Source of the DNA: Flavobacteriales bacterium
GTDB lineage: Bacteria > Bacteroidota > Bacteroidia > Flavobacteriales_C > GCA-002722245
Reading direction: 5' to 3'
NCBI GenBank assembly: GCA_002722245.1
Contig: PBLA01000021.1
Location: 62,001 to 126,000, forward strand
Length of the DNA: 64,000 bases
Every line of letters starts with the position of its first letter. Within the stretch, counting starts at the first letter, position 1. A program made the translations under genes and the position numbers. Shown piece after piece: positions 1 through 64,000 of the stretch. Under the pieces are notes generated by a model. It saw only the letters and a list, made by a program, of their open reading frames with translations, had not been told where the DNA came from and did no database searches.

Positions 1-1130
1 TGAGGAAAATGTATTCCGGGTTCATAATCTAAAAAAAGTCGTGCCAAATGATATCCGCCTATTCGCCAATCTTGTTGTAAATGGTGGCAGAAAAAAGAGA
101 CTAAAAGTGCACGCATTCTAAAGTTCACCCAACCTGTTTCGTGAAGGCATCTCATACAAGCATCTACTAATGGATAGCCCGTTTTTCCATTCATCCACGA
201 GCCTAAGAAATCTGGATTTTCTTCACGTTCAATCTTATTAAATCCTTTATTGATACACTCTAATTCGTAGTTGCAATCGGTTTCAAATTTTTGAATGAAA
301 TGACAGTGCCATTGAAGACGAGTAATTAAACCATTAAAAGCATTTCTATAAAAAGGATAATTGTCATGATTTCTTATGGTTTGAAAACATTGTTTTATAG
401 TAATGTTACCCCATGCTAAATAGGGAGATAATCTACCACAAGATAATCTGCTTTTACTTGGTTTAGAAATGTGGTTGTTATAATTTTTTCCTCTTCCATT
501 TAAAAATGACAAAAGATATTTCCAAGCATTGTTCTCTCCCGCAGGTTGAAAGGCATCAGGGTAGTTGATTAACACACTAAGAAAGTCTGGGTCAAGCTCA
601 AAATTATTTTTGACTTCAATTCGCTCTTGAACTTTAAATTTATTGATGATAGTAGGGGATTCCATTGTTGAGAACCATTTTTTATCCCAAAGGTCTCTAG
701 CTCCTTTTCCTCGAATTATGCCATCTCGTTGTGATTCCTTCCACACAATACCATGGCTATTAAAAAGGCCTACTAGTTTTTTATCAATTTCATAGGATTG
801 TTTTACACCCGTTTCTTGATAGGAATATATATTTTGAATGTCAAATTGAAAAATAAGACTTTTAAACACCTCTAATGTATTTCCTTTGAAAATATGAGTA
901 TTTACATTTTTATCTAAAGTTGAATTTTTAAAAACCAGTAGTGATTGGTAAACAAATTGTAGATGTCGAATTGACGTGTCCTTTCTTTGAATTAAATCTG
1001 AATCATAAATATAAATAGTAATGTAAGGCGTCTTATGGTTGTTGGCCATGTAAAGTGGCAGGTGGTCTTGAGTGCGGATATCTCTTTTAAGCCACACAAT
1101 GTTTAGCTTTTTTTTAACTCCTTTTTTCAT
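1..1130 (-). CDS. Cryptochrome/photolyase family protein (3' end beyond window)
   Basis: About 376 N-terminal residues are visible and the gene runs off the left edge. The protein opens with the antenna-domain pattern LNIVWLKRDIRTQDHLPLY, typical of class I photolyases and cryptochromes. It continues into the FAD-binding helical domain with RLSPYLAWGN, LITRLQWHCHFIQKFE and GWVNFRMRALLVSFFCHHL. The last visible residues, LDYEPGIHFPQ, stand where CPD photolyases have a D-x-D-x-A-x-N flavin motif, so this belongs to a divergent subgroup seen in Bacteroidota. The expected role is blue-light-driven DNA repair or light sensing with FAD. The start (ATG at 1130) overlaps the preceding gene by 17 bases, so the two are probably translationally coupled. 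Whether it repairs DNA or only senses light cannot be decided from sequence. Confidence 0.85.
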   Translation of the reverse strand, partial: MKKGVKKKLNIVWLKRDIRTQDHLPLYMANNHKTPYITIYIYDSDLIQRKDTSIRHLQFVYQSLLVFKNSTLDKNVNTHIFKGNTLEVFKSLIFQFDIQNIYSYQETGVKQSYEIDKKLVGLFNSHGIVWKESQRDGIIRGKGARDLWDKKWFSTMESPTIINKFKVQERIEVKNNFELDPDFLSVLINYPDAFQPAGENNAWKYLLSFLNGRGKNYNNHISKPSKSRLSCGRLSPYLAWGNITIKQCFQTIRNHDNYPFYRNAFNGLITRLQWHCHFIQKFETDCNYELECINKGFNKIEREENPDFLGSWMNGKTGYPLVDACMRCLHETGWVNFRMRALLVSFFCHHLQQDWRIGGYHLARLFLDYEPGIHFP

Positions 1131-2214
1131 TTTTTTGTTTTTTGATTTTTTTCCAAAAATTGAAAAATGAAGAATATTTTCCTAAATCTTCATACATCCA
1201 GTTTCTTTGATCCTCTATCCCTTTGTAATTACCATTTAAAGGGTGTTCTTTATAAAATATTTCCGATGGTGAAAACAACTTTATTAAATCATGGAATTCA
1301 CCATTGAAAATTTCAGCGTTTAAATTTTCTTGATTAAACTTTAACATGAAGTTTAACGCGTTTTCTCCAATAGGATGTTTTTTAAAAACCGACGGCTCCA
1401 ACAATAAAATGGGAATGGAATCATCATCTTTTCGCCATGTTGGATCTAAATTATAATAGTTGTAAAGTCGTATTTTTTCACCTTGACCATGTGTTTTAGT
1501 TGATTCAGGAAGTTTAGTTTTTAAAACAAGCATTGAATCATCGAAATGGTATTTATGATTGTAAATTGCTTGTTCAATTGCTTCATAACTTTTATCTAGA
1601 ATAGTTTGATTTTGGTTATCATTAAAGAAGGTATTTATGTTTTTTTGATTGGCAATATATTTCTTGGAAGCATTTGATCCTGCTACCCATTGCCAACTCA
1701 AATAATTACTTGCAACATCACCATCTAACAAATAATAATACATCCAATCTGCAGGTTTTTTCCAATGAAATCTACCGATATTGCAGACTAAACTTGATAA
1801 GTACATACGCATGTGATTGTGCATGTATCCATCCTGTTTGAGACTGGTGATACATCGGTCAATAGCGTTTATTCCGGATGAAGAATCCTCTAAAAAAGCG
1901 GGTGAGTCCCACGAATCAACAGGATTTTGAACATGTTTGAAATCGGAGTAAATTTTAAGATTATTTTTCTGCCATATTCTTTGCCAGAATTCTCTCCACG
2001 CCAATTCTTGCTCAAATTTTGCAAACTGATAAGATTTATAGCCCTTCTCAATCAAGGCATTTATGATATCTTTTGATTGAATTATACCTCTTGAAATGTA
2101 AGGTGAAAGATAGCTTACAGCACCATTCTCATAATTTCTTGTAGAACTATACTTTATAGGGTCTATTTTATCAATTCTTTCCCAGATATCTGATATTGAG
2201 GTTGAAAAAATCAT
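1114..2214 (-). CDS. Photolyase-type FAD-binding domain protein lacking the antenna domain
   Basis: A 366-residue protein that matches only the C-terminal helical FAD-binding half of photolyases. Visible motifs are ELAWREFWQRIW near residue 70, NHMRMYLSSLVCNIGRFHW near 132, and DGDVASNYLSWQWVAGSNAS near 165, which corresponds to the flavin-binding DxDxAxNxxxWQW block. There is no N-terminal Rossmann antenna domain, so it would lack a bound light-harvesting pterin or deazaflavin. It overlaps the TIGR03643 gene by 4 bases and the downstream photolyase by 17, so it sits inside one operon. A partner or accessory role for the full-length photolyase is an inference; independent photolyase or photoreceptor activity is equally possible. 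Confidence 0.85.
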   Translation of the reverse strand: MIFSTSISDIWERIDKIDPIKYSSTRNYENGAVSYLSPYISRGIIQSKDIINALIEKGYKSYQFAKFEQELAWREFWQRIWQKNNLKIYSDFKHVQNPVDSWDSPAFLEDSSSGINAIDRCITSLKQDGYMHNHMRMYLSSLVCNIGRFHWKKPADWMYYYLLDGDVASNYLSWQWVAGSNASKKYIANQKNINTFFNDNQNQTILDKSYEAIEQAIYNHKYHFDDSMLVLKTKLPESTKTHGQGEKIRLYNYYNLDPTWRKDDDSIPILLLEPSVFKKHPIGENALNFMLKFNQENLNAEIFNGEFHDLIKLFSPSEIFYKEHPLNGNYKGIEDQRNWMYEDLGKYSSFFNFWKKIKKQKNEKRS

Positions 2215-2492
2215 CTTTTTGAAATTTTATTACCTGAAATTGTTCTTTGTCTACTGCACTTAAAACGCGTAATTCCAGGGCTTCGTTTATAAAGATGTTT
2301 CTGAGAGGTGCCAGAATTAACTCTTTTTCTCCACCGTTTAAACGAGGATATTTTAAGTTCTTTTCTCATTAGTTTAATCACTTCTTTTTCAGGTAAGCCA
2401 AACTGAAAATAAATTGCTTCGAACGGCGTACGATCTTCCCAAGCCATTTCTATAATTCGATCCAAATCTCTTTCTGAAAAAAAGCTACTCAT
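2211..2492 (-). CDS. TIGR03643 family small protein
   Basis: A 93-residue basic protein with the recognisable TIGR03643 core: LDRIIEMAWEDRTPFEAI, then FGLPEKEVIKLMRKEL, then FKRWRKRV. The N-terminal half looks like a helix-turn-helix-like fold (FGLPEKEVIKLMR), and the C-terminus is rich in Lys and Arg, consistent with nucleic-acid contact. The family has no established function but is repeatedly found beside cryptochrome/photolyase and SDR genes in marine Bacteroidota and Proteobacteria, as here. It overlaps the next gene by four bases and follows the SDR gene by three. A role in the light-response module is an inference from this neighbourhood. Confidence 0.8.
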   Translation of the reverse strand: MSSFFSERDLDRIIEMAWEDRTPFEAIYFQFGLPEKEVIKLMRKELKISSFKRWRKRVNSGTSQKHLYKRSPGITRFKCSRQRTISGNKISKR

Positions 2493-2495
2493 GAT

Positions 2496-3182
2496 TTATA
2501 TTTTTAAGGATGATATACCACCATCAATTTTCAAAATTTGACCAGTGATCCAACTGTTTTCTTTATTTAATAAGAACTCCGTACCCTGCACGATATCCGA
2601 TATAATACCTATTCGGTTAAGAGGATGCCTTTTTGCATTCGCTTCTTTTTTTGCTTCTGAATTGATAAACTTTTCAGCTAATGGAGTATCTACTAAGGAA
2701 GGGGCGATACAATTTACCCTTAAATTAGGAGCGAATTCTGCAGCAAGCGACCGAGTTAACCCCTCAATAGCGCCTTTGGATGACGAAACACAGCTGTGAT
2801 AATTAAAACCTGTACCAACAGCCACCGTAGAGAAGAAAACGATACTTCCCTTTCCTTTTTTTAATGCAGGCAGAGCATGTTGCAAGGTTTTTATTGCGCC
2901 CAATACCTGAAGCTCATAATCTTTTAAAAAATCTTCTGATTTTAGCCGATGAAAGGGAGCAAGATTAATTGCACCAGGGCAATACACAAATCCGTCTAAA
3001 ACTTCAGGGAGGTCAACGTTTATTTCAGATGATGACACATCTAATTGAAATGATGTTAAATTTTCTACACTTGAGATAAAAGACTGATTATATGTTGCCC
3101 AAACCTGATGACCTTTCTCTAACAAAGAGTCTTTTAAAGCCTGACCAATACCAGATCCAGCACCGATAACTAAATAATTCAT
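2496..3182 (-). CDS. SDR-family protein lacking the catalytic tyrosine
   Basis: A 228-residue short-chain dehydrogenase fold. The N-terminal GAGSGIGQAL is the TGxxxGIG cofactor loop, and NCIAPSLVDTPLA and GQILKIDGG are standard late SDR motifs. The active-site segment reads HSCVSSSKGAIEG: the lysine is present, but the residue four positions before it, normally the catalytic Tyr of YxxxK, is Val. The FFSTVAVG segment still supplies a serine region. The protein therefore probably binds NAD(P)(H) but may not do normal SDR chemistry. It is the first gene of the photolyase operon. The expected role is accessory to the photoreceptor module; the substrate is unknown. Confidence 0.85.
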   Translation of the reverse strand: MNYLVIGAGSGIGQALKDSLLEKGHQVWATYNQSFISSVENLTSFQLDVSSSEINVDLPEVLDGFVYCPGAINLAPFHRLKSEDFLKDYELQVLGAIKTLQHALPALKKGKGSIVFFSTVAVGTGFNYHSCVSSSKGAIEGLTRSLAAEFAPNLRVNCIAPSLVDTPLAEKFINSEAKKEANAKRHPLNRIGIISDIVQGTEFLLNKENSWITGQILKIDGGISSLKI

Positions 3183-3363
3183 AATTGTTTTTGTTTAACA
3201 AAATATATAAAAGATTAAACAAAATCACAAATAAATAGAAGAAGTTGACAACTTATTCTATTGTTTTTACTTATGAATGGATAGTTTTAGGTCGAATGAA
3301 ATGAAATAATCCTCTTGAAATTATTTTGAATTCAACAATGAGCAATTAAAATAGCCCCTAATA

Positions 3364-4974
3364 TTATAATATAGAATTTGATTTATTGAGCTTATACATC
3401 TCATCAATCATTTGAAGATAATTCTCAATGATATTTCCAGGTTTTTCTTTGAAAACATAAGACATTTCATAATCATATTTGTTCACGATTTTCACTTCTA
3501 TTCCCTTATTATAAGTGTTCCAAACGTTTAAATATTCTTGAGCGTTCGGGAGAGACGGCATAAGATCAATCAGACTTGATGTCACAACATCGGGATATTT
3601 TGTTAAATCTGTATGTAAATGAAAATATGAATTGGATGCTTGAAAAGCTTTGGCAAATTTGCTATCTGCCAATGAACGGTCTAATGATTTTCCCTCTGAA
3701 AGTATTTCTACAGCATTTTGATCTGTTGTAATAATCCCAATTTTATCATTGTAATATGCGTAAAAATTAGATCGAAGGATTTCTTTTGAATGTATTGTGA
3801 AATAATTCCCCGTTGTTTCTAAAAACGGACTCATACTCAATGGCGCAATTACTTGGTCCAAGGCTTCTTTCTTTTTTACATCAAAACCTAAAGCCACTTT
3901 TGGAAGAGGAATACTTTTTTTAACAAAAGTAAATCCTGTATCAGAATAGGAAGGTATTTCTTTTTCACCAACTTCCACATCATAGAGACTAAGATTAAAT
4001 GATCCTCCAAACCCTTCTAAAACAGGTTTTGCTGCAGCAATTCCCATTTGTGTTTTTAATGGAAGGCTATTGGTTATCGAATCAATACCAGCCTCTAGAT
4101 TAAAGCTGAAACCAAAAAGCGCAAGGTGATTTTCTGGCATTTGTTTAATTACTTCTTGATTATACTCAGAAATAATATTATTAAATGTTGATTCATATTT
4201 CTTGAACGCTTCGTTTTGAACCGTACCTCCTTGAGCAAATATCCTATCATCTTCAAAATGAATAGAGCCATAACTACATATGTTTTCAAAATCTTTCAAT
4301 AGCTCTTTTGTTTCAGATGTTTCCTGGTAAAGATTTGATTGATTTACGACTAAATTGATATCTCCTTTTTTTTCAGATAAAACATTATAAAGATTAGTTG
4401 TGTAAAATTGATTTTCAGGTTGTATGTTAAATAATTCAATCGCTTTTTCTTTGAGTTCATTATCAGTCATTGACGATTTGTCCAAGTTAAATAAGATTAA
4501 AGCAGACTCATTGTCCCATGTTAACAGTATATCCTCTAGTTGGCATAGAGATAAGTTACTTATTGATTTTAATTCACCATTTAAATCATTTTTAACAAGA
4601 TCACTAATTACTTTTGTGAAGTTTTCTGAATTTGTTAATCGCAGAGCAATGGCAGTATATCCTCCAGAAACTTTCTCTGTGTATGTATAGATATCATCAG
4701 TTAAACTAATTCCCCAATCAAGTGGATTATTTAAAACATTAGAAAATTTGATGGTTGAATCATTTTTACTTTTTTCCAAAAGGTCTTTAATAAATTCATA
4801 GCTTTCAATATCGATGCTTCCAATTTTCATCCCAAGTCCTAATAAATCTATATTAGCGACAATACCTGCATCTTTTGGAATTAATTTGAGGTGTTCAGGT
4901 TTTTTAGAACAAGCATTAAAAAGGACTAAGCATGTAAGTAAAAAGAGGCTTTTGAAAATGTTTCTTTTTTGCAT
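3364..4974 (-). CDS. DUF4836 family lipoprotein
   Basis: A 536-residue protein with a lipoprotein signal: a hydrophobic stretch at residues 8-20 followed by the lipobox FNAC, with the acylated cysteine at 22. The mature N-terminus, LKLIPKDAGIVANIDLLGLG, is the hallmark of DUF4836 proteins, which are common in Bacteroidota and have no known function. The rest is repetitive alpha/beta sequence with segments such as PLSMSPFLETTGNYFTI and SYFHLHTDLTKYPDVV. It should be anchored in the inner or outer membrane facing the periplasm. It stands alone between the photolyase operon and a divergent ABC-F gene. Confidence 0.8.
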   Translation of the reverse strand: MQKRNIFKSLFLLTCLVLFNACSKKPEHLKLIPKDAGIVANIDLLGLGMKIGSIDIESYEFIKDLLEKSKNDSTIKFSNVLNNPLDWGISLTDDIYTYTEKVSGGYTAIALRLTNSENFTKVISDLVKNDLNGELKSISNLSLCQLEDILLTWDNESALILFNLDKSSMTDNELKEKAIELFNIQPENQFYTTNLYNVLSEKKGDINLVVNQSNLYQETSETKELLKDFENICSYGSIHFEDDRIFAQGGTVQNEAFKKYESTFNNIISEYNQEVIKQMPENHLALFGFSFNLEAGIDSITNSLPLKTQMGIAAAKPVLEGFGGSFNLSLYDVEVGEKEIPSYSDTGFTFVKKSIPLPKVALGFDVKKKEALDQVIAPLSMSPFLETTGNYFTIHSKEILRSNFYAYYNDKIGIITTDQNAVEILSEGKSLDRSLADSKFAKAFQASNSYFHLHTDLTKYPDVVTSSLIDLMPSLPNAQEYLNVWNTYNKGIEVKIVNKYDYEMSYVFKEKPGNIIENYLQMIDEMYKLNKSNSIL

Positions 4975-5146
4975 TGGAGTTTCTGTAATTGAATTCGGCA
5001 GCTAAAATAATTATAAATGAATGAATTTTAGTTAAAAAACTATTTTATTCGTTTTAATTAGAAAGTTGAAGATATATGTAATAAAATATCATACGAATTA
5101 GTCAGTTAATGAAGTATTGGAAACCTATTTAAGCTAATTTAGTTCT

Positions 5147-7018
5147 ATGAATTATTTATCAGTTTCAGATTTATCAAAATCATATGGAGAATTTAAATTG
5201 TTCCAAAATGTTTCTTTTGGGTTGAATAGAGGCCAAAAAGTTGGGTTGGTGGCTAAGAATGGAGCTGGAAAATCAACACTCTTCAATATTTTGATGGAAA
5301 AAGAGATTCAAGATGAAGGAATTGTTTCATATCGAGATGGTGTCAGGGTGAGCTGTTTAAATCAAGAACCTAATTTTGGAGAAGCGAAAACGATAGAGGA
5401 ATTTATTTATTGTTCAGAGAATCCAATGATTAAATTACTTAATCAGTATGAAGCTTTATTAGCTGATGGTCGGGAAGAAAGTGAGGAGTTTGCTCAATTA
5501 ATAGATCAAATTGATGAAGTGAATGCATGGGGAGTAGATGTGAAAATTAACGAAATCCTCACAAATTTGAAGTTTACCGATAAGGCAAAATCTCTGTCTA
5601 ATTTAAGTGGAGGGCAGGCAAGAAGGTTATCGCTAGCTAAAGCGTTAATTGATGAGCCTGAAATTCTTTACATGGATGAACCTACCAATCATCTTGATTT
5701 TGATATGGTTGAATGGTTGGAAAAATTTATTTCTGAGAGTAAATTAACATTGTTATTAATCACACATGATCGTTATTTTTTAGATAATGTATGTGACGAA
5801 ATAATCGAGCTTACTCCAACAGGAGTTTTTACTTACAAAGGTGATTATGAATATTATTTAAATAAAAAAGCGGAGAGAGAGCATAATGACTCTGTAGTGG
5901 CTAATAAAGCTAAAAATCTTTTTAAGACGGAATTGGAATGGTTAAGACGACAACCAAAAGCTCGTGGTACAAAAAGTAAAAGTAGGATAGAGGCTGCGTA
6001 TGTGCTCGAGAAAAAATCCAAAAGTGTGAAAGCGAAAAAAGAATTGGAAATTTCCTCCGTGATGACAAGAATGGGCCGGAAAATTCTCGAGATTGAGTAC
6101 CTCACAAAATCCTTTGGGGACATTAAAATTTTAAACGATTTCACTTACTTTTTTAAAAAGGGAGAAAAGGTTGGCATAATAGGTAAAAATGGAACAGGTA
6201 AATCTACATTTCTTAATATAATTACTGGAAAAGATTCGAATTATCAAGGGTCTGTTTCAACAGGTAGCACAATAAAGTTTGGATATTACAATCAAAAAGG
6301 ATTGAAATTCCGATCGGACATGAAAGTCATTGATGTTGTAAAAGATATTGCCGAAGTTGTTCAAACAAAAGATGGGTCAAAAATTACTGCTAGCCAAATG
6401 CTAACGCATTTTCAATTTGACCCTAAAAAGCAACATACTTATGTTGAGTTATTATCAGGTGGGGAAAAGAAGCGTTTATATTTGGTGACCGTATTAATGG
6501 AGAATCCCAACTTTTTAATATTGGATGAACCCACGAATGATTTGGATTTAGCAACCTTAACAGCTTTAGAAAATTATTTGTTAGAATTTAATGGCTGTGT
6601 AGTTATTGTTTCACACGATAGATTCTTCTTGGATAGAATATGTGATCATTTATTTGTTTTTAAAGGGGAAGGAGAGGTGAAAGACTTTCCGGGTAACTAT
6701 ACAGAATATCGAGAGTATCTTAAATTAAACAAGGATGAAAAAGATAAGGTACTTGAAAAAAAGAAGGTTGTTGAATCGAAAGAACAAAAGGAAAAGTCAG
6801 GATTAGTAAAGTTAACATACAAGGAGAAATTGGAAATGGATAATCTGGCGAAAGAATTAGATTTACTAGAGCAGCGTAAAGGTGAATTAGAAGAGAGGCT
6901 TTCAACGGGTACTTTAAATGGGAAGGAAATTAACGAGCTCTCTATCGAATTAGGAATGGTGGTAGAAAAAATAGAAGAGTTTACAATATCATGGATGGAA
7001 TTAGCCGAAAAGGAATAG
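5147..7018 (+). CDS. uup: ABC-F family ATPase (Uup-like)
   Basis: A 623-residue protein with two ABC ATPase domains and no membrane segments, which defines the ABC-F group of soluble ribosome-associated ATPases. Domain 1 has AKNGAGKST (about 36-44), LSGGQARRLSLA and DEPTNHLD. Domain 2 has GKNGTGKST (about 345-353), LSGGEKKRL and DEPTNDLD. The C-terminal 85 residues are a Lys/Glu-rich coiled coil, as in Uup. The first Walker A glycine is Ala in domain 1. Uup-like proteins act on ribosomes or branched DNA structures. The start ATG lies four bases after a near-match -7 element (TAATTTAG). The stop codon directly abuts the next gene's ATG. Confidence 0.9.
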   Translation: MNYLSVSDLSKSYGEFKLFQNVSFGLNRGQKVGLVAKNGAGKSTLFNILMEKEIQDEGIVSYRDGVRVSCLNQEPNFGEAKTIEEFIYCSENPMIKLLNQYEALLADGREESEEFAQLIDQIDEVNAWGVDVKINEILTNLKFTDKAKSLSNLSGGQARRLSLAKALIDEPEILYMDEPTNHLDFDMVEWLEKFISESKLTLLLITHDRYFLDNVCDEIIELTPTGVFTYKGDYEYYLNKKAEREHNDSVVANKAKNLFKTELEWLRRQPKARGTKSKSRIEAAYVLEKKSKSVKAKKELEISSVMTRMGRKILEIEYLTKSFGDIKILNDFTYFFKKGEKVGIIGKNGTGKSTFLNIITGKDSNYQGSVSTGSTIKFGYYNQKGLKFRSDMKVIDVVKDIAEVVQTKDGSKITASQMLTHFQFDPKKQHTYVELLSGGEKKRLYLVTVLMENPNFLILDEPTNDLDLATLTALENYLLEFNGCVVIVSHDRFFLDRICDHLFVFKGEGEVKDFPGNYTEYREYLKLNKDEKDKVLEKKKVVESKEQKEKSGLVKLTYKEKLEMDNLAKELDLLEQRKGELEERLSTGTLNGKEINELSIELGMVVEKIEEFTISWMELAEKE

Positions 7019-7585
7019 ATGAACGTATATCATAAAATATTGCCCGAAAACTTTGATTATACTCTTCAAGATAAGCTGTATTCTGAAATGCCAAATAACA
7101 TAAAAGCAGTTCTGAGCGATAAAAAGACATCTAAAAGAATGCTCAGTTTAATAGGTTGGAAGCTTTTTATGGAAAATGCGCCTTCTCCAGAATTGCTTTC
7201 AAAAGTAGCGTTTGAGGATAGGGGTAAACCGTTTATTCCAAACGCTGATATTTATTTTAACATATCCAATACGAATGGAGTAGTTGTTTTGGCGATTTCT
7301 AATCAACCTGTTGGTGTTGATATTGAAAAGATTAGGAAACCTAAGCCATTAATTTACAAAAGAGTTTTTTGTAATGAGGAAGTAGATTTCATTTCTTCTG
7401 CTGAGGACTTCACCTATTTATGGACACGAAAAGAAGCAGTAGTTAAGCTTTTTGGTGGGGGGATATCAATGGGTTTAACAGAATTTTCTGTGCTTAAGAA
7501 TGAAATTGAAGCTTTTGGTAAAAAGGTGAAAATAGAACCTTTTGAAATGAAAGGGTTTATTTGTCATACAGCAAGGTTTATTTGA
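7019..7585 (+). CDS. 4'-phosphopantetheinyl transferase superfamily protein
   Basis: A 188-residue Sfp-type enzyme that would transfer phosphopantetheine from CoA to a carrier-protein serine. The magnesium/CoA motif VGVDIEKI (residues 99-106) and the downstream WTRKEAVVKLFG (135-146) are the two signature blocks. The usual S-H pair in the FNISHS block reads FNISNTN, so the CoA-contacting His is Asn at position 84. No polyketide or peptide synthase is nearby, so fatty-acid ACP or a lipid-synthesis carrier is a plausible substrate. The gene begins immediately after the ABC-F stop codon with no gap, so they are co-transcribed. Confidence 0.85.
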   Translation: MNVYHKILPENFDYTLQDKLYSEMPNNIKAVLSDKKTSKRMLSLIGWKLFMENAPSPELLSKVAFEDRGKPFIPNADIYFNISNTNGVVVLAISNQPVGVDIEKIRKPKPLIYKRVFCNEEVDFISSAEDFTYLWTRKEAVVKLFGGGISMGLTEFSVLKNEIEAFGKKVKIEPFEMKGFICHTARFI

Positions 7586-7653
7586 TCATATTAGTATGTT
7601 CAAACCTGTTATAATATTTTAGTTTTGCCTGTTATCGGATTCGTGTGAATTTA

Positions 7654-8649
7654 TTAAACTAACCAAATTATTAGCGCTGTGATTCCTACAATTTCTCCAA
7701 CAACTAATGAAGATACTAAGGTTGTTGCTAGTGCGTCTGATGAAATTCTAATCCTCCTTTGATTTAGGATTTTTCGCTTGCTTCTGGATCGACCTTTTAT
7801 TTTTCGAATATTTTTATTGCTTTTTTTATGAAAGGCTCTGCGAATATTAAGCAGAATTTCTTTTTCATTAGATGGTCTTGTGTTCAGGTATTCTATAAGT
7901 AAATGTGGTTTTTGCTGAGCAAGCATATTTAGTAATTTTTCACTGTGGAATTTTCTATAATCGGACGACTCCAGAAGTTTATTTATTTCTTCAGAGGACA
8001 AATTATCTAGATTATCAAGTTTAGTATAAAACTCTCGAATTTCTGCGTGCGTTAAGGATTCAAGTAAATTAGTTATTGAGTCTACAACATGATACATTTC
8101 TTGAAAAGATTTGGTTAAAAAATTTAGATATTTCTTCTTATCGTCTTTATTCAAAAAATTAATTGTTTTGTATAATGTGTCTTCAGGTATAATCGGAGAA
8201 AAAAACATCCCCATCTCAATTAAGGAAGGAGGTTGGGCAATTTCATCTAAGTTTATTTCGACAGACAAGCTATCCTTAATTTGCAAAAGTTTATTGTTAA
8301 AAAAGATCTTATTTGACTCTAATTTTTGTTTTTTATACGAAACTTCATCTGTAGCAGATAAAATAATTTTTTTACTCTTTTTTTTGTTTTTCTGAGGTAG
8401 TAATAAAACGATCTTGTTATCCTCTAAATAGGCACCTAAAGTATTTTCCTTTTCTTTCCTTTTTTTAAGTGGTATAATTTTATCGGAACGAGTCCATCTG
8501 CTCTTGAGGTATTTAAAATCCGTGAGATTATCGATCCATACTGAATCGTTTCTTATTTCAACTCGATAGCCTTTTTGGTTAGAATAAAATTGTCCAAGTG
8601 CTTTTTGGGAAAAGATAAATATCAGTGAAATAATAAATATTTTAATCAT
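7654..8649 (-). CDS. Hypothetical secreted or envelope protein with C-terminal membrane helix
   Basis: A 331-residue protein I do not recognise. It starts with a clear signal peptide (MIKIFIISLIFIFSQKALGQ, cleavage after LGQ). The mature part is rich in Lys, Asn and Ser. Residues 150-270 look helical, with a run of Leu/Asn/Ser around SLTHAEIREFYTKLDNLDNL. A basic patch near residue 290 (KGRSRSKRKILNQRRIR) precedes a hydrophobic C-terminal segment (LVSSLVVGEIVGITALIIW) that would sit in the membrane. It is monocistronic and convergent with the ABC-F/PPTase pair. Confidence 0.6.
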   Translation of the reverse strand: MIKIFIISLIFIFSQKALGQFYSNQKGYRVEIRNDSVWIDNLTDFKYLKSRWTRSDKIIPLKKRKEKENTLGAYLEDNKIVLLLPQKNKKKSKKIILSATDEVSYKKQKLESNKIFFNNKLLQIKDSLSVEINLDEIAQPPSLIEMGMFFSPIIPEDTLYKTINFLNKDDKKKYLNFLTKSFQEMYHVVDSITNLLESLTHAEIREFYTKLDNLDNLSSEEINKLLESSDYRKFHSEKLLNMLAQQKPHLLIEYLNTRPSNEKEILLNIRRAFHKKSNKNIRKIKGRSRSKRKILNQRRIRISSDALATTLVSSLVVGEIVGITALIIWLV

Positions 8650-8726
8650 ATCATTTTTGTGAGGTTTATTATTTAATGGTAATATCTACCCATAAATCTT
8701 TTTTAAAAGCAAAGTTTAGGCCAAAA

Positions 8727-8756
8727 ATAATGCCAGATGAAACCATCTGGCATTAT
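8727..8756 (-). terminator. Intrinsic terminator of the thrS-infC-rpmI-rplT operon
   Basis: A perfect 13-bp inverted repeat (8727-8739 with 8744-8756) encloses a 4-base loop. On the minus strand the right arm runs into five T residues, giving a classic rho-independent terminator 25 bases after the rplT stop codon. Confidence 0.9.
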
Positions 8757-8780
8757 AAATTTATTCTCTTGTTAAAGAAT

Positions 8781-9125
8781 TTACTTTACGGCATCAACAA
8801 CAGCTTTGAAAGCTTCTGGATTGTTCATTGCAAGGTCTGCTAAAACCTTTCTATTTAGTTCAATTCCTTTTGCATTCACTTTACCCATAAACTCTGAGTA
8901 TGAAAGACCATGTTGTCTTGCACCTGCATTAATTCTTTGGATCCAAAGTGATCTAAAATTTCTTTTCTTGTTTTTTCTGTCTCTATACGCATAAGTAAGT
9001 CCTTTTTCTACTGCGTTTTTAGAAACTGTCCACACGTTTTTTCTTCTACCAAAGTAACCTTTGGCTAATTTCATCGTGTTTTTTCTTCTTGCTCTACTCG
9101 CTACCGAGTTTACCGATCTTGGCAT
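8781..9125 (-). CDS. rplT: 50S ribosomal protein L20
   Basis: A 114-residue very basic protein, the normal length for L20. It begins [24 protein letters not shown], with the conserved [10 protein letters not shown] and [20 protein letters not shown] blocks. L20 binds 23S rRNA early in 50S assembly. It is the last gene of the thrS-infC-rpmI-rplT operon and is followed by a strong terminator. In E. coli L20 represses its own operon, but no equivalent leader structure was recognised here. Confidence 0.98.
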
Positions 9126-9239
9126 AATTTTAAGTTTTTTGGTGGTTAGTGGCTTATAATTTTAAAGCACTTTTTTTTACTAGACACCGGGTTTAACAAA
9201 CAACCAATTAAATTAATTGAATTACTGATTTTCCGTTGA

Positions 9240-9440
9240 TTATTTTCCAATAGTCAACATTGCCTTAACAGAACCTTCATTAGTTTCATCAACTAATCCA
9301 GTTTTAGTTAAGTTTCTTTTTTGCTTTGTCCCTTTCTTAGTTAAGATGTGAGACTTAAAAGCATGCTTCCTTTTGATTTTTCCAGTTCCAGTCAATTTGA
9401 ATCTCTTCTTAGCACTGGACTTTGTTTTCATCTTTGGCAT
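9240..9440 (-). CDS. rpmI: 50S ribosomal protein L35
   Basis: A 66-residue basic protein starting [20 protein letters not shown], with the internal [14 protein letters not shown] typical of L35. It is a structural component of the large ribosomal subunit. It lies between infC and rplT, the conserved gene order across bacteria, with short spacers of 31 and 114 bases. Confidence 0.98.
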
Positions 9441-9471
9441 ACGACACTTATATTAATTAATAATTAAAACT

Positions 9472-10032
9472 TTACTTTTTTAACACTTTAGGGGCAATCA
9501 TCATGTTCATCTTTTTACCTTCCATTTTAGGTAACATTTCAACTTTCCCTATCTCTTCTAATTCCTGAGCAAATTTCAGCAATAAAATTTCTCCTCTATC
9601 TTTAAACACAATAGTTCTTCCTTTGAAAAAAACGTATGCTTTCACTTTTGCTCCCTCTTCTAAAAACTTTTTCGCGTGGTTGAGTTTGAAGTTGAAATCA
9701 TGATCATCGGTATTTGGACCAAATCGAATCTCTTTAACAACAACTTTAACCGTTTTATTTTTAATTTCCTTTTGTTTCTTTTTTTGTTGGTAAAGAAACT
9801 TTTTATAATCAATGATCCTGCATACAGGAGGGTCAGCTTTTGGGGAGATTTCAACCAAATCTAATTCCTGATCCTGAGCTATTTTTAGTGCTTCACGAGT
9901 TTCGTAAACTCCTTGCTCAACATTGTCTCCAACAAGACGAATTTGTGGAATTCGAATGTTTTGATTGATTCTGTGCGGGTCTTCCTTTTTAATCGGACGA
10001 CGTCCCTTATTTCTTCTTCCTCTTGGGTTCAT
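9472..10032 (-). CDS. infC: Translation initiation factor IF-3
   Basis: A 186-residue protein. The N-terminal domain contains [16 protein letters not shown] and [23 protein letters not shown], and the C-terminal domain contains [22 protein letters not shown]-3 binds the 30S subunit, prevents premature 50S joining and checks initiator tRNA pairing. The chosen ATG lies nine bases downstream of the thrS stop codon. In E. coli infC starts at AUU; here an ordinary ATG is available. Confidence 0.97.
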
Positions 10033-10041
10033 TAATTGCTT

Positions 10042-11979
10042 TTACTTGTTTAAATCGTTTTTTATTTCATTGTTGATGTGTTCTACAAACGCATCATTAG
10101 TCATTCTATTTAATTCTCCTTCACCATGTTTTCTGGGAGAAACCGTACCTGTACTGGTTTCTTGTTCCCCTAAAACAATCATATAAGGGATTTTTTTAAT
10201 CTCAGTATCCCTTATTTTTTTACTCACACGTTCACTTCTATCGTCAACGAATCCGCGAATATCGGAATTATTTAGGAAACTTAAAAGCTCTAACGCTGCT
10301 TCGTTGTATTTATCACTAACAGGAAGGATAGCAATCTGATCTGGTGCTAACCAAAGCGGGAAGTTTCCAGCAACGTGTTCAATAAGTATCGCACAGAATC
10401 TTTCTAATGATCCAAAAGGAGCTCTATGGATCATTACAGGACGATGTTTTTGATCGTCTTTTCCAGTATATTCTAGTTCAAAACGCTCAGGTAGGTTATA
10501 GTCAACCTGTATGGTTCCTAATTGCCATTTTCGACCAATAGCATCCTTTACCATAAAATCAAGTTTTGGACCATAAAAGGCCGCTTCTCCATATTCAACA
10601 ACCGTTTTGAGTCCCATTTTCGCTGCGGATTCAACAATTGCTTTTTCAGATAATTCCCAATTTCTATCCGATCCAATGTATTTCGTTTTATTCTCGGGAT
10701 CTCTAAGAGAAACTTGGGCAACATAATCATGAAAACCAAAAACATTGAAAACGTATTGAACAAGTTTTATGACTTTTTCAAATTCATCATTTAATTGATC
10801 AGGACGACAAAAAATGTGGGCGTCATCTTGGGTAAACCCTCGGACACGAGTTAAACCATGTAGTTCTCCTGATTGTTCATATCTATATACCGTTCCAAAC
10901 TCTGCAAGCCTAACAGGTAGGTCTTTATATGATTTTGGAGTAGCATTGAATATTTCACAATGATGAGGACAATTCATGGGTTTTAGGAGTAATTCTTCTC
11001 CTTCAGCAGGGGTGTTAATTGGCTGAAAGGAATCTTCACCATATTTTTCATAGTGCCCTGAGCAAACATATAATTCTTTATTACCAATATGTGGAGTAAC
11101 AACAGGAAGGTATCCTGCTTTTTGTTGCGTGTTTTTTAAAAAAGTTTCCAGGCGATCTCTAAGCTGAGCCCCTTTGGGAAGCCACAATGGAAGTCCTTGA
11201 CCTACCCTTTGAGAAAAAGTAAATAAACCAAGTTCTTTTCCTAATTTTCTATGGTCACGTTTTTTTGCTTCTTCTAACATGTGAAGATGCTGTTTTAGTT
11301 CTTTGGCTTTGGGAAAAGTAATCCCGTACAAACGTGTTAACTGTTGGCGATTTTCATCACCTCTCCAATACGCACCTGCAGTGCTCATTATTTTTGCAGC
11401 TTTGATGATGCCTGTGTTAGGAACATGCGGCCCTCTGCATAAATCCGTAAAATCTCCTTGAGTGTAAAAGGTAATGTTACCGTCTTCTAAATCTTCTAAA
11501 AGTTCAAGTTTATATTCATCACCTTTTTCTTTGAAATAGGAGATAGCCTCCTCTTTAGGAACTTCTTTTCTTTCAAAGGGATTTTTTTGACGGGCCAAGT
11601 CTAACATCTTATCTTCAATTTTTTTAAAATCAGATTCAGAAATTGTTTTCCCACCTAAATCAACGTCGTAATAAAAACCGTTTTCAATTGGAGGACCAAT
11701 TGCAAATTTAGTTTCTGGATAGAGGTACTGTATCGCTTCAGCCATTAAATGAGCGGAGGAATGCCACATGGTTTCCTTTCCCTTTTCATCGTTCCAAGTT
11801 AATAGCTTCACCTTTGAATCTTCTGTGATGGGTCGGTTTGAATCCCAAATCTCGCCATTTACTTCAGCAGACAATACATTTCTTGCAAGGCCTTCACTTA
11901 TGCTTAGTGCAATATCGTGTGCAGAAACACCAGATTCGTATTCGCGTTTGCTACCGTCGGGTAATGTTATGTTAATCAT
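10042..11979 (-). CDS. thrS: Threonyl-tRNA synthetase
   Basis: A 645-residue class II synthetase charging tRNA-Thr. The N-terminal TGS domain ([20 protein letters not shown]) is followed by the editing domain with [10 protein letters not shown] and CRGPHVP, then the catalytic core with motif 2 ([15 protein letters not shown]) and motif 3 ([11 protein letters not shown]). [11 protein letters not shown] carries the zinc-ligand cysteine. The C-terminal anticodon-binding domain includes [14 protein letters not shown]. It heads the operon with infC-rpmI-rplT. A perfect TAnnTTTG -7 element lies 22 bases upstream of the start. Confidence 0.98.
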
Positions 11980-12001
11980 TTTCCACGTTTTAATAGGTTT
12001 G

Positions 12002-12009
12002 CAAAATTA
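12002..12009 (-). promoter_or_regulatory. -7 promoter element of the thrS operon
   Basis: The minus strand reads TAATTTTG, a perfect match to the Bacteroidota -7 consensus TAnnTTTG, with a predicted leader of roughly 17 bases before the thrS ATG. No TTG at the usual -33 distance was seen. Confidence 0.55.
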
Positions 12010-12083
12010 GCATAAAATTATGGAGTGATTGCGTGAATTATTCGTTCTATTTTTTCAAAATGAATCTGTGATCACTAAAAGAA

Positions 12084-12111
12084 AATCCTTCCCATCGATT
12101 TGGGAAGGATT
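12084..12111 (-). terminator. Terminator-like hairpin after the HtrA gene
   Basis: An 11-bp perfect stem (12084-12094 with 12101-12111) has a 6-base loop. On the minus strand a T-rich tract (TTCTTTT) follows. It lies between the HtrA-protease stop codon and the thrS promoter, so it would insulate the two units. Confidence 0.75.
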
Positions 12112-12199
12112 GAGAACACTATAAACCAGAAGGTTTATAATTTATCAGCTACTACAGCTAATTGAGAACAAACATATTTTTGTATGTCTTTTTGTTGAT

Positions 12200-13639
12200 T
12201 TAATTCATGCCAAAACCATAATAAGCTTTTGTCCCGCTAGGATATATTCCCTCAATTAGAACTCCACCTTTGGTTTCTTCTAGTGTTTTCACAAGTTCTT
12301 TGGGTGAATGAATATTTTTTTGATTGACTTTTGTAATTATAAATCCTTTTTTTAAGCCTTCATTTAAAAATTTTCCTGAAGTAATATTTTTAAGTTTAAC
12401 ACCGCTATTAATACCAAGTTCCTTCATTTCCTTATTGGAAACCTTTCCAAGTTCAGCGCCTAAAAAAGAGACTTCTTTAGTAACTGAAGCTGTGGTCCCT
12501 TGTTTATTTTTGAGTGTGAATTTTGCACTGTGTAATTTACCTGCTCGCTCGAACTCCATATTTACGATATCACCAGGACGATATTGACCTATCTTTTCTT
12601 GTAATTCAGCAGGGGAAGTAACGCGAACACCATCGATAGATCGAATAACATCACCTTCTTCAATTCCTCCATCATCCGCAGAACTACCTTCTAATACTTT
12701 GGAAATAAAAACACCTTCTAAATTTGAAATGTCTTGCTCCTCAGCTAAATCAGCATTTAACTCACGAATTTGAACGCCTAGTAAAGCTCTTTGAACTGTT
12801 CCATGTTTGGCTAAGTCTCCCATGATCTTTTTAACCATATTGACGGGTACAGCAAATGAATATCCGGTATAAGAGCCTGTATTCGATGCGATTGCAGTAT
12901 TAATACCTATCAGTTCACCTTTTTGATTAACCAATGCTCCTCCGCTGTTTCCCGGATTTACGGCAGCGTCTGTTTGAATGAAACTCTCAATGGCATAATC
13001 TTCCTTTAAAATGTTAATGTTGCGTCCTTTGGCCGAAACAATACCTGCAGTAACTGTGGAATTTAAATTAAATGGATTTCCCACTGCCAATACCCATTGA
13101 CCTACGTTGACATTGTCAGAGTTTCCGTAAAAAACGGGTGTTAGTTCATTCTCTTCAATTTTTATTAATGCTAAGTCAGTTGAGGGGTCAGTTCCAATGA
13201 TTGTTCCGTTGTATGTTCTTTTGTCATTTAATGTGACCTCTATTTTTGTAGCGCCTTCTACCACATGATTGTTTGTAGCGATATAGCCGTCTTTGGATAT
13301 GATTACGCCTGATCCCGAACCCGCAATTTCCTGCTTGGGAAGTTGTTGCGGTCGTCCAAAAAAGAATTCCTGAAAGGGGTCTACTGAATGATGTGGTTTA
13401 TTGGTTGATATTGTTTTGATATGAACTACGCTATTTACAGAGTGTTTAGCAGCATCCTCAAAGGAAGGTACATTTGATGCAATGGAGGAAACAGCGTTTG
13501 AGAGTTTGATTTGAGGACGGGATTCTACAATCGTTGGAGTTATCGTCTGGGGTTCTGAGTTATTTAAAAGGAAAAAACCTCCAAGTGCAATTGCTGCACC
13601 TAAACTGGCAGTAATGATATTTTGAGTGATATTTCTCAT
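12200..13639 (-). CDS. DegP/DegQ (HtrA) family periplasmic serine protease
   Basis: A 479-residue trypsin-fold protease anchored or exported by an N-terminal hydrophobic helix (residues 11-26). The catalytic triad is visible as TNNHVVEG (His), STDLALIKI (Asp) and VNPGNSGGALV (Ser). Two PDZ domains follow, the first from RALLGVQIRELNAD and the second from FLGAELGKV. HtrA proteases degrade or refold damaged envelope proteins. It is monocistronic, upstream of the thrS operon, and ends before a terminator-like hairpin. Confidence 0.95.
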   Translation of the reverse strand: MRNITQNIITASLGAAIALGGFFLLNNSEPQTITPTIVESRPQIKLSNAVSSIASNVPSFEDAAKHSVNSVVHIKTISTNKPHHSVDPFQEFFFGRPQQLPKQEIAGSGSGVIISKDGYIATNNHVVEGATKIEVTLNDKRTYNGTIIGTDPSTDLALIKIEENELTPVFYGNSDNVNVGQWVLAVGNPFNLNSTVTAGIVSAKGRNINILKEDYAIESFIQTDAAVNPGNSGGALVNQKGELIGINTAIASNTGSYTGYSFAVPVNMVKKIMGDLAKHGTVQRALLGVQIRELNADLAEEQDISNLEGVFISKVLEGSSADDGGIEEGDVIRSIDGVRVTSPAELQEKIGQYRPGDIVNMEFERAGKLHSAKFTLKNKQGTTASVTKEVSFLGAELGKVSNKEMKELGINSGVKLKNITSGKFLNEGLKKGFIITKVNQKNIHSPKELVKTLEETKGGVLIEGIYPSGTKAYYGFGMN

Positions 13640-13699
13640 AGAGCGCTCTTTTTATTTAATGTGTTTTAAAGTTAACGAGTCAATATGCTTTAGGGCATT

Positions 13700-13727
13700 T
13701 TGTTCCGGTTAAAAAGTGTTAATTTTG
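13700..13727 (+). promoter_or_regulatory. Promoter of dapF (-33 TTG, 17-base spacer, -7 TAnnTTTG)
   Basis: TTG at 13700-13702 and TAATTTTG at 13720-13727 are separated by 17 bases, a full match to the two-part Bacteroidota promoter. The transcript would start near 13733, about 25 bases before the dapF ATG. Confidence 0.7.
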
Positions 13728-13758
13728 TTCGTTAAGAAATGTTAATACATTCTAAGTA

Positions 13759-14553
13759 ATGAAAATGGATTTTTTTAAATTCCAAGGTGCAGGAAATGAC
13801 TTTGTAATTATTGATGATAGAGGGAATACGTTTGATCGTTCAAACACCAAGCTTGTACGTTTTTTATGCGATAGAAGATTTGGTGTTGGTGCTGATGGAC
13901 TCATGCTTCTAAGAAATAAGGAAGGCTATGATTTTGAAATGATATATTACAATTCTGATGGCAATGAATCTACCTTATGTGGTAATGGTGCTCGATGTAT
14001 TGTTGCGTTTGCAAAAAAAATGGGTGTTGTAAATGATCAGAGTTATTTTTTAGCTGTGGATGGCCCTCATAATGCCAACACTGTATTAAATGAGGAAGGA
14101 GAGTGGATAAGTTTAAAAATGGGAGATATTAATGATCTAGAAAAAGGTCCTGGGTATTGTTTTTTAGATACAGGCTCTCCTCATTATGTCGCTTTTGAAT
14201 CAAATCTTGAAAAGTTTGATATGTTGGAGCGTGCTCGATCTATTCGATATAATGCTCGATTCAAAGAGGAGGGTACAAATGTCAATTTTATAAGTTTAGA
14301 GAATGGAGTGCTAAACATTAGAACATATGAGCGAGGCGTAGAGGATGAAACCTTAGCTTGTGGAACTGGGGTGACAGCGGCAGTACTTTCTGCTCATGCA
14401 ACTGGACAGTTTAAAGGAAATGAAATCAATGTTAAGGCACTTGGTGGAAACCTTAAAGTTAAATTTGAGCCAACTAAAACAGGTTATCAAAATATTTGGC
14501 TAGAGGGTCCAGCAGAATTTGTTTTTCAAGGAACTATTGACGTCACAATATAA
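13759..14553 (+). CDS. dapF: Diaminopimelate epimerase
   Basis: A 264-residue enzyme converting LL- to meso-diaminopimelate for lysine and peptidoglycan synthesis. The two catalytic cysteines are visible in NSDGNESTLCGNGARC (the Cys of LCGNG) and ETLACGTGVTAAV. The N-terminus FFKFQGAGNDFVIID is the family signature. Length is normal. A good promoter lies just upstream. The 3' end overlaps the next gene, so the two are probably coupled. lysC and lysA lie 15-17 kb away in the same window. Confidence 0.97.
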   Translation: MKMDFFKFQGAGNDFVIIDDRGNTFDRSNTKLVRFLCDRRFGVGADGLMLLRNKEGYDFEMIYYNSDGNESTLCGNGARCIVAFAKKMGVVNDQSYFLAVDGPHNANTVLNEEGEWISLKMGDINDLEKGPGYCFLDTGSPHYVAFESNLEKFDMLERARSIRYNARFKEEGTNVNFISLENGVLNIRTYERGVEDETLACGTGVTAAVLSAHATGQFKGNEINVKALGGNLKVKFEPTKTGYQNIWLEGPAEFVFQGTIDVTI

Positions 14554-15091
14554 AATATTAAATCTTCAGCCTCTTGTAAAAGAGCAATTGTATGAAGGGG
14601 TTTATTTACTTATTCTTAATGCTAGAACTGTGCCTCCACATTTGTCATTAACAGTTTCAGGAAAGGTATATGGGATCAGTACGAAAGGACCTACATTTGA
14701 TAAGGATGTAAATATATATTTACAACACATTCAACAAAAACATATTGAGAGTGTATTTGTTAAGCTAAAACTACCTAGTTTGTATACTGATGAAGAGATG
14801 TTGGCGTCTGTTAGAGCTGTTGTAAAGGCGTATCCTCGTGTAGATATTGGAGCAGCTACATGCTTAAGTCCAATTAAAGATTTTGTGCATTCTTCGTATC
14901 AAACGGAGGTTCATGATGTGCATTTGATTTTTGACTTACTTCCAAAATTACATGCGCAAGGCATAATTGAAGGATACTACCAATTAAACTTAGATGATGC
15001 GATGTCTAAAGGTGAATTATTGATGAGAAAATACTCTGTTTTTGAGGTTAATGAGGCTATTCACGAGGCTATGCCAAAAAGTTTAAGTTGA
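14537..15091 (+). CDS. Conserved hypothetical protein, non-ATG start overlapping dapF
   Basis: About 184 residues and no recognised domain. The sequence looks alpha/beta (LYEGVYLLILNA, YGISTKGPTFDKDVNIYLQHI, AYPRVDIGAATCLSPIKDFV). No ATG is available near the 5' end. The TTG at 14537 gives MTSQYKILNLQPLVKEQ and overlaps dapF by 17 bases; an earlier TTG at 14519 is also in frame. The conserved-looking region begins right after the overlap. It is followed by a terminator, so dapF and this gene form a two-gene unit. The function is unknown. Confidence 0.65.
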   Translation: MTSQYKILNLQPLVKEQLYEGVYLLILNARTVPPHLSLTVSGKVYGISTKGPTFDKDVNIYLQHIQQKHIESVFVKLKLPSLYTDEEMLASVRAVVKAYPRVDIGAATCLSPIKDFVHSSYQTEVHDVHLIFDLLPKLHAQGIIEGYYQLNLDDAMSKGELLMRKYSVFEVNEAIHEAMPKSLS

Positions 15092-15126
15092 TCTTAATAT
15101 ATAATTGTAAGTTAAGATCTTTTTTT
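15090..15126 (+). terminator. Intrinsic terminator of the dapF unit
   Basis: An 8-bp stem (15090-15097 with 15112-15119) with a 14-base loop is followed by seven T residues at 15120-15126. It overlaps the stop codon of the preceding gene. Confidence 0.8.
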
Positions 15127-15166
15127 ACATCCCCATTCTTAAGTGTTATGCATTTAAAAAAATCCC

Positions 15167-15174
15167 TAAGTTTG
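15167..15174 (+). promoter_or_regulatory. -7 promoter element four bases before the GNAT start codon
   Basis: TAAGTTTG is a perfect TAnnTTTG. Only four bases (TTTT) separate it from the ATG at 15179, so transcription should begin at or inside the start codon, giving a leaderless mRNA. Confidence 0.6.
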
Positions 15175-15178
15175 TTTT

Positions 15179-15697
15179 ATGTTGTTAAAGGGTGATGCTA
15201 TTTCGTTAAGGGCTTTAGAACCAGCTGATTTGGATTTAATTTATACTTGGGAGAATGATCCAAAAGTTTGGGAAGTATCTCATACATTGGCACCTTTTTC
15301 AAAATATGTGCTTCGTCAATACCTAGATGCCCAGCATCTTGATGTGTTTACGTCAAAACAATTGCGTTTAGTAGTTGTTAATTATTTAAAAGTTCCAGTA
15401 GGTTTGATTGACTTGTTTGATTTTGATCCAAAACATAAGCGGGCAGGAATAGGCATTTTGATTGATCCAAAGTCAAGGGGCAAGGGCTACGCAGGGGAGG
15501 CAATTGAACTACTCGAAGACTATTGTTTTAATCACCTTGATCTTCATCAGCTTTATGCGAACATTGGAGAAGATAATTTACCAAGTTTACGTTTGTTTGA
15601 GCGTTTGAATTATCAAAAAATTGGGACGAAGAAAGATTGGATTAAAACCAAAAAAGGATTTATTGATGAGGTACAATATCAAAAAATTAATGGTTGA
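15179..15697 (+). CDS. GNAT-family N-acetyltransferase (RimL/SpeG-like)
   Basis: A 172-residue acetyl-CoA-dependent acyltransferase. The N-terminus (ISLRALEPADLDLIYTWENDP) resembles RimJ/RimL and SpeG-like enzymes. The acetyl-CoA pyrophosphate loop is SRGKGYAGEA, and the C-terminal NLPSLRLFERLNYQKIG is the usual closing block. The substrate (protein N-terminus, polyamine or antibiotic) cannot be told. It stands alone between a terminator and a convergent minus-strand pair. Confidence 0.88.
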   Translation: MLLKGDAISLRALEPADLDLIYTWENDPKVWEVSHTLAPFSKYVLRQYLDAQHLDVFTSKQLRLVVVNYLKVPVGLIDLFDFDPKHKRAGIGILIDPKSRGKGYAGEAIELLEDYCFNHLDLHQLYANIGEDNLPSLRLFERLNYQKIGTKKDWIKTKKGFIDEVQYQKING

Positions 15698-15701
15698 TTT
15701 T

Positions 15702-16235
15702 TTAATCAGATGATCCCATCATTTCGTGATAGTTCTTCCCTAATTGAGCAAGCATTTTTGATATTCGTTCAAACGATTGTTGGGTAGACGGACTAATTTC
15801 TTTTTTGCTTACTTTGAGCATCCATAACCCAAATATTCCATTAATACACGCTTCGATTTCAGTTGGTTCATTAGGTTGCTTTTGTTGAAGGTCATAAATG
15901 TCTCCTCTCGCATTACTGTATAATGGATTGTATGATTTGTCAGTTTGTGTTTTAAGTAATGTTTGATGGAGAAGAGAAAGTTCTGAAATAATATCTCTTG
16001 TAAAAGACAAGTGACCACTCTGTTGGAGATTTTGACTTTTCATTTGTTGTATAAGATCATTATACCAGTCAATTACCAAATCTTTGTCGTTATCCGTTAA
16101 CCCCATTTGAATAATAACCTGAGATTTTATTAACTCTATGTTAAATTGACAAGCACGAATAATGTTTTCAATTTGCCACATATAAAGCAAATATTCAATA
16201 ATGTTGTTTCGTTTTTTTTCTTGAGCAATAAACAT
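15702..16235 (-). CDS. DUF4924 family protein
   Basis: A 177-residue, apparently all-helical cytoplasmic protein. The N-terminus, IAQEKKRNNIIEYLLYMWQIENIIRAC, matches what I recall of DUF4924, a Bacteroidota family of unknown function. It follows the OmpH-like gene by six bases and must be co-transcribed with it. No signal peptide or catalytic motif was seen. Confidence 0.75.
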   Translation of the reverse strand: MFIAQEKKRNNIIEYLLYMWQIENIIRACQFNIELIKSQVIIQMGLTDNDKDLVIDWYNDLIQQMKSQNLQQSGHLSFTRDIISELSLLHQTLLKTQTDKSYNPLYSNARGDIYDLQQKQPNEPTEIEACINGIFGLWMLKVSKKEISPSTQQSFERISKMLAQLGKNYHEMMGSSD

Positions 16236-16241
16236 GTTAGC

Positions 16242-16913
16242 CTAAAGTTTATTATTGATTGTGGAAATAATTACGTTGGTGATGTTGTTTGTATCACTTA
16301 GCGGAATAACATTATTCATTGTTCCATTATTCACAAGAATGTAATCTAGTTTTAATTGATTATTCACAATATCAATCGCTTTTTTTATAATCTTATTTCT
16401 TTCAGCACCATTTTTTGTTTCGCGCTCTTGTAATTTTATGAAAAGAGGCTGAAGGCTTTTTATCGCTTGTTCTGCTTCAATTGATTTTTGATAAAGTACT
16501 TTTTGTTCGTATTCTAAAACTGAAGGAAGTAATGTTCCTTTTGATTGTTTTTCAGTGAGTTCTTTTTGTTTAGCTTCTTGATAATCGTAAAGGTTCTTTT
16601 CAATATTATATTGACGTTGCTGTAAAGATTTTAATTCGGCCTGATTTTTCTTAAACGTTTTGGCTAACACGGGGCAACCCTCAATAACATCAAAAACATC
16701 TAGAACACCAACTCTACTAAAACTTGCTGTTTCTAGTGAATCCAATGACAAACTATCTTTAACTAAAGTGGATTGATTCTTAAGTGAGTCGATTTTTGCT
16801 TCCATTACAGGTTTATCCAATTCAACATTACTTGATGAGTCATTTGTAAAATGAAGGATGTAAAGAATAAATGTAGCAACTAAGGCAACAATAGATAAGA
16901 TATTTGATTTCAT
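16242..16913 (-). CDS. OmpH/Skp-like protein with N-terminal membrane anchor
   Basis: A 223-residue protein. Residues 4-21 form a hydrophobic anchor or signal, followed by a Ser/Asp-rich linker. From VGVLDVFDVIEGCPV the pattern matches OmpH/Skp chaperones: a short beta start, a long charged coiled-coil (residues 85-175), and a final strand region containing LKLDYILVNNGTMNNVIPLSDTNN. Skp-like proteins hold unfolded outer-membrane proteins in the periplasm. Here the N-terminal helix has no obvious cleavage site, so it may stay membrane-tethered. It is the first gene of a two-gene operon with the DUF4924 gene. Confidence 0.75.
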   Translation of the reverse strand: MKSNILSIVALVATFILYILHFTNDSSSNVELDKPVMEAKIDSLKNQSTLVKDSLSLDSLETASFSRVGVLDVFDVIEGCPVLAKTFKKNQAELKSLQQRQYNIEKNLYDYQEAKQKELTEKQSKGTLLPSVLEYEQKVLYQKSIEAEQAIKSLQPLFIKLQERETKNGAERNKIIKKAIDIVNNQLKLDYILVNNGTMNNVIPLSDTNNITNVIISTINNKL

Positions 16914-16934
16914 AACAATATGCGTTTAAGCCTG

Positions 16935-16942
16935 CAAATATA
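16935..16942 (-). promoter_or_regulatory. -7 promoter element of the OmpH-like operon
   Basis: The minus strand reads TATATTTG, a perfect TAnnTTTG, about 21 bases before the start codon. Confidence 0.5.
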
Positions 16943-17026
16943 ATGGGAAAGTTATAAGTAAGAAATGAGATCAATTTAAAAGTTCAACAAAAAGTAATCA
17001 TACATATAAGATGACTTTTAAACTAT

Positions 17027-18547
17027 TTACCGAATCAATAAAACCGTACCTACTTTATTTTTTTCTTCAAGTTTACCAGTTTCTCTGGAAGCTTGATGAT
17101 AATCAATCCAAAATACATAGGCTCCTTCTGGAGAGTTTTCACCCGTCCATTTTTGATTCAAATCATAGGTCTCAAAGATGATTTTCCCCATTCTGTTAAA
17201 GATTTGTAAGTGATAATAATAGGTTGCAGTAGCTTTAGCACCAAATGTGTCATTAATGAAATCTCCATTTGGGGTAAAGGAATTAGGTACGAAAAGATCC
17301 GTCGCGCAGAAATTTTCTACAGTAATCCGATCGGTAATGGCACAATTTTCTCCATTGGATAAGATAACCTCGTAATATCCTGGTTCAGTGGCAATAAATG
17401 TTTTAGAGGAGTCTGTTCCGTTTGGGTGCGTCCATTTTATCCATTTGGCCTCTCCTGCATACAATTCAACACCATTATTAATTGATAAGCAGACTGTGGT
17501 GTCATTTATAAGTTGACTTACAGGGGTGTCTATTGAGCTTATGTTAACAGATTTGCTTTTTGCACACCCTGAAACATTATGGGTTATAGTGAGTGTGTGT
17601 ATTCCTATATCTGAAATACTGATTTGAGAGGTGCTTTCCCCTGTGTCCCAGCGATAATTGAAATCATTATTAAAAACCGTATCTGGTTTCAAAAGAATAA
17701 TGTCTCCAGGGCAAATTGAAGTGTCTTGATTAAGATTAAAATCAAAAGTGTCTATGACCTCAATAGTAACAGAGTCAATGTGATAGCAAACTTTTTGAAA
17801 TGATATATCATCCATAGCAAAGTCATTGCCATTCACGGCTGTATTCTCATTTGTGATGCATATTTCTGCAGAAGTATTTAAACCAGAGTTCCAAATTTCA
17901 AAGAACTCATTCCATTCACATTCATTTTCTGAAGCAGTAAAAGACGAGCCAATTTCTTTATTGTTTATTGTAAATTGTAGTATTGCAGGTTCGGTAGATA
18001 TAACGCTGGTAATCCATGTGGAAAAAGCATAATCGGTATTCGATTCTACATCAATAGATTGACACCAGATATGTTCGTTTATAACAGGAGCACCATCAGT
18101 AACATACATTAAGCCAGTTCCGTCCTTGTAAGTGTGATCAATACAACTATTCCATAGTGGCCAATAAATATTTGTTTTATTATTGATACAGTAGCTGCCT
18201 GGCGGCATCATAGCATTTATGCAACTTAGATCATACATAGAGGTGAATCCTTCATTGCCGTTTTCAAAATTACCATTTTCGATCAGGTTAATAGGATCTA
18301 ACACTCTATTCGTCGCATAAAACGTCATTGTTTGATCAATATAGGCGGAAGTAATTGGCAGGGTGTCAGAACTCGTAAAGTTAGAGCCAAGCCATTTCGA
18401 CTTACCGAGATGAATGCCTTTTTGCCAAAGTAATACCTCAGAGGGACCGCAAATTACGGTGTCGTTCATTATTTGGAAATCACATACTAACTGGCTTTTG
18501 GTTAAATGACTAACAAAAAATACTATAAAACCAATGAAATACTTCAC
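17027..18547 (-). CDS. Secreted protein with T9SS type B (gliding-motility-associated) C-terminal domain
   Basis: From GTG at 18547 the protein is 506 residues and starts with a signal peptide (KYFIGFIVFFVSHLTKSQ). An upstream ATG at 18598 would add 17 residues that spoil the signal, and a near -7 element (TATTTTAG) sits four bases before the GTG, so GTG is preferred. The middle has a CBM-like beta-sandwich region (NLIENGNFENGNEGF to FAMDDISFQ) and a PKD/Ig-like repeat (CPGDIILLKPDTVF). The C-terminus is a textbook CHU_C domain: FVPNSFTPNGDFINDTFG, LQIFNRMGKIIFET, SPEGAYVFWIDY, VLLIR. It should be exported by T9SS to the cell surface. Confidence 0.88.
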   Translation of the reverse strand: MKYFIGFIVFFVSHLTKSQLVCDFQIMNDTVICGPSEVLLWQKGIHLGKSKWLGSNFTSSDTLPITSAYIDQTMTFYATNRVLDPINLIENGNFENGNEGFTSMYDLSCINAMMPPGSYCINNKTNIYWPLWNSCIDHTYKDGTGLMYVTDGAPVINEHIWCQSIDVESNTDYAFSTWITSVISTEPAILQFTINNKEIGSSFTASENECEWNEFFEIWNSGLNTSAEICITNENTAVNGNDFAMDDISFQKVCYHIDSVTIEVIDTFDFNLNQDTSICPGDIILLKPDTVFNNDFNYRWDTGESTSQISISDIGIHTLTITHNVSGCAKSKSVNISSIDTPVSQLINDTTVCLSINNGVELYAGEAKWIKWTHPNGTDSSKTFIATEPGYYEVILSNGENCAITDRITVENFCATDLFVPNSFTPNGDFINDTFGAKATATYYYHLQIFNRMGKIIFETYDLNQKWTGENSPEGAYVFWIDYHQASRETGKLEEKNKVGTVLLIR

Positions 18548-18609
18548 AGTGCTAAAATAATGGTATGTTTCATTGTTCCAAATAAAAACATAGGACAAGC
18601 GCAGGACAA

Positions 18610-19323
18610 CTAAAAAATAGTGTAAAAGTCTTGCATCAGTTTCTTGTAGGTAGGCGTGTATCCAATATCTTGATTTCCAGAAACAAACTCAGAGTACTCT
18701 GTAGAGCAAGGAGCTTTTTGAATTTCAAAAATTGTCCTTTTAGAAGGTTTGTTTACGCTTGAATAAATGGTAGTTTGACAGACAATGAATAGGTGTTCTT
18801 TTTTAATGGCTTCACAAACTCTTTTTGTTTCCCAAGTAGGGTAAACAAAAATAAACTTCCCGGATTCATTTAAAAGCGATTTAACGCTGTTTAATAACTC
18901 ATTAAGTGGAAGATATTTTTCCTGTCGAGCCTCATTTCTGTTATCATCAACACTGCCAGTGTCTTCAGTGAAAAAAGGAGGATTTGACAGGATAAGGTCA
19001 TACGTATAGCTTACTATAAAATTTTGTAGTTTGGTCGGAAACAATTCAATGCTTTTATCAAATGGAGAGTGATCAAAATTAATTTTCGCTTGATGAATAG
19101 CGTTCTGATTTGGTTCAATAGCGTGGATGATTGCATTGGGAAATCGTTGACGCAGAATTAAGGCGATTAATCCACTTCCTGTGCCAATATCCAAAATTTT
19201 GTCAGGGTTGGGATGTGTTGCCCAAGCGCCTAATAAAGCACCATCAAAACCCACTTTCATGGCGCATTTATCATGCTCCACTGTAAATTTTTTGAATTGA
19301 AATGGTTTTTTTGAATTAGTCAT
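18610..19323 (-). CDS. trmN6: tRNA1(Val) (adenine(37)-N6)-methyltransferase-like protein
   Basis: A 237-residue SAM-dependent methyltransferase of the YfiC/TrmN6 type. The SAM-binding motif ILDIGTGSGLIALILRQRF is followed by LILSNPPFF, the NPPF motif of N6-adenine methyltransferases. The N-terminal FQFKKFTVEHDKCAMKVGFDGALLGAW is family-typical. It would methylate A37 of tRNA-Val. It overlaps the end of rimM by eight bases. Confidence 0.88.
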   Translation of the reverse strand: MTNSKKPFQFKKFTVEHDKCAMKVGFDGALLGAWATHPNPDKILDIGTGSGLIALILRQRFPNAIIHAIEPNQNAIHQAKINFDHSPFDKSIELFPTKLQNFIVSYTYDLILSNPPFFTEDTGSVDDNRNEARQEKYLPLNELLNSVKSLLNESGKFIFVYPTWETKRVCEAIKKEHLFIVCQTTIYSSVNKPSKRTIFEIQKAPCSTEYSEFVSGNQDIGYTPTYKKLMQDFYTIF

Positions 19324-19840
19324 TAAGATGAATGAGCCCTTCAGGTAAATTTAGGGTAATGGTTTTTGAAGAATGATTGATATCCATGATGAAATCTTCT
19401 GCAAAAGGAATAATGATTTCTTTGCCCTCATAGTTAACAAACAGTAAAGTTTGTTCAGTTTGGGTATTGACTTCAGTTATTCTTCCTATTTCACCTCGGA
19501 TTGAATCAATTAATTTGGTTCCTTCTAAATCATGTAGGAAAAAGTCGTTTTTCTGTAACGGAGGAAGGTTCGTTTTAGAAAGATAAATTGCCCTATTCTT
19601 TATACGTTCAACATCATTATCAGAATTAATCCCTTCAAATTTTCCAAGACCATTGTTTTTGATTGTGATTTTAAAACGCTCTAGTGGGTAGAAAATTAAC
19701 TTATTTCCAATTTCAATATAAACACCATCCAGATCTTGAGGAAGAATAGGGGAGTCTTTATCGATAATGATATTTACCTCGCCTTTAAAGCCTTTTGATT
19801 TTCCAATTTTACCAAAATAAAAACAATCCTCAATCTTCAT
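19316..19840 (-). CDS. rimM: 16S rRNA processing protein RimM
   Basis: A 174-residue ribosome maturation factor. The N-terminal beta-barrel begins CFYFGKIGKSKGFKGEVNI, and the C-terminal PRC-barrel has FFLHDLEGTKLIDS, GRITEV and IIPFAEDFIMDI. RimM assists maturation of the 30S head. The usual partner rpsP is not adjacent; instead rimM leads into trmN6. Its promoter overlaps that of the divergent GSCFA gene. Confidence 0.95.
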   Translation of the reverse strand: MKIEDCFYFGKIGKSKGFKGEVNIIIDKDSPILPQDLDGVYIEIGNKLIFYPLERFKITIKNNGLGKFEGINSDNDVERIKNRAIYLSKTNLPPLQKNDFFLHDLEGTKLIDSIRGEIGRITEVNTQTEQTLLFVNYEGKEIIIPFAEDFIMDINHSSKTITLNLPEGLIHLND

Positions 19841-19843
19841 AAT

Positions 19844-19864
19844 TATATTTGTTTTACAAACATA
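19844..19864. promoter_or_regulatory. Overlapping opposed promoters for rimM and the GSCFA gene
   Basis: The plus strand carries TATATTTG at 19844-19851, pointing to the GSCFA gene. The minus strand carries TATGTTTG at 19857-19864, pointing to rimM. Both are perfect TAnnTTTG elements, only five bases apart, in an almost palindromic arrangement. Each -7 element lies in the other promoter's initiation region. Confidence 0.6.
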
Positions 19865-19868
19865 CTAC

Positions 19869-20849
19869 ATGGAGCGTTTAGATTTAAAATTATCAACACA
19901 TTTTCCTAAAATAGAGCTGACAGATAACTGTTTATTTTTGGGGTCGTGTTTCTCAGAGGAAATAGGAAAGAGGTTTCAGCAAAATAAATTGAATACAATG
20001 ATTAATCCTTTTGGTGTTTTATTTCATCCTGAAGCAATAGTGCGATTAATTCATAGGGCAATGAATGATTTGTTTTTTGAAGCTTCTGATTTTTTTGAAT
20101 TTCAAGATTACTGGTTCAATTATGAGTTGGGTAGTTCATTAGCTCGATTCACCAAGGAAGAAGCAGTAAATGATGCAAATAACAAACTTTTAGAATTAAA
20201 AGCGTTTCTTTTGCGCTGTAATCGATTGTTTTTAACACTTGGTTCATCGGTCGAACGTAAATTTAGAGGAGAGGTTGTCGCGAGTTGTCATAAGCAACCA
20301 CAAACTCTTTTCAAACGTTCCATAACCTCCTCAAGAGAGATTGTTAAAAAATTGAAACAATGCATAGGTCTCATCGTAAAAGCAAACCCTAAAATAAAAG
20401 TCTATTTAACAATAAGTCCTGTTAGGCATGTAAAAGAGAGTTTAATTGATAATCAAATCAGTAAGGCAGAACTTTTGATTGCAGCAAAACATTTGACTCG
20501 ATTAGAGGCAAATATTGAATATTTACCGATTTATGAATATGTAATAGATTGTTTAAGAGATTATTCTTTTTTTAATGATGATTTCGTTCATCCTAATACC
20601 AAAGCGGTAGATAAAATTTGGAAAAAAATTAAAGAAGGATTAATTACTCAGAACCTTATTGAATTGATATGTGAATTGGAGGGGTTGAATCGGTCACTGA
20701 ACCATAAGCCGTTATTTCCCAGATCCTCTGCAAATAAGCAATTTTTAAATAGTATTTTAGTGGTGATTGATAAAATAGAACGAAAGTATATTGTGGATTT
20801 GTCACAGGAGAAAGAACAAGTGAGTACTTGTTTGAAAAATCTGGTATAA
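19869..20849 (+). CDS. GSCFA domain protein
   Basis: A 326-residue cytoplasmic protein. The N-terminal LFLGSCFSEEIGKRFQQNKL contains the GSCF[AS] motif that names the family, and NPFGVLFHPEAI and LTISPVRHVKE are further conserved blocks. The pattern of GSC...S, TxSPVRH and FxHPNTKA resembles SGNH/GDSL hydrolases, with Ser or Cys near the N-terminus and D-x-x-H near the C-terminus (NDDFVHPN). Its biochemical activity is not established; an esterase-like activity is an inference. It is monocistronic. Confidence 0.88.
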   Translation: MERLDLKLSTHFPKIELTDNCLFLGSCFSEEIGKRFQQNKLNTMINPFGVLFHPEAIVRLIHRAMNDLFFEASDFFEFQDYWFNYELGSSLARFTKEEAVNDANNKLLELKAFLLRCNRLFLTLGSSVERKFRGEVVASCHKQPQTLFKRSITSSREIVKKLKQCIGLIVKANPKIKVYLTISPVRHVKESLIDNQISKAELLIAAKHLTRLEANIEYLPIYEYVIDCLRDYSFFNDDFVHPNTKAVDKIWKKIKEGLITQNLIELICELEGLNRSLNHKPLFPRSSANKQFLNSILVVIDKIERKYIVDLSQEKEQVSTCLKNLV

Positions 20850-20913
20850 TCGTTGGTTTATTTATAGAAATTTTAACAGTTTAGTAGAATAATTTGATTC
20901 ATTGAATTGGTTT

Positions 20914-23118
20914 ATGAAAAAATTATACTTTTTAGTCTTAATAACGTTGTTCGCTCTACATCAAAATGTAGGTGCTCAAAATAATGAGCCAACATTAGAG
21001 CTTGCGACCTTCCTTAAATCCAAAACAAGGGTCAAAGACCCTATTATTTCTATTTATGATGATTCAGGTGCTAAAATAAGTTTGAAAATAGCAGCAACAG
21101 CTGGAGGAAGAGCTTTAATTTATTTTCCATTTGGTAAAATTTATAAAGTTGTTGTGGAAAGAGAGGGGTTTGTTACAATTAATTTCACAGTAAATGCCCA
21201 ATTGCCAGAGGATGAGAAAGCAGAGAATATGACATCCGATCTGGATTTAAAAATGATTGAACAACCGTTGGATGGCTCTAAGGAGGTGTTTGATAAACCC
21301 GTTGCCAAAGTAGGGTATATAAAGAAAATAGGGCTTTTTGATTTTGATTGGGATTATGATGATGAAGTTTCATCTGATTTAAGAGATTTAGAGAAGAAAA
21401 TTCGAGAGAAAAATAAAGCGTTAGAGGACGAGCAGAAAGGAAAAGAAGACGATTTAGCCAAAGCTGAATTTGAAAAGAAAAAAGCAGAAGAGGAAGCTGC
21501 GCGAGAAGAAGCTAGAAAAGCTGCAGAAGAGGAAAAGAGAAGGGCAGAAGAGGAAAAAAGAAAAGCAGAGGAGGCAAAAGCTGCAGCAAAGGCAGAAAAG
21601 GAACGATTGGAGGAAGAGCAACGAAGAGCAGAAGAGCAGCGTAAAGCCAAAGAGGCTGAGTTAAAAATACTTGCCGAGCGGGAAGCGGCAGCCAAGAAAG
21701 CGGCAGAGGAAGCGGCTAGAAAAGCAGAAGAGGAGCGTTTAAAAAGAGAAGCTGAGGAAGCAAAGTTAGCTGAGGAACGAAGGCTTGCAGAAGAAGCGGC
21801 TAAAAAAGCAGAAGAAGAACGAATTCGGCTGGAAGAAGAAAAACGTTTAGCAGCAGAAGCAGAAAAGGCCGCGAGAGAGGCAGAAGAGGAACGGAAAAGA
21901 AAAGAGGAGGAAGCGCGTTTAGCCGAGGAGGCCAGGCTAGCAGCCGAAGCTGAAGCTAAACGTAAAGCCGAGGAAGAAGAGCGATTACGAAAAGAAGAAG
22001 AAGCTCGCAAGGCGGCAGAAGAAGCCGCTCGAAAAGAAGAAGAGGAGAGACTTAGAAAGGAAGAAGAAGAACGAAAGAGAAAAGAAGAAGAGGAGCGGAA
22101 AGCAGAAGAGGAACGAAAGAGAATAGAGGAGGAAGCTCGAAAAGCAGAAGAAGAGCGAAAACGTTTGGAGGAATTAGCTAAAAAAGAAGAGGAAGAGCGA
22201 CAAAAGAAGTTGGAAGAGGAGCGATTAAAGCGTGAAGAGGAAGCTCGTAAAAAAGCTGAAGAAGAAGAATTAGCTCGGCTTGAAGCTCAAAGAAAAGCAC
22301 GAGAAGAACGAGCTCGATTGAAAGCAGAGCGCAAAGCAGCACAAGAAGCAGAAGAGAGAAGGCTGGAAGCAGAGCGTCAGCGTGAATTGGCTGAACAGGC
22401 AAGAAAAAAAGCAATAGAGGATAGTTTAAGGCAAGTTGAATTAGCTCGAATTAAAGCTGAGGCTGAAGCTGAGCGCAAGCGACTCGAAGAGGAAAAACAA
22501 AAGGCGCTAGAGGCTGCTCGGGTTGCAGCTGAAGAAAAAAGAAAAGCTGAAGAGGCCGCTCGAAAAGCTTTGGAAGAAGAAGAAAGAAGAAAGGAGGAAG
22601 AGGCAAGAATAGCTGCTGAGGTTGCTGCTGCAGCTAAAAAAGCAGAGGAGGCTAAACGAAAGGCAGAAGAGGAACGAATTGCGGCTGAACTTGCCGTAAA
22701 AAGAGAACAGGAAAAGGCTGATAGTATTGCTAAGGTAAAGTTGGCCGAAGAGGCAAAAAGAAAAGAGGCTTTAGCTGAATCAGAACGCAGGAAAAAAGCC
22801 GTAGAGGATTATAAAAAACAACAACAACAAAGTGCAAAAGCATTAGTTACCTCCTCAGAACCAAAAGAGGTAGACATATCACGATTACAAGGAGTAGAGA
22901 AAGCGGAGTATTTAAATACGATGGCCGCCAAATATGGCGAAGGTAAACATACTCGTAAGATTGAAGAGAAAAATAGGGTAATTACGATAGTAGTTGTTGT
23001 CAAGGAAGGGAAGGCAACAGAATATAAATGGGTAAAAACATCCTATGGAGGAAATTATTATTTTAAGAATGGAGGATCGATATCTGCAACCCAGTATGGT
23101 ATGGGGACTTCCTCTTAA
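20914..23118 (+). CDS. Secreted protein with a very long charged coiled coil (TolA-like)
   Basis: From ATG at 20914 the protein has 734 residues; an upstream TTG at 20902 is less likely because it would break the signal peptide MKKLYFLVLITLFALHQNVG. Residues 25-145 form a beta-rich domain (PIISIYDDSGAKISLKIAAT). Residues about 150-640 are almost entirely Ala, Glu, Lys and Arg in repeats such as EEARKAAEEEKRRAEEE, predicting a continuous helix or coiled coil. A small C-terminal domain follows (GKHTRKIEEKNRVITIVVVV). The layout resembles TolA or a periplasm-spanning strut, but no inner-membrane anchor or TolA III domain is recognised. The exact role is unknown. Confidence 0.8.
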   Translation: MKKLYFLVLITLFALHQNVGAQNNEPTLELATFLKSKTRVKDPIISIYDDSGAKISLKIAATAGGRALIYFPFGKIYKVVVEREGFVTINFTVNAQLPEDEKAENMTSDLDLKMIEQPLDGSKEVFDKPVAKVGYIKKIGLFDFDWDYDDEVSSDLRDLEKKIREKNKALEDEQKGKEDDLAKAEFEKKKAEEEAAREEARKAAEEEKRRAEEEKRKAEEAKAAAKAEKERLEEEQRRAEEQRKAKEAELKILAEREAAAKKAAEEAARKAEEERLKREAEEAKLAEERRLAEEAAKKAEEERIRLEEEKRLAAEAEKAAREAEEERKRKEEEARLAEEARLAAEAEAKRKAEEEERLRKEEEARKAAEEAARKEEEERLRKEEEERKRKEEEERKAEEERKRIEEEARKAEEERKRLEELAKKEEEERQKKLEEERLKREEEARKKAEEEELARLEAQRKAREERARLKAERKAAQEAEERRLEAERQRELAEQARKKAIEDSLRQVELARIKAEAEAERKRLEEEKQKALEAARVAAEEKRKAEEAARKALEEEERRKEEEARIAAEVAAAAKKAEEAKRKAEEERIAAELAVKREQEKADSIAKVKLAEEAKRKEALAESERRKKAVEDYKKQQQQSAKALVTSSEPKEVDISRLQGVEKAEYLNTMAAKYGEGKHTRKIEEKNRVITIVVVVKEGKATEYKWVKTSYGGNYYFKNGGSISATQYGMGTSS

Positions 23119-23147
23119 TGATAAACACTAATCTAACTATGTAAAAG

Positions 23148-23167
23148 AGCCGCTTTAAGCGGCTTTT
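23148..23167 (+). terminator. Terminator-like hairpin after the coiled-coil gene
   Basis: A 6-bp GC-rich stem (23148-23153 with 23159-23164) with a 5-base loop ends in four T residues. It lies 30 bases after the stop codon and just before the next gene's promoter. Confidence 0.65.
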
Positions 23168-23181
23168 GCTATCTTTAAAAT

Positions 23182-23706
23182 ATGGCAGATAATAAAAAGC
23201 TTTTAGCATTACAAAAGGATTTAGTTTCGGCAGATGAAAAGAAAGTCATTGCTGCGATTAAAAGAGTAGCACACGATGGATCACCTGCTGTGATTCATCA
23301 TCTTTTGATGGCCACATTCAAAAGCGGTTCTGCTGAGGCATTGGAGGAAGGAAAAAAGATCCTTTTCAATATTAAAGATCAAAATGTTGTAGGAGAATTA
23401 CTTAATGCCTTAAAGTCGGATGAATTTGTTGAGTTTCGAGCAGATATTGCCGCTTCCATATGGGAAGCTGGGCTCAACGCAGAAGATCGATTAATTGATT
23501 TAGTTGAAATTGCTGTGATCTCAGATTATACGACCATTGTTGAAATTTGTACAATTATTGAAAATATTGAAACAGGTTTTCCATACGATGAGGTAACAGA
23601 GGCTTCATTAATCATTAATGAGCATTTACATGAAACAGAAGATGAAAACAGAATAGCTCTTTTGTCTAGTTTAGCTGAAACACTTAATTCCATGGCTGCC
23701 GAATAA
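23182..23706 (+). CDS. Hypothetical helical-repeat (HEAT-like) protein
   Basis: A 174-residue acidic protein made of paired helices (VIAAIKRVAHDGSPAVIHHLLMATFKS, VVGELLNALKSDEFVEFRADIAASIWEAG), consistent with HEAT-like repeats and protein-protein binding. There is no signal peptide, so it is probably cytoplasmic. A near-consensus -7 element (TATCTTTA) lies exactly four bases before the ATG, predicting a leaderless message. Its end is four bases from the convergent topB stop codon. Confidence 0.7.
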   Translation: MADNKKLLALQKDLVSADEKKVIAAIKRVAHDGSPAVIHHLLMATFKSGSAEALEEGKKILFNIKDQNVVGELLNALKSDEFVEFRADIAASIWEAGLNAEDRLIDLVEIAVISDYTTIVEICTIIENIETGFPYDEVTEASLIINEHLHETEDENRIALLSSLAETLNSMAAE

Positions 23707-23710
23707 CGAA

Positions 23711-25948
23711 TTATTCACTTTCTATTCCAAATTCATTAGTAAACGTAAGAATTCTCTCGGAAGTTTGTATTTGTCCTTCCTTAATAAACTTTTCAACTGA
23801 TTTATTTGGTGTGCTTTCAGGTAAAAGACTAAAAGGGATTAAAAAATCGCAGCTCTTTTTGAACTGGGAACAACCAAAAGCCGATTTTCCTTTTTTGATC
23901 ATTCCGTTTCCACACTTTGGACAATTTGCTTTAAGTGGAGATTCAGTTCTTATTTCTGATGAAAAATCATTGTTTAAAAAGGCCGTCGTTTCAGTTCCAT
24001 TCTTGTCTTTATTAATAAGAACTTTTCTATAATGAATTAAGTTACTTGCCAGCTTTGAATCAATTGAATGATGATGAATTTGAAAAGGTATTGTAAAAGA
24101 GCAGCCATTTAACCACTCGGTACACCCAAACGCTTTTTTACCTTTTATCACTCTGCCAACTTCACATTTAGGACATTTTAAAACACTGGCATGAGGATTT
24201 ACAGAAGACACTTCCCTTACGAGATCATTCACCAATTTACGCATTCCAAGGATAAATTCATCGGCACTAAATTTTCCGGCTTCAATGTCTTTCATTTTCT
24301 TTTCCCATTGACCAGTTAATCGCGGTGATTTTAGTGTTGGATTGTCAATTAACTGAATAAGCTTTATTCCAATTTCTGTAGGGAGAATATTCTTTTTCTT
24401 TTTTTCGATGTATTTCCTTCGAAAAAGCGTTTCTATTATATTAGCTCTTGTGGAAGGTCTACCAATACCGTTTTCCTTCATCACCTGTTTTAATTCTTCA
24501 TCTTCAACTTCTTTTCCTGCTGTTTCCATTGCTCGTAAAAGTGTGGCTTCAGTAAACGGCTTTGGTGGCGAAGTTTTTTTATTTGAAATTGAGGGTGAGT
24601 GAGGTCCCGATTCATCTTTTTCGAAATGTGGTAATGTTTTATCTTCTTTTGCAGCAGATTGTTGTGATTGATATACAATACGCCATCCTTGGTTTAAAAT
24701 TTGTTTTCCATTGGCCTTAAATGCATATTTATCAACTTTAGCCAATACAGATGTGTTTGATACCTTACACTCAGGATGAAAAGCAGCAATAAACCTTCGA
24801 GCGATTAAGTCATAAATATGCGCCTCGTTACCATTAATATTTGATGCGTTAATACCTGTTGGAATAATGGCATGATGATCGGTTACTTTATTGTCATTGA
24901 ATACTTTTTTACTTTTTTTAATGGACTTTTGAAGTAAAGGATCTATTAGTGATTTATACATTGGTAGTCCTTGAAGTATTCCTTTAATTTTAGGATACTG
25001 ATCGTTTGGTAAATACACTGTGTCCACTCTAGGGTAAGAAACAAGCTTCTTTTCATATAATGATTGAACAGTATTAAGCGTTTGTTCGGCACTCAATCCA
25101 AATTTCTTATTGGCTTCAACCTGGAGAGATGTCAAATCAAAAAGGTTAGGAGGGTGTTCTTTTCCCTCTTTTATTTTAATGTCTTTAATTGTTAAAGGGA
25201 CTTCTTTCATTTTGAGAAGTAAAGCATCAGCTTGTGCTTTTTTTTCAATTTTTCCTTTTTCAAAGGTGAAAGTTGTGTTTTTGTATTCAGTTTTTATTTC
25301 GAAATAAATACCAGGAACAAAATTTTTAATATCGAAATGACGCTTAACAATCATTGCAAGTGTTGGCGTTTGAACACGACCAACACTCAGCACTTGTTTA
25401 TTTTTACCAAATTTAAGCGTAAACAAACGAGTAGCGTTAATTCCATAAAGCCAATCGGATATTGCTCTACTTTTTCCCGCTTCAAATAATGGATCAAAAT
25501 CACTTCCTTCCATTAAATTTTTGAATCCGGATTTAATTGCTTCTTCGGTTAGTGATGAAATCCAAAGTCTTTTTACAGGAGCTTTGCAACCGGCGTGTTG
25601 AAGTACCCAACGCTGAATTAATTCCCCTTCTTGTCCAGCATCCCCACAATTGATTACTTCTGTTGCATTTTGGACTAAGTTTTTGATTTTATCAAACTGA
25701 CTTTGAACACCTTTATCCTTTATTACCTTAATTTTAAATTCTGTAGGTTGAATTGGCAAGGCATACAGGTTCCATTTTTTAAATCCTTCGTCGTAGTCTC
25801 CTGGCTCATTAAGTGTGCAAAGATGGCCAAACGTCCATGTTACCTGATAACCATTTCCCTCATAATACCCATTTTTACGAGCTTTAGCTCCAATGATTTT
25901 AGCAATTTCTCCTGCTACACTTGGTTTCTCTGCAATACAAACTTTCAC
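23711..25948 (-). CDS. topB: DNA topoisomerase III
   Basis: A 745-residue type IA topoisomerase. The Toprim domain starts KVCIAEKPSVAGEIAKIIG and contains CGDAGQEGELIQRW (101-114). The catalytic tyrosine is Tyr305 in SYPRVDT. EDEELKQVMKENGIGRPSTRA is a conserved late block. The C-terminus has two zinc-ribbon-like repeats, CPKCEVGRVIKGKKAFGC and CPKCGNGMIKKGKSAFGC. It decatenates and relaxes negatively supercoiled DNA using a single-strand break. No mobile-element genes adjoin, so this looks like a resident chromosomal copy. Confidence 0.95.
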   Translation of the reverse strand: MKVCIAEKPSVAGEIAKIIGAKARKNGYYEGNGYQVTWTFGHLCTLNEPGDYDEGFKKWNLYALPIQPTEFKIKVIKDKGVQSQFDKIKNLVQNATEVINCGDAGQEGELIQRWVLQHAGCKAPVKRLWISSLTEEAIKSGFKNLMEGSDFDPLFEAGKSRAISDWLYGINATRLFTLKFGKNKQVLSVGRVQTPTLAMIVKRHFDIKNFVPGIYFEIKTEYKNTTFTFEKGKIEKKAQADALLLKMKEVPLTIKDIKIKEGKEHPPNLFDLTSLQVEANKKFGLSAEQTLNTVQSLYEKKLVSYPRVDTVYLPNDQYPKIKGILQGLPMYKSLIDPLLQKSIKKSKKVFNDNKVTDHHAIIPTGINASNINGNEAHIYDLIARRFIAAFHPECKVSNTSVLAKVDKYAFKANGKQILNQGWRIVYQSQQSAAKEDKTLPHFEKDESGPHSPSISNKKTSPPKPFTEATLLRAMETAGKEVEDEELKQVMKENGIGRPSTRANIIETLFRRKYIEKKKKNILPTEIGIKLIQLIDNPTLKSPRLTGQWEKKMKDIEAGKFSADEFILGMRKLVNDLVREVSSVNPHASVLKCPKCEVGRVIKGKKAFGCTEWLNGCSFTIPFQIHHHSIDSKLASNLIHYRKVLINKDKNGTETTAFLNNDFSSEIRTESPLKANCPKCGNGMIKKGKSAFGCSQFKKSCDFLIPFSLLPESTPNKSVEKFIKEGQIQTSERILTFTNEFGIESE

Positions 25949-26085
25949 GTTAATTAAATTTAATGTATTGTTTCTAATGGTAATGAATACTCTTGGGAAA
26001 GTTATCTACAGGTGTTCATTAAACGTAATTAAGAGGCAAATAGTACTAATAGAGATTAATTCTAGGGAAATGAAAAACAAAAGAA

Positions 26086-26802
26086 TTAAAAGTTGTAAAA
26101 ACGTTTTATTTTCTCTCTCCAAACTTTGCGTTTTGCTTTTTGAACACTTGAAAGTTTAAGAGGTTTACCACTATAGATTTTCTTTTTTCGAATGAGAAAA
26201 AAATTGTAATCATTTTCTGCCCATATTGAGTAGTTATCAAAGGAAATAATTTCAAGTCCAGCCTTTGAACAGTTTTGTACAATATATTCCAAATGAACAG
26301 GTTGATCAATAATTTGTAAGGCCTCTGGAGCATTTATTCTATCCCACTCAATACTGGAAGGACTAGGAATATTAATAAGTAACCAACTATCTTCTCTAAG
26401 CATTTTTGATACATTCAAAAATAGCTTTTCGTGGAGTTCAATTGGAATATGCTCAATAACATCAAATAATGTCACAAAATCTGCCTGCTTTATTTTAGGT
26501 TGATATTCGGTAATGTCTCCTTCATAAAAGGCTACATTTGAATAGTTGATTTTAGATTTAGCAAACTCAATAGAGGCGCCACTTAGATCCACTGATTCAA
26601 CTTTTCCCTTCGTAACTGTTTTACGAATTAAATGGGTTACTACACCAATACCACAACCTAATTCAATAACATCAGAGGTAGGGGATAAGCCTAAGTTTTT
26701 TAGTTTTTCATACATTAAGAATATACGATCGTTTACACCAATATTGTATTGTTCGGTAATGTAATCGTCATAATATTTCTTTACCTCGGATTTCTTCATC
26801 AT
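26086..26802 (-). CDS. Class I SAM-dependent methyltransferase
   Basis: A 238-residue protein with SAM motif I VIELGCGIGVVTHLI (about 40-54), an acidic motif II (VESVDLSGAS) and TLFDVIEHIP, typical of small-molecule or lipid methyltransferases such as the UbiE/Coq5-like group. The substrate cannot be inferred. It starts seven bases after purE and is therefore the last gene of a purK-purE-methyltransferase operon. Confidence 0.8.
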   Translation of the reverse strand: MMKKSEVKKYYDDYITEQYNIGVNDRIFLMYEKLKNLGLSPTSDVIELGCGIGVVTHLIRKTVTKGKVESVDLSGASIEFAKSKINYSNVAFYEGDITEYQPKIKQADFVTLFDVIEHIPIELHEKLFLNVSKMLREDSWLLINIPSPSSIEWDRINAPEALQIIDQPVHLEYIVQNCSKAGLEIISFDNYSIWAENDYNFFLIRKKKIYSGKPLKLSSVQKAKRKVWREKIKRFYNF

Positions 26803-26809
26803 GTGAATG

Positions 26810-27328
26810 TTACTTTTTTGTAACGTTCATTGGAAAGTCTACATTTTCTACTTCATCAATCGCTCCTAACACTTTATCTCTTAAACCAGCCTTGAATTTC
26901 TCCATTTTTTTAAGCACAGTTTTGTCCGAAGAACCAATTATGCTTGCTGCTAAAATACCCGCGTTCTTCGCACCGTTTAATGCCACAGTGGCTACAGGTA
27001 TACCATTTGGCATTTGAAGAATTGATAAGATTGAATCCCACCCATCAATTGAATTGCTTGAATGAACAGGTACCCCAATAACAGGTAATGCAGTTAAAGA
27101 AGCAACCATTCCGGGTAGATGAGCAGCCCCACCAGCGCCTGCTATAATCACTTTTAAACCTCTATCCGCAGCAGATTGCGCATATTCAACCATTCTTTCT
27201 GCAGTTCTGTGGGCTGAAACCACCGTGATTTCAAACGGAATTTCTAAATCATTTAAAAATTCAGCAGCTTCTTTCATAACGGGAAGGTCACTTTTACTTC
27301 CCATGATAATTCCAACTTTTGCAATCAT
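26810..27328 (-). CDS. purE: N5-carboxyaminoimidazole ribonucleotide mutase
   Basis: A 172-residue class I PurE. The N-terminal [20 protein letters not shown], then [23 protein letters not shown] and [18 protein letters not shown] are the substrate-binding blocks. It converts N5-CAIR to CAIR in purine synthesis and works after PurK, whose gene precedes it by six bases. About ten extra C-terminal residues beyond the core are normal in this phylum. Confidence 0.97.
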
Positions 27329-27334
27329 ATTTAA

Positions 27335-28477
27335 CTAAGCTATTATTCTTAAATCTTCTTTTACCTTTTTGGCAATTTTCTTTGCTTCCTCCAACGAATT
27401 ATTTACAACCGTGACATGGCCCATCTTTCTAAAGGGTTTTGTTTGTGTCTTACCATAAAAATGAACATAAACCCCAGGTTGTTCAAGAATTTTATGAATC
27501 CCATCGTAAACCACGTCTCCCATGAACCCCTTTTCTCCTAATAAATTCACCATTACCGAAGGTCTTTTAATTTCAGTGTCACCTAAAGGTAAATTTAAGA
27601 GGCACCTTAAAAGTTGTCCGTATTGAGACTCGTAATTTCCTTCAATTGTTTGATGTCCACTGTTGTGGGGTCGAGGAGCCACTTCGTTGACTAGGATTTC
27701 TCCGTTTTTGGTAAGGAAAAATTCTACAGCTAATACGCCAACCATACCAAGTTTTTCAATAACTTGTTTGGCTATTAATTGCGCTTTTTCTTCAATTTCT
27801 ACTGAGATATTTGCAGGCGAAAATAAAAATTCTACCAGATTGGCCTCAGAATTAAATTCACATTCAACACATGGGAAAGATTTAATTTCTCCGTTTTCAT
27901 TTCTTGCCACAATAACAGAAAGTTCCTTTTCAAAGTCCACCATTTTTTCTAAAACTGATGGAACATTAAAGGCTTGATCCATGTCCTGTTCAGTTCGAAT
28001 AGGAGTGACTCCTTGGCCATCATATCCTCCCTTTCTCATCTTTTGCATAAAAGGAAAATCATCTTTGAACTGTATAATTTCCTCTTTATTTTCAATAAGA
28101 AAGAAGTCAGCAGTAGGAATGTTGTTTTCTTTGTAAAATATTTTCTGTAAACCTTTGTCTTGTATTGTTTTAATTACTTCTGGTTGAGGAAAAACTTTAA
28201 CCCCTTCTTGTTGAAGTTTTTCAAGTGCCTTTACATTAACATTTTCAATTTCTATCGTAATGATATCACGTCCTTTTCCAAAAGCATACACAGTGTCAAA
28301 TTCTTTAAAGTCGCCTTTAAAGAATCGAGAACTAATTTCTTTACATGGCGCAGAGCCGTCGGGATCTATAAAAGCAAGATCTAAACCAAAATCTAACGCT
28401 TTTTGTTGAAGCATTCTTCCTAATTGACCTCCTCCAAGAACCCCAATCTTTATGTTGGGCGAAAAACCTTTTTCCAT
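27335..28477 (-). CDS. purK: 5-(carboxyamino)imidazole ribonucleotide synthase
   Basis: A 380-residue ATP-grasp enzyme. It begins with KIGVLGGGQLGRMLQQKALD and contains MRKGGYDGQGV (ATP loop) and NEVAPRPHNSGHQTIEG (metal/active-site block). It carboxylates AIR to N5-CAIR using ATP and bicarbonate. It is the first gene of the purK-purE operon. A perfect -7 element lies exactly four bases before its ATG. Confidence 0.97.
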   Translation of the reverse strand: MEKGFSPNIKIGVLGGGQLGRMLQQKALDFGLDLAFIDPDGSAPCKEISSRFFKGDFKEFDTVYAFGKGRDIITIEIENVNVKALEKLQQEGVKVFPQPEVIKTIQDKGLQKIFYKENNIPTADFFLIENKEEIIQFKDDFPFMQKMRKGGYDGQGVTPIRTEQDMDQAFNVPSVLEKMVDFEKELSVIVARNENGEIKSFPCVECEFNSEANLVEFLFSPANISVEIEEKAQLIAKQVIEKLGMVGVLAVEFFLTKNGEILVNEVAPRPHNSGHQTIEGNYESQYGQLLRCLLNLPLGDTEIKRPSVMVNLLGEKGFMGDVVYDGIHKILEQPGVYVHFYGKTQTKPFRKMGHVTVVNNSLEEAKKIAKKVKEDLRIIA

Positions 28478-28481
28478 AATA

Positions 28482-28489
28482 CAAACTTA
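28482..28489 (-). promoter_or_regulatory. -7 promoter element four bases before purK start
   Basis: The minus strand reads TAAGTTTG then TATT then the purK ATG. A perfect TAnnTTTG this close to the start codon predicts a leaderless purK mRNA. Confidence 0.6.
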
Positions 28490-28540
28490 ACCTATTTAAG
28501 GTAAATACCCATAGTGTGCACTATATCTCATAAAAAGTGG

Positions 28541-28548
28541 TACTTTTG
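28541..28548 (+). promoter_or_regulatory. -7 promoter element of adk
   Basis: TACTTTTG is a perfect TAnnTTTG match; transcription would begin around 28554, leaving a leader of about 18 bases before adk. Confidence 0.55.
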
Positions 28549-28571
28549 AAGAACAAAAAATTACAAGAGAT

Positions 28572-29153
28572 ATGTTGAATTTAGTATTATTTGGCCCTCC
28601 AGGTGCGGGAAAAGGAACTCAATCGGAAAAATTATTGGAAAAGTATGGATTAGTTCATTTGTCAACGGGAGATATTTTGCGTGGCGAAATGAAAGCCGGA
28701 ACAGAATTGGGGGTAAAAGCTAAGTCCTTAATAGAAGCAGGTAATTTAGTGCCAGATGAAGTTGTAATCGGTATGATTGACAATAAAATATCAGAAAATC
28801 TTGATGGGAAAGGATTCATTTTTGATGGTTTTCCTAGAACGCAAGCACAAGCAGAGGCGCTTGATAAATTATTAGTTGCTAAAGGAACTGGTGTATCGGT
28901 AATGCTCTCACTTGAAGTTGAAGAGGAAGAACTAGTAAAGCGTTTATTAGAACGAGGAAAAATATCAGGAAGGGCCGACGACGCGAATGAAGACACTATT
29001 AAAAACAGGATTTCAGTATACAATCAAGAAACTTCTGTTTTAGTAGATTTTTATTCAGCTCAAGGTAAGCATGTTGGTATCCAGGGGGTTGGAGAGATTG
29101 ATGAAATATTTGAGAAATTGACCAAGGCCATTGACGCTGTTCATGTTGGATAA
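28572..29153 (+). CDS. adk: Adenylate kinase (short-LID type)
   Basis: A 193-residue kinase interconverting ATP + AMP and 2 ADP. The P-loop is LFGPPGAGKGTQSEKL, the AMP-binding region contains HLSTGDILRGEM, and GFIFDGFPRTQAQAEAL is the central signature. The LID segment (RGKISGRADDANED) is short and lacks the zinc-binding cysteines of long-LID enzymes. It is divergent from purK with an intergenic region of about 95 bases. Confidence 0.96.
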   Translation: MLNLVLFGPPGAGKGTQSEKLLEKYGLVHLSTGDILRGEMKAGTELGVKAKSLIEAGNLVPDEVVIGMIDNKISENLDGKGFIFDGFPRTQAQAEALDKLLVAKGTGVSVMLSLEVEEEELVKRLLERGKISGRADDANEDTIKNRISVYNQETSVLVDFYSAQGKHVGIQGVGEIDEIFEKLTKAIDAVHVG

Positions 29154-29310
29154 GTTTCACGGTTAAAAAGTATTTTGGACCCCTAAGTAATATGGGTTGA
29201 ATAGATTCTTTATTGAATTCGATTTAAAATTGAAATAATAATAAAGACTATTGTTCAAATCAAATCTTAACCTTAAATTTGGTTTCCTGTTTGTTTAGAA
29301 ACAGAATCAA

Positions 29311-29399
29311 GGTGCGATGGGTGAGTGGCTGAAACCACCAGTTTGCTAAACTGGCGTACGGGGTAACTCGTACCGGGGGTTCGAATCCCCCTCACACCG
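29311..29399 (+). tRNA. tRNA-Ser (anticodon GCU)
   Basis: A complete class II tRNA fold is visible. The anticodon stem CCAGT/ACTGG encloses loop TTGCTAA with anticodon GCT at 29345-29347. A long variable arm (GTACG/CGTAC stem) is present, and the T arm is GGGGG-TTCGAAT-CCCCC. The acceptor stem pairs 29311-29317 with 29392-29398, with one C-A mismatch at the fifth pair. The discriminator is G at 29399 and CCA is not encoded. It reads AGC and AGU serine codons. Confidence 0.95.
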
Positions 29400-29410
29400 C
29401 AAAATAAATA

Positions 29411-29444
29411 AACCTCTTCAGTACATAAACCGAAGGGGTTTTTT
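29411..29444 (+). terminator. Intrinsic terminator after tRNA-Ser
   Basis: A 9-bp stem with one G-T wobble (29411-29419 with 29432-29440) and a 12-base loop is followed by six T residues, starting 12 bases after the tRNA. Confidence 0.85.
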
Positions 29445-29684
29445 GTTGGCACAAACTTACAAGGGGGATGAGAACCAAAAGTGTTCGTAACGAGTTCATG
29501 AGGACGCAGGACGAATAATCACATACAATCCTTACTTTTCTCAAATTAATTTCAGTCAATATACTTAAATGATTAGCTCTTTTTTTAAAATTTTAAACGG
29601 CCTAAGAATTCTTTTAAATTGACCTAGAAAACATCCTTGAAATATCATATCTTTATAGAGAAGACTAACTTTAGATAAAGTAAT

Positions 29685-31001
29685 ATGAAAGTTTTAAAAT
29701 TTGGAGGTACATCTGTTGGTTCTGCAGAGCGCATGAAAGGGGTCGCAGATATTGTTGTGAATGATGAGCCTAAAATTGTCGTTTTGTCTGCTATGTCAGG
29801 TACAACAAACAGTTTGGTTGCTATTGGAGATAAATTATATGCTGATGATAAAAGTGGTGCCAAAAGGGCAATTGCTGATTTAGAGCATAAATATTTTGAT
29901 ACGGTACAGTCTCTTTACATTGCGGATGAATTTAAAGAAAAAGCAAACTTGATTATTAAGGAGCATTTTGATTTTATGAAATCTTTTGTTGTTAATGTGT
30001 TTAATCTTTTTCAAGAAAGAGCACTATTGGCACAAGGTGAGTTATTGAGTACTAAAATGTTTCATTTGTTCTTGGAGGAAAGAGGTGTAGAGAGTGCGTT
30101 GCTTCCTGCTTTGGATTTTATGAGAATAAATAGAGACGAGGAACCTGATATGGAGTACATCAGGGAGCATGCTGCACAAGAAATTGATAAAAGAAAAGGA
30201 ATCAAGCTATTTATTACTCAAGGATATATTTGTAGAAACTCGTTTGGTGAAATTGATAATTTAAAGAGAGGAGGTTCTGATTATACCGCCTCAATCGTTG
30301 GTAATGCTGTAAATGCCTCTGAAGTTCAAATTTGGACAGACATTGATGGTATGCACAATAATGACCCGAGAGTAGTGGATAAAACAAAACCGGTTGCTAA
30401 ATTGTCGTTTGATGAAGCTGCAGAGCTTGCTTATTTTGGAGCTAAAATTCTTCATCCTCAATCTATTCGTCCTGCTGCTGAATTAGGTATTCCAGTTAAA
30501 TTATTGAATACAATGGATCCGAAAGCCAAAGGGACAACAATTTCTAAGGAAACAGGTGAAGGATTAGTAAAGGCTATTGCCGCAAAAGATGGTATTACAG
30601 CAATCAAGATTAAATCTGCCCGAATGTTGTTAGCCTATGGTTTTTTAAGAAGTGTTTTTGAGGTTTTTGAACGATTTAAAACCCCAATTGATATGATTAC
30701 AACTTCAGAGGTGGCTGTTTCATTAACGATTGATGATACCTCTAATCTCGATAAAATTGTCTCGGAGTTAGAAGCTTTTGGTATTGTTGAAGTGGATAAT
30801 GATCAATCGATAGTGTGTATTGTTGGAAATATGGTGAGTGAAACTGAAGGTGTGGCGATTAATATTTTTGAAGCGCTTAAAAATGTCCCTATACGAATGA
30901 TTTCATATGGTGGGTCAAGGCATAATGTTTCATTGGTTGTTGATGGGGAATACAAACAAAAAGCCCTACAGTCCTTAAATGACGGGTTGTTTAATTTTTA
31001 A
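29685..31001 (+). CDS. lysC: Aspartate kinase
   Basis: A 438-residue monofunctional aspartokinase, the first step toward lysine, diaminopimelate, threonine and methionine. The N-terminal KFGGTSVGSAERM is the kinase signature, with LAQGELLSTKM and GFLKRGGSDYTASI-type blocks (here EIDNLKRGGSDYTAS). The C-terminus from about residue 300 holds two ACT-like regulatory segments (IKIKSARMLLAYGFLRSVF and IVCIVGNMVSETEG), so feedback control by an amino acid is likely. lysA lies 66 bases downstream beyond a hairpin. Confidence 0.95.
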   Translation: MKVLKFGGTSVGSAERMKGVADIVVNDEPKIVVLSAMSGTTNSLVAIGDKLYADDKSGAKRAIADLEHKYFDTVQSLYIADEFKEKANLIIKEHFDFMKSFVVNVFNLFQERALLAQGELLSTKMFHLFLEERGVESALLPALDFMRINRDEEPDMEYIREHAAQEIDKRKGIKLFITQGYICRNSFGEIDNLKRGGSDYTASIVGNAVNASEVQIWTDIDGMHNNDPRVVDKTKPVAKLSFDEAAELAYFGAKILHPQSIRPAAELGIPVKLLNTMDPKAKGTTISKETGEGLVKAIAAKDGITAIKIKSARMLLAYGFLRSVFEVFERFKTPIDMITTSEVAVSLTIDDTSNLDKIVSELEAFGIVEVDNDQSIVCIVGNMVSETEGVAINIFEALKNVPIRMISYGGSRHNVSLVVDGEYKQKALQSLNDGLFNF

Positions 31002-31024
31002 AACGTAAACAATATAAATAATTA

Positions 31025-31050
31025 AATGTCCCGCTAGTAAGCGGGACATT
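31025..31050 (+). terminator. Hairpin between lysC and lysA
   Basis: A perfect 10-bp stem (31025-31034 with 31041-31050) with a 6-base loop sits in the lysC-lysA gap. Only a short T-run follows, so it may be a weak terminator, a processing site or an mRNA-stability element. Confidence 0.55.
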
Positions 31051-31067
31051 TCTGTATAATAGATTTT

Positions 31068-32213
31068 ATGATGAACACTGAATTGCTAAATAAATTTGAG
31101 GCGCTTCCTACGCCTTTTTATTATTACGATATGGAGTTGTTGAATGAAACATTGGATTTCGCAAAAAGAGAAGCGGATAAGTACAATTTTCATTTGCATT
31201 ATGCAGTTAAAGCCAATTTTAATGAACCTATTTTGAAGTGCATTTCAGAGAAGGGATTTGGTGCAGATTGCGTAAGTGGAAGAGAGGTAGAAACTGCGGT
31301 TAAATCAGGCTTTAAACCAAGTGAAGTCGTTTTTGCTGGTGTAGGTAAAAGTGATGCTGAGATCAACGCAGCCCTTGATTTAAATATCTTCTGCTTTAAT
31401 TGTGAGAGTGTTCAGGAAATTGAAGTAATTAATGAACTAGCTGCTGCAAAGGGTAAAACGGCACAAACAGCATTAAGGATTAATCCCAATGTGAATGCCA
31501 ATACACATAAGTATATTACAACAGGATTGTCTGAGAATAAGTTTGGTATAAATATGTGGGAGCTGGATGATGTTTTAGAGGTGTTGAAAAAATCCGACCA
31601 CATTGAGCTGATTGGTTTGCATTTTCATATTGGATCTCAAATTACAGATTTGACTTCCTTTAAGAATCTAACATCTAAAATTAATACGATTCAGCAGTGG
31701 TTTTACTCTCGTCAAATTATTGTTAAAGTAATTAACGCAGGTGGTGGTTTAGGTATTGATTACCATTCTCCAGATGGACAAATTCCTGATTTCGCTGAGT
31801 ATTTTAGAATTTTCAATGAATTTTTAGAGCTAAGACCCGAGCAAGAGGTTCATTTTGAATTAGGACGTTCTTTGGTTGGGCAATGTGGTTCATTAATTTC
31901 AAAAGTACTATATATTAAGAATGGTTTGAAAAAAAACTTTGCCATACTAGATGCTGGAATGACTGAGTTAATAAGGCCAATGCTTTACAGTGCGCATCAT
32001 GAGTTGGAAAACATTTCTTCAAGCTCTTCAGAAATCATTAAATATGATGTTGTTGGTCCTATTTGCGAAAGCACAGATTGTTTTGCAAAAGATCTTGAGC
32101 TGCCACAAACAGTTAGAGGAGATTTATTCAGAATTAAATCTGCTGGTGCTTACGGAGAAGTGATGGTTTCTGATTATAATCTAAAAACATTATATCCTGC
32201 TCAGTATTCCTAG
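31068..32213 (+). CDS. lysA: Diaminopimelate decarboxylase
   Basis: A 381-residue PLP enzyme of the alanine-racemase/decarboxylase fold, making lysine from meso-diaminopimelate. The PLP lysine is Lys48 in HYAVKANFN. LHFHIGSQITD, INAGGGLGIDY and ELGRSLVGQCG are the cofactor and substrate blocks, and VGPICESTDCFAKD supplies the catalytic Cys region. Two consecutive ATGs (31068 and 31071) are available. With dapF and lysC in the same window it covers part of the DAP/lysine route. Confidence 0.95.
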   Translation: MMNTELLNKFEALPTPFYYYDMELLNETLDFAKREADKYNFHLHYAVKANFNEPILKCISEKGFGADCVSGREVETAVKSGFKPSEVVFAGVGKSDAEINAALDLNIFCFNCESVQEIEVINELAAAKGKTAQTALRINPNVNANTHKYITTGLSENKFGINMWELDDVLEVLKKSDHIELIGLHFHIGSQITDLTSFKNLTSKINTIQQWFYSRQIIVKVINAGGGLGIDYHSPDGQIPDFAEYFRIFNEFLELRPEQEVHFELGRSLVGQCGSLISKVLYIKNGLKKNFAILDAGMTELIRPMLYSAHHELENISSSSSEIIKYDVVGPICESTDCFAKDLELPQTVRGDLFRIKSAGAYGEVMVSDYNLKTLYPAQYS

Positions 32214-32315
32214 TCATTTCTTTTTGAGATTAATTAAAAAGCGATTTTAAACCTTATAAAGGTTGAGATGGGGGGATGTATAGTGAATTTAGGTTTGAAG
32301 GACGTATTTTTATTG

Positions 32316-33539
32316 CTAGAAACTGAATTTTAAACCTGTATAAATGTCAAGTGCGGAACTTTGGTTTGGGAATATAGCACCAAGAATATTATTAGTTCCT
32401 ACTTGTAGTTTGATTAACTTATTGATGTAAAGATCTCCGTTTATTCCTGCTTGAAATCCACTGTATCCTCCGTATGCAATAGTAGCGCCCGGACTAAAAA
32501 CAGATGATTTTAAATAAAGTCCAGCTCGGAAAAATGGCGTATAATTCACTAAAAACCGATGTTTAAGGAAAAGATCAAATTCAAATTTTTCAAATTGACC
32601 GTTATAATAAAGAGAAATATTAAGGGGTAATGATTTAAACTTATTTGCTACTTGAGTTTCTACGAAACTATCCACTGACGAAACTTGATTTAAAACAGAG
32701 TCTGAAAATTGAAAAATATCTCCAACTTCAATTCCTTCAAAAGAGAAGGTGGTGTCAAGGTTAGCATGTGTTACATTATTCCAGAGAATTCCTCCAATGT
32801 TTTCAACGGAGCAAAGGAATGTATAGGAGGATGATTGCCGGGCATAGTGGATGTCAAATTTAGATCCAAGGCCCTTATTAAGACTTGTATTAACGGAATC
32901 AGATCGCTCAAGTGAGCTCTTCTTCAAACGAATATCAATATAATCTCCATTTTCTTCTGTAAATATAGATCCAGAACCAACTTCAAAATCTGAAAAGCCA
33001 TGTCCAACTAACAACGCTGCATCAATCCATATACTTGAATTACCGGTTTTCTGTATACGCTTAAACCCATAAGAGCCTTCTATGTAAGAGTAAGAGATAG
33101 ATTTAAATGATGTTTCATTTAATGAAAGAGACTGACCAGAAAATGGTTGGTTTCCATAAAAAACCAGGTTGAAAAAGTCTTTGGTGAAATTTAGGTTTCC
33201 TTCGAACTGTGTCCCGAGACTCAAACCATAAAAAAACTGTGTTTTTGATTCTTTTTTCCTTTTGAAATTAAATAGAGCAGTAAGATTTCCTCCTAACTCG
33301 CCTCCAAAGAGATTAGTGGAAGATAATTGCTCAGATGCAGCATCTTTTAATTCATTATTGATGTAGTCAGGGAAAATAAATTTATTTAAAAATGCTTGCG
33401 GGAGCTTAGTTGAACCAACTCCACCAATGGCGTTAAAAACAATCTGATTTGTTGAATCTGGCACAACGAAATTGTTTTGCGCGTATATACTGGTCATACT
33501 TAATCCAAGTATATAAAATAGAATAACGAGCTTTTTCAT
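32316..33539 (-). CDS. Predicted outer-membrane beta-barrel protein
   Basis: A 407-residue protein with a signal peptide (MKKLVILFYILGLSMTSIYA) and then alternating beta-strand patterns through to a C-terminal DIYTGLKFSF, ending in Phe like many outer-membrane barrels. It resembles the DUF5723-type Bacteroidota barrel proteins, but I cannot assign the family firmly. It follows a large lipoprotein gene by 11 bases and is almost certainly its partner. The function is unknown; surface display or a transport complex is possible. Confidence 0.7.
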   Translation of the reverse strand: MKKLVILFYILGLSMTSIYAQNNFVVPDSTNQIVFNAIGGVGSTKLPQAFLNKFIFPDYINNELKDAASEQLSSTNLFGGELGGNLTALFNFKRKKESKTQFFYGLSLGTQFEGNLNFTKDFFNLVFYGNQPFSGQSLSLNETSFKSISYSYIEGSYGFKRIQKTGNSSIWIDAALLVGHGFSDFEVGSGSIFTEENGDYIDIRLKKSSLERSDSVNTSLNKGLGSKFDIHYARQSSSYTFLCSVENIGGILWNNVTHANLDTTFSFEGIEVGDIFQFSDSVLNQVSSVDSFVETQVANKFKSLPLNISLYYNGQFEKFEFDLFLKHRFLVNYTPFFRAGLYLKSSVFSPGATIAYGGYSGFQAGINGDLYINKLIKLQVGTNNILGAIFPNQSSALDIYTGLKFSF

Positions 33540-33550
33540 ATAAATAAAGG

Positions 33551-35710
33551 TTAGTTAGAGAACTGATATTTAAAGTCTCCAACTAGTTTTACACCAAAGG
33601 AGTAGTGACTGTATATTTTATAATATTCTTTTTCGGGATTAGTGATGTCAAAAGTGTGGAACCCTGCCTCAATGTATAGTTTTGATGCTAATTGTATATT
33701 TTCCATTTGTTCTTTTGATATTTCAAATTCGATCACACTTTGAACTGGACTAGAAACCACTCCTGAATTGTTAACAGTTCCTCTTGTAATAGTTTGGTCA
33801 ATCCATAGGGAGTCAATAATTAATCCTGTTTCATCCATAAAATAAAGCGATGTATTTGCATCAAATGGAAAGCCATTGTTTACTAATAGTTTGAATTTTC
33901 CGCTTTCAACTTCATTATCATTGTTTGTATTTAAATTAAAATCTAGCGTATCAACTAATACGAGAGAGTCTGTCACAATAGAAAGAGGTATTTCCATATT
34001 TAAACGTGCTTTTACTTCATCCAAATAGTGAATGAAGTTAGGGGGAGTGTCATTTTCTACAATGGCTCTCTCACCAGGGTTGGGAACATTGGCATTTAAT
34101 TCAACATTTACATTATAACTGATTTCTTTTGGTAAATTCTCAATAAAATCATCAATGTTTGAATTATTTGGATCAAGTGATTTTGTGGTAGTAATATGTT
34201 CTGTTCGGTAGTTTTCAATATCCCCCTGGTATTTTGCGGAATTAATTTCCATTGTTTCATTTCCCATGAAATCAAGTAAAACTTCCTCTCCTTTAAAGTT
34301 GGTTCCTTTGACTTCTAAAAACTCTGCCTCAGCGGATCCACCAATACCATTGTCAACTTCAATTTCAAAATTCACGTCCTCAATATCAAACTGTCCGGAT
34401 TTGATTTGGTTAAATGCTTCAAATGACACAACCGATGGACCCGAGCTTACAATTTTATTATTTAAAAATCCACTTGCGTGAGTTGGCAGCAAATCACGAA
34501 CTTGCGCTTTAACATAAAGTCTGTCACTAAGTGATATTCGTTTTTTCTCACCGGTGTATTTTATTTTTGCGGTTAATTTGGTGACATACTTGTTTATTTC
34601 GTCATCGTCTAAGGTAGGGGTACTATATCCAAGACCATTAAAGGTAAAGTGATAACCTGTCATAGGGTATGATTTTATAAGAGTTGTCCTATTTCCTTCA
34701 CTTGAATCAGTACTTGGAGGCACGACTACATCAACTGAAAATGTATCAACATCGTCTTTAACAAGGTTGGGAATGGTATATGTTAGAAAGATAGAATCAT
34801 TTATGGTGGATTCAATTTCAAAGTATAATTCACCACCCCTGATAGTAGCTTCTTTGAAGTCAATTGTCACATTTGATGCAAAGGGAACCTCATCTGTTAC
34901 CTCGATTATATTTTGATCGGGCCATACAGCAATAGCTTCGGAAGGTTTAATTTCTTTAACAATAATTTTAGCTGAAATATACTCAGAGGTGTCTATAATT
35001 GTCACTCCTGCAATAAGATTAACGCTTACGTTTAAATTAATTATTTGCCCAACAAGATCGGATAAAATTACTGTGCCGCTATCCAAAGAATAGGTTTCGC
35101 TTATAGTGCTACCCTTAGCGAGAGAAGAGTATGTGTCGCTGATTAATAGATCGCCTCCCGGTTGAGGAGCGTTACCTAATTGAAATTGAATATTTGTTAA
35201 GTCATATTGCATTTCATTAGATAATACAACTTCGGCAACTCCTGTATCCAAGGTTAATTCATCAAAAAGTTCAACCATTGAAAAATCAAAAGATTCGCCG
35301 CTCACTTCGATTGATGTTGATGCAGAAAATGGAGAAGGTGATCCATGTAGATTGTACAAGGCTTGAATAATGAAATTATCAGAATTTCTCATTATTTCTC
35401 CCATAGTTATTCTAACCTCTATGGTGTCATTAGGAAGTTCAAGATTTTCTAAACTTGCACTTAATTCGAAAGTAGTATCTGGAAGTTGCGCAAAGCTATC
35501 TGTTGTTATCGAAAACAACTCTGAAGAATAAACAATCTTTAGGCTACTGTCTTCATTAGCTATGACGTTTTCTGATTGTAAAAGTTCTTCAACCGTTAAT
35601 TCTGAATTTACAAGAGGTGCAGTCATGTTGGTATCCCATGTGGTGTATTTATCTCTTTTACAAGAAATAAGAATACTGCAAATCAATATCAGGCAGGAAA
35701 AATTTTTCAT
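33551..35710 (-). CDS. Large beta-rich lipoprotein
   Basis: From ATG at 35710 the protein has 719 residues. The signal (MKNFSCLILICSILISC) has lipobox LISC and an acylated Cys near residue 17. A longer reading frame from 35755 would add 15 residues before the signal; the 35710 start is favoured because a perfect TATTTTTG element sits exactly four bases upstream. The body is Ser/Thr/Asp-rich beta-sandwich-like sequence with no catalytic motif, resembling surface adhesin or structural lipoproteins. It is co-transcribed with the downstream barrel gene. Confidence 0.75.
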   Translation of the reverse strand: MKNFSCLILICSILISCKRDKYTTWDTNMTAPLVNSELTVEELLQSENVIANEDSSLKIVYSSELFSITTDSFAQLPDTTFELSASLENLELPNDTIEVRITMGEIMRNSDNFIIQALYNLHGSPSPFSASTSIEVSGESFDFSMVELFDELTLDTGVAEVVLSNEMQYDLTNIQFQLGNAPQPGGDLLISDTYSSLAKGSTISETYSLDSGTVILSDLVGQIINLNVSVNLIAGVTIIDTSEYISAKIIVKEIKPSEAIAVWPDQNIIEVTDEVPFASNVTIDFKEATIRGGELYFEIESTINDSIFLTYTIPNLVKDDVDTFSVDVVVPPSTDSSEGNRTTLIKSYPMTGYHFTFNGLGYSTPTLDDDEINKYVTKLTAKIKYTGEKKRISLSDRLYVKAQVRDLLPTHASGFLNNKIVSSGPSVVSFEAFNQIKSGQFDIEDVNFEIEVDNGIGGSAEAEFLEVKGTNFKGEEVLLDFMGNETMEINSAKYQGDIENYRTEHITTTKSLDPNNSNIDDFIENLPKEISYNVNVELNANVPNPGERAIVENDTPPNFIHYLDEVKARLNMEIPLSIVTDSLVLVDTLDFNLNTNNDNEVESGKFKLLVNNGFPFDANTSLYFMDETGLIIDSLWIDQTITRGTVNNSGVVSSPVQSVIEFEISKEQMENIQLASKLYIEAGFHTFDITNPEKEYYKIYSHYSFGVKLVGDFKYQFSN

Positions 35711-35714
35711 GATG

Positions 35715-35722
35715 CAAAAATA
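35715..35722 (-). promoter_or_regulatory. -7 promoter element four bases before the lipoprotein start
   Basis: The minus strand reads TATTTTTG, then CATC, then ATG at 35710. The perfect TAnnTTTG with a four-base gap predicts a leaderless message and supports the shorter start. Confidence 0.6.
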
Positions 35723-35808
35723 AGGGTTTAGGGTGGTTTTGTAAAGTGTTCCCATGACGCTATGGTTTGCTTTTAGTTGCTTTGCATGAGAAATGAATTT
35801 TTTAAGAG

Positions 35809-35816
35809 TACCTTTG
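35809..35816 (+). promoter_or_regulatory. -7 promoter element four bases before the CvfB-like start
   Basis: TACCTTTG is a perfect TAnnTTTG; AGTC separates it from the ATG at 35821, predicting a leaderless mRNA. Confidence 0.6.
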
Positions 35817-35820
35817 AGTC

Positions 35821-36660
35821 ATGAATGATTTCAAGATTGGTGAGTTCAATACACTGACTAGTGTTCGAAAAGAACCTCAAGGGTTTTATCTTCGAGGTGA
35901 CGATCCTTTTAACCAGGTTTTATTACCAAATGCATATGTTCCTGAAGGATTTAAGGAAGGAGATGAAATTAATGTATTTATTTATTTGGATAATGAGGAG
36001 CGACTAACAGCAACCACACTTCAACCAAAGATTAAATTAAATGATTTTGCTGTTTTAACCGTGGAACAAGTAAATAGAATGGGGGCATTCTTGGATATGG
36101 GCTTGGTTAAGCAGCTGTTAGTTCCTTATAAAGAGCAAGCAATTCCAATGGAGGAGGGAAGAAGCTATGTTGTTTTTATGTATTTAGATGATAAAACCAA
36201 GAGGCTTGTAGGTACATCTAAACTAAATCGATATCTTTCCAATGACGATATTAAGGTTGAAAAAGGTGAGGAGGTTGATTTAATGGTGTTGCACTCCTCT
36301 CATCTTGGAACAAATGTTATGATTAATAAAACCTATAAAGGTTTAATTTTTAGAAGCGATGTAAATCAGCCATTATCCTTAGGGCAGGAGCTTAAAGGGT
36401 ATGTGAAGACGATAAGGGAAGATGGAAAAATAGATGTTATCCTTCAAAAAGAAGGTGTGGCAAGTTTTGAACCAAATGCACAAAAGGTTTTAGATATCCT
36501 GCAAAGAAGTGAGGGCTTTTTAGATCTTCATGATAAAAGTGATCCTGAAGAAATTTCGAAACGACTTTTAATGAGTAAAAAATCATTCAAAAGGGCTATT
36601 GGTAACTTATATCGAGACCAAAAGATCGTGATTGAGAAGGACGGAATTCGTCTTGCGTGA
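35821..36660 (+). CDS. CvfB/YitL-like S1-domain RNA-binding protein
   Basis: A 279-residue protein with tandem S1-like beta barrels (first from FNTLTSVRKEPQGFYLRG, second from NRMGAFLDMGLVKQLLVPY, third from GYVKTIREDGKIDVILQ) and a C-terminal winged-helix-like part (SEEISKR-type region, here DPEEISKRLLMSKKSFKRAIGNLYR). This is the CvfB architecture, an RNA-binding regulator of virulence or translation factors in other bacteria. The role here is inferred from fold only. Its predicted leaderless start is notable for an RNA-binding regulator. Confidence 0.85.
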   Translation: MNDFKIGEFNTLTSVRKEPQGFYLRGDDPFNQVLLPNAYVPEGFKEGDEINVFIYLDNEERLTATTLQPKIKLNDFAVLTVEQVNRMGAFLDMGLVKQLLVPYKEQAIPMEEGRSYVVFMYLDDKTKRLVGTSKLNRYLSNDDIKVEKGEEVDLMVLHSSHLGTNVMINKTYKGLIFRSDVNQPLSLGQELKGYVKTIREDGKIDVILQKEGVASFEPNAQKVLDILQRSEGFLDLHDKSDPEEISKRLLMSKKSFKRAIGNLYRDQKIVIEKDGIRLA

Positions 36661-36667
36661 ATTGGAA

Positions 36668-37873
36668 TTACCTCAAGAGCGATAAAGCATCTTTTAACCT
36701 TTGCATTGCTTCTACTAATATATCCTCTGAAGTTGCATAAGAAATTCGGACTGAATTTGGTGAGCCAAAGGCTTGTCCTGGCACAATTGCCAAGAGCTTT
36801 TCATTTAATATGAATAAACACAAATCAGTTGCATTTTTTATTACTTTACCCTTATATGATTTTCCGAAAAAATAACTAACATCTGGGAAAAAATAGAAAG
36901 CCCCTTCGGGCACGTTAACTTTTAGTCCATTAATGTCCCTAATTAATTCATACACTAGATCTCTTCTTTTTTCAAAAGCTTCAATCATGTAGGTTACTAT
37001 ATTTTTACCATTTTCAAGAGCTGTAATAGTTGCGCGTTGTGCAATCGAATTTGCACCAGATGTAAATTGTCCTTGAATTTTACTACATGCATTGCAAATC
37101 CATTTTGGCGCACCTATATAACCAATTCTATAACCAGTCATTGCAAATCCTTTTGCGATTCCATTTACGGTAATCGTTCTTTCCCATATTTTGCTATTTA
37201 AGGAAGCAATACTGTAATGCGGCTTTTTTGTAAAATTAATATACTCGTATATTTCATCGGCTAAAACAAAGAGCCCTTCTTTTTTTAAGATGACTTCTGA
37301 GATTAATTCCAGTTCTTGTTTTGAGTACAAGGATCCAGATGGATTACAAGGAGAAGAGTATATGATTAATTTTGTTTTGTCATTTATTGCTTTTTCGAGT
37401 TGTTTGGGTGTTATTTTAAAGTTCGATTCAATAGTTGTGTTCAACGCAACAGGAACTCCTCCGGCAAGCTTAACTTGTTCAACATATGAAACCCAATATG
37501 GTGCGGGTAGTAAAACTTCATCTCCTGGATTTATCAAAGATAAGATCACATTGGCCAAAGATTGCTTCGCACCTGTTGATACGACAATTTCATTCTGAGA
37601 ATAGTTTAAGTTATTTTCCTTTTTAAATTTATCAGAGATTGCTTTTTTAAGTTCTTGAAAACCTGCAATAGGAGGGTATTTTGAGTAATTATCATGAATA
37701 GCCTGAACAGCAGCATTTTTTATTAAATCGGGTGTATTAAAATCAGGCTCACCTAAACTGAGACTAATCACATTTAAACCTTGCTCTTTGAGTGATCTAC
37801 TTTTTGCATTCATAGCAATAGTAGCAGAAGTTTCCATATTTAGAATTCGTTCAGATAGAAATTGATTACCCAT
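36668..37873 (-). CDS. Class I/II pyridoxal-phosphate aminotransferase (aspartate-type)
   Basis: A 401-residue fold-type I aminotransferase. The conserved blocks are SLSLGEPDFNTPDLI, STGAKQSLANVI, YSSPCNPSG, LADEIYEYI and VNGIAKGFAMTGYRIGY, with Lys241 as the PLP Schiff-base residue; the C-terminal block VRISYATSED contains the carboxylate-binding Arg. The closest named type is the thermostable aspartate aminotransferase group, which often has mixed aspartate/prephenate specificity. A -7 element lies 16 bases upstream. Confidence 0.92.
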   Translation of the reverse strand: MGNQFLSERILNMETSATIAMNAKSRSLKEQGLNVISLSLGEPDFNTPDLIKNAAVQAIHDNYSKYPPIAGFQELKKAISDKFKKENNLNYSQNEIVVSTGAKQSLANVILSLINPGDEVLLPAPYWVSYVEQVKLAGGVPVALNTTIESNFKITPKQLEKAINDKTKLIIYSSPCNPSGSLYSKQELELISEVILKKEGLFVLADEIYEYINFTKKPHYSIASLNSKIWERTITVNGIAKGFAMTGYRIGYIGAPKWICNACSKIQGQFTSGANSIAQRATITALENGKNIVTYMIEAFEKRRDLVYELIRDINGLKVNVPEGAFYFFPDVSYFFGKSYKGKVIKNATDLCLFILNEKLLAIVPGQAFGSPNSVRISYATSEDILVEAMQRLKDALSLLR

Positions 37874-37889
37874 TAGACACTATTTTCTA

Positions 37890-37897
37890 CAAAAATA
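37890..37897 (-). promoter_or_regulatory. -7 promoter element of the aminotransferase gene
   Basis: The minus strand reads TATTTTTG, a perfect TAnnTTTG, 16 bases before the start codon. Confidence 0.5.
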
Positions 37898-38040
37898 GGA
37901 TACAAGATTGTAATTCAAGTTCTTTTAACTACAATTGCGGTTCCAAAAATAGTGCTTAATAAAAATTTGTTAAAAAAACAAATATCTCGAAACTAAATAG
38001 ACTTTGTGCCGTAATTTTACTGAACCCCAACCCTAAAAAA

Positions 38041-38913
38041 ATGAGACAATTAAAAATTACAAAGCAGATTACTAGCAGAGAAACGCTTTCTCTAGATAAG
38101 TACCTTCAAGAGATTGGAAAGGAGGAATTAATTTCCCCAGAACAAGAGGTGGAGTTAGCAAGAAAAATAAAGGCTGGTGATCAACGAGCTTTGGATAAAT
38201 TAACAAAAGCTAATCTTCGTTTTGTGGTTTCTGTTTCAAAACAATATCAAAATCAAGGGTTAACCTTACCGGATTTAATTAATGAAGGAAACTTAGGGTT
38301 AATTAAGGCTGCACAACGATTTGATGAGACAAGAGGGTTTAAGTTCATATCTTACGCTGTATGGTGGATACGTCAAAGTATTTTACAGGCTCTTGCAGAA
38401 CAAGCTAGGATTGTAAGGCTGCCGTTGAATAAAATTGGAAATATAAACAAGATAAACAGAACCTTTTCAGAATTGGAACAATTGCATGAAAGAGAACCGT
38501 CCGTTGAGGAAATTGCAGAGGCATTAGATCTATCTACCGAAGAGGTTGAAACATCGTTAAAAAATAATTCCAGAACAGTTTCTATGGACGCTCCATTGGG
38601 TGATGACTCTGATGCAGGTAATTTATATGATGTGCTTGGTTCCAAGGATTCTGCCAGGCCAGATTCAGATTTGATGGACCAATCTTTAAAGGAAGAAGTA
38701 GAACGAGCCTTAAATGCATTAACACCAAGAGAGGCAGACGTACTCAGACTTTATTTTGGAATCGAAAAATCTGTTAAATCCAATTTAACGTTAGAGGAAA
38801 TTGGAATTAAATTTGATTTAACTCGAGAACGAGTTCGACAAATTAAAGAAAAAGCCATTAGGCGATTAAAGCATTCGTCTAGAAGTGCAATTCTATTAAA
38901 ATACCTCGGATAA
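38041..38913 (+). CDS. rpoD: Primary sigma factor (RpoD/SigA, short Bacteroidota form)
   Basis: A 290-residue sigma-70 factor with region 1.2 ([27 protein letters not shown]), region 2 ([18 protein letters not shown] and [15 protein letters not shown]), region 3 and region 4 ([20 protein letters not shown]). Region 1.1 is absent, as is usual in Bacteroidota, whose housekeeping sigma recognises TTG / TAnnTTTG rather than the E. coli hexamers. Those elements are seen throughout this window. A strong terminator follows at once. Confidence 0.96.
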
Positions 38914-38941
38914 AAAAAGCCTCCTTTGGAGGCTTTTTTTA
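38912..38941 (+). terminator. Intrinsic terminator of rpoD
   Basis: A stem of 7 GC-containing pairs (38918-38924 with 38928-38934), extended by A/T pairs and with a 3-base loop, ends in a run of eight T residues. It overlaps the rpoD stop codon. Confidence 0.92.
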
Positions 38942-38990
38942 TAGGCTCTCTCTTGAGTTTTTTAAGTATTTATCGTAATTATGCAGTGCT

Positions 38991-41138
38991 GTGAAATATT
39001 GCATAATTACAATACTATTTCTTTCGTTTTCATGTTATTCGTTTGGCAAAAAATCCCATGAGGAGAAAGTAGTTGATCTAGGTAGGGCGAAAGGTTTTGA
39101 TGCAACTATTGAAGCTTATATTGATATTATTAAAGGAGGAGTGAAAAAAATGCCAGATTCCAGTTTGTTCTACATTGATCAAGTGGAGGATTTTGCAAAA
39201 GCACTTAACCATCCATTATCTTCTGGGATTAAGTCTAAGCTCAAGTTTTATAAAGGAGTAGGAAAATATGGTGTTGGACAATATATTGAAGGAGTCCATT
39301 ATATTGAGCAATCCATTAAAATACCTCATAATGATTCCTTGGACGGTCAGCGTTATTTTTATTTGGCCTTAAATCATAAAAATGTAGGTAATTACTCCAA
39401 GAGTGTTAAAAATTTTATTCAGGCATCCTCAATTTTTGAACAAAATAATGACCATTACGCAAGAGTTGGAGCTATTATCAACTTAAGTAACGTGCTCATT
39501 AAAACGAAGCAATATGATAAATCGCTTGGGTATTACAATGAGGCATTAAAATTGGTAGAAAAATATAAATTAGATCGATTGAATCGTATCATTTACACAG
39601 GAATGGGGAATGTGTTTTTGGATATGAAAGATTACCAATTGGCGTTGGATCATTTTAACCAGAGTTACAAAGAGGCTAAGAATCAAAAAAACCTCTATGG
39701 TCAGTTTGTTACGTTGATTAATATTGCTGGAGCAAAGCGAATGTTGGGTGATAATCAAGATGCTTTAAATCATCTTCAAAAAGCGGTTTTACTTCTGGAT
39801 TCCTTAAATAACATCGGTTTAAAAGGAAAAATTTATTTCGAGCTAGGTGATTTTTTTGCACACATGACGAATAAAAAAGAATCTGAATTCTACTTGGGAG
39901 AGGCGTTGAAAATTGCTCAAAACGCGGATAACAAACCATATATTAAAAGTATTTACAATTCTTATCGGATACTTTATGAAAACTTAGGTGATTACAAAAA
40001 GTCTCTTAGTTTTTTCAAGAAATTCGAAACAATAAAAGATGAAATTATAGAGAGTCAGAATACAATAAAGGTTACACAGCTTAATTCTCAGTTTCAATTG
40101 GATAGAAAAGAGAAAGAGTTGAAATTAATGGCGAAAGAAAAAGAGCTCAAGGAGTCCCAAAACGAAAGGAATAGGATTTTTATTTATTTACTTATTGGTC
40201 TTGGTGCGCTTCTTTTAGTATTAGTTCTGGCACTAACAATGATTAGTATAATTCGTTCTAAAAAGAATGCCGTTTTAAAAGAAAAAAATGAAGAACTTGA
40301 AGATAAAAAAGCTGAAATTGAATCTCAAAGAGATTTATTGAATCAAACTCATGAACAACTTAAGGTTAGAAATAAGGATGTTACAGACAGTATTCATTAT
40401 GCGCAAAAAATTCAACAAGCTATGTTGAATTCCTCTTTTCATATTGATGGTTCCGGAGTTGATTATTTTACATTTTACAAACCTCGAGATATTGTTAGTG
40501 GCGATTTTTATTGGAGTAATGTAGTGGGGGATGAGTTGATTGTGGCAATAGGTGATTGCACGGGACATGGTGTTCCAGGAGCTTTTATGAGTTGTTTGGG
40601 GATATCGCTTTTGAATGAAATTGTTTTTGGCAGAGAAATTATTCAACCGCATAATATTCTTGAAGAATTACGAAATTCAGTGATTCAACTTATTGCTACA
40701 GATAAGAATGCTGATCTTCAAATGGGTGATGGGATGGATATTGCAATTATTAGTTTGAACCTTAAAACCAACTTTTTGAAATTTAGTGGTGCTATGAATG
40801 GTTTAGTTATTGTTTCGGGAAATCATTTAGAGGAGGTGAAAGGAGATAAGAATCCTATTGGTCAACACATTATACCGAATCATAGATTTACACTAATTGA
40901 AAAGCAATTAAAAGTGGGAGATTCAATTTACGCTACAACAGATGGCTATAAAGACCAATTTGGAGGACCAAAAGGTAAAAAGTTAGGTAAAAGGCGTCTT
41001 CACGATAAATTTTTAGAAATCGCATCACTTTCTGTTCCTGTTCAAAAAACAGAAGTTGTTAATTTCTACAAATCTTGGAGGAAATATGAGGAACAGATTG
41101 ATGATGTTTGTTTGTTTGGGATGAAGTTAGAGTCTTAA
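38991..41138 (+). CDS. TPR-containing membrane SpoIIE-type serine phosphatase
   Basis: A 715-residue protein started by GTG (no in-frame ATG nearby). It has a signal peptide at residues 1-19, TPR-like repeats over about 85-345 (for example HYARVGAIINLSNVLIKTKQYDKSLGYYNEAL), one membrane helix near 395-418 (IFIYLLIGLGALLLVLVLAL) and a coiled-coil linker. The C-terminal SpoIIE/PP2C phosphatase domain begins at about 485, with DIVSGDFYW and GDCTGHGVPGAFMS carrying metal-binding aspartates. Periplasmic TPRs would sense a signal and control a cytoplasmic phosphatase. The target, perhaps an anti-anti-sigma protein, is not encoded nearby. Confidence 0.88.
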   Translation: MKYCIITILFLSFSCYSFGKKSHEEKVVDLGRAKGFDATIEAYIDIIKGGVKKMPDSSLFYIDQVEDFAKALNHPLSSGIKSKLKFYKGVGKYGVGQYIEGVHYIEQSIKIPHNDSLDGQRYFYLALNHKNVGNYSKSVKNFIQASSIFEQNNDHYARVGAIINLSNVLIKTKQYDKSLGYYNEALKLVEKYKLDRLNRIIYTGMGNVFLDMKDYQLALDHFNQSYKEAKNQKNLYGQFVTLINIAGAKRMLGDNQDALNHLQKAVLLLDSLNNIGLKGKIYFELGDFFAHMTNKKESEFYLGEALKIAQNADNKPYIKSIYNSYRILYENLGDYKKSLSFFKKFETIKDEIIESQNTIKVTQLNSQFQLDRKEKELKLMAKEKELKESQNERNRIFIYLLIGLGALLLVLVLALTMISIIRSKKNAVLKEKNEELEDKKAEIESQRDLLNQTHEQLKVRNKDVTDSIHYAQKIQQAMLNSSFHIDGSGVDYFTFYKPRDIVSGDFYWSNVVGDELIVAIGDCTGHGVPGAFMSCLGISLLNEIVFGREIIQPHNILEELRNSVIQLIATDKNADLQMGDGMDIAIISLNLKTNFLKFSGAMNGLVIVSGNHLEEVKGDKNPIGQHIIPNHRFTLIEKQLKVGDSIYATTDGYKDQFGGPKGKKLGKRRLHDKFLEIASLSVPVQKTEVVNFYKSWRKYEEQIDDVCLFGMKLES

Positions 41139-41195
41139 ATTTTGGATTAGAAGCGGTGTTTTTAGATTTTAAAGTATACCTAATTAGAGTTTCTT

Positions 41196-42050
41196 ATGGC
41201 TAATGCAATCATTCAAATAGAATGTAAAGATCAGCAAGGGATAGTGAGTTCTGTTACTGAGTTTATATACAGTAATAAGGGAAATATTATTGATTTAGAT
41301 CAGTATACAGATCATGATAATAATCATTTCTTCATGAGGGTAGAGTGGTCACTAGAAAACTTTACCATTCAAAAGGACAAAATAGCGGAGTACTTCGAGA
41401 CATTACTTGGTAAGCGTTTTTCACTTCGTTTCAATTTATATTTCTCTGATCATAAACCTAGAATGGCTCTTTTTGTGACCAAATTATCACATTGTTTATA
41501 TGATTTATTAGGACGATGGCAGAGTGGTGAATTAGAGGTTGAAATTCCATTAGTAATAAGCAATCATCCTTATTTAAAGGATGTAGTTGAACGATTTGGT
41601 TTACCTTTTGTTCATTTACCAATTACTCCGGAAAATAAAAAAGACCAGGAGAAGAAACAAATTAAAATTCTTAAAGAACATGATGTAGATTTTGTTGTTT
41701 TAGCTAGATACATGCAAATCGTATCACCTTTATTTATTCAACACTTCGAACACAAAATTATTAATATCCATCATTCGTCTTTACCAGCTTTTGCAGGAGC
41801 TAAACCTTATCATGCCGCTTTTGAGCGAGGGGTCAAAATTATTGGTGCAACAGCACATTATGTCACTGAAGAATTAGACGCAGGTCCAATAATAGAGCAA
41901 GATGTAGTGCGAGCTACACATCGACATTATGTCAGTGATTTGTTGAAAATGGGTCAAGATGTTGAAAAATTAGTACTAGCTAAGGCTGTTAAGCTTCATG
42001 TTCAGAGGAAGGTTATGGTTGTTGGGAACAAAACAATCGTTTTTCATTAA
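41196..42050 (+). CDS. purU: Formyltetrahydrofolate deformylase
   Basis: A 284-residue enzyme that hydrolyses 10-formyl-THF to THF and formate, balancing one-carbon pools and supplying formate to purine synthesis. The N-terminal ACT domain (IIQIECKDQQGIVSSVTEFI) is followed by the formyltransferase-like domain with NIHHSSLPAFAGAKPYHAAF and LDAGPIIEQD, which hold the catalytic Asn-His-Asp set. Length matches PurU rather than PurN. Confidence 0.95.
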   Translation: MANAIIQIECKDQQGIVSSVTEFIYSNKGNIIDLDQYTDHDNNHFFMRVEWSLENFTIQKDKIAEYFETLLGKRFSLRFNLYFSDHKPRMALFVTKLSHCLYDLLGRWQSGELEVEIPLVISNHPYLKDVVERFGLPFVHLPITPENKKDQEKKQIKILKEHDVDFVVLARYMQIVSPLFIQHFEHKIINIHHSSLPAFAGAKPYHAAFERGVKIIGATAHYVTEELDAGPIIEQDVVRATHRHYVSDLLKMGQDVEKLVLAKAVKLHVQRKVMVVGNKTIVFH

Positions 42051-42109
42051 ATTTGTTAGTCATTTATAGTTCTGATATGTTGTATAAAGGCAACGTGGAC
42101 AAGATTTGT

Positions 42110-42117
42110 TATCTTTG
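42110..42117 (+). promoter_or_regulatory. -7 promoter element upstream of the NqrM-like gene
   Basis: TATCTTTG is a perfect TAnnTTTG 21 bases before the start codon. Confidence 0.5.
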
Positions 42118-42138
42118 ATTTGATATACGCATACAGAT

Positions 42139-42342
42139 ATGGAATTAATTTTACTCACAATCGGATTTCTTGCTTTAGCCTTTGCAGGTATTGCTATTAA
42201 AATTCTTGTTAAAAAGAATGGTGAGTTTGAAGGTACATGTGCATCAAAAAATCCAGTGTTAAATCAAAATAATGAGCCGTGTTCTTTGTGTGGTGCTCAG
42301 CCTGGCGATCAATGTGATGGTGATAATCAAGAAGCTGCTTAA
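42139..42342 (+). CDS. Small NqrM-like cysteine-rich membrane protein
   Basis: A 67-residue protein with one N-terminal membrane helix (LILLTIGFLALAFAGIAIKIL) and a short tail holding four cysteines (34, 48, 51, 59) in the pattern GTC..., PCSLCG, QC. This layout matches NqrM (DUF539), the iron-delivering maturation factor of the Na+-translocating NADH:quinone reductase, though the spacing differs from the Vibrio protein. The convergent neighbour is apbE, which flavinylates the same complex. The nqr genes are not in the window. Assignment is by architecture and neighbourhood. Confidence 0.6.
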   Translation: MELILLTIGFLALAFAGIAIKILVKKNGEFEGTCASKNPVLNQNNEPCSLCGAQPGDQCDGDNQEAA

Positions 42343-42366
42343 TTATCCAAATCTTACCATAAATCG

Positions 42367-43539
42367 TTAAGTTTTAGAGGTCTGTTGAACAGGATATAGA
42401 AGTTTATCCTCTAAATTCGTAGAGATGTAAGTTTGCAATGTTCCACTAGCGTCCTTATAAACAATAAGTACGTAGAGGTCGGTTTTTTCAGTTTCAACCA
42501 ATGGAATAATTTCTTCTAAACGCATAACCATAAATGCAGTGGCGTAGGCATCTGCAATTGCAGCTTCATCTGCAAGTACAGTCGCACTTAAAATACCATT
42601 TTCTGTTGGTTGCCCATTTCTAGGGTCAATAGAGTGCACAATAGTTTTGCCATTTTCTTCTTTAAACTTCCTGTAATTTCCGGATACAGCAATGGCTCTA
42701 AAGCTTGAATCCATTCTTACTCTTGCTAATTCGTCTTCCCCTCCTTCAATGTCGGTGTTGGGATGTTCAATTTGAACCAACCAAGGCTTTTTATCCATTT
42801 TATATCCTTGTGCTACAATTTCTCCACCTACTTCCACTAAAAAATCACCAATCTTCAGTTCGAAATTTAAAAAATCACCAATTACATCAGCTGTATATCC
42901 TTGTGCGATAGCATCAAAAGTTATTTGAACAATTGAGTCGTCTTTACAAATGAAATTATCGTTAAAACGTCCATTTAGCATCTCATCAAACGAATTGTAT
43001 ACAATATCTCCTGTTAACATAAGGTATTCGAATCCAACAAAATCAGTGAGGTCATAGGCTAAGGAATCTCTGTATAAAGCAATTATGGAATCACGATTGA
43101 CAGAATCTGGTAAATTTTTAAATAATGTGTCAAATTGCATAGGTGTTGATCCAAATCCCCATAAATTAACTAATGGCTTCACAGATGGATCAAATGCTCC
43201 ATCTGAAATAGCATTCACTTCATCACACAGAAGGAACAAGTTTAAAATATGATTATCAATTAGGCAACAAGAGTCTGAATTATTGAAATGACTAATTCTT
43301 GAGTTTGGGTTGTATGTGCTAACAGAATTATCGATTTCATTAAGAATTGAATCTACCTTTTGTTGGATGAGTTGAACCCTATTGGTTGAATCGATATAAG
43401 ATATACTATAGGTTGTGCCTTGAGTAAAACCACCAAATGAATACTTTCTGTATTTCTCTATCTTTTCCTCTTCACAACTAATAAAGAGAAAGGAAAGAGC
43501 AATTAAACAACAAAAATATTTAAACAGTTTTTGGAACAT
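42367..43539 (-). CDS. apbE: FAD:protein FMN transferase (lipoprotein)
   Basis: A 390-residue ApbE/flavin transferase with lipobox FISC (acyl-Cys 22). Core motifs are FGGFTQGTTYSISY, VSTYNPNSRISHFN, GAFDPSVKPLVNLWGFG, FDAIAQGYTADVIG, VEVGGEIVAQG and IDPRNGQPTENGILSATVLAD. It transfers FMN from FAD to Thr residues of NqrB/NqrC-type subunits in the periplasm. A stretch of about 50 residues around 145-195 (DSVNRDSIIALYRDS to DEMLNGRFN) is longer than in minimal ApbE proteins but resembles other Bacteroidota members. Confidence 0.93.
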   Translation of the reverse strand: MFQKLFKYFCCLIALSFLFISCEEEKIEKYRKYSFGGFTQGTTYSISYIDSTNRVQLIQQKVDSILNEIDNSVSTYNPNSRISHFNNSDSCCLIDNHILNLFLLCDEVNAISDGAFDPSVKPLVNLWGFGSTPMQFDTLFKNLPDSVNRDSIIALYRDSLAYDLTDFVGFEYLMLTGDIVYNSFDEMLNGRFNDNFICKDDSIVQITFDAIAQGYTADVIGDFLNFELKIGDFLVEVGGEIVAQGYKMDKKPWLVQIEHPNTDIEGGEDELARVRMDSSFRAIAVSGNYRKFKEENGKTIVHSIDPRNGQPTENGILSATVLADEAAIADAYATAFMVMRLEEIIPLVETEKTDLYVLIVYKDASGTLQTYISTNLEDKLLYPVQQTSKT

Positions 43540-43614
43540 TCTTAAGGATTCATGTAATTTACTTTTTCTTAAGTAAGTACAATACTATAAATATAAATTT
43601 TAGTTGCGATTATA

Positions 43615-44130
43615 CTAGAATAATTTTCTCACTTCTTGTTTAACAAATTCAATAGCCTCATTATTGTTAATCTCAAGCTCTTCGTTTACTCCTAATATTT
43701 TTCTGCTAAATGCAACAGCGTCGACATGATCACCTACTTGAGTACCGGTAACACCTATTAATTTAATGGCGTCATCTTTTGCTTTTTTAACTTTTTCCCA
43801 TGATGCCGCAGAGATATAGACTTGTTGTGTGACATTATGGTTGAATTCATTTTGAATTTCTGCCACAGCCTTTTGTCGCAGCTCACCACTTGTCATACCC
43901 GGTTTTATGGATCTTTTGACTACTTGAACCGCATCAATTCGCTCTAACAATAGTATGATTCTTTCAAATGCTTGGAGTCTTACTGGTATTGTAACATTTA
44001 AGCTTTCTTTTTTGATTTCAAGAATATGTCGTTTACTCTCGGCTTGTAAAAATTTATTAATTAAAAGATAAGCCACAGCACCAACAACGGCAGAAGGTAC
44101 AAAGGCCATAAGAATATTGTCTAGATCCAT
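43615..44130 (-). CDS. Conserved hypothetical membrane-anchored protein
   Basis: A 171-residue protein with one N-terminal membrane helix (ILMAFVPSAVVGAVAYLLI) followed by a charged helical cytoplasmic region (LQAESKRHILEIKKESLNVTIPVRLQAFERIILLLERI). It resembles an uncharacterised Bacteroidota family of the same length, with ATIPLRLQAYERL-type motifs. No catalytic residues were recognised. It is separate from the sigma-factor operon upstream by about 60 bases but reads in the same direction. Confidence 0.65.
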   Translation of the reverse strand: MDLDNILMAFVPSAVVGAVAYLLINKFLQAESKRHILEIKKESLNVTIPVRLQAFERIILLLERIDAVQVVKRSIKPGMTSGELRQKAVAEIQNEFNHNVTQQVYISAASWEKVKKAKDDAIKLIGVTGTQVGDHVDAVAFSRKILGVNEELEINNNEAIEFVKQEVRKLF

Positions 44131-44192
44131 AAAAAAGCGTTTTCACTAAAATACGCAATTTTATATGGATGTATTGTGTGGTTGAACGAGAA

Positions 44193-44849
44193 CTATCGAA
44201 CAAGTTCAATAATGCCTTGTTGTTCAAATAAATACCCTGTTCTATATGTTCCTGAAATGTAGTAGTTGTAGCTCCCAGAAGGAAGTTGATTGCCTTCAAA
44301 GGATCCATCAAATAATGTGTTATAAGACTCACTCTCAAACAATACATTATTCATATCGTCACTAACTCTCACATAAAAGTCAGAAACGCCTACAAGTATA
44401 GGGAACCAGGTGTCAAATTGATTGTCTGCATCAGGGGTAAACGAAGTAGGCACATCAATATAAGTATCACAATATTCAAGCGTTATGTAAATAGAAGAAT
44501 CTTTTTCGCCTACACCAGGAGTTTCTTGCTCAATATCCAGGCGATAGTTCCCTCTTAAAGAGGTAGTAAATATGGAATCTGATGATAAGAATTTATATTC
44601 TTCGTTACCAACAGAGCGATACCATTCGTGTTTCGATACAGAAGGTTCATAGCCAACTAATTTCACAAAGTTATTTTGATAAAAACATTCACGAATATCC
44701 GTTGAATTAGACAAAACATGAATAGGAGTTGTAGTCGCTTCAAAAATTGGTGATAATTTTTTTGCTTCCACCGGATTATCCTTCAAATTATCGTTTGAGC
44801 ATGAAAAAAAAAGCAAAAAAATATGGAAAAGAGGAATGAGCTTTTTCAT
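44193..44849 (-). CDS. Lipoprotein with a T9SS type-B-like (CHU_C) C-terminal domain
   Basis: A 218-residue protein. The signal MKKLIPLFHIFLLFFSC gives an acylated Cys17. The C-terminal 85 residues follow the CHU_C order: VPTSFTPDADNQFDTWFPI, then FYVRVSDDMNNVLFES, LPSGSYNYYISG and a closing GIIELVR. CHU_C domains normally direct soluble proteins through T9SS; here the same module is on a lipoprotein. The start codon overlaps the stop of the preceding barrel/anti-sigma-like gene by one base. It is probably the surface or periplasmic partner of that barrel. Confidence 0.8.
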   Translation of the reverse strand: MKKLIPLFHIFLLFFSCSNDNLKDNPVEAKKLSPIFEATTTPIHVLSNSTDIRECFYQNNFVKLVGYEPSVSKHEWYRSVGNEEYKFLSSDSIFTTSLRGNYRLDIEQETPGVGEKDSSIYITLEYCDTYIDVPTSFTPDADNQFDTWFPILVGVSDFYVRVSDDMNNVLFESESYNTLFDGSFEGNQLPSGSYNYYISGTYRTGYLFEQQGIIELVR

Positions 44850-46603
44850 TAAAATTTATAGTTAACCCCTCCAGATAAATATCCTTTTTTTTCTGTGAAG
44901 TTATTTATGTTTATTGTATTTCTTTGGAGGTTTTTGGTGTTTTTTCTGTTGTATGTAAATTGAAATCTAATTCGATTAACATGCTGGTATCCAACAGTTA
45001 TATTTTTATTTAAAAGACTTTCATATTCTAATGCCGAAAAAAATTGATTGTTGTATGTAAGACCAATTCCCGGACTATATGAATTAAATAATTCGTGTTC
45101 ATATTTGAGTAATAGGCTTGTTTTGAATTTTGCTATTTCAGGAGTATGAATTGCGGAGACAATTGTATGTTTTTGATTGGTTAATTCATGTTCGTTAGTG
45201 AAACTGTATGCTAACATATTATTTCTATTGTACCCTATGTAAAAGCTTCGATGATTTAAGAAAACACCAAAATCCATTGTAGTATATTGCTCTTGTTGAG
45301 ACTTGAAGCTACCAAGGTTAGTTTGATGGATGTATTCACCAATAAGTGATTGTTCTCTTAACGTTAACTGATTTACTGCTAATTGATCACTATTGAAGTT
45401 TACTGCCAAACCTGTTTTTAAATCAAGTTGATTTAAAATATTTTTAGTAAAACTAATCGAAACATTTCCTTTTCGGTTGTTCCAGTTTTCCTTCAATTCA
45501 TACTGATAAAACCCTCCAATTGCGAAATAAGGGTTTAATCGTCGCTCAAAAGCAGCAATATATGTTAAGGGTTGAACAAAATTGATTTCACCTATTTGAT
45601 TTTGGTCAACATCATTAATTTCCCAATTATTGTGGTAAAAGAATGATGCATTATTATTGGCATACAATCCCGTAATGGAGGAATTTTCCCAAAAGTTTAA
45701 CCAAATTGTTGCTCCAGGATGGATTTGATAACTGCCTTTTGATAAATGATTCAAAGAAATTTTATGAATTGAAAGATCAAGAGAAGTACAATATTCTTGA
45801 ATAGGGAAATTTTCAAGCTGAATAAGTAGGTCGTAAGGATACTCTTGTGAGTTATTCGAGGTATTTATCAAGTCTACATCATTTTGCTTTTGAATACCAA
45901 CAGGAATGAATTCTTTAGTTGTCCTTGTATTTTGGGGAGTGAAAGAATTCTGTACGTTTTCTTCATGATTTTTTGGTGGTAGGTTATTATCCAATGAAAT
46001 CACATCAACGTTAGAGGGTATTGTTATAGGGTTAATTATTTGATTTATTTCAGAGCTCGTATTTTTATTGTGGGTTTTTGAAGTGATCACAGGATTTTCA
46101 GAATCCTTTAGCAAAGAATCAATTCCTAGTCCAGTACCTATTAGAATTAATATCGCCGCAGCCCCTCTTAACATCTTTTTCATAATACTTCGTCGGCGAA
46201 GGGTTTTTTCCAAAGCAGCCCAATGAGAGGGGTTATAATTTAATTTCCCATTATTGAAAACAGATCTTAAAATTCGTTCTAATGGAGTTAACTTGGACAA
46301 TTCTAACTGCTCAACTAAATTTTCCCAATGCTGTGCATTATATTTAAATGTGTCACTATTTAGCTTCTCTTTAAGCTTTTGTTCAAAATTTGATTTAGAA
46401 TTGTACTTGTCGTTGAATTCGTCCCATGCATTGGGGGGAGTTTCCACGGAACCTTCATTCAATTTGTCATTAATCTCATTTTCAAAAGGGGTATGAGGAG
46501 GGTTAGAAGATAGATTTTGGTTCATCTTCTCCCAGTCTGAAGGGTTGTAATTCATCTCACCTTCTTGTAGTTTCTTTCTTATTTCGTCCTCAAAGTCTCC
46601 CAT
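44849..46603 (-). CDS. Dual-membrane-spanning anti-sigma-like protein (repeats, inner-membrane helix, PorP/SprF-like barrel)
   Basis: A 584-residue protein in three parts. Residues 4-134 hold four copies of a motif FExxIxxKLxxGxxxYNPxxWexL, with tryptophans at 24, 60, 93 and 128. A basic stretch (RRRSIMKKMLR) precedes one helix (about 147-166). An Asn/Ser-rich periplasmic linker (170-265) leads to a beta-barrel-like region from about 270, ending in the outer-membrane-type GGVNYKF. The barrel resembles PorP/SprF of T9SS. It starts five bases after an ECF sigma gene, so an anti-sigma role is inferred. This architecture matches the dual-membrane-spanning anti-sigma (Dma) proteins known from Bacteroides. 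Confidence 0.75.
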   Translation of the reverse strand: MGDFEDEIRKKLQEGEMNYNPSDWEKMNQNLSSNPPHTPFENEINDKLNEGSVETPPNAWDEFNDKYNSKSNFEQKLKEKLNSDTFKYNAQHWENLVEQLELSKLTPLERILRSVFNNGKLNYNPSHWAALEKTLRRRSIMKKMLRGAAAILILIGTGLGIDSLLKDSENPVITSKTHNKNTSSEINQIINPITIPSNVDVISLDNNLPPKNHEENVQNSFTPQNTRTTKEFIPVGIQKQNDVDLINTSNNSQEYPYDLLIQLENFPIQEYCTSLDLSIHKISLNHLSKGSYQIHPGATIWLNFWENSSITGLYANNNASFFYHNNWEINDVDQNQIGEINFVQPLTYIAAFERRLNPYFAIGGFYQYELKENWNNRKGNVSISFTKNILNQLDLKTGLAVNFNSDQLAVNQLTLREQSLIGEYIHQTNLGSFKSQQEQYTTMDFGVFLNHRSFYIGYNRNNMLAYSFTNEHELTNQKHTIVSAIHTPEIAKFKTSLLLKYEHELFNSYSPGIGLTYNNQFFSALEYESLLNKNITVGYQHVNRIRFQFTYNRKNTKNLQRNTININNFTEKKGYLSGGVNYKF

Positions 46604-46608
46604 AGTGG

Positions 46609-47166
46609 TTAACCTGCTAATTTCTCTACCTTTTCTTTTAGCATTTTACGTAAGTTACCTTTCGCTTTCGCTAAATTGGATTTCGATGTTCCTATACTTA
46701 TTCCTAAAGAATCGGAAATTTCTTGATGAGTAAAGCCATCAACGATATACATATTAAATACACTTCTATAAGCAGGACTTAAAAGTTGAACCATTTGTAT
46801 GAGATCGGAAAAACTTACATGTTCTAATATGCCCGCATCTTCTTCTTGATCTACCTGAATACTTCCATGCTTATCATCCAATTCAACCATTTGGTTGTTT
46901 TTTTTATTTTTTCGAATATGATCAATACAAGTATTTACCATAATTCTACGAACCCATCCTTCAAACGAGCCCTGTTTGCCGTATTTGGGTAAATTCTTAA
47001 ATACCTTAATGAAAGATTCCTGAAACATATCCAGCGCTTCATCATGACCATTTGCGTAACGCATGCAAACTGCTAACATCTTTCCATAAAAATGCTCATA
47101 CAAAGATTGCTGAGCGCGACGATCTCCGTCAATACAACCCTGAATTATGAGGTCTTGGTTCAACAT
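46609..47166 (-). CDS. ECF-type RNA polymerase sigma factor
   Basis: A 185-residue sigma factor with only regions 2 and 4. Region 2 has LYEHFYGKMLAVCMRYANGHDEALDMFQESFIKVF and FEGWVRRIMVNTCIDHIRK; region 4 has LLSPAYRSVFNMYIVDGFTHQEISDSLGISIGTSKSNL. It is the first gene of a three-gene operon with a membrane-spanning anti-sigma-like protein and a lipoprotein. It should redirect RNA polymerase to a dedicated regulon, possibly including its own operon; the target promoter is not known. Confidence 0.93.
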   Translation of the reverse strand: MLNQDLIIQGCIDGDRRAQQSLYEHFYGKMLAVCMRYANGHDEALDMFQESFIKVFKNLPKYGKQGSFEGWVRRIMVNTCIDHIRKNKKNNQMVELDDKHGSIQVDQEEDAGILEHVSFSDLIQMVQLLSPAYRSVFNMYIVDGFTHQEISDSLGISIGTSKSNLAKAKGNLRKMLKEKVEKLAG

Positions 47167-47312
47167 GTTTGAGTAAATATGTTAGTCCTGCTATACATGC
47201 TGACGGATTAAAGACAGAATAGTTGCTGTTCAAATGTAAATATTTTCCAAAAAGTTAACAATATGTTTAAAAATCGATGTTTGAAAGCAAGGCATTTTTT
47301 TGATTATGCCGC

Positions 47313-47320
47313 TATCTTTG
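47313..47320 (+). promoter_or_regulatory. -7 promoter element of the DUF4494 gene
   Basis: TATCTTTG, a perfect TAnnTTTG, lies 20 bases before the start codon in the gap between divergent genes. Confidence 0.55.
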
Positions 47321-47340
47321 AAAATTAAAAAACTAAAATT

Positions 47341-47808
47341 ATGACGGATTGGTTCACAGTGAAAATAAAGTATTTAAAACAGAATCCAGAGGATGGTTCG
47401 ATACAAACCAAGGGTGAGGCGTATATGTTAAATGCATTGAGTTTTACAGAGGCGGAGGCAAGATTACAAGGTATATTAGAGGAATATATTCCTGAATATA
47501 ATCTTTTAACATGCGCTAAAACGAATATTCAAGATGTCATTGTTGATGAAGCATTCGATTATTTCTTCAAGGTGAAGGTAAGTTATATCAGTGTTGATCC
47601 GGATAGTGGCAAAGAGAAAAAAATTAATGAAAACTACATCATTCAGGCGAATGGTTTAAAAGAGGCCTATGATAAAATGGAGGAAAGATTAAAAGGCTCC
47701 ATTGTTGATTGGGAAATCCCTTCAATAACCAAAACAAATGTGGTAGATGTTTTTCCTTATGTTGACAATACAATAGCGGAAAAAGAGGAAGTTTTAGAGA
47801 ATGCTTAA
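47341..47808 (+). CDS. DUF4494 family protein
   Basis: A 155-residue cytoplasmic protein built of two similar halves: WFTVKIKYLKQNPEDGS with ALSFTEAEARLQGIL, and YFFKVKVSYISVDPDSGK with ANGLKEAYDKMEERL. This internal duplication is characteristic of DUF4494, a Bacteroidota family of unknown function. It is divergent from the ECF sigma operon and monocistronic. Confidence 0.85.
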   Translation: MTDWFTVKIKYLKQNPEDGSIQTKGEAYMLNALSFTEAEARLQGILEEYIPEYNLLTCAKTNIQDVIVDEAFDYFFKVKVSYISVDPDSGKEKKINENYIIQANGLKEAYDKMEERLKGSIVDWEIPSITKTNVVDVFPYVDNTIAEKEEVLENA

Positions 47809-47845
47809 CAATGAGATGTGAGAGAAATTCTCTTATAAATTTCTT

Positions 47846-48139
47846 TTACTTTTTAATCAATAGCATTACCTGCTGATTACCCGAATCATCATATATTTTA
47901 ACAAAATACCTTCCAGGTGATAGATACGATATATCGATGGATTGGTTAATTTGTAAGCTAGTGTTTTCGGTAAACAATTTACTGCCAAGGAAATCATAAA
48001 TTTCAATGCACTTGATGTTTTCAACTCCATTTATAGTAAGGTTATTGTGAGCAGGATTGGGAAAAAGGTTAGCCTCCCCAGCATTGACACTAACATGAAT
48101 GCCAATTAGGAAAGCAAAAATGAATAAAAGTCTTTTCAT
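47846..48139 (-). CDS. Cargo-less secreted T9SS type A sorting-domain protein
   Basis: From ATG at 48139 the protein is 97 residues: a signal peptide (MKRLLFIFAFLIGIHVSVNA) and then directly a T9SS type A sorting domain (LFPNPAHNNLTINGV, IEIYDFLGSKLF, IDISYLSPGRYFVKIYD, VMLLIKK). An upstream ATG at 48169 adds ten polar residues before the signal and is unlikely. The whole mature protein is the sorting signal, with almost no cargo. It could be a degraded remnant of a larger T9SS protein or a functional decoy or occupancy regulator. Confidence 0.75.
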   Translation of the reverse strand: MKRLLFIFAFLIGIHVSVNAGEANLFPNPAHNNLTINGVENIKCIEIYDFLGSKLFTENTSLQINQSIDISYLSPGRYFVKIYDDSGNQQVMLLIKK

Positions 48140-48286
48140 AATAACGGTGTGTTTATTAGTATAACACAATATAAATGAAAAGTAACATCATTAAATAAAC
48201 CAATTACACGAAACGCGGATATTTAACATATTATTGTAAATCAGTACTTATTTTAACGTTTTTTAGATAACTGAATATATGCCAAC

Positions 48287-48334
48287 AATGAAAGAAGTGA
48301 TTTGCAACTAGATTAATAACTCTTTCATTTTTTT
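48287..48334 (+). terminator. Hairpin with T-run in the leader of the REC-Hpt gene
   Basis: AATGAAAG (48287-48294) and CTTTCATT (48322-48329) form an 8-bp AT-rich stem with a 27-base loop, followed by further T residues. It lies upstream of the GTG at 48352 and could terminate or attenuate transcription. The stem is weak. Confidence 0.3.
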
Positions 48335-48351
48335 CTCATACTAGTCAAATT

Positions 48352-49143
48352 GTGAAAAAAGTAAAACATTCATTAAACATATTAGTAGTTGATGACATGG
48401 AGATTAATCGATCTCTTTTAAAATCAATGCTAGAAAAAATGTGTTTTCAGGTTGATGAGGCTGCAGGGGGGCAGGAGGCTATTATGATGTGTCAATCATC
48501 CATGTATGATTTGATTTTAGTAGACATTAATATGCCCGGAATGAATGGTGATCAGGTGGCTAGAAAATTGAGAGATGATCTCCCTTATGAAACGGTTATA
48601 ATTGGAGTAAGCGCACAGAATATAGATGGAGATATAAGTCGTTGTCATGCTTTGGGGTTTGACGACTTCATTTTAAAGCCTGTAACCATGAATCGCTTAA
48701 AAAATATAGTAGGTGAAAAGTTTGCCCTTTTAAATGGAGAGCACGAATCCATGTCCGTTTCAAATTATTACACAGAAGATTTTTTTCCGTTAAATGAATC
48801 ATCTATCAGTGAACTGGCTCGTAATTTTGGTAATCAAATTACCTATTTTAAGTATGTAGATAAATTCATTGATCAAAATAATTGCATTTGGTTGGAACTT
48901 AATTCTGATTTTTCAGTAAAAAACTTCGATTCTATAATGGCGAATTTTCATAAGTTGTCAGGAATTGCAGCTTCAATAGGAGCTTCCGATTATGCTGATA
49001 TTCTTAATGATGCCTACAAAACATTACATAAAGAAGATGAAATTTCCAATGAGGAGTTTATTGTTTTGCAGAACCTTGGGAAGGAAGTTGAGCGGAGTTT
49101 TAATAAAATTAAATTAAAATGGAAAAAAAGAGAATACTTATAG
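48352..49143 (+). CDS. Response regulator with receiver and Hpt domains
   Basis: A 263-residue protein begun by GTG. The receiver domain (1-125) has the acidic pair in LVVDDMEINRS, the phospho-acceptor Asp in LVDINMPGMNG and the Lys in DDFILKPV. The C-terminal part contains NFHKLSGIAASIGASDY, matching the HxLxG phospho-His motif of Hpt phosphotransfer domains. The combination suggests an intermediate of a phosphorelay whose kinase is elsewhere. It overlaps the next receiver gene by 25 bases. Confidence 0.87.
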   Translation: MKKVKHSLNILVVDDMEINRSLLKSMLEKMCFQVDEAAGGQEAIMMCQSSMYDLILVDINMPGMNGDQVARKLRDDLPYETVIIGVSAQNIDGDISRCHALGFDDFILKPVTMNRLKNIVGEKFALLNGEHESMSVSNYYTEDFFPLNESSISELARNFGNQITYFKYVDKFIDQNNCIWLELNSDFSVKNFDSIMANFHKLSGIAASIGASDYADILNDAYKTLHKEDEISNEEFIVLQNLGKEVERSFNKIKLKWKKREYL

Positions 49144-49496
49144 TTGATGATGCTTTCTTTCAATTGGAGGTTTTAAAAGAGTTATTAGAAAATAAGGCTG
49201 ATACCAATTTAGAAGTTGAAATTGCAAGTGATTTCCAGGGAGTTTCCAAAGTGTTATTAAAAAAAGATTGCGATTACATCATTGTTGATTATTTGCTTGG
49301 TTCAATAGGGACAGGAGTTGAACTTAAAGCTCGTGTTCAAAATAATTTAGACACTAATGCCAAATGGGTAATGATGTCAACACTAAACGCTGAAGCCCTT
49401 GCAGAACAACATCATACAGATGGGTTTTCGGGATTTATACAGAAAGCTGATTGTCAAAAAATAGCTCAGGATCTAAAAGCTTTAATTTTCGCATAA
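49119..49496 (+). CDS. Single-domain response regulator
   Basis: A 125-residue receiver-only protein: ILIVDDAFFQLEVL (acidic pair), YIIVDYLLGSIGTG (phospho-acceptor Asp), MMSTLNAEALA (Ser/Thr switch) and GFIQKADC (Lys). With no output domain it would signal by protein binding or relay phosphate, probably to or from the Hpt domain of the overlapping upstream gene. Confidence 0.87.
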   Translation: MEKKRILIVDDAFFQLEVLKELLENKADTNLEVEIASDFQGVSKVLLKKDCDYIIVDYLLGSIGTGVELKARVQNNLDTNAKWVMMSTLNAEALAEQHHTDGFSGFIQKADCQKIAQDLKALIFA

Positions 49497-49518
49497 TCTC
49501 GATACGATTATAGATTTT
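49494..49518 (+). terminator. Weak terminator-like hairpin after the receiver gene
   Basis: A 6-bp stem (49494-49499 with 49507-49512) is followed two bases later by a run of five T residues, directly at the stop codon of the single-domain response regulator. Confidence 0.4.
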
Positions 49519-49584
49519 TCAAAACGTAATAACTACCTCAGATCAAATGTTATTGTTTAAATTAGCATCATAAGAAGAACTTAT

Positions 49585-52500
49585 ATGCGATCAGTGTTTA
49601 ATTTTCTTTTCTCCACAAGATTTACCTCAATTTTATTGTTCCTGTTTGGGTATCTAATAGCTGTAGCTACTTTCATAGAAAATCAGTATGGGACCACAAC
49701 TGCCCGAATAGAAATTTTCCGATCTAAATGGTTAGAACTTATAATGGTCTTATTAGCGATTAATTTCTTAGGTAACATTAAGAAGTTTAATATGTTAAGT
49801 GAGAAAAAATGGCCTAGCCTTACTTTTCACTTAGCGTTTGTTATCATCATATTAGGCGCTGGTGTTTCAAGGTATTTTGGATATGAAGGAATGATGCCAA
49901 TACGAGAAGGTCAAACCGAAAATACCATGTATACCTCGGAACCTTATTTAAATATTGAAATTAGTAATCCAAAGCTACCCGCGGAGGACGAAAATAGTTC
50001 TTTAGGGTATTCGCAAGAAATGTTAATGGCAGAAACCACAGATAATGAATTTCACATCCCTTTTCAGTTTTCAGATGAAAAAGTGGAATTCTCTTATGTT
50101 TCTTATGTGAGTAATGCAGAGTATAAACTTTATGAAAATATTCAAGGCGGAGGAGATGTATTGCATGTCGTGACTACAGGAAAAAACGGTCGTGAAAATG
50201 TATACATAGAGTCAGGGAAAGCAGAGATTGTAGGAAGTGTTTTAATTTCATTCAATAACCCTTCCTTAAAAGGTGCTGTTAATGTGATGCAAAAAGGAGA
50301 CTCTTTCATGATACTCTCTCCATACGTTATACCGAGAATGGTAATGGCATCACAAGAGAAAGATACTGTCCAGCCTAATGAGCTATCATCAATGCAATTT
50401 GCTCAAATGCATCAAATAAATGGAAATACGATTGTTTTTAAAACGAAATATGAAAATGCGGTTAAGAATTTAGAAACGGCTGAAGGAGAGAGTGATAAAG
50501 GGGATGCTCTAACTATTCAAGTAAAAATAGGAAATAATGTAACGCTACGAGTACTTTTTGGAGGTCCGGAGCGAGTTGGAATCCCCGAGTATTTCAGTTT
50601 TATGGGGTATATTATGAGATTGTCTTATGGATCTAAGCCTGTTAAATTACCTTTTAACATCCGTTTGGATGATTTTATTCTTGAACGATACAACGGTTCC
50701 AACAACCCTTCAGGATATAAATCTGAAGTTACCTTATATGATGAAGAGAATGGTTTAACAGAGCAGCACAGTATATTTATGAATAATGTTTTGGATTATC
50801 GTGGGTACAGATTTTTTCAAAGTAGTTATGACCCAGATGAGAAAGGAACTCGCTTATCGGTTAATCATGATTATCCAGGAACCTTAATTACCTATATTGG
50901 TTATTTCCTACTTGGTTTAGGTTTCGTATTAACTGTCATGAATAAAAATGCCCGCTTTACCAGTCTCATTTCGAATATGAAATCAAATATTGCAAGAAAG
51001 TCTAATTTAACGGTCATACTCGTTTTATTCGCTGTAAGTAGTGGTTTTGCGCTTGAGAAAGGTGAAATAGATATGCATGGTGGTAAAGAACACCATAATC
51101 ATTTACATGACCATGATCATCACGACCATGACCACAATCATGATCATCACGACCATAACCATGACCATGATCACGATGATAAAGAAGATGGATTATACAA
51201 TGGCGCTACAAGAATTCCTATCGAACATGCGAAGAAATTTGGACAACTTTTGGTCCAAGGGTTTAATGATCGATATGAGCCTATAAATACGTTAGCCTAT
51301 GACGTTTGTAGAAAGTTGAATCATGCAGAGAAAATAGTTTTATATCATGGTGAGGAATATAGTCCAGAACAATTTCTTCTGGAAATGATGGTTCATGGTA
51401 AGTATTTCGAGAATAAAAAAATTATTTATCTGGATAGTAAAAACGATACGTTATTACGTTTCTTGGGAGTTGAGCAGGGGAGTCGACTTTCATTTCTTGA
51501 CTTTTTTGATGACAAAGGGAATAGTAAGGTAAATAAATTCATCCAAGAGGCTACTCAAAAGGCCGCCAATAAAAGAACAAAGTGGGATAATGAAATGATT
51601 AAAATTGCGGAAAAACTTGATGTTTTTTATCAGGTTCAACGAGGTGATTTATTAAGGATATTCCCCACGTTAGATTCAACGAAAGGAGGTAAGTGGGTGT
51701 CTATTTATGATAATGAGTCTATACAACCTTTGAAGGGTACACTAAGCAATGGAGGGAATAATCTTGAGTTGTCCAATTACACTTACATGAAATTATTTGC
51801 GCAATATTTAAGCTTTTTAAGGGGGGGGAAGTATGATGAAGCAGAAGCTCTTTTAGTGGTGTTGGGAGAAATACAGCGAAAATATACACCCGAGGGTTTT
51901 TTACCAAGTCCTTCTAAAGTTCAAACGGAAATTGATTATAATCGCGCTAGTATTTTCAAACAAATCAAAATCTATTATATACTAATTGCATTATTTCTTC
52001 TGCCTTTAGCCATTATTAACGAACTCAATCTCCATGTGAAAAATGTAATAATGAAGGTAGTCCGCTGGTTAATTTATTTGTTGTCAGCAGCATGTTTAGC
52101 GGTATTTATTTATCACGGATATGGTTTGGGATTACGTTGGTACCTCACGGACCATGCTCCTTGGAGTAACGGCTATGAAGCGTTAATTTTCATTTCTTGG
52201 ACCGCTGTATTAGCTGGATTTATATTTTACAAGTTTTCAAAAATAGTTTTACCAGGCGCTGCATTAATTGCATTTTTTATCATTTTAGTTGCAGGTTTTG
52301 AAACAATGGATCCTCAACTAACTTCTTTAGTGCCCGTTTTAAAATCATATTGGTTAATTATTCATGTAGCTTGTATGACATCTAGCTACGGTTTTTTTGG
52401 TTTAGCCGCTATTCTTGGTTTAGTAGCCATCCTTATGTCTCTATTTAAAACAGTATCAAATGCAAAAAGACTTAATTTATCAATTTCTGGTTTAACCTAT

Positions 52501-52926
52501 ATTAATGAAATGGTTGTTACCGTTGGAGTAGTTTTAGCAGCTGTAGGAACCTTTTTAGGTGGTGTATGGGCAAATGAATCGTGGGGGAGATACTGGGGCT
52601 GGGATGCGAAAGAAACATGGGCATTAATTATTGTAATTGTATATGCAATGCAATTACACTTTAGATTTGTTCCTGGTCTATTGCGGACAAAATTCTTCTT
52701 TAACGCATGGGGTTCAACAATTGGTTTCGGAACAGTTTGTATGACTTATTTTGGGGTGAATTATTATTTTTCAAATAGTATTCATTCATACGCCGCAGGT
52801 GACCCTCCTGTATTTCCCGTTTGGATCAGTCAAACCATAATTGCTGTATTAATTGTGATAGTGCTTGCAGGTTGGAAAGATCAATACATTGACAAGAAGG
52901 CGAAAAAATTAGAAAGTGCTGATTAA
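49585..52926 (+). CDS. Fused ResB/CcsA cytochrome c assembly protein with His-rich insert
   Basis: A 1113-residue system II cytochrome c synthetase. The N-terminal ResB-like part has several membrane helices (SILLFLFGYLIAVATFIE, SLTFHLAFVIIILGAGVS) and a large periplasmic beta region. A further helix (LTVILVLFAVSSGFA) precedes a segment at about residues 498-532 with 17 histidines, mostly as HD repeats. The C-terminal CcsA part is polytopic with the haem-handling WWD motif WGRYWGWDAKETW. It exports haem and attaches it to apocytochromes c. The His-rich run is unusual and may bind haem or metal. Confidence 0.93.
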   Translation: MRSVFNFLFSTRFTSILLFLFGYLIAVATFIENQYGTTTARIEIFRSKWLELIMVLLAINFLGNIKKFNMLSEKKWPSLTFHLAFVIIILGAGVSRYFGYEGMMPIREGQTENTMYTSEPYLNIEISNPKLPAEDENSSLGYSQEMLMAETTDNEFHIPFQFSDEKVEFSYVSYVSNAEYKLYENIQGGGDVLHVVTTGKNGRENVYIESGKAEIVGSVLISFNNPSLKGAVNVMQKGDSFMILSPYVIPRMVMASQEKDTVQPNELSSMQFAQMHQINGNTIVFKTKYENAVKNLETAEGESDKGDALTIQVKIGNNVTLRVLFGGPERVGIPEYFSFMGYIMRLSYGSKPVKLPFNIRLDDFILERYNGSNNPSGYKSEVTLYDEENGLTEQHSIFMNNVLDYRGYRFFQSSYDPDEKGTRLSVNHDYPGTLITYIGYFLLGLGFVLTVMNKNARFTSLISNMKSNIARKSNLTVILVLFAVSSGFALEKGEIDMHGGKEHHNHLHDHDHHDHDHNHDHHDHNHDHDHDDKEDGLYNGATRIPIEHAKKFGQLLVQGFNDRYEPINTLAYDVCRKLNHAEKIVLYHGEEYSPEQFLLEMMVHGKYFENKKIIYLDSKNDTLLRFLGVEQGSRLSFLDFFDDKGNSKVNKFIQEATQKAANKRTKWDNEMIKIAEKLDVFYQVQRGDLLRIFPTLDSTKGGKWVSIYDNESIQPLKGTLSNGGNNLELSNYTYMKLFAQYLSFLRGGKYDEAEALLVVLGEIQRKYTPEGFLPSPSKVQTEIDYNRASIFKQIKIYYILIALFLLPLAIINELNLHVKNVIMKVVRWLIYLLSAACLAVFIYHGYGLGLRWYLTDHAPWSNGYEALIFISWTAVLAGFIFYKFSKIVLPGAALIAFFIILVAGFETMDPQLTSLVPVLKSYWLIIHVACMTSSYGFFGLAAILGLVAILMSLFKTVSNAKRLNLSISGLTYINEMVVTVGVVLAAVGTFLGGVWANESWGRYWGWDAKETWALIIVIVYAMQLHFRFVPGLLRTKFFFNAWGSTIGFGTVCMTYFGVNYYFSNSIHSYAAGDPPVFPVWISQTIIAVLIVIVLAGWKDQYIDKKAKKLESAD

Positions 52927-52940
52927 TTCATACCTAAGCC

Positions 52941-54095
52941 ATGCCTTCCAATAAGCGTAATGTAAGTTATAGAAGATGGATTCGAAGGGTATCTCTTTTC
53001 CTCTTTTTTTTATTTTGTTTAAAGCATAATGGATATGCTCAAATAGCTCCGGTTAAGATCCTGAATAAAATGTTTAATGATACCAGTTCAGGGTCTAAAC
53101 CAAAATGGATTGGATATCCAATACTAGGATACGCTCCAGAAACAGCCTGGGAGATTGGTGCAGCAGCAGTTTTAGTGTTTTATGCAAAGCAAGACACATC
53201 AAATCGACTAAGTGAAGTAAGTGGTTTTTCGTTTTTCACCCTTGAAGGGCAGTATGGAACCCATTTTGAACATGCCATATATTCCAACAAAAACAAATGG
53301 TTTGCATTAGGAAAACTAAAATTTCAAAGTTACCCTTTACATTATTATGGAATAGGCCCATCTATTTCTGGAGAATCTCTCGGGCTTGCTCATGCCAATT
53401 ACTCACTTATTAGAGAAAGAGCTCTACGGAAAATAAAAGGAAGTTTATATTTAGGTTTAGAGCTTGATTATGTTAACCTCTCTAATGTGCGGTTTGAATG
53501 GAAAAATGGAGTCCAGCAAACAGAGTCAATACTAGGAGAGGATGGTTTTAGTAATCTAGGGCTTGGACTTGGCATCGTATATGACACTCGTCATAATGTT
53601 CTAAATGTAAGGAATGGTTATTTAGCTGAATTAGGTTTCCTAACCTATCAACCTGTTTGGAGCTCTACAAATAAATTGAATACTTTATTTATTGACAATA
53701 GAGCCTACTTTAAAATTACCAAGCGAAATGTTTTGGCCTTTCAAACATTAGGTCAATTCTCAAAAGGAGAGGTGCCCTTTAATCAATTAAGTATGATTGG
53801 AGGAGAAATGATGATGAGAGGCTATTATCTTGGTAAATATCGAGATAAAAATATGCTTTGTTTTCAGGCTGAACATAGATGGCTTCCTTTTCCGTTCAGC
53901 AAACGTTTCGGCGGAGCCGTTTTTGCAGGTATCGGATCTGTTTCTCCCAATTTGAATTTTGATAAATTACTACCCAGCGCAGGAGGGGGAGTGAGGTTTC
54001 TTATATTTCCCAAAAGAGATGTTTTTACACGGTTTGACGTAGGGGTAAATCCGGAAGGGTATGGATTTTACTTTTTCATAGGAGAAGCGTTTTAA
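52941..54095 (+). CDS. BamA/TamA-family outer-membrane protein
   Basis: A 384-residue protein with an N-terminal signal (RRVSLFLFFLFCLKHNGYAQ) and a 16-strand-type Omp85 C-terminal barrel pattern (IGYPILGYAPETAWEIGAAAV, GLGIVYDTRHNVLNVRNGYLAELGFLTY, RGYYLGKYRDKNMLCFQAEHRWLP, ending GFYFFIGEAF). RGY in the barrel corresponds to the Omp85 lid motif (V/I)RG(F/Y). No POTRA domains are visible, so it resembles surface-antigen D15-like short members. It follows the cytochrome c assembly gene by 14 bases; whether they share a function is unclear. Confidence 0.8.
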   Translation: MPSNKRNVSYRRWIRRVSLFLFFLFCLKHNGYAQIAPVKILNKMFNDTSSGSKPKWIGYPILGYAPETAWEIGAAAVLVFYAKQDTSNRLSEVSGFSFFTLEGQYGTHFEHAIYSNKNKWFALGKLKFQSYPLHYYGIGPSISGESLGLAHANYSLIRERALRKIKGSLYLGLELDYVNLSNVRFEWKNGVQQTESILGEDGFSNLGLGLGIVYDTRHNVLNVRNGYLAELGFLTYQPVWSSTNKLNTLFIDNRAYFKITKRNVLAFQTLGQFSKGEVPFNQLSMIGGEMMMRGYYLGKYRDKNMLCFQAEHRWLPFPFSKRFGGAVFAGIGSVSPNLNFDKLLPSAGGGVRFLIFPKRDVFTRFDVGVNPEGYGFYFFIGEAF

Positions 54096-54189
54096 AGCTT
54101 ATTATCCCGATTTTTATTTTCTACACTTAAAAAATAAACTTTCTTAAATAAAATTTGGCTAGTAATACGTTGCAGTAAAAAATATCATT

Positions 54190-57100
54190 TTAATGTTCCA
54201 AACACCACTTACGGGCATTTTCAAATGCTTCTAACCAGGGTGTTACTTCATCGTTTCTGTCAGCAGGATAGTTACCCCAATTCCATGGGAATATTGAACG
54301 CTCACAGTGTGGCATCATCACTAAATGACGTCCGTCTGTGGAGGTCATGATTGCTGTATTGTAGTCTGATCCGTTTGGATTTGCAGGGTAGGCGGAGTGA
54401 CCATATTTTCCTACGATGTTATATTCTTGCTCTGCGTATGGTAAATTGAACTTTCCTTCTCCATGAGCAGCCCAAATTCCTAATGTTGATCCTGCTAATG
54501 AACCTAGCATTACAGAGTTGTTTGGTTGGATTTCAACGCTCGTAAAGGTACATTCGAACTTATGCGAGTCATTATGTAGCATCTTTGGCTTTTCTTCATG
54601 ATCAGGATTAATTAATCCTAACTCAATGAATAACTGACAACCGTTACAAACACCTAAGCTTAAAGTGTCTTCCCTAGCGAAGAAGTCTTTAATGGCCTTG
54701 TTTGCTTTTTCGTTATACAAAAATGCTCCAGCCCAACCTTTTGCGGATCCTAATACATCCGAGTTAGAAAATCCTCCTACTGCAGCGATCATTTGAACAC
54801 CTGTTAAGTCCTCTCGACCAGTAATTAAGTCAGTCATGTGAACATCCTTCACATCAAATCCTGCTAAGTAAAGTGAGTTGGCCATTTCTCTTTCAGAGTT
54901 TGACCCTTTCTCTCTAATTACAGCAGCAATTGGTCTTTTTCCCGTGTAGTTTGGTTTAATACCCGAAAAAGCTTCGTTGAATTTGAAGTTTAATGCCTGT
55001 TTTTTGTAATTGTCAAAACGCAGAGTAGCTTGTGCCTCTCCTGATTGTTTTTTGTCTAATAAGTATGACGTTTCGTACCAGATGTCTCTTAATTGCGAGA
55101 TATGGAAGTCGTTACTCCAGTCACCATTCTTCACTTTTACAAAGTCACCATCAACAGCTTTTCCAATAATGTTGTACTTAACACCTGCAGCTTTTAATGC
55201 TGCTTCAACTGCATCTGCTTCAACCGACTGGAATACTAACCCAGCATTTTCAGCAAATAATAATTTAATTGAGTCCGTTTCACCTAAACCGGTTAAGTCA
55301 ACTTCAACCCCTAATTTAGTATCCGCGAAACACATTTCTAAAAGTGCAGTGATTAAACCACCAGCAGAAACATCATGACCAGCAGTTAATAATCCGTCCT
55401 TAATTAATCTCTGAACAGCGTTGAATCCCTTGGCGAAAGCAACATCGTCCTTGATAGAAGGAGCGTTGTTTCCTAGTTTGTTTAACACTTGAGCGAATGA
55501 GGAACCTCCTAGTTTAAAATCGTCATTTGATAAGTTGATGTAGAATACTTTGTTACCTGCTTTTTTTGTAAAAACTGGCTCAACAACTTTTTGGATATCA
55601 TCACAGTGTCCAGCAGCTGAGATAACAACTGTACCTGGACTTATTACTTCCATATCCTTGTACTTTTGCTTCATACTTAATGAGTCCTTACCAGTTGGTA
55701 CGTTGATTCCTAGGTTGATTGCAAATACGGATACAGCTTGAACTGCCTGATATAGTCGAGCGTCCTCGCCTTCATTTTTACATGGCCACATCCAGTTGGC
55801 TGAAAGGGATATAGATTTTAAGTTTTCTTTTAGTGGTGCCCAAACAATATTAGTTAACGCTTCGGCGATGGAATTTTTAGAACCAGCAACGGGATCGATA
55901 ATTCCCGAGACAGGTGAGTGACCAATCGAATTTGCAATACCTTCTTTTCCATTGTAATCAAGAGCCATTACACCAACATCATTTAGTGGTAATTGTAATG
56001 GTCCTGCACATTGTTGTTTAGCTACTTTTCCAGTTACGCAACGATCTACCTTATTGGTTAGCCAATCTTTACATCCAACTGATTCAAGTTTTAGTACAGC
56101 ACCAGTGTATTCTAGAATGTTATTTAAATCATACTCTATTTCAGCGTAATTTCTTACGACTGTTTTATCTGTCATGATTGTTTTTGGAGAGGAGCCAAAC
56201 ATGTCGTTTAATTCTAAATCCATTGGTTTTTCACCCGTGGTTGATGACTCAAAGGTGAATTTACCATCACCAGTAACTTCCCCAACCATATACATGGGTG
56301 ATCGCTCTCGATCAGCAACTTTTTTTAACGCGTTTAAATGCTCATCTTTAATCACTAATCCCATTCTTTCCTGGGATTCATTACCTATAATTTCTTTAGC
56401 AGATAGCGTAGGATCTCCAACCGGTAATGCATCTAATTCAATACGTCCTCCTTTATTTTCAACTTCTACAAGTTCGGATAGGCAGTTTAAATGCCCACCT
56501 GCACCATGATCATGAATTGAAATGATTGGATTGTTTCCAGTCTCAATCATTCCTCGAATTGCATTCATGGCTCTTTTTTGCATTTCGGGATTACTTCTTT
56601 GGATTGCATTCAGTTCTATACCACTAGAGAATTCTCCTGTATCAGCTGAGGAAACAGCTGCTCCTCCCATTCCAATACGGTAATTTTCTCCTCCAAGTAA
56701 AATTACTTTATCTGTCTTGTTCGGAACATCTTTAAGTGCTTCATTTTCTTTTCCAAAACCTATACCTCCTGCCTGCATGATAACTTTATCAAATCCTAAC
56801 TTTCGAGCGTCTTCCTCATGCTCAAATGTTAACACGGATCCTGTGATAAGAGGTTGACCAAATTTATTTCCAAAATCTGAAGCGCCATTTGAAGCTTTGA
56901 TTAAGATATCCATAGGTGTTTGATACAGCCAATCCCGTTCTTCCATCCCTTTTTCCCATGGTCGATTCTCGTTTAGGCGAGAATAGGACGTCATATATAC
57001 CGCTGTACCTGCTAAAGGCAAGGAACCTTTTCCTCCTGCTAGTCGATCGCGTATTTCACCTCCAGAGCCTGTTGCAGCTCCATTAAAGGGCTCAACAGTT

Positions 57101-57858
57101 GTAGGGAAGTTATGTGTTTCTGCTTTTAAAGAGATAACAGAATCAATCTCTTTCACTTGGTAGAAGTCTGGCTTATCCGCCGACTTAGGAGCAAACTGAT
57201 CAATTTTAGGACCTTTTACAAACGCAACGTTATCGCTGTATGCCGAAACGATTGAGTTTGGATTTTCTTGAGAAGTCTTTTTGATTAATTTGAATAAAGA
57301 AGTTGGTTTCTCTTCACCATCGATAACAAATGTTCCATTAAAAATTTTATGTCGACAGTGCTCTGAGTTTACCTGAGAAAATCCGAAAACTTCTGAATCA
57401 GTTAACTTTCTACCTAATTTCTTTGCTAATCCATCCAAGTATTCAACCTCTTCTGGGCTCAATGCTAACCCCTCCTGTTGGTTATATACTTCGATATCAT
57501 CAATCTCTAATACCTTTTCTGGCTCAACGTTAATGTTGTACAATTCCTGATCTAAACCAGAGAACTTGTGCTGTAACATTGGATCGTAATCCTTGCTGTC
57601 TGCTGCAATTGCTTCAAATTCTTCAATTCTAACAATACCAGCAACACCCATGTTTTGAGTGATTTCAACAGCATTGGTACTCCAAGGAGTAATCATTGCT
57701 GCACGAGGACCAACAAAAGTCCCTTCAATCGAGCTCCCTTCGATCGCTTCCACGCGACCAAAAAGCCAGTTTAATTTTAAAATATCATCACTTGAAATTG
57801 CTTGGGCAGTTTGTACTGCAAATACCTTTTGAGAAGGGTTTCCAAAGAATGTAATCAT
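54190..57858 (-). CDS. purL: Phosphoribosylformylglycinamidine synthase (single-chain)
   Basis: About 1222 residues from ATG at 57858, the normal length of large PurL. An open frame continues to 58125, but the extra 89 residues do not resemble PurL, and a perfect TACTTTTG promoter element lies at 57878-57885, inside that extension. ATP-binding blocks (LKAETHNFPTTVEPFNGAATGSGGEIRD, SIHDHGAGG) precede a C-terminal class I glutaminase with the catalytic Cys in LGVCNGCQLF and His in WAAHGEGKF. It makes FGAM from FGAR, glutamine and ATP. Confidence 0.96.
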   Translation of the reverse strand: MITFFGNPSQKVFAVQTAQAISSDDILKLNWLFGRVEAIEGSSIEGTFVGPRAAMITPWSTNAVEITQNMGVAGIVRIEEFEAIAADSKDYDPMLQHKFSGLDQELYNINVEPEKVLEIDDIEVYNQQEGLALSPEEVEYLDGLAKKLGRKLTDSEVFGFSQVNSEHCRHKIFNGTFVIDGEEKPTSLFKLIKKTSQENPNSIVSAYSDNVAFVKGPKIDQFAPKSADKPDFYQVKEIDSVISLKAETHNFPTTVEPFNGAATGSGGEIRDRLAGGKGSLPLAGTAVYMTSYSRLNENRPWEKGMEERDWLYQTPMDILIKASNGASDFGNKFGQPLITGSVLTFEHEEDARKLGFDKVIMQAGGIGFGKENEALKDVPNKTDKVILLGGENYRIGMGGAAVSSADTGEFSSGIELNAIQRSNPEMQKRAMNAIRGMIETGNNPIISIHDHGAGGHLNCLSELVEVENKGGRIELDALPVGDPTLSAKEIIGNESQERMGLVIKDEHLNALKKVADRERSPMYMVGEVTGDGKFTFESSTTGEKPMDLELNDMFGSSPKTIMTDKTVVRNYAEIEYDLNNILEYTGAVLKLESVGCKDWLTNKVDRCVTGKVAKQQCAGPLQLPLNDVGVMALDYNGKEGIANSIGHSPVSGIIDPVAGSKNSIAEALTNIVWAPLKENLKSISLSANWMWPCKNEGEDARLYQAVQAVSVFAINLGINVPTGKDSLSMKQKYKDMEVISPGTVVISAAGHCDDIQKVVEPVFTKKAGNKVFYINLSNDDFKLGGSSFAQVLNKLGNNAPSIKDDVAFAKGFNAVQRLIKDGLLTAGHDVSAGGLITALLEMCFADTKLGVEVDLTGLGETDSIKLLFAENAGLVFQSVEADAVEAALKAAGVKYNIIGKAVDGDFVKVKNGDWSNDFHISQLRDIWYETSYLLDKKQSGEAQATLRFDNYKKQALNFKFNEAFSGIKPNYTGKRPIAAVIREKGSNSEREMANSLYLAGFDVKDVHMTDLITGREDLTGVQMIAAVGGFSNSDVLGSAKGWAGAFLYNEKANKAIKDFFAREDTLSLGVCNGCQLFIELGLINPDHEEKPKMLHNDSHKFECTFTSVEIQPNNSVMLGSLAGSTLGIWAAHGEGKFNLPYAEQEYNIVGKYGHSAYPANPNGSDYNTAIMTSTDGRHLVMMPHCERSIFPWNWGNYPADRNDEVTPWLEAFENARKWCLEH

Positions 57859-57877
57859 TACGCTGAAATTTAAGGTG

Positions 57878-57885
57878 CAAAAGTA
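57878..57885 (-). promoter_or_regulatory. -7 promoter element of purL
   Basis: The minus strand reads TACTTTTG, a perfect TAnnTTTG, 19 bases before the ATG at 57858. It supports the shorter purL start. Confidence 0.6.
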
Positions 57886-58211
57886 CGAAATGGGAGTGGG
57901 AAGAGGAAAGTGGGAAGAGGAATTTTTTTTGGACTTATGAACAGAGTTTCTTTTGATTTGGCGGTAGATTACGTCTTGGATATTAGATTTATTTAAAGTG
58001 ATTAGAAATCCGTTTTGTTTATTTGCTGGCCGAAAATAGGAGTGTAGTTGTTTATGGTGGACTGCCTCTATCTTATTAACTAATTTAAGCTTTGAAACAA
58101 TTTTGTAATTTACAACTAATTTCATCTTCTATTAAATACCCAAATCATAATTTCTAAGATTATGGTTGATATAATGTTTAGGTTGACATTACAAGTAAAA
58201 GTGATTTGTAA

Positions 58212-58530
58212 ACAGGTTTGATTTGCACAACATATATTGTGCCGTCATTTACGTTTTATGTATCAAATGTATTTACACCTAACGAGGAGGGATCAATGAT
58301 TCATTCACCCTAGAAGGAACAGATTGGCAATTTTATTATTACAACTTTACAATTTGTTATAGATGGGGAGAATTATTTTATGAATCAAGTACTTTAGAAG
58401 AAACTTGGGATTGTGCTTATTTAGGAAATCTAGTCCAAACTGTTACTTATGTTTGGATAATTAATTTTAGAGACATATTATTGATAATAAACGACAAACT
58501 TTTAGGGGGTATGGGTCTTTGTTTCGATAG
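58212..58530 (+). pseudogene. Frameshifted remnant of a T9SS type B (CHU_C) domain
   Basis: Read in three successive frames, the plus strand spells a CHU_C domain. SNVFTPNEEG (from 58263) is followed after a one-base loss by INDSFTLEGTDWQ and RWGELFYES, then WDCAYLGNLV and TYVWIINFRD; after a second shift comes DNKRQTFRGYGSLFR and a stop at 58530. These match the family order FTPNxDGIND, RWG, WDG, GxY and FRGHVxLxR. Two frameshifts, a missing start and substituted residues show it is broken. It sits in an otherwise empty gap of about 760 bases between purL and the propeller gene. No cargo part is recognisable upstream. Confidence 0.75.
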
Positions 58531-58621
58531 TCTATTATTGCGCAAGTGCTAGTTATAAAAAAGTTAACCTCTGTAGTGGCAAATTGTCATATACCACTAA
58601 ATTACGAATTGCCTTTTGGGC

Positions 58622-59713
58622 TTATTCATTAGATTGCTTAAAAGCAAAACTACTTGGGATAATTCCTGTTTTAAACTCATCAATTAAAACGCCGTCTTGA
58701 TTATATCTATAAACTTTACCTTTCTCACTGTAGTCAACGGCATCTGAGATGAATATTTCATGGTTGATTGGGTTAATTGAAATTCCATTAATTCCACCTG
58801 AGCTACCAACTGTGTAAGGAGATTTAATTAATAATTCGAGCGTTGTATCCACCAAAGATGCAGGTATTCTATATACATCGTGATTAATGAAATACAATGT
58901 GTCTTGATTTTCATTTATAATTAAATCTCCAGGACTTTCATCGAGTTCAAATTCTTTAATGAAAAGTTGAGCTTTTGAACTCAAATCATAACATTGTAAG
59001 GCCCCTTTGACATGATCATAGCTAGAGCCTTCAAAGCCGCCATCACTTAATATCCATAATCGATCTTGGTTGTCTATTACCATAGAGTTGGGTTGACTTA
59101 CAACAGTAATAGAATCTATTAATTGATCGGTTTCAGAATTAATAAAGAGAATTTTGTTGTCTCTGCTCCAGCAATTAACAATAACGTATTTCTTCCAAGA
59201 AATCATTTTTTCTGAGCTATGTTGTAAGAATTGAGAGTTGCCATTATTCAGGTTGATTGAGCCAATCACCGATTTTGTTTCTGGATTGATTATTGAGATT
59301 GCTTGAGCGTATAAATCTGATACATACGCTTTTTCATCCGATAAGAAATGGATGTGTCTAGGAGAGGTTAGGCCTGTGATTTTACCTTTGAACGTAAAGC
59401 TGTCGATGTCCATTATTTGAATTTTACCACTATTATTCATCACAATATAGGCTAGATTGTCCTTGATCGTAATAGATTGAGCAACATCTCCTAATCTGAT
59501 TCCATTTGCTTTGTAAAAGATATCGTTAACTACCTTTGAACTATCAAAGTCATAAAAAGACAATGATGCATTATCGGCCATGAAGTTTCCTTCGTTACCA
59601 ATAAAAACTCCTGAATAAGTTGACGTATTAAAACTCTCTTGATCCCAAAGAAGATTGTCGTCCATACAACTTAAAAATGTGAGTATGATTGATATGACCA
59701 CAGTAATCTTCAC
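58622..59713 (-). CDS. Beta-propeller surface lipoprotein (YncE/BtuG-like)
   Basis: A 363-residue protein with lipobox FLSC (acyl-Cys 16), then seven-bladed-propeller-type repeats such as HIHFLSDEKAYVSDLYAQAISIINPETKSVIGSINL and SMVIDNQDRLWILSDGG. It overlaps the TonB-dependent receptor gene by four bases, in an operon led by a cobalamin riboswitch. BtuG of Bacteroides thetaiotaomicron is a propeller lipoprotein that captures vitamin B12 and hands it to BtuB; the same role is inferred here. Confidence 0.82.
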   Translation of the reverse strand: MKITVVISIILTFLSCMDDNLLWDQESFNTSTYSGVFIGNEGNFMADNASLSFYDFDSSKVVNDIFYKANGIRLGDVAQSITIKDNLAYIVMNNSGKIQIMDIDSFTFKGKITGLTSPRHIHFLSDEKAYVSDLYAQAISIINPETKSVIGSINLNNGNSQFLQHSSEKMISWKKYVIVNCWSRDNKILFINSETDQLIDSITVVSQPNSMVIDNQDRLWILSDGGFEGSSYDHVKGALQCYDLSSKAQLFIKEFELDESPGDLIINENQDTLYFINHDVYRIPASLVDTTLELLIKSPYTVGSSGGINGISINPINHEIFISDAVDYSEKGKVYRYNQDGVLIDEFKTGIIPSSFAFKQSNE

Positions 59714-61704
59714 TTTTGATAATTAATTCTAAGAGTTAATAAATAATTCTGCTTTGGCATTGGACGATATAAAATAGAGTGGTAAGTTTCGTTGAATAAA
59801 TTATTAATTTGAAAATTAGATTGGAACTTGTAGTTTTTCCATTTGCAGTTTAATCCGAAAGCCATGCTGTTCATGAAATAAGGGTAAAGCCAATCTCTTT
59901 GATTAATCTCATTACTCGAAGTTGTGAATCTTTCGCTGTAACTGTTGTGTTGATATCTTAAATGATAGTTTTTATAGGTGATTCTAAGATTTATGTTTCC
60001 GCTATGCACTGGAATATATACAAGTTGTTTGTTATAGGTTTCACTTCCTTTTTCATGTTTGTTTAAGGCTTTAGTATAGCCATATACCATATTACATTGC
60101 AATTTCCAGTTGTTTTTGATGCACTCAAGGTTTGCATTGGTTTCAAGTCCTTTACTTACAACCTTATTCAGATTTTGTGGTTCCCAATAGCCTCTAAAAG
60201 ATGGGGCCCATAGAATCCATTTTTTAATGTCGTTATAGAAATAATGAAGTTGAATTTTGACCTTGTATCTTTCCTTTTGGTTTAAATAAGTTGAACCTAA
60301 TTCAAATGTGTTTCCTTGTTCAGGAAGTAAATTAGGGTTTCCTCCAGGAGACCAGTATAAATCGTTAATTGTAGGGTATCGAAAGTTTCGAGAAAAATTC
60401 CCCGTGAATTTGAATGGTATTTTCTTCAAAGGCTGATAGTCTACTCCGAAGAAAGGTAAGAAAGGCATTCTTTCGTTATCGATAAATTCTTGTCTGAATA
60501 ACGCTTGAGCAGATAATTGCTTTGTGGAGTAATTAATTCTAGCAAGTGGTTTAATTTCATAACGATTGTGTTTGAAGGTTGACTTCAAAACAGTGTCTTC
60601 CCCTGATAAAACATGATAATCCACTTTTATATCTATTTTAAATCTCCAATTATTCCATTTTTGATTTTCGTACGTAACACGGTTGAAACTTGAGTTTTGA
60701 CGAATGATTGAAGCTATAACTGGTATTTCACCTAAGCCGTTAACATTGTTTTTTACGAAGTAACTAGAGTTTTGGTTTGTGAAACTAGTAGTTACATCTA
60801 TAATATTATAATTAAAATGGCCTTTCCATTTTAATTGAGTTTTGCTATCATTTAAGACTTGTCTATTTAGATTGTCGTTGTTAGGTCCTTCATAACTCGT
60901 TGCTCTTGGAATTAATCGATCATTAATTTGATTCCATTGAAAAAGACTTATAACCTGGTTTTTTTTAGGTTTAAAATGAAAGGCTTGCATAGTCCCTTTT
61001 AGTCCATATTGAGCATTGTGATTAGTGTCTAAAGGGTTTTCGATTTGTCCAGTTTGAGGGTTTAAATCTCCAATAGCTCTGTTTATAAAAGTATAGTCGT
61101 TTGCGGATTGAATATTGAATATTTTACTCTGCCAATTCCACTTCTTATTTCCAATATCCCATTTAATTAATTCATGGTGAGTTGAATAGCTTCCAATCCC
61201 TTGGTTATAGCTAAAGTGATTTAACGTGTCCCAATTAGAAGCTTGATTTAAAAGAATAGCTCCTCCAAGACCTCCTGAACTATTTTCAACAGAAGCACCT
61301 CCGTGAAAGATTTCAATTTCGTCAAAAGCAAAAACTGGTAATTGAGAAAAATCCACCATTCCCAAAAGTGGAGAATTAAGGTTTATTCCGTTCCAGCTTA
61401 CTTGAGTATGTGAACTTGCTGTTCCTCGGAATGAAGCTGTAGACATTGCCCCCCGACCGTTACTTTTAATAAATACTGGACTGTTGGAGTTAAGAAGTTC
61501 TCCTAAATCTGTTCCTGTATTTTCAGCAAGTACTGAACTGTCAACTTTAGTAGTTTGCATTCCAGATTTTTCAGGAGTGACTAACTTGTGGTTCTGATCA
61601 ACTTGAACTGGTCCTATATTGATTATAGTGTCACTTAAGGTTGTTTGAGCATCCAAAGTAGATGCCAATATTAGTATTAATATGATGATTACGTTTAATC
61701 GCAT
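59710..61704 (-). CDS. TonB-dependent outer-membrane receptor (BtuB-like)
   Basis: A 664-residue receptor. The signal peptide ends ASTLDA. The plug domain (about 45-165) contains LGELLNSNSPVFIKSNGRGAMSTASFRGTASSHTQVSWNGI and EIEIFHGGASVENSSGGLGGAI. The rest is a 22-strand-type barrel, with the usual NPNLLPEQGNTFELGSTYL and a terminal LLTLRINYQ. The size is typical of cobalamin receptors rather than SusC proteins. The riboswitch and neighbouring propeller and DUF4465 genes support cobalamin as substrate. A strong hairpin lies immediately before the start codon. Confidence 0.88.
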   Translation of the reverse strand: MRLNVIIILILILASTLDAQTTLSDTIINIGPVQVDQNHKLVTPEKSGMQTTKVDSSVLAENTGTDLGELLNSNSPVFIKSNGRGAMSTASFRGTASSHTQVSWNGINLNSPLLGMVDFSQLPVFAFDEIEIFHGGASVENSSGGLGGAILLNQASNWDTLNHFSYNQGIGSYSTHHELIKWDIGNKKWNWQSKIFNIQSANDYTFINRAIGDLNPQTGQIENPLDTNHNAQYGLKGTMQAFHFKPKKNQVISLFQWNQINDRLIPRATSYEGPNNDNLNRQVLNDSKTQLKWKGHFNYNIIDVTTSFTNQNSSYFVKNNVNGLGEIPVIASIIRQNSSFNRVTYENQKWNNWRFKIDIKVDYHVLSGEDTVLKSTFKHNRYEIKPLARINYSTKQLSAQALFRQEFIDNERMPFLPFFGVDYQPLKKIPFKFTGNFSRNFRYPTINDLYWSPGGNPNLLPEQGNTFELGSTYLNQKERYKVKIQLHYFYNDIKKWILWAPSFRGYWEPQNLNKVVSKGLETNANLECIKNNWKLQCNMVYGYTKALNKHEKGSETYNKQLVYIPVHSGNINLRITYKNYHLRYQHNSYSERFTTSSNEINQRDWLYPYFMNSMAFGLNCKWKNYKFQSNFQINNLFNETYHSILYRPMPKQNYLLTLRINYQK

Positions 61705-61706
61705 AG

Positions 61707-61743
61707 AAAAAAGCTGGTAAAGAGATTCTCTTTACCAGCTTTT
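61707..61743 (-). terminator. Terminator-like hairpin inside the cobalamin operon, abutting the receptor start
   Basis: A perfect 14-bp stem (61711-61724 with 61728-61741) with a 3-base loop runs on the minus strand into a stretch of T residues and then the ATG of the receptor, six bases from the stem. It could partly terminate transcription after the DUF4465 gene, cover the ribosome site of the receptor, or protect the upstream mRNA end. Confidence 0.75.
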
Positions 61744-61758
61744 ATTTTATGAGTAGAA

Positions 61759-63684
61759 TTATTTGATTATCAATTTTTGAGTTGATGAACCAATCTTAAC
61801 TTGATAAATTCCTGGAGCTAAACTAGAAACATCCATTCTAGTATTGTTTAAATAGTTGTTTTGTGTTAATACAACTTGACCGTTTGAGCTATAAATAATA
61901 ACGTCAACGGCTACACCGTTTTGAATTCCTTCAATTAAAAAGTTATCTATAGCTGGGTTAGGGTATAGTTTAGCGTTAGCAACAATTTCTTCTAAAGAAT
62001 TACCGTTAGAAACTTCAATACTGATTGTATCTAAAATAGTTTGACCATTTGACTTAATTTCAACAATTAAATCAGCAGTTCCTGATAAACTGTCATTAAA
62101 TGTGATTGATAGTTCATTGTTAGTTATTTCAGCTGAAAATAAAGAACTATCTGAGCTTTTAATCGAGTATTCAATTAAATCATCATCATTGTCTGCATCA
62201 CTATACCATCCAGTTAAGTCTATAACAGTATCGATTGCTTCTTGACTAGCTGTTACGTCTGGAATAGATAAGTTTGAAGTAGGAGAGAAGTCTTTTGTTA
62301 CATTAATGTTATCAAAAGCAAAATATGCAGGAGTATTCATTCCCCAATCTCCATTGTCCGATGAGCTTAATGCAAAGTTTAATTCGGTTACAGCTCCTAA
62401 AGAAGTTAAGTCAACATATCTCCAATTAGTTACGATGTAATCTTCAGAATTATCATCAAACCTAAAATCAGCTAAATAGAAGTTTACTGTGTCTTCTGTA
62501 GCTTCTCCATTTAATTGAGTTCCCCAGATTTTAAGTAAGAAGTAATCTTTATCATTCCCTGATTCTCCACCAAACTTTTTTGCAAAGGAATCCCCTTGTT
62601 GCATTGAACGTGTAGCGTAAGTAGAGTTTGTAACATACATTCCATTTACTTTATGTGCCCCTCCGTTTGTAAAAAAAGCAGTTTTGTCAGAACCGTTACA
62701 AATCCCGTAAGTGTCACCAATGCTATCAATTCCACTTGCTGTTATTGCGCTTTTATCGTTAGCCCAACCAGCTGTAGTGTCATCTTGATGATTTGATGCA
62801 GCGAAACCATTCCAGAAGCCTGTATTAGAGTAGTTAAACGATAATAACCCAGATTCAAATGAAGAATCACCATCTTCAGAAGTACCATTGAAAACACCAT
62901 TCTCTCCTAATGCAACATCAGCAAGATTTATGATTTCATTAGGTTCTTCTTTTTGATTAATAACCCCAATACCATCTAAATCGAATCCCGATGAAGCATA
63001 AGGTGTACTGTATGGATTATTGATTATGTTTCCAGCTGTATCTAAAGAAGCATATTGCGAATCGATTGTTCCAATAACATCAATTAACTTAACAAATCTG
63101 ATATTGTTTACATCTAAATTTGGGCTGTTTTTTAACTCTTCTAAATCAAAAGGAGTTCCGTAGCCAGCTATATCTTTACCTGCAAGGTTGTTTACTTCTT
63201 TAGGATCGAATCCTTCGAAACCACCAAGTTGAAGTGTGTCTTGAATTAACGAGTGAGATGGGAATCTTGTGAAATTGATACCATCGGAGCTTACCTCCAC
63301 AAAAGCAAGTTCACCGAATGTAGCGCCCTCCCATTCGAACCCATTTTCAAATACAGCAAAATCAGGACCGTTACCATTAACAATAGGTTTTGAAAAAGTT
63401 AAAGTTGCCCATCCAGCATCTCCTAAACTAACTACATCTGTTGAATTACCTGATGCGTTGCCTAAAGCGTTTGATGCATGCCCAAAAGATGCAGCGTTTG
63501 TGTCGTTATCCATTGCTGTAGGATCTGCAATGTCAACTAATCCTCTGTGGATTTCAATTCCTGTTGCCCAAGATTTAATAATACTTGAGTCTTTACTGAT
63601 GGCTGAAAATCCATCATCATAACCAGTAGCCAATGCATTTATCCCGAATGCAATATAAGCTAAAGTGAGTACATTTTTTTTCAT
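61759..63684 (-). CDS. T9SS-sorted DUF4465 surface protein (BtuH-like)
   Basis: A 641-residue protein. The signal peptide is MKKNVLTLAYIAFGINALATG. Residues 50-240 form a surface domain with FAVFENGFEW, FVEVSSDGINF, NVNNIRFVKLIDV-type and FDLDGIGVIN motifs. A second domain (about 255-475) matches DUF4465 (GFWNGFAASNHQDDTTAGWAND, YVTNSTYATRSMQQGDSFAKKFGG, YFAFDNI). A Ca-binding-like Ig stretch and a T9SS type A sorting domain (LYPNPAIDNFLIEGI to IYQVKIGSSTQKLIIK) end the protein. DUF4465 occurs in the B12-binding BtuH proteins. First gene after the cobalamin riboswitch; a surface B12-binding role is inferred. Confidence 0.85.
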   Translation of the reverse strand: MKKNVLTLAYIAFGINALATGYDDGFSAISKDSSIIKSWATGIEIHRGLVDIADPTAMDNDTNAASFGHASNALGNASGNSTDVVSLGDAGWATLTFSKPIVNGNGPDFAVFENGFEWEGATFGELAFVEVSSDGINFTRFPSHSLIQDTLQLGGFEGFDPKEVNNLAGKDIAGYGTPFDLEELKNSPNLDVNNIRFVKLIDVIGTIDSQYASLDTAGNIINNPYSTPYASSGFDLDGIGVINQKEEPNEIINLADVALGENGVFNGTSEDGDSSFESGLLSFNYSNTGFWNGFAASNHQDDTTAGWANDKSAITASGIDSIGDTYGICNGSDKTAFFTNGGAHKVNGMYVTNSTYATRSMQQGDSFAKKFGGESGNDKDYFLLKIWGTQLNGEATEDTVNFYLADFRFDDNSEDYIVTNWRYVDLTSLGAVTELNFALSSSDNGDWGMNTPAYFAFDNINVTKDFSPTSNLSIPDVTASQEAIDTVIDLTGWYSDADNDDDLIEYSIKSSDSSLFSAEITNNELSITFNDSLSGTADLIVEIKSNGQTILDTISIEVSNGNSLEEIVANAKLYPNPAIDNFLIEGIQNGVAVDVIIYSSNGQVVLTQNNYLNNTRMDVSSLAPGIYQVKIGSSTQKLIIK

Positions 63685-63799
63685 AATTAATATTTTATAT
63701 TAGTTAATAATTATGATGTGATATAAGAGGAGAGTACTTCCGTATGGAAGCTGAATTACATCAGAAAACTCGTTCACCGCAAGCACATCGTTTATTTAT

Positions 63800-63957
63800 G
63801 ATTGGCAGGTATTCTGACTTACTTCCATATTTTAAGCGCCTTCCCCTTTATTAAAGAGTGGCTATTTGCTTAATTTTTTAAAAGCTTACAGCAGCGGGAA
63901 CTGTTGCCGAATCTCACAGCATTCCCTTTTAATGGTTAACACAAAAGTGTTCCCCAA
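63800..63957 (-). ncRNA. Cobalamin riboswitch
   Basis: On the minus strand the conserved cobalamin-riboswitch blocks occur in order: AAAAGGGAATGCTGTGAG, then TTCCCGCTGCTGTAA, then the B12-box-type AGCCACT (63857-63863), GGGGAAGGC, and AAGTCAGAATACCTGCC ending near 63804. It lies between a perfect promoter element and the DUF4465-TonB receptor-propeller operon, so cobalamin should reduce expression of all three. The 115 bases between the aptamer and the first ATG contain a short CTTCC/GGAAG hairpin (63738-63751) without a T-run, suggesting control of translation rather than simple termination. Confidence 0.92.
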
Positions 63958-63969
63958 CCAATTTAGTTG

Positions 63970-63977
63970 CAAAAGTA
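63970..63977 (-). promoter_or_regulatory. -7 promoter element of the cobalamin riboswitch operon
   Basis: The minus strand reads TACTTTTG, a perfect TAnnTTTG. The transcript would start near 63964, a few bases before the riboswitch begins. The -33 region falls at the window edge. Confidence 0.65.
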
Positions 63978-64000
63978 ATATTTAAATTTAAGATTGGTGT

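Follow-up and report, generated by a model that had tools for sequence, protein, structure and literature searches.

An ECF Sigma Factor Gene Adjoining a Predicted Dual-Membrane PorP/SprF-Like Barrel Protein and a CHU_C Lipoprotein in Flavobacteriales

Introduction

Could the state of the cell surface be relayed to a promoter through a single polypeptide chain? The question is raised by three adjacent genes (hereafter the trio) at 44193-47166 on the minus strand of a 64,000-nucleotide stretch of Flavobacteriales DNA, the whole of which we refer to as the window. They encode in this order an ECF sigma factor, a middle protein that appears to span both membranes, and a lipoprotein. Three known systems provide the background. 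Dma2 of Bacteroides thetaiotaomicron consists of an N-terminal anti-sigma region, a membrane helix, a long disordered tether and a C-terminal barrel and is encoded in a three-gene operon (PMC13088901). PorP is a 14-stranded barrel, and PorP/SprF proteins dock type B C-terminal domains (CTDs), as in the SprB-SprF and PG1035-PorP pairs (PMC9143113). PorA, a 246-aa CTD-bearing surface protein of Porphyromonas gingivalis, acts upstream of an ECF sigma factor in the PorA-PorXY-SigP pathway (PMC7712824). The reading of the trio that we favor, and that we consider on balance probable, is that of a one-piece trans-envelope regulator of the Dma type that monitors the status of a surface lipoprotein or surface complex.

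Results and Discussion

Anatomy of the trio

The features of the three genes are as follows.

46609..47166, minus strand: ECF sigma factor, 185 aa (Pfam Sigma70_r2 60.2 bits, r4_2 48 bits)
44849..46603, minus strand: middle protein, 584 aa, with cytoplasmic repeats, inner-membrane helix, linker and PorP/SprF-like outer-membrane barrel
46190..46603, minus strand: four W-motif repeats of the middle protein, at approximately residues 3-32, 39-69, 72-101 and 108-135, the presumed sigma-binding region (repeat profile)
46106..46174, minus strand: predicted inner-membrane helix, residues 144-166, with RRR..KK just ahead (hydropathy and AlphaFold2)
45653..46105, minus strand: predicted disordered periplasmic linker, residues 167-317, ∼150 aa (pLDDT)
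44852..45652, minus strand: PorP/SprF-like beta-barrel, residues 318-584, 14 predicted long strands (PF11751 and AlphaFold2)
44193..44849, minus strand: lipoprotein, 218 aa, with lipobox Cys17, an Ig-like domain and a C-terminal CHU_C (type B) domain (PF13585, 31.5 bits)
44196..44462, minus strand: CHU_C/type B C-terminal domain of the lipoprotein (Pfam, homologue alignment and AlphaFold2)

Both sigma regions 2 and 4 are matched by Pfam in the 185-aa protein, and the Bacteroidota sigma model TIGR02985 gives 84.4 bits against a cut-off of 126.4. The sigma gene is separated from the middle gene by 5 bp and one base is common to the stop codon of the middle gene and the lipoprotein ATG, so that the open reading frames match exactly the gene order and one-base overlap given in a preliminary description of the window. 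The anatomy of the trio, like the candidate set of controlled genes considered below, is well supported.

The four W-repeats of the middle protein score, in order, 33.8, 29.5, 30.9 and 21.5 bits. An AlphaFold2 model built on seven homologues places four helical hairpins at residues 2-138, with low confidence (pLDDT 40-56), followed by a single membrane helix that coincides with the hydropathy peak (residues 147-165, score 1.88). Disorder is predicted over residues 167-295, with pLDDT values of ∼25 across 167-290, and the length of this linker differs between relatives. The C-terminal part is modeled as 14 long strands (residues 318-583), mostly with pLDDT 70-90, and the barrel that the preliminary description had proposed is therefore predicted, together with the remainder of the dual-membrane layout. 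The resemblance to PorP/SprF that it claimed is borne out as well, with PorP_SprF (PF11751) matching residues 334-562 at 46.1 bits (cut-off 22.3) and reaching 70.7 bits in the relative L024. The more specific NCBIfam PorP model TIGR03519 scores 42.9 bits, below its curated cut-off of 90.55. Foldseek matches of the barrel include OmpU, FadL and chain F of a T9SS complex (8gl6) and are otherwise generic barrels; a PDB sequence search with the middle protein gave no match. Judged from these profile scores, the barrel is a divergent PorP/SprF relative, other than the core T9SS PorP.

The predicted order of the parts, beginning with a presumed anti-sigma region, and the position beside an ECF sigma gene are those of the Dma proteins when compared by published domain order. 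The differences are that the barrel here resembles PorP/SprF, in contrast to the generic OMP barrel of the Dma proteins, that four or five tandem W-repeats are found in the trio family in place of one or two, and that a CHU_C lipoprotein is present as a partner. The Dma sigma factors belong to the ECF21 group, whereas the sigma factor encoded directly upstream here is placed only as ECF.

The lipoprotein is predicted to fold, behind its lipobox, into two beta-sandwich domains (pLDDT 85), for which a fold search returned only generic Ig/FnIII folds. CHU_C (PF13585) matches residues 132-200 with 31.5 bits against a cut-off of 27, in keeping with the type B domain noted earlier, and the homologue L022 scores 25.8, slightly under the same cut-off. 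TIGR04131, the NCBIfam type B model, reaches 31.9 bits (cut-off 35). It is because the NCBIfam PorP and type B models both match below their cut-offs that we describe barrel and type B domain alike as divergent members. The protein ends in GIIELVR, and Cys17 of the lipobox, Cys55 and Cys127 are unchanged across 11 homologues.

The W-repeat domain as a sigma partner

The W-unit is ∼33 residues long and has the pattern F-E-x5-L-x6-Y-N-x2-H-W-x6-L. Four copies occur in the window protein and in most of its relatives and five in L024, while most other proteins of the W-domain type carry one or two; L031 has six, mostly weak matches. Outside the family we gathered 39 W-domain proteins by profile similarity of the N-terminal region alone, and in each of the 39 cases the gene immediately preceding it on the same strand encodes an ECF sigma factor. 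Such regularity amounts to strong genomic evidence for the W-domain as a sigma partner. The module at the C-terminus varies, being an OMP barrel (over or near the PF13568/PF13505 cut-offs), PKD-CHU_C or CHU_C alone, or absent. CHU_C, with or without PKD, is above cut-off in all six proteins scanned and is found at 14 loci by local profile, seven W-domain proteins have no barrel, and in two of these (L044, L045) a separate PorP gene follows; these CHU_C and PorP tallies use profiles built here from the examined loci, with a Pfam check for selected members.

The chains in which a W-domain is followed by a membrane helix, often PKD, and CHU_C, all encoded behind an ECF sigma gene (L038, L043, L055, L057, L064, L065, L066, L088-L092, L094, L099), represent anti-sigma-like proteins of the inner membrane that bear a type IX sorting domain, and a large CHU_C protein is usually encoded next. 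Those that include PKD (for example L065, L064 and L088) share with the trio the sigma group, the N-terminal domain and the involvement of CHU_C, but have no barrel, CHU_C itself ending the anti-sigma-like chain.

It might be supposed that the middle protein does not control the sigma factor at all, the genes being merely co-transcribed and the barrel and lipoprotein forming a surface receptor that the sigma factor regulates. Pairs of this kind do exist without a sigma gene, as described below. This explanation must nevertheless contend with the ECF gene that precedes the W-domain in 39 of 39 independent proteins, whichever C-terminal module follows, and we regard it as very improbable.

Conservation of the trio and origin of its outer-membrane module

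Full-length relatives of the middle protein are confined, in the genomes searched, to the window's own family, where they occupy eight loci in two genera; a scan of genome contigs returned the same seven other family loci and none further. Named records among them are metagenome-assembled ("Flavobacteriales bacterium" and similar). The family f1 locus of G007 is also present on a contig labeled Chryseobacterium gleum (L074), whose record title is probably that of a mislabeled metagenome bin. At one locus (G008, L026:4861-6817) the middle gene is present as two open reading frames, with a break in the linker around masked bases that is either real or an effect of assembly or masking.

The order sigma factor, middle protein, CHU_C lipoprotein is kept at all eight loci, so that a search for co-occurrence, as proposed in the preliminary description, finds a sigma gene next to every full-length homologue. 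Since the genes that flank the trio on both sides change from one genus to the other, the linkage is more than chance. Identities to the window proteins at the seven other loci are 61-86% for the sigma factor, 20-41% for the middle protein and 29-50% for the lipoprotein, a pattern that we read as one of constant output and fast-changing surface parts.

Barrel and lipoprotein also occur on their own. In five other families we found 12 pairs in which a small CHU_C lipoprotein of the trio's lipoprotein family accompanies a divergent PorP barrel and which are sigma-free as judged within the flanks examined, some contigs ending near the pair (L068-L070, L080, L081 twice, L083, L084, L085 twice, L086, L087); the pairs are sometimes in tandem. 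When 47 barrels were placed in a tree, the 20 that have a companion CHU_C lipoprotein all fell on one side of a 100/98 split, a clade that includes the window family, the sigma-free pairs and the barrel of L082 (family f5), where the full trio layout is found again with a single W-repeat; the finer branching order is uncertain and some branches are long. Because the paired barrels form one clade and also occur without a sigma gene, the most likely origin of the trio is that a barrel-lipoprotein pair already in existence was joined to a sigma/anti-sigma chassis. That the pair is widespread without sigma also makes the lipoprotein look like the dedicated partner of the barrel. Two sets of apparent further fusions were rejected. 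The long PorP open reading frames of L108-L114 (family f5) encode PorP barrels that are extended at the C-terminus, and they lack a sigma gene, and the 555-aa PorP frame of L046 (G060:C17) overlaps a CHU_C gene and has neither a membrane helix nor a sigma gene.

These data bear on a second alternative, namely that the protein is an assembly sensor like the classic Dma proteins, its barrel reporting on BAM or on outer-membrane insertion, with the lipoprotein as a regulated cargo and CHU_C having no role in sensing. In other genomes the same N-terminal chassis does bear unrelated OMP_b-brl barrels, and vesiculation is controlled by Dma1 and Dma2 (PMC13088901), both of which would fit. Yet the lipoprotein partner is limited to one PorP sub-clade, with or without sigma, and is retained at 8/8 family loci, from which we conclude that barrel and lipoprotein are a functional pair; an assembly sensor of this sort appears to us quite unlikely. 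In having a PF11751 barrel and a CHU_C-bearing partner encoded next door, the pair resembles SprB-SprF and PG1035-PorP. It differs from them in that the barrel of the trio shares its chain with a cytoplasmic and inner-membrane part and that its partner is a small lipoprotein, theirs being a large adhesin.

Promoter element and candidate regulon

Two copies of an ECF-type promoter element are found in the window.

47202..47227, minus strand: promoter element AGCAACTATTCTGTCTTTAATCCGTC, 36 bp ahead of the sigma ATG (conservation)
35756..35781, minus strand: second copy, ahead of a lipoprotein gene (ATG 35710), a candidate regulon member

The pattern RGCAACY-N15-CGTC, or a close variant of it, occupies the same position at all eight family loci and is exact in six. 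A CGT-type −10 box is expected for ECF promoters, as for SM6 of F. psychrophilum (PMC9723704), and the trio element has such a box. We searched the eight genomes for the exact pattern, obtaining 34 sites as compared with 26 for a reversed control pattern; this count is not clearly above the control, and it is only placement that is informative. Two of the 34 sites lie inside long open reading frames, as against 21 of the 26 control sites (Fisher p 1.6e-9), 23 are followed by an ATG within 70 bp, as against none (Fisher p 1.4e-8), and at 13 the next gene encodes a lipoprotein, again as against none of the controls (Fisher p 2.5e-4). With the six trio promoters that helped to define the motif removed (n=28), 2 sites are inside frames, 17 before an ATG and 13 before lipoproteins.

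The genes behind the second copy in the window encode a 719-aa lipoprotein (33551-35710) and what is probably an outer-membrane protein of 407 aa (32316-33539); Pfam gives no match for either. In each of the five genomes from the second genus (L117, L118, L121, L136, L141) the element precedes the gene of an orthologous lipoprotein of ∼260 aa, for which the one member scanned gave no Pfam match. Other candidate targets are a PKD lipoprotein and two T9SS-tail proteins. That this regulon belongs to the sigma factor of the trio is something we infer, because other ECF factors may use the same element.

What the chain may report on

The preliminary description suggested a sensor of CHU_C-domain occupancy or of T9SS traffic. 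As a traffic sensor the barrel would detect CHU_C domains in transit, with foreign type B cargo in competition with the lipoprotein, and report the secretion load to the sigma factor. Several observations are in accord with this suggestion. Type B CTDs are bound by PorP-like barrels (PMC9143113), the T9SS translocon protein SprA is encoded in the same genome, combinations of anti-sigma modules with PorP and with CHU_C recur, T9SS sorting domains are present on some members of the candidate regulon, and PorA provides a precedent. Against it, the occurrence of the barrel-lipoprotein pair without sigma argues for a private partner over general cargo, the trio operon has no gene for a large type B cargo, and the candidate regulon is made up mostly of lipoproteins and not of T9SS machinery; its composition indicates that envelope-lipoprotein status is at issue at least as much as T9SS traffic. 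A further consideration is the route to the surface. C-x-K-(D/E)2 is a surface-export motif of Bacteroidota lipoproteins (PMC5080379), and it is present in several lipoproteins from the sigma-free pairs, which suggests that these may reach the surface without the T9SS, their CHU_C domain serving as a docking plug. The motif is weak in the window's lipoprotein (CSNDNLKD). On account of these motifs and of the lipoprotein-rich regulon we favor a sensor of surface-lipoprotein status over a general sensor of T9SS traffic, which we consider unlikely.

A sensor of surface-lipoprotein status could operate as follows. The cytoplasmic W-repeats would keep the ECF sigma factor inactive. The same chain is predicted to pass the inner membrane once and to continue through a flexible periplasmic linker to the PorP/SprF-like barrel in the outer membrane. 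The lipoprotein would dock on this barrel via CHU_C, most likely at the cell surface, as the history of the module and the examples of SprB-SprF and PG1035-PorP suggest. A change in the docked state, because the lipoprotein fails to arrive or because its Ig-like domain binds a ligand, would then be relayed along the chain and free the sigma factor, which, from the conservation of the promoter, is predicted to transcribe its own operon and a lipoprotein-rich regulon with some T9SS cargo. As the docking lipoprotein is a product of the operon itself, such a loop can switch itself off.

A second PorP-sigma fusion

The genome of the window holds another system of related design. At 7223-13816 of L030 (G000:C5:60000-78000) a different ECF gene is followed by one for a 571-aa anti-sigma-like/PorP fusion, whose N-terminus is unrelated to the W-domain and which has a helix at residues 77-95 and a PorP barrel (75.3 bits); downstream are a PorP gene and then the gene of a 1085-aa CHU_C protein. 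Relatives of this type are found across the window's family and in G194 (L047). Their barrels form a separate clade (100/99), and the trio promoter element is absent ahead of their sigma genes. With an unrelated N-terminus, a barrel clade of its own and no trio promoter element, this system indicates that the link between PorP and sigma evolved at least twice.

Concluding Remarks

Dma proteins, the docking of type B domains by PorP and a CTD protein upstream of a sigma factor (PorA) are already known; the wiring of PorP or CHU_C to a sigma factor appears to be new, as had been surmised at the outset, and in the open-access literature we found no paper in which an anti-sigma factor is connected with PorP/SprF or CHU_C. 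It may be, and we put this forward tentatively, that a direct connection of ECF sigma factors to type IX secretion modules has arisen repeatedly in Bacteroidota, either through a PorP barrel (the trio, L082 and the second system) or through CHU_C on the anti-sigma chain, and that these systems form a class of trans-envelope signaling, so far undescribed, that is coupled to secretion or to the surface and has a promoter and a lipoprotein regulon of its own.

In the sensing of surface state and of type IX secretion by Bacteroidota, the link from PorA to PorXY-SigP in P. gingivalis is missing. PorA acts through a two-component system, with no PorP-like barrel leading to the sigma factor, whereas in the trio a single chain could bridge this gap. 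A direct connection of the sigma factor to a PorP-like barrel that has a CHU_C partner would provide a physical route from the outside to a promoter within that chain, and the promoter-defined lipoprotein regulon renders the connection between sigma factor and barrel testable. If it is true, PorP-like barrels, known as anchors of cargo, would gain a role in signaling.

Follow-up and report, generated by a model that had tools for sequence, protein, structure and literature searches.

A Probable Pseudogene of a Large Type B (CHU_C) T9SS Surface Protein Between purL and a Cobalamin Operon in a Flavobacteriales Genome

A stretch of 409 bases on the forward strand (58122–58530) of the window, i.e., the 64,000-nucleotide piece of a Flavobacteriales contig analysed here, can be read with high confidence as a pseudogene, namely what is left of the 3′ end of a gene that encoded a large, multi-PKD, type B (CHU_C) T9SS surface protein. 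It combines homology to an intact protein family with disabling lesions, and consists of the end of a PKD domain that runs without interruption into a CHU_C domain. A functional type B substrate would have a start, a signal peptide, a passenger and a tail in a single frame, and no such arrangement is present. Since it has four in-frame stops and two frame shifts and lacks a usable start, the remnant is predicted to yield no product; it would have died through loss of selection and presumably has no function now. It is an ordinary dead gene on which no open question depends, but it points to a loss of large surface proteins from this genome alongside the retention of many.

The Locus

As the first-pass annotation stated, the remnant lies between purL and a cobalamin operon. 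The purL gene truly starts at 57858 although its open reading frame extends to 58125 (PurL proteins of relatives share the same first residue). On the other side, the operon is encoded entirely on the reverse strand and comprises the genes for a DUF5074 protein, a BtuB-like receptor and a DUF4465 protein, together with a cobalamin riboswitch (RF00174) at 63787–63977. The latter was the sole RNA element found, and it is located away from the remnant. Coordinates are collected in Table 1.

Table 1. Features at the remnant locus (window coordinates) and small type B proteins elsewhere (coordinates within the named loci)
Feature	Location	Strand	Remarks
purL (phosphoribosylformylglycinamidine synthase)	54190–57858	−	Left neighbour, divergent from remnant
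Intergenic DNA upstream of remnant	57859–58121		No detectable trace of lost gene
Remnant, last 45 codons of PKD domain	58122–58256	+	In-frame stops TAA 58155, TGA 58167, TAG 58179, TAA 58209
Remnant, CHU_C / T9SS type B sorting domain	58257–58530	+	Two frame shifts, near 58289 and 58480; own stop codon at 58528–58530
89-codon open stretch holding middle of CHU_C	58283–58549	+	Unlikely gene
DUF5074 beta-propeller-like protein	58622–59713	−	Right neighbour, convergent with remnant; last gene of cobalamin operon
Small signal-peptide-like plus type B protein	L149, 2036–2368	−	
Small signal-peptide-like plus type B protein	L164, 3838–4224	−	
Small signal-peptide-like plus type B protein	L165, 3428–3829	+	
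Small signal-peptide-like plus type B protein	L166, 3076–3468	+	
Small signal-peptide-like plus type B protein	L167, 3119–3493	+	
Small signal-peptide-like plus type B protein	L168, 2814–3191	+	

The CHU_C Domain

No intact reading frame exists in the region, and the CHU_C domain is spelled jointly by three forward frames, as had been claimed from the letters alone. One frame shift falls near 58286–58295 and the second near 58471–58492. When the frames are joined across both shifts, the translation scores 47 bits against CHU_C (PF13585; positions 3–83 of 86) and 39.1 bits against TIGR04131 (positions 3–80 of 85), each above the respective cut-off of 27 and 35 bits. The middle of the domain is recognizable even in one frame. 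For instance, hmmscan of the 89-codon open stretch alone gives 30 bits for CHU_C (E = 5.7e-7, above the cut-off) and 22.2 bits for TIGR04131 (below it), and a TIGR04131 search of the organism's whole genome finds window positions 58289–58474 (G000:C22:120289-120474) at E = 6.2e-4 and 21.3 bits. The open stretch itself is unlikely to be a gene, since it holds no ATG, GTG or TTG before 58481.

For type B tails, PMC12618676 describes five conserved motifs within the final 100 amino acids. Here, 18 of 22 conserved columns are kept, spread over the three frames, which compares with 17 to 22 in 20 intact copies from the same genome; the four replacements are P to S, D to E, N to Y and G to C. The last motif and the stop are as normal as first described: the remnant ends G-Y-G-S-L-F-R followed by TAG, and thus has the C-terminal position of a type B domain. 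Over its approximately 91 codons, the CHU_C part contains no in-frame stop.

The first-pass annotation had proposed a frameshift-aware search, and this gave a clear result. In a frameshift-tolerant alignment with the tails of 20 own-genome copies (those with loci, from 33 TIGR04131 matches listed at E ≤ 10), the remnant reaches a best score of 140, to L011, with 36 of 83 aligned positions identical. One hundred dinucleotide shuffles yield a mean of 35 (standard deviation 4) and a maximum of 50, and the reverse strand scores 33. The 12-kb locus L148 (G000:C3:10000-22000), which covers L011, the closest own-genome copy, contains six undetermined bases. The sub-threshold single-frame TIGR04131 score might be taken to favour a resemblance arisen by chance in AT-rich intergenic DNA. 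That reading is refuted by these shuffles, by the independent matches to two HMMs and by the PKD shuffles and class matches described below, and its probability is practically negligible.

The PKD Part

The remnant had been thought to start at 58212. In fact, it starts at about 58122, because the end of a PKD domain precedes CHU_C. These 45 codons lie in the same frame as the CHU_C part, and no gap is needed to align them with the closing stretch of the PKD domain located before CHU_C in intact relatives from the class. When the CHU_C part sets the register, comparison with 31 homologues (eleven class relatives included) gives a best score of 60 and a top-five mean of 55, neither of which is reached by any of 5000 shuffles, while the other two frames score only 9 and 12. 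Omission of the last 8 residues leaves the best score reached by 3 of 5000 shuffles and the top-five mean by none. Against own-genome copies only, the best score is 23 with stops penalized at −1 (reached by 19 of 3000 shuffles) and 13 with stops at −4 (reached by 328 of 3000).

Continuity of the two domains is also evident in the class search, where the PKD part is aligned together with CHU_C in intact proteins, and the same intact proteins score higher once it is added to the query (79.1 instead of 68.3 bits in G018, 80.2 instead of 64.2 bits in G032). In Pfam, PKD_4 is the sole family reported (13.3 bits, E = 0.086), below its cut-off. A free local search scores 53 with stops at −1, compared to a maximum of 52 in 40 shuffles, which is not clearly significant, and 44 with stops at −4, compared to a maximum of 61 in 40 shuffles. 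With stops at −6, the upstream part returns nothing (score 40, with 42 the highest of 30 shuffles). The PKD part is thus significant solely in the register set by the CHU_C part. The idea that no trace of a passenger remains was considered and rejected, as the PKD register becomes visible when the frame is read beside intact relatives. A register-fixed, stop-tolerant comparison of this kind can bring to light a further decayed domain missed by ordinary searches.

All three kinds of stop codon occur in the PKD part, so a recoded stop is disfavoured. The distribution of stops is uneven, with four in 45 PKD codons and none in about 91 CHU_C codons (chance 0.011, calculated post hoc). Such a distribution is atypical for uniform neutral decay; it is the sole odd feature of the remnant and is taken here as chance. 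That the CHU_C half is better kept by virtue of still being useful, e.g., as a silent recombination donor or a separately read fragment, is very unlikely.

A different explanation attributes the lesions to errors of sequencing or assembly in a gene that is intact. The assembly comprises 34 contigs at 95.2% completeness, and the undetermined bases mentioned above lie in the region of a paralogous gene. However, such errors are improbable for a remnant of 409 bases with as many as four stops and two shifts, the window contains no N, and the neighbouring genes are intact. Moreover, the remainder of a protein of >1000 amino acids lacks both a coding frame and homology here, with 8 to 10 stops in each of the three forward frames of 57859–58256. 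Assembly error is therefore regarded as extremely unlikely, and a pseudogene as the proper reading of the locus.

The Parent Protein

Matches at E ≤ 1e-17 occur in 47 of 395 genomes of the class, the organism's own included. The closest intact relative (G189 C101:3941-4300; E = 1.1e-24, 88.5 bits) shares 40% identity over query positions 1–120 and lies in a 1447-aa frame. The next four (G323, G032, G018 and G215) are in open frames of 1223, 1258, 1787 and 1718 aa. Because these nearest relatives are long frames (1223–1787 aa), all five of which end in PKD-CHU_C, the parent is very likely to have been a large secreted protein, as the first-pass annotation supposed. Small proteins composed of a signal peptide plus CHU_C were considered as the parent and rejected; six of them score 65–121, versus 155–178 for five large proteins compared.

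The last PKD domain, the F-x-F-Y linker and CHU_C of the remnant align without gaps to multi-PKD surface proteins with a PKD-CHU_C end, yet these proteins are intact elsewhere, whereas the remnant is reduced to a few hundred bases with stops and shifts. Similarly, it has the sequence motifs, the C-terminal position and the G-x-x-x-L-x-R-stop ending of CHU_C (PF13585) and TIGR04131 domains but, unlike them, has neither a reading frame nor a usable start. SprB of Flavobacterium johnsoniae and similarly large type B substrates also carry a type B tail (sections of PMC9143113 and PMC12618676), and the same sections tie type B tails to PorP/SprF shuttles. By analogy with this family, the T9SS and a PorP/SprF-type shuttle would have received the protein by way of its CHU_C tail when the gene was alive. 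In contrast to SprB-type substrates, the remnant is expected to have no product, and no PorP/SprF gene adjoins it (the nearest match in the window is at about 44930–45676).

A literature search returned no paper joining CHU_C, pseudogene and type IX secretion, and none joining Bacteroidetes, pseudogenes, type IX secretion and frameshift, which is not proof of their absence from print.

Origin of the Remnant

The original proposal was that a large secreted protein gene once lay here and was lost, except for its conserved 3′ end. The decayed type B domain and the probable nature of the parent stand. The conserved 3′ end is not the sole survivor, since the 45 PKD codons persist as well, with their four stops. 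As for a whole gene at this place, such a gene is plausible, and its front would have been lost or have decayed beyond recognition; the relatives examined have no CHU_C gene there, 57880–58121 is unrecognizable, and a 3′ copy that moved in fits equally.

The stretch 57880–58121 was searched for a further remnant and none was found: the best score is 30, a value matched by 16 of 60 shuffles (6 of 60 for the mean score), and extension of the remnant into this stretch was rejected on these scores. Boundary repeats as a deletion scar are likewise unsupported, as they comprise just a 26-base pair of repeats with 77% identity, a 15-base pair with 87% identity and a 14-base tandem. The tandem, AGTGGGAAGAGGAA, is perfect, with two copies at 57895–57922 in the gap separating the remnant from the start of purL, and is absent elsewhere in the window at ≤1 mismatch (expected 0.05).

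Synteny was compared in two sets of genomes by means of open frames, an approach blind to dead copies in relatives. Five of 10 family genomes, the organism's own being one of each count, have a full-length match to the PurL N-terminus. In all four of the others, the gene next to purL differs and no CHU_C frame occurs within the fetched flanks; the purL junction is therefore lineage-specific. In a set of 80 named purL loci, of which 76 are covered for at least 3 kb upstream of purL, none has an upstream CHU_C frame on the strand divergent from purL. On the purL strand, such a frame lies upstream in three loci (L094, L100 and L106); L094 has one downstream as well. Three of the 80 loci (L068–L070) apparently derive from the same genomes as the family set, given their identical neighbour proteins. 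The nearest of the named loci, L068, has 86% PurL identity. For a unitary pseudogene, relatives would carry the intact orthologue in the corresponding position, and this was found in none of the four family genomes and none of the 80 purL loci. The comparison with relatives that was suggested at the outset thus did not uncover a CHU_C gene divergent from purL in any relative examined.

These results fit loss in place and arrival of a fragment alike. In the latter case, just a 3′ fragment was ever here, dead on arrival through partial duplication or rearrangement, e.g., when the cobalamin operon joined purL. The lineage-specific junction and the lack of a detectable remnant in 57880–58121 agree with such an arrival, but no donor is apparent; the best own-genome copy has 80% DNA identity over 51 bases (20 copies compared), which does not exceed the identity between intact own-genome copies. 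The site also accords with a former whole gene, since the remnant diverges from purL and converges with the operon on its other side. Arrival of a fragment is quite possible, if short of probable, and concerns the origin of the pseudogene rather than its kind. Gene conversion from a live copy was also considered, and comparison with the 20 own-genome copies gave no evidence of it.

Type B Proteins Elsewhere in the Genome

T9SS type B export exists in this genome, as judged by the presence of SprA, 11 matches to the PorP/SprF family and 23 matches to TIGR04131 over the cut-off (among the 33 listed at E ≤ 10). CHU_C (PF13585) has 35 matches at E ≤ 0.001.

Several arrangements of type B genes were observed along the way. 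A reverse-strand set at 44193–47166 encodes an ECF sigma factor (46609–47166), a 584-aa protein (44849–46603) and a 218-aa CHU_C protein (44193–44849). The 584-aa protein has an N-terminal part and an apparent membrane segment fused to a PorP/SprF barrel (PF11751, 5.8e-12), and the set joins a T9SS shuttle barrel with its own type B partner (cf. a section of PMC13088901). Small proteins that seem to consist solely of a signal peptide and an entire type B domain are found in the organism's own genome and five family genomes (Table 1); these were chosen for their short open frames, and the type B domain was scored in L149 and L167. The gene next to the one in L149 matches PorP/SprF weakly, and those in L166–L168 come after a BtuB-like receptor, a DUF4465-like protein and a second gene. 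A type A counterpart occurs in the window at 47846–48169 (reverse strand), where a 107-aa protein has little beyond an apparent signal peptide and a type A domain (TIGR04183, 45.6 bits, residues 35–106). Finally, the 641-aa DUF4465 protein at 61759–63684 (reverse strand) resembles a fusion, as its residues 39–250 and about 262–490 match two separate genes that are adjacent, in reversed order, in L166, L167 and L168.
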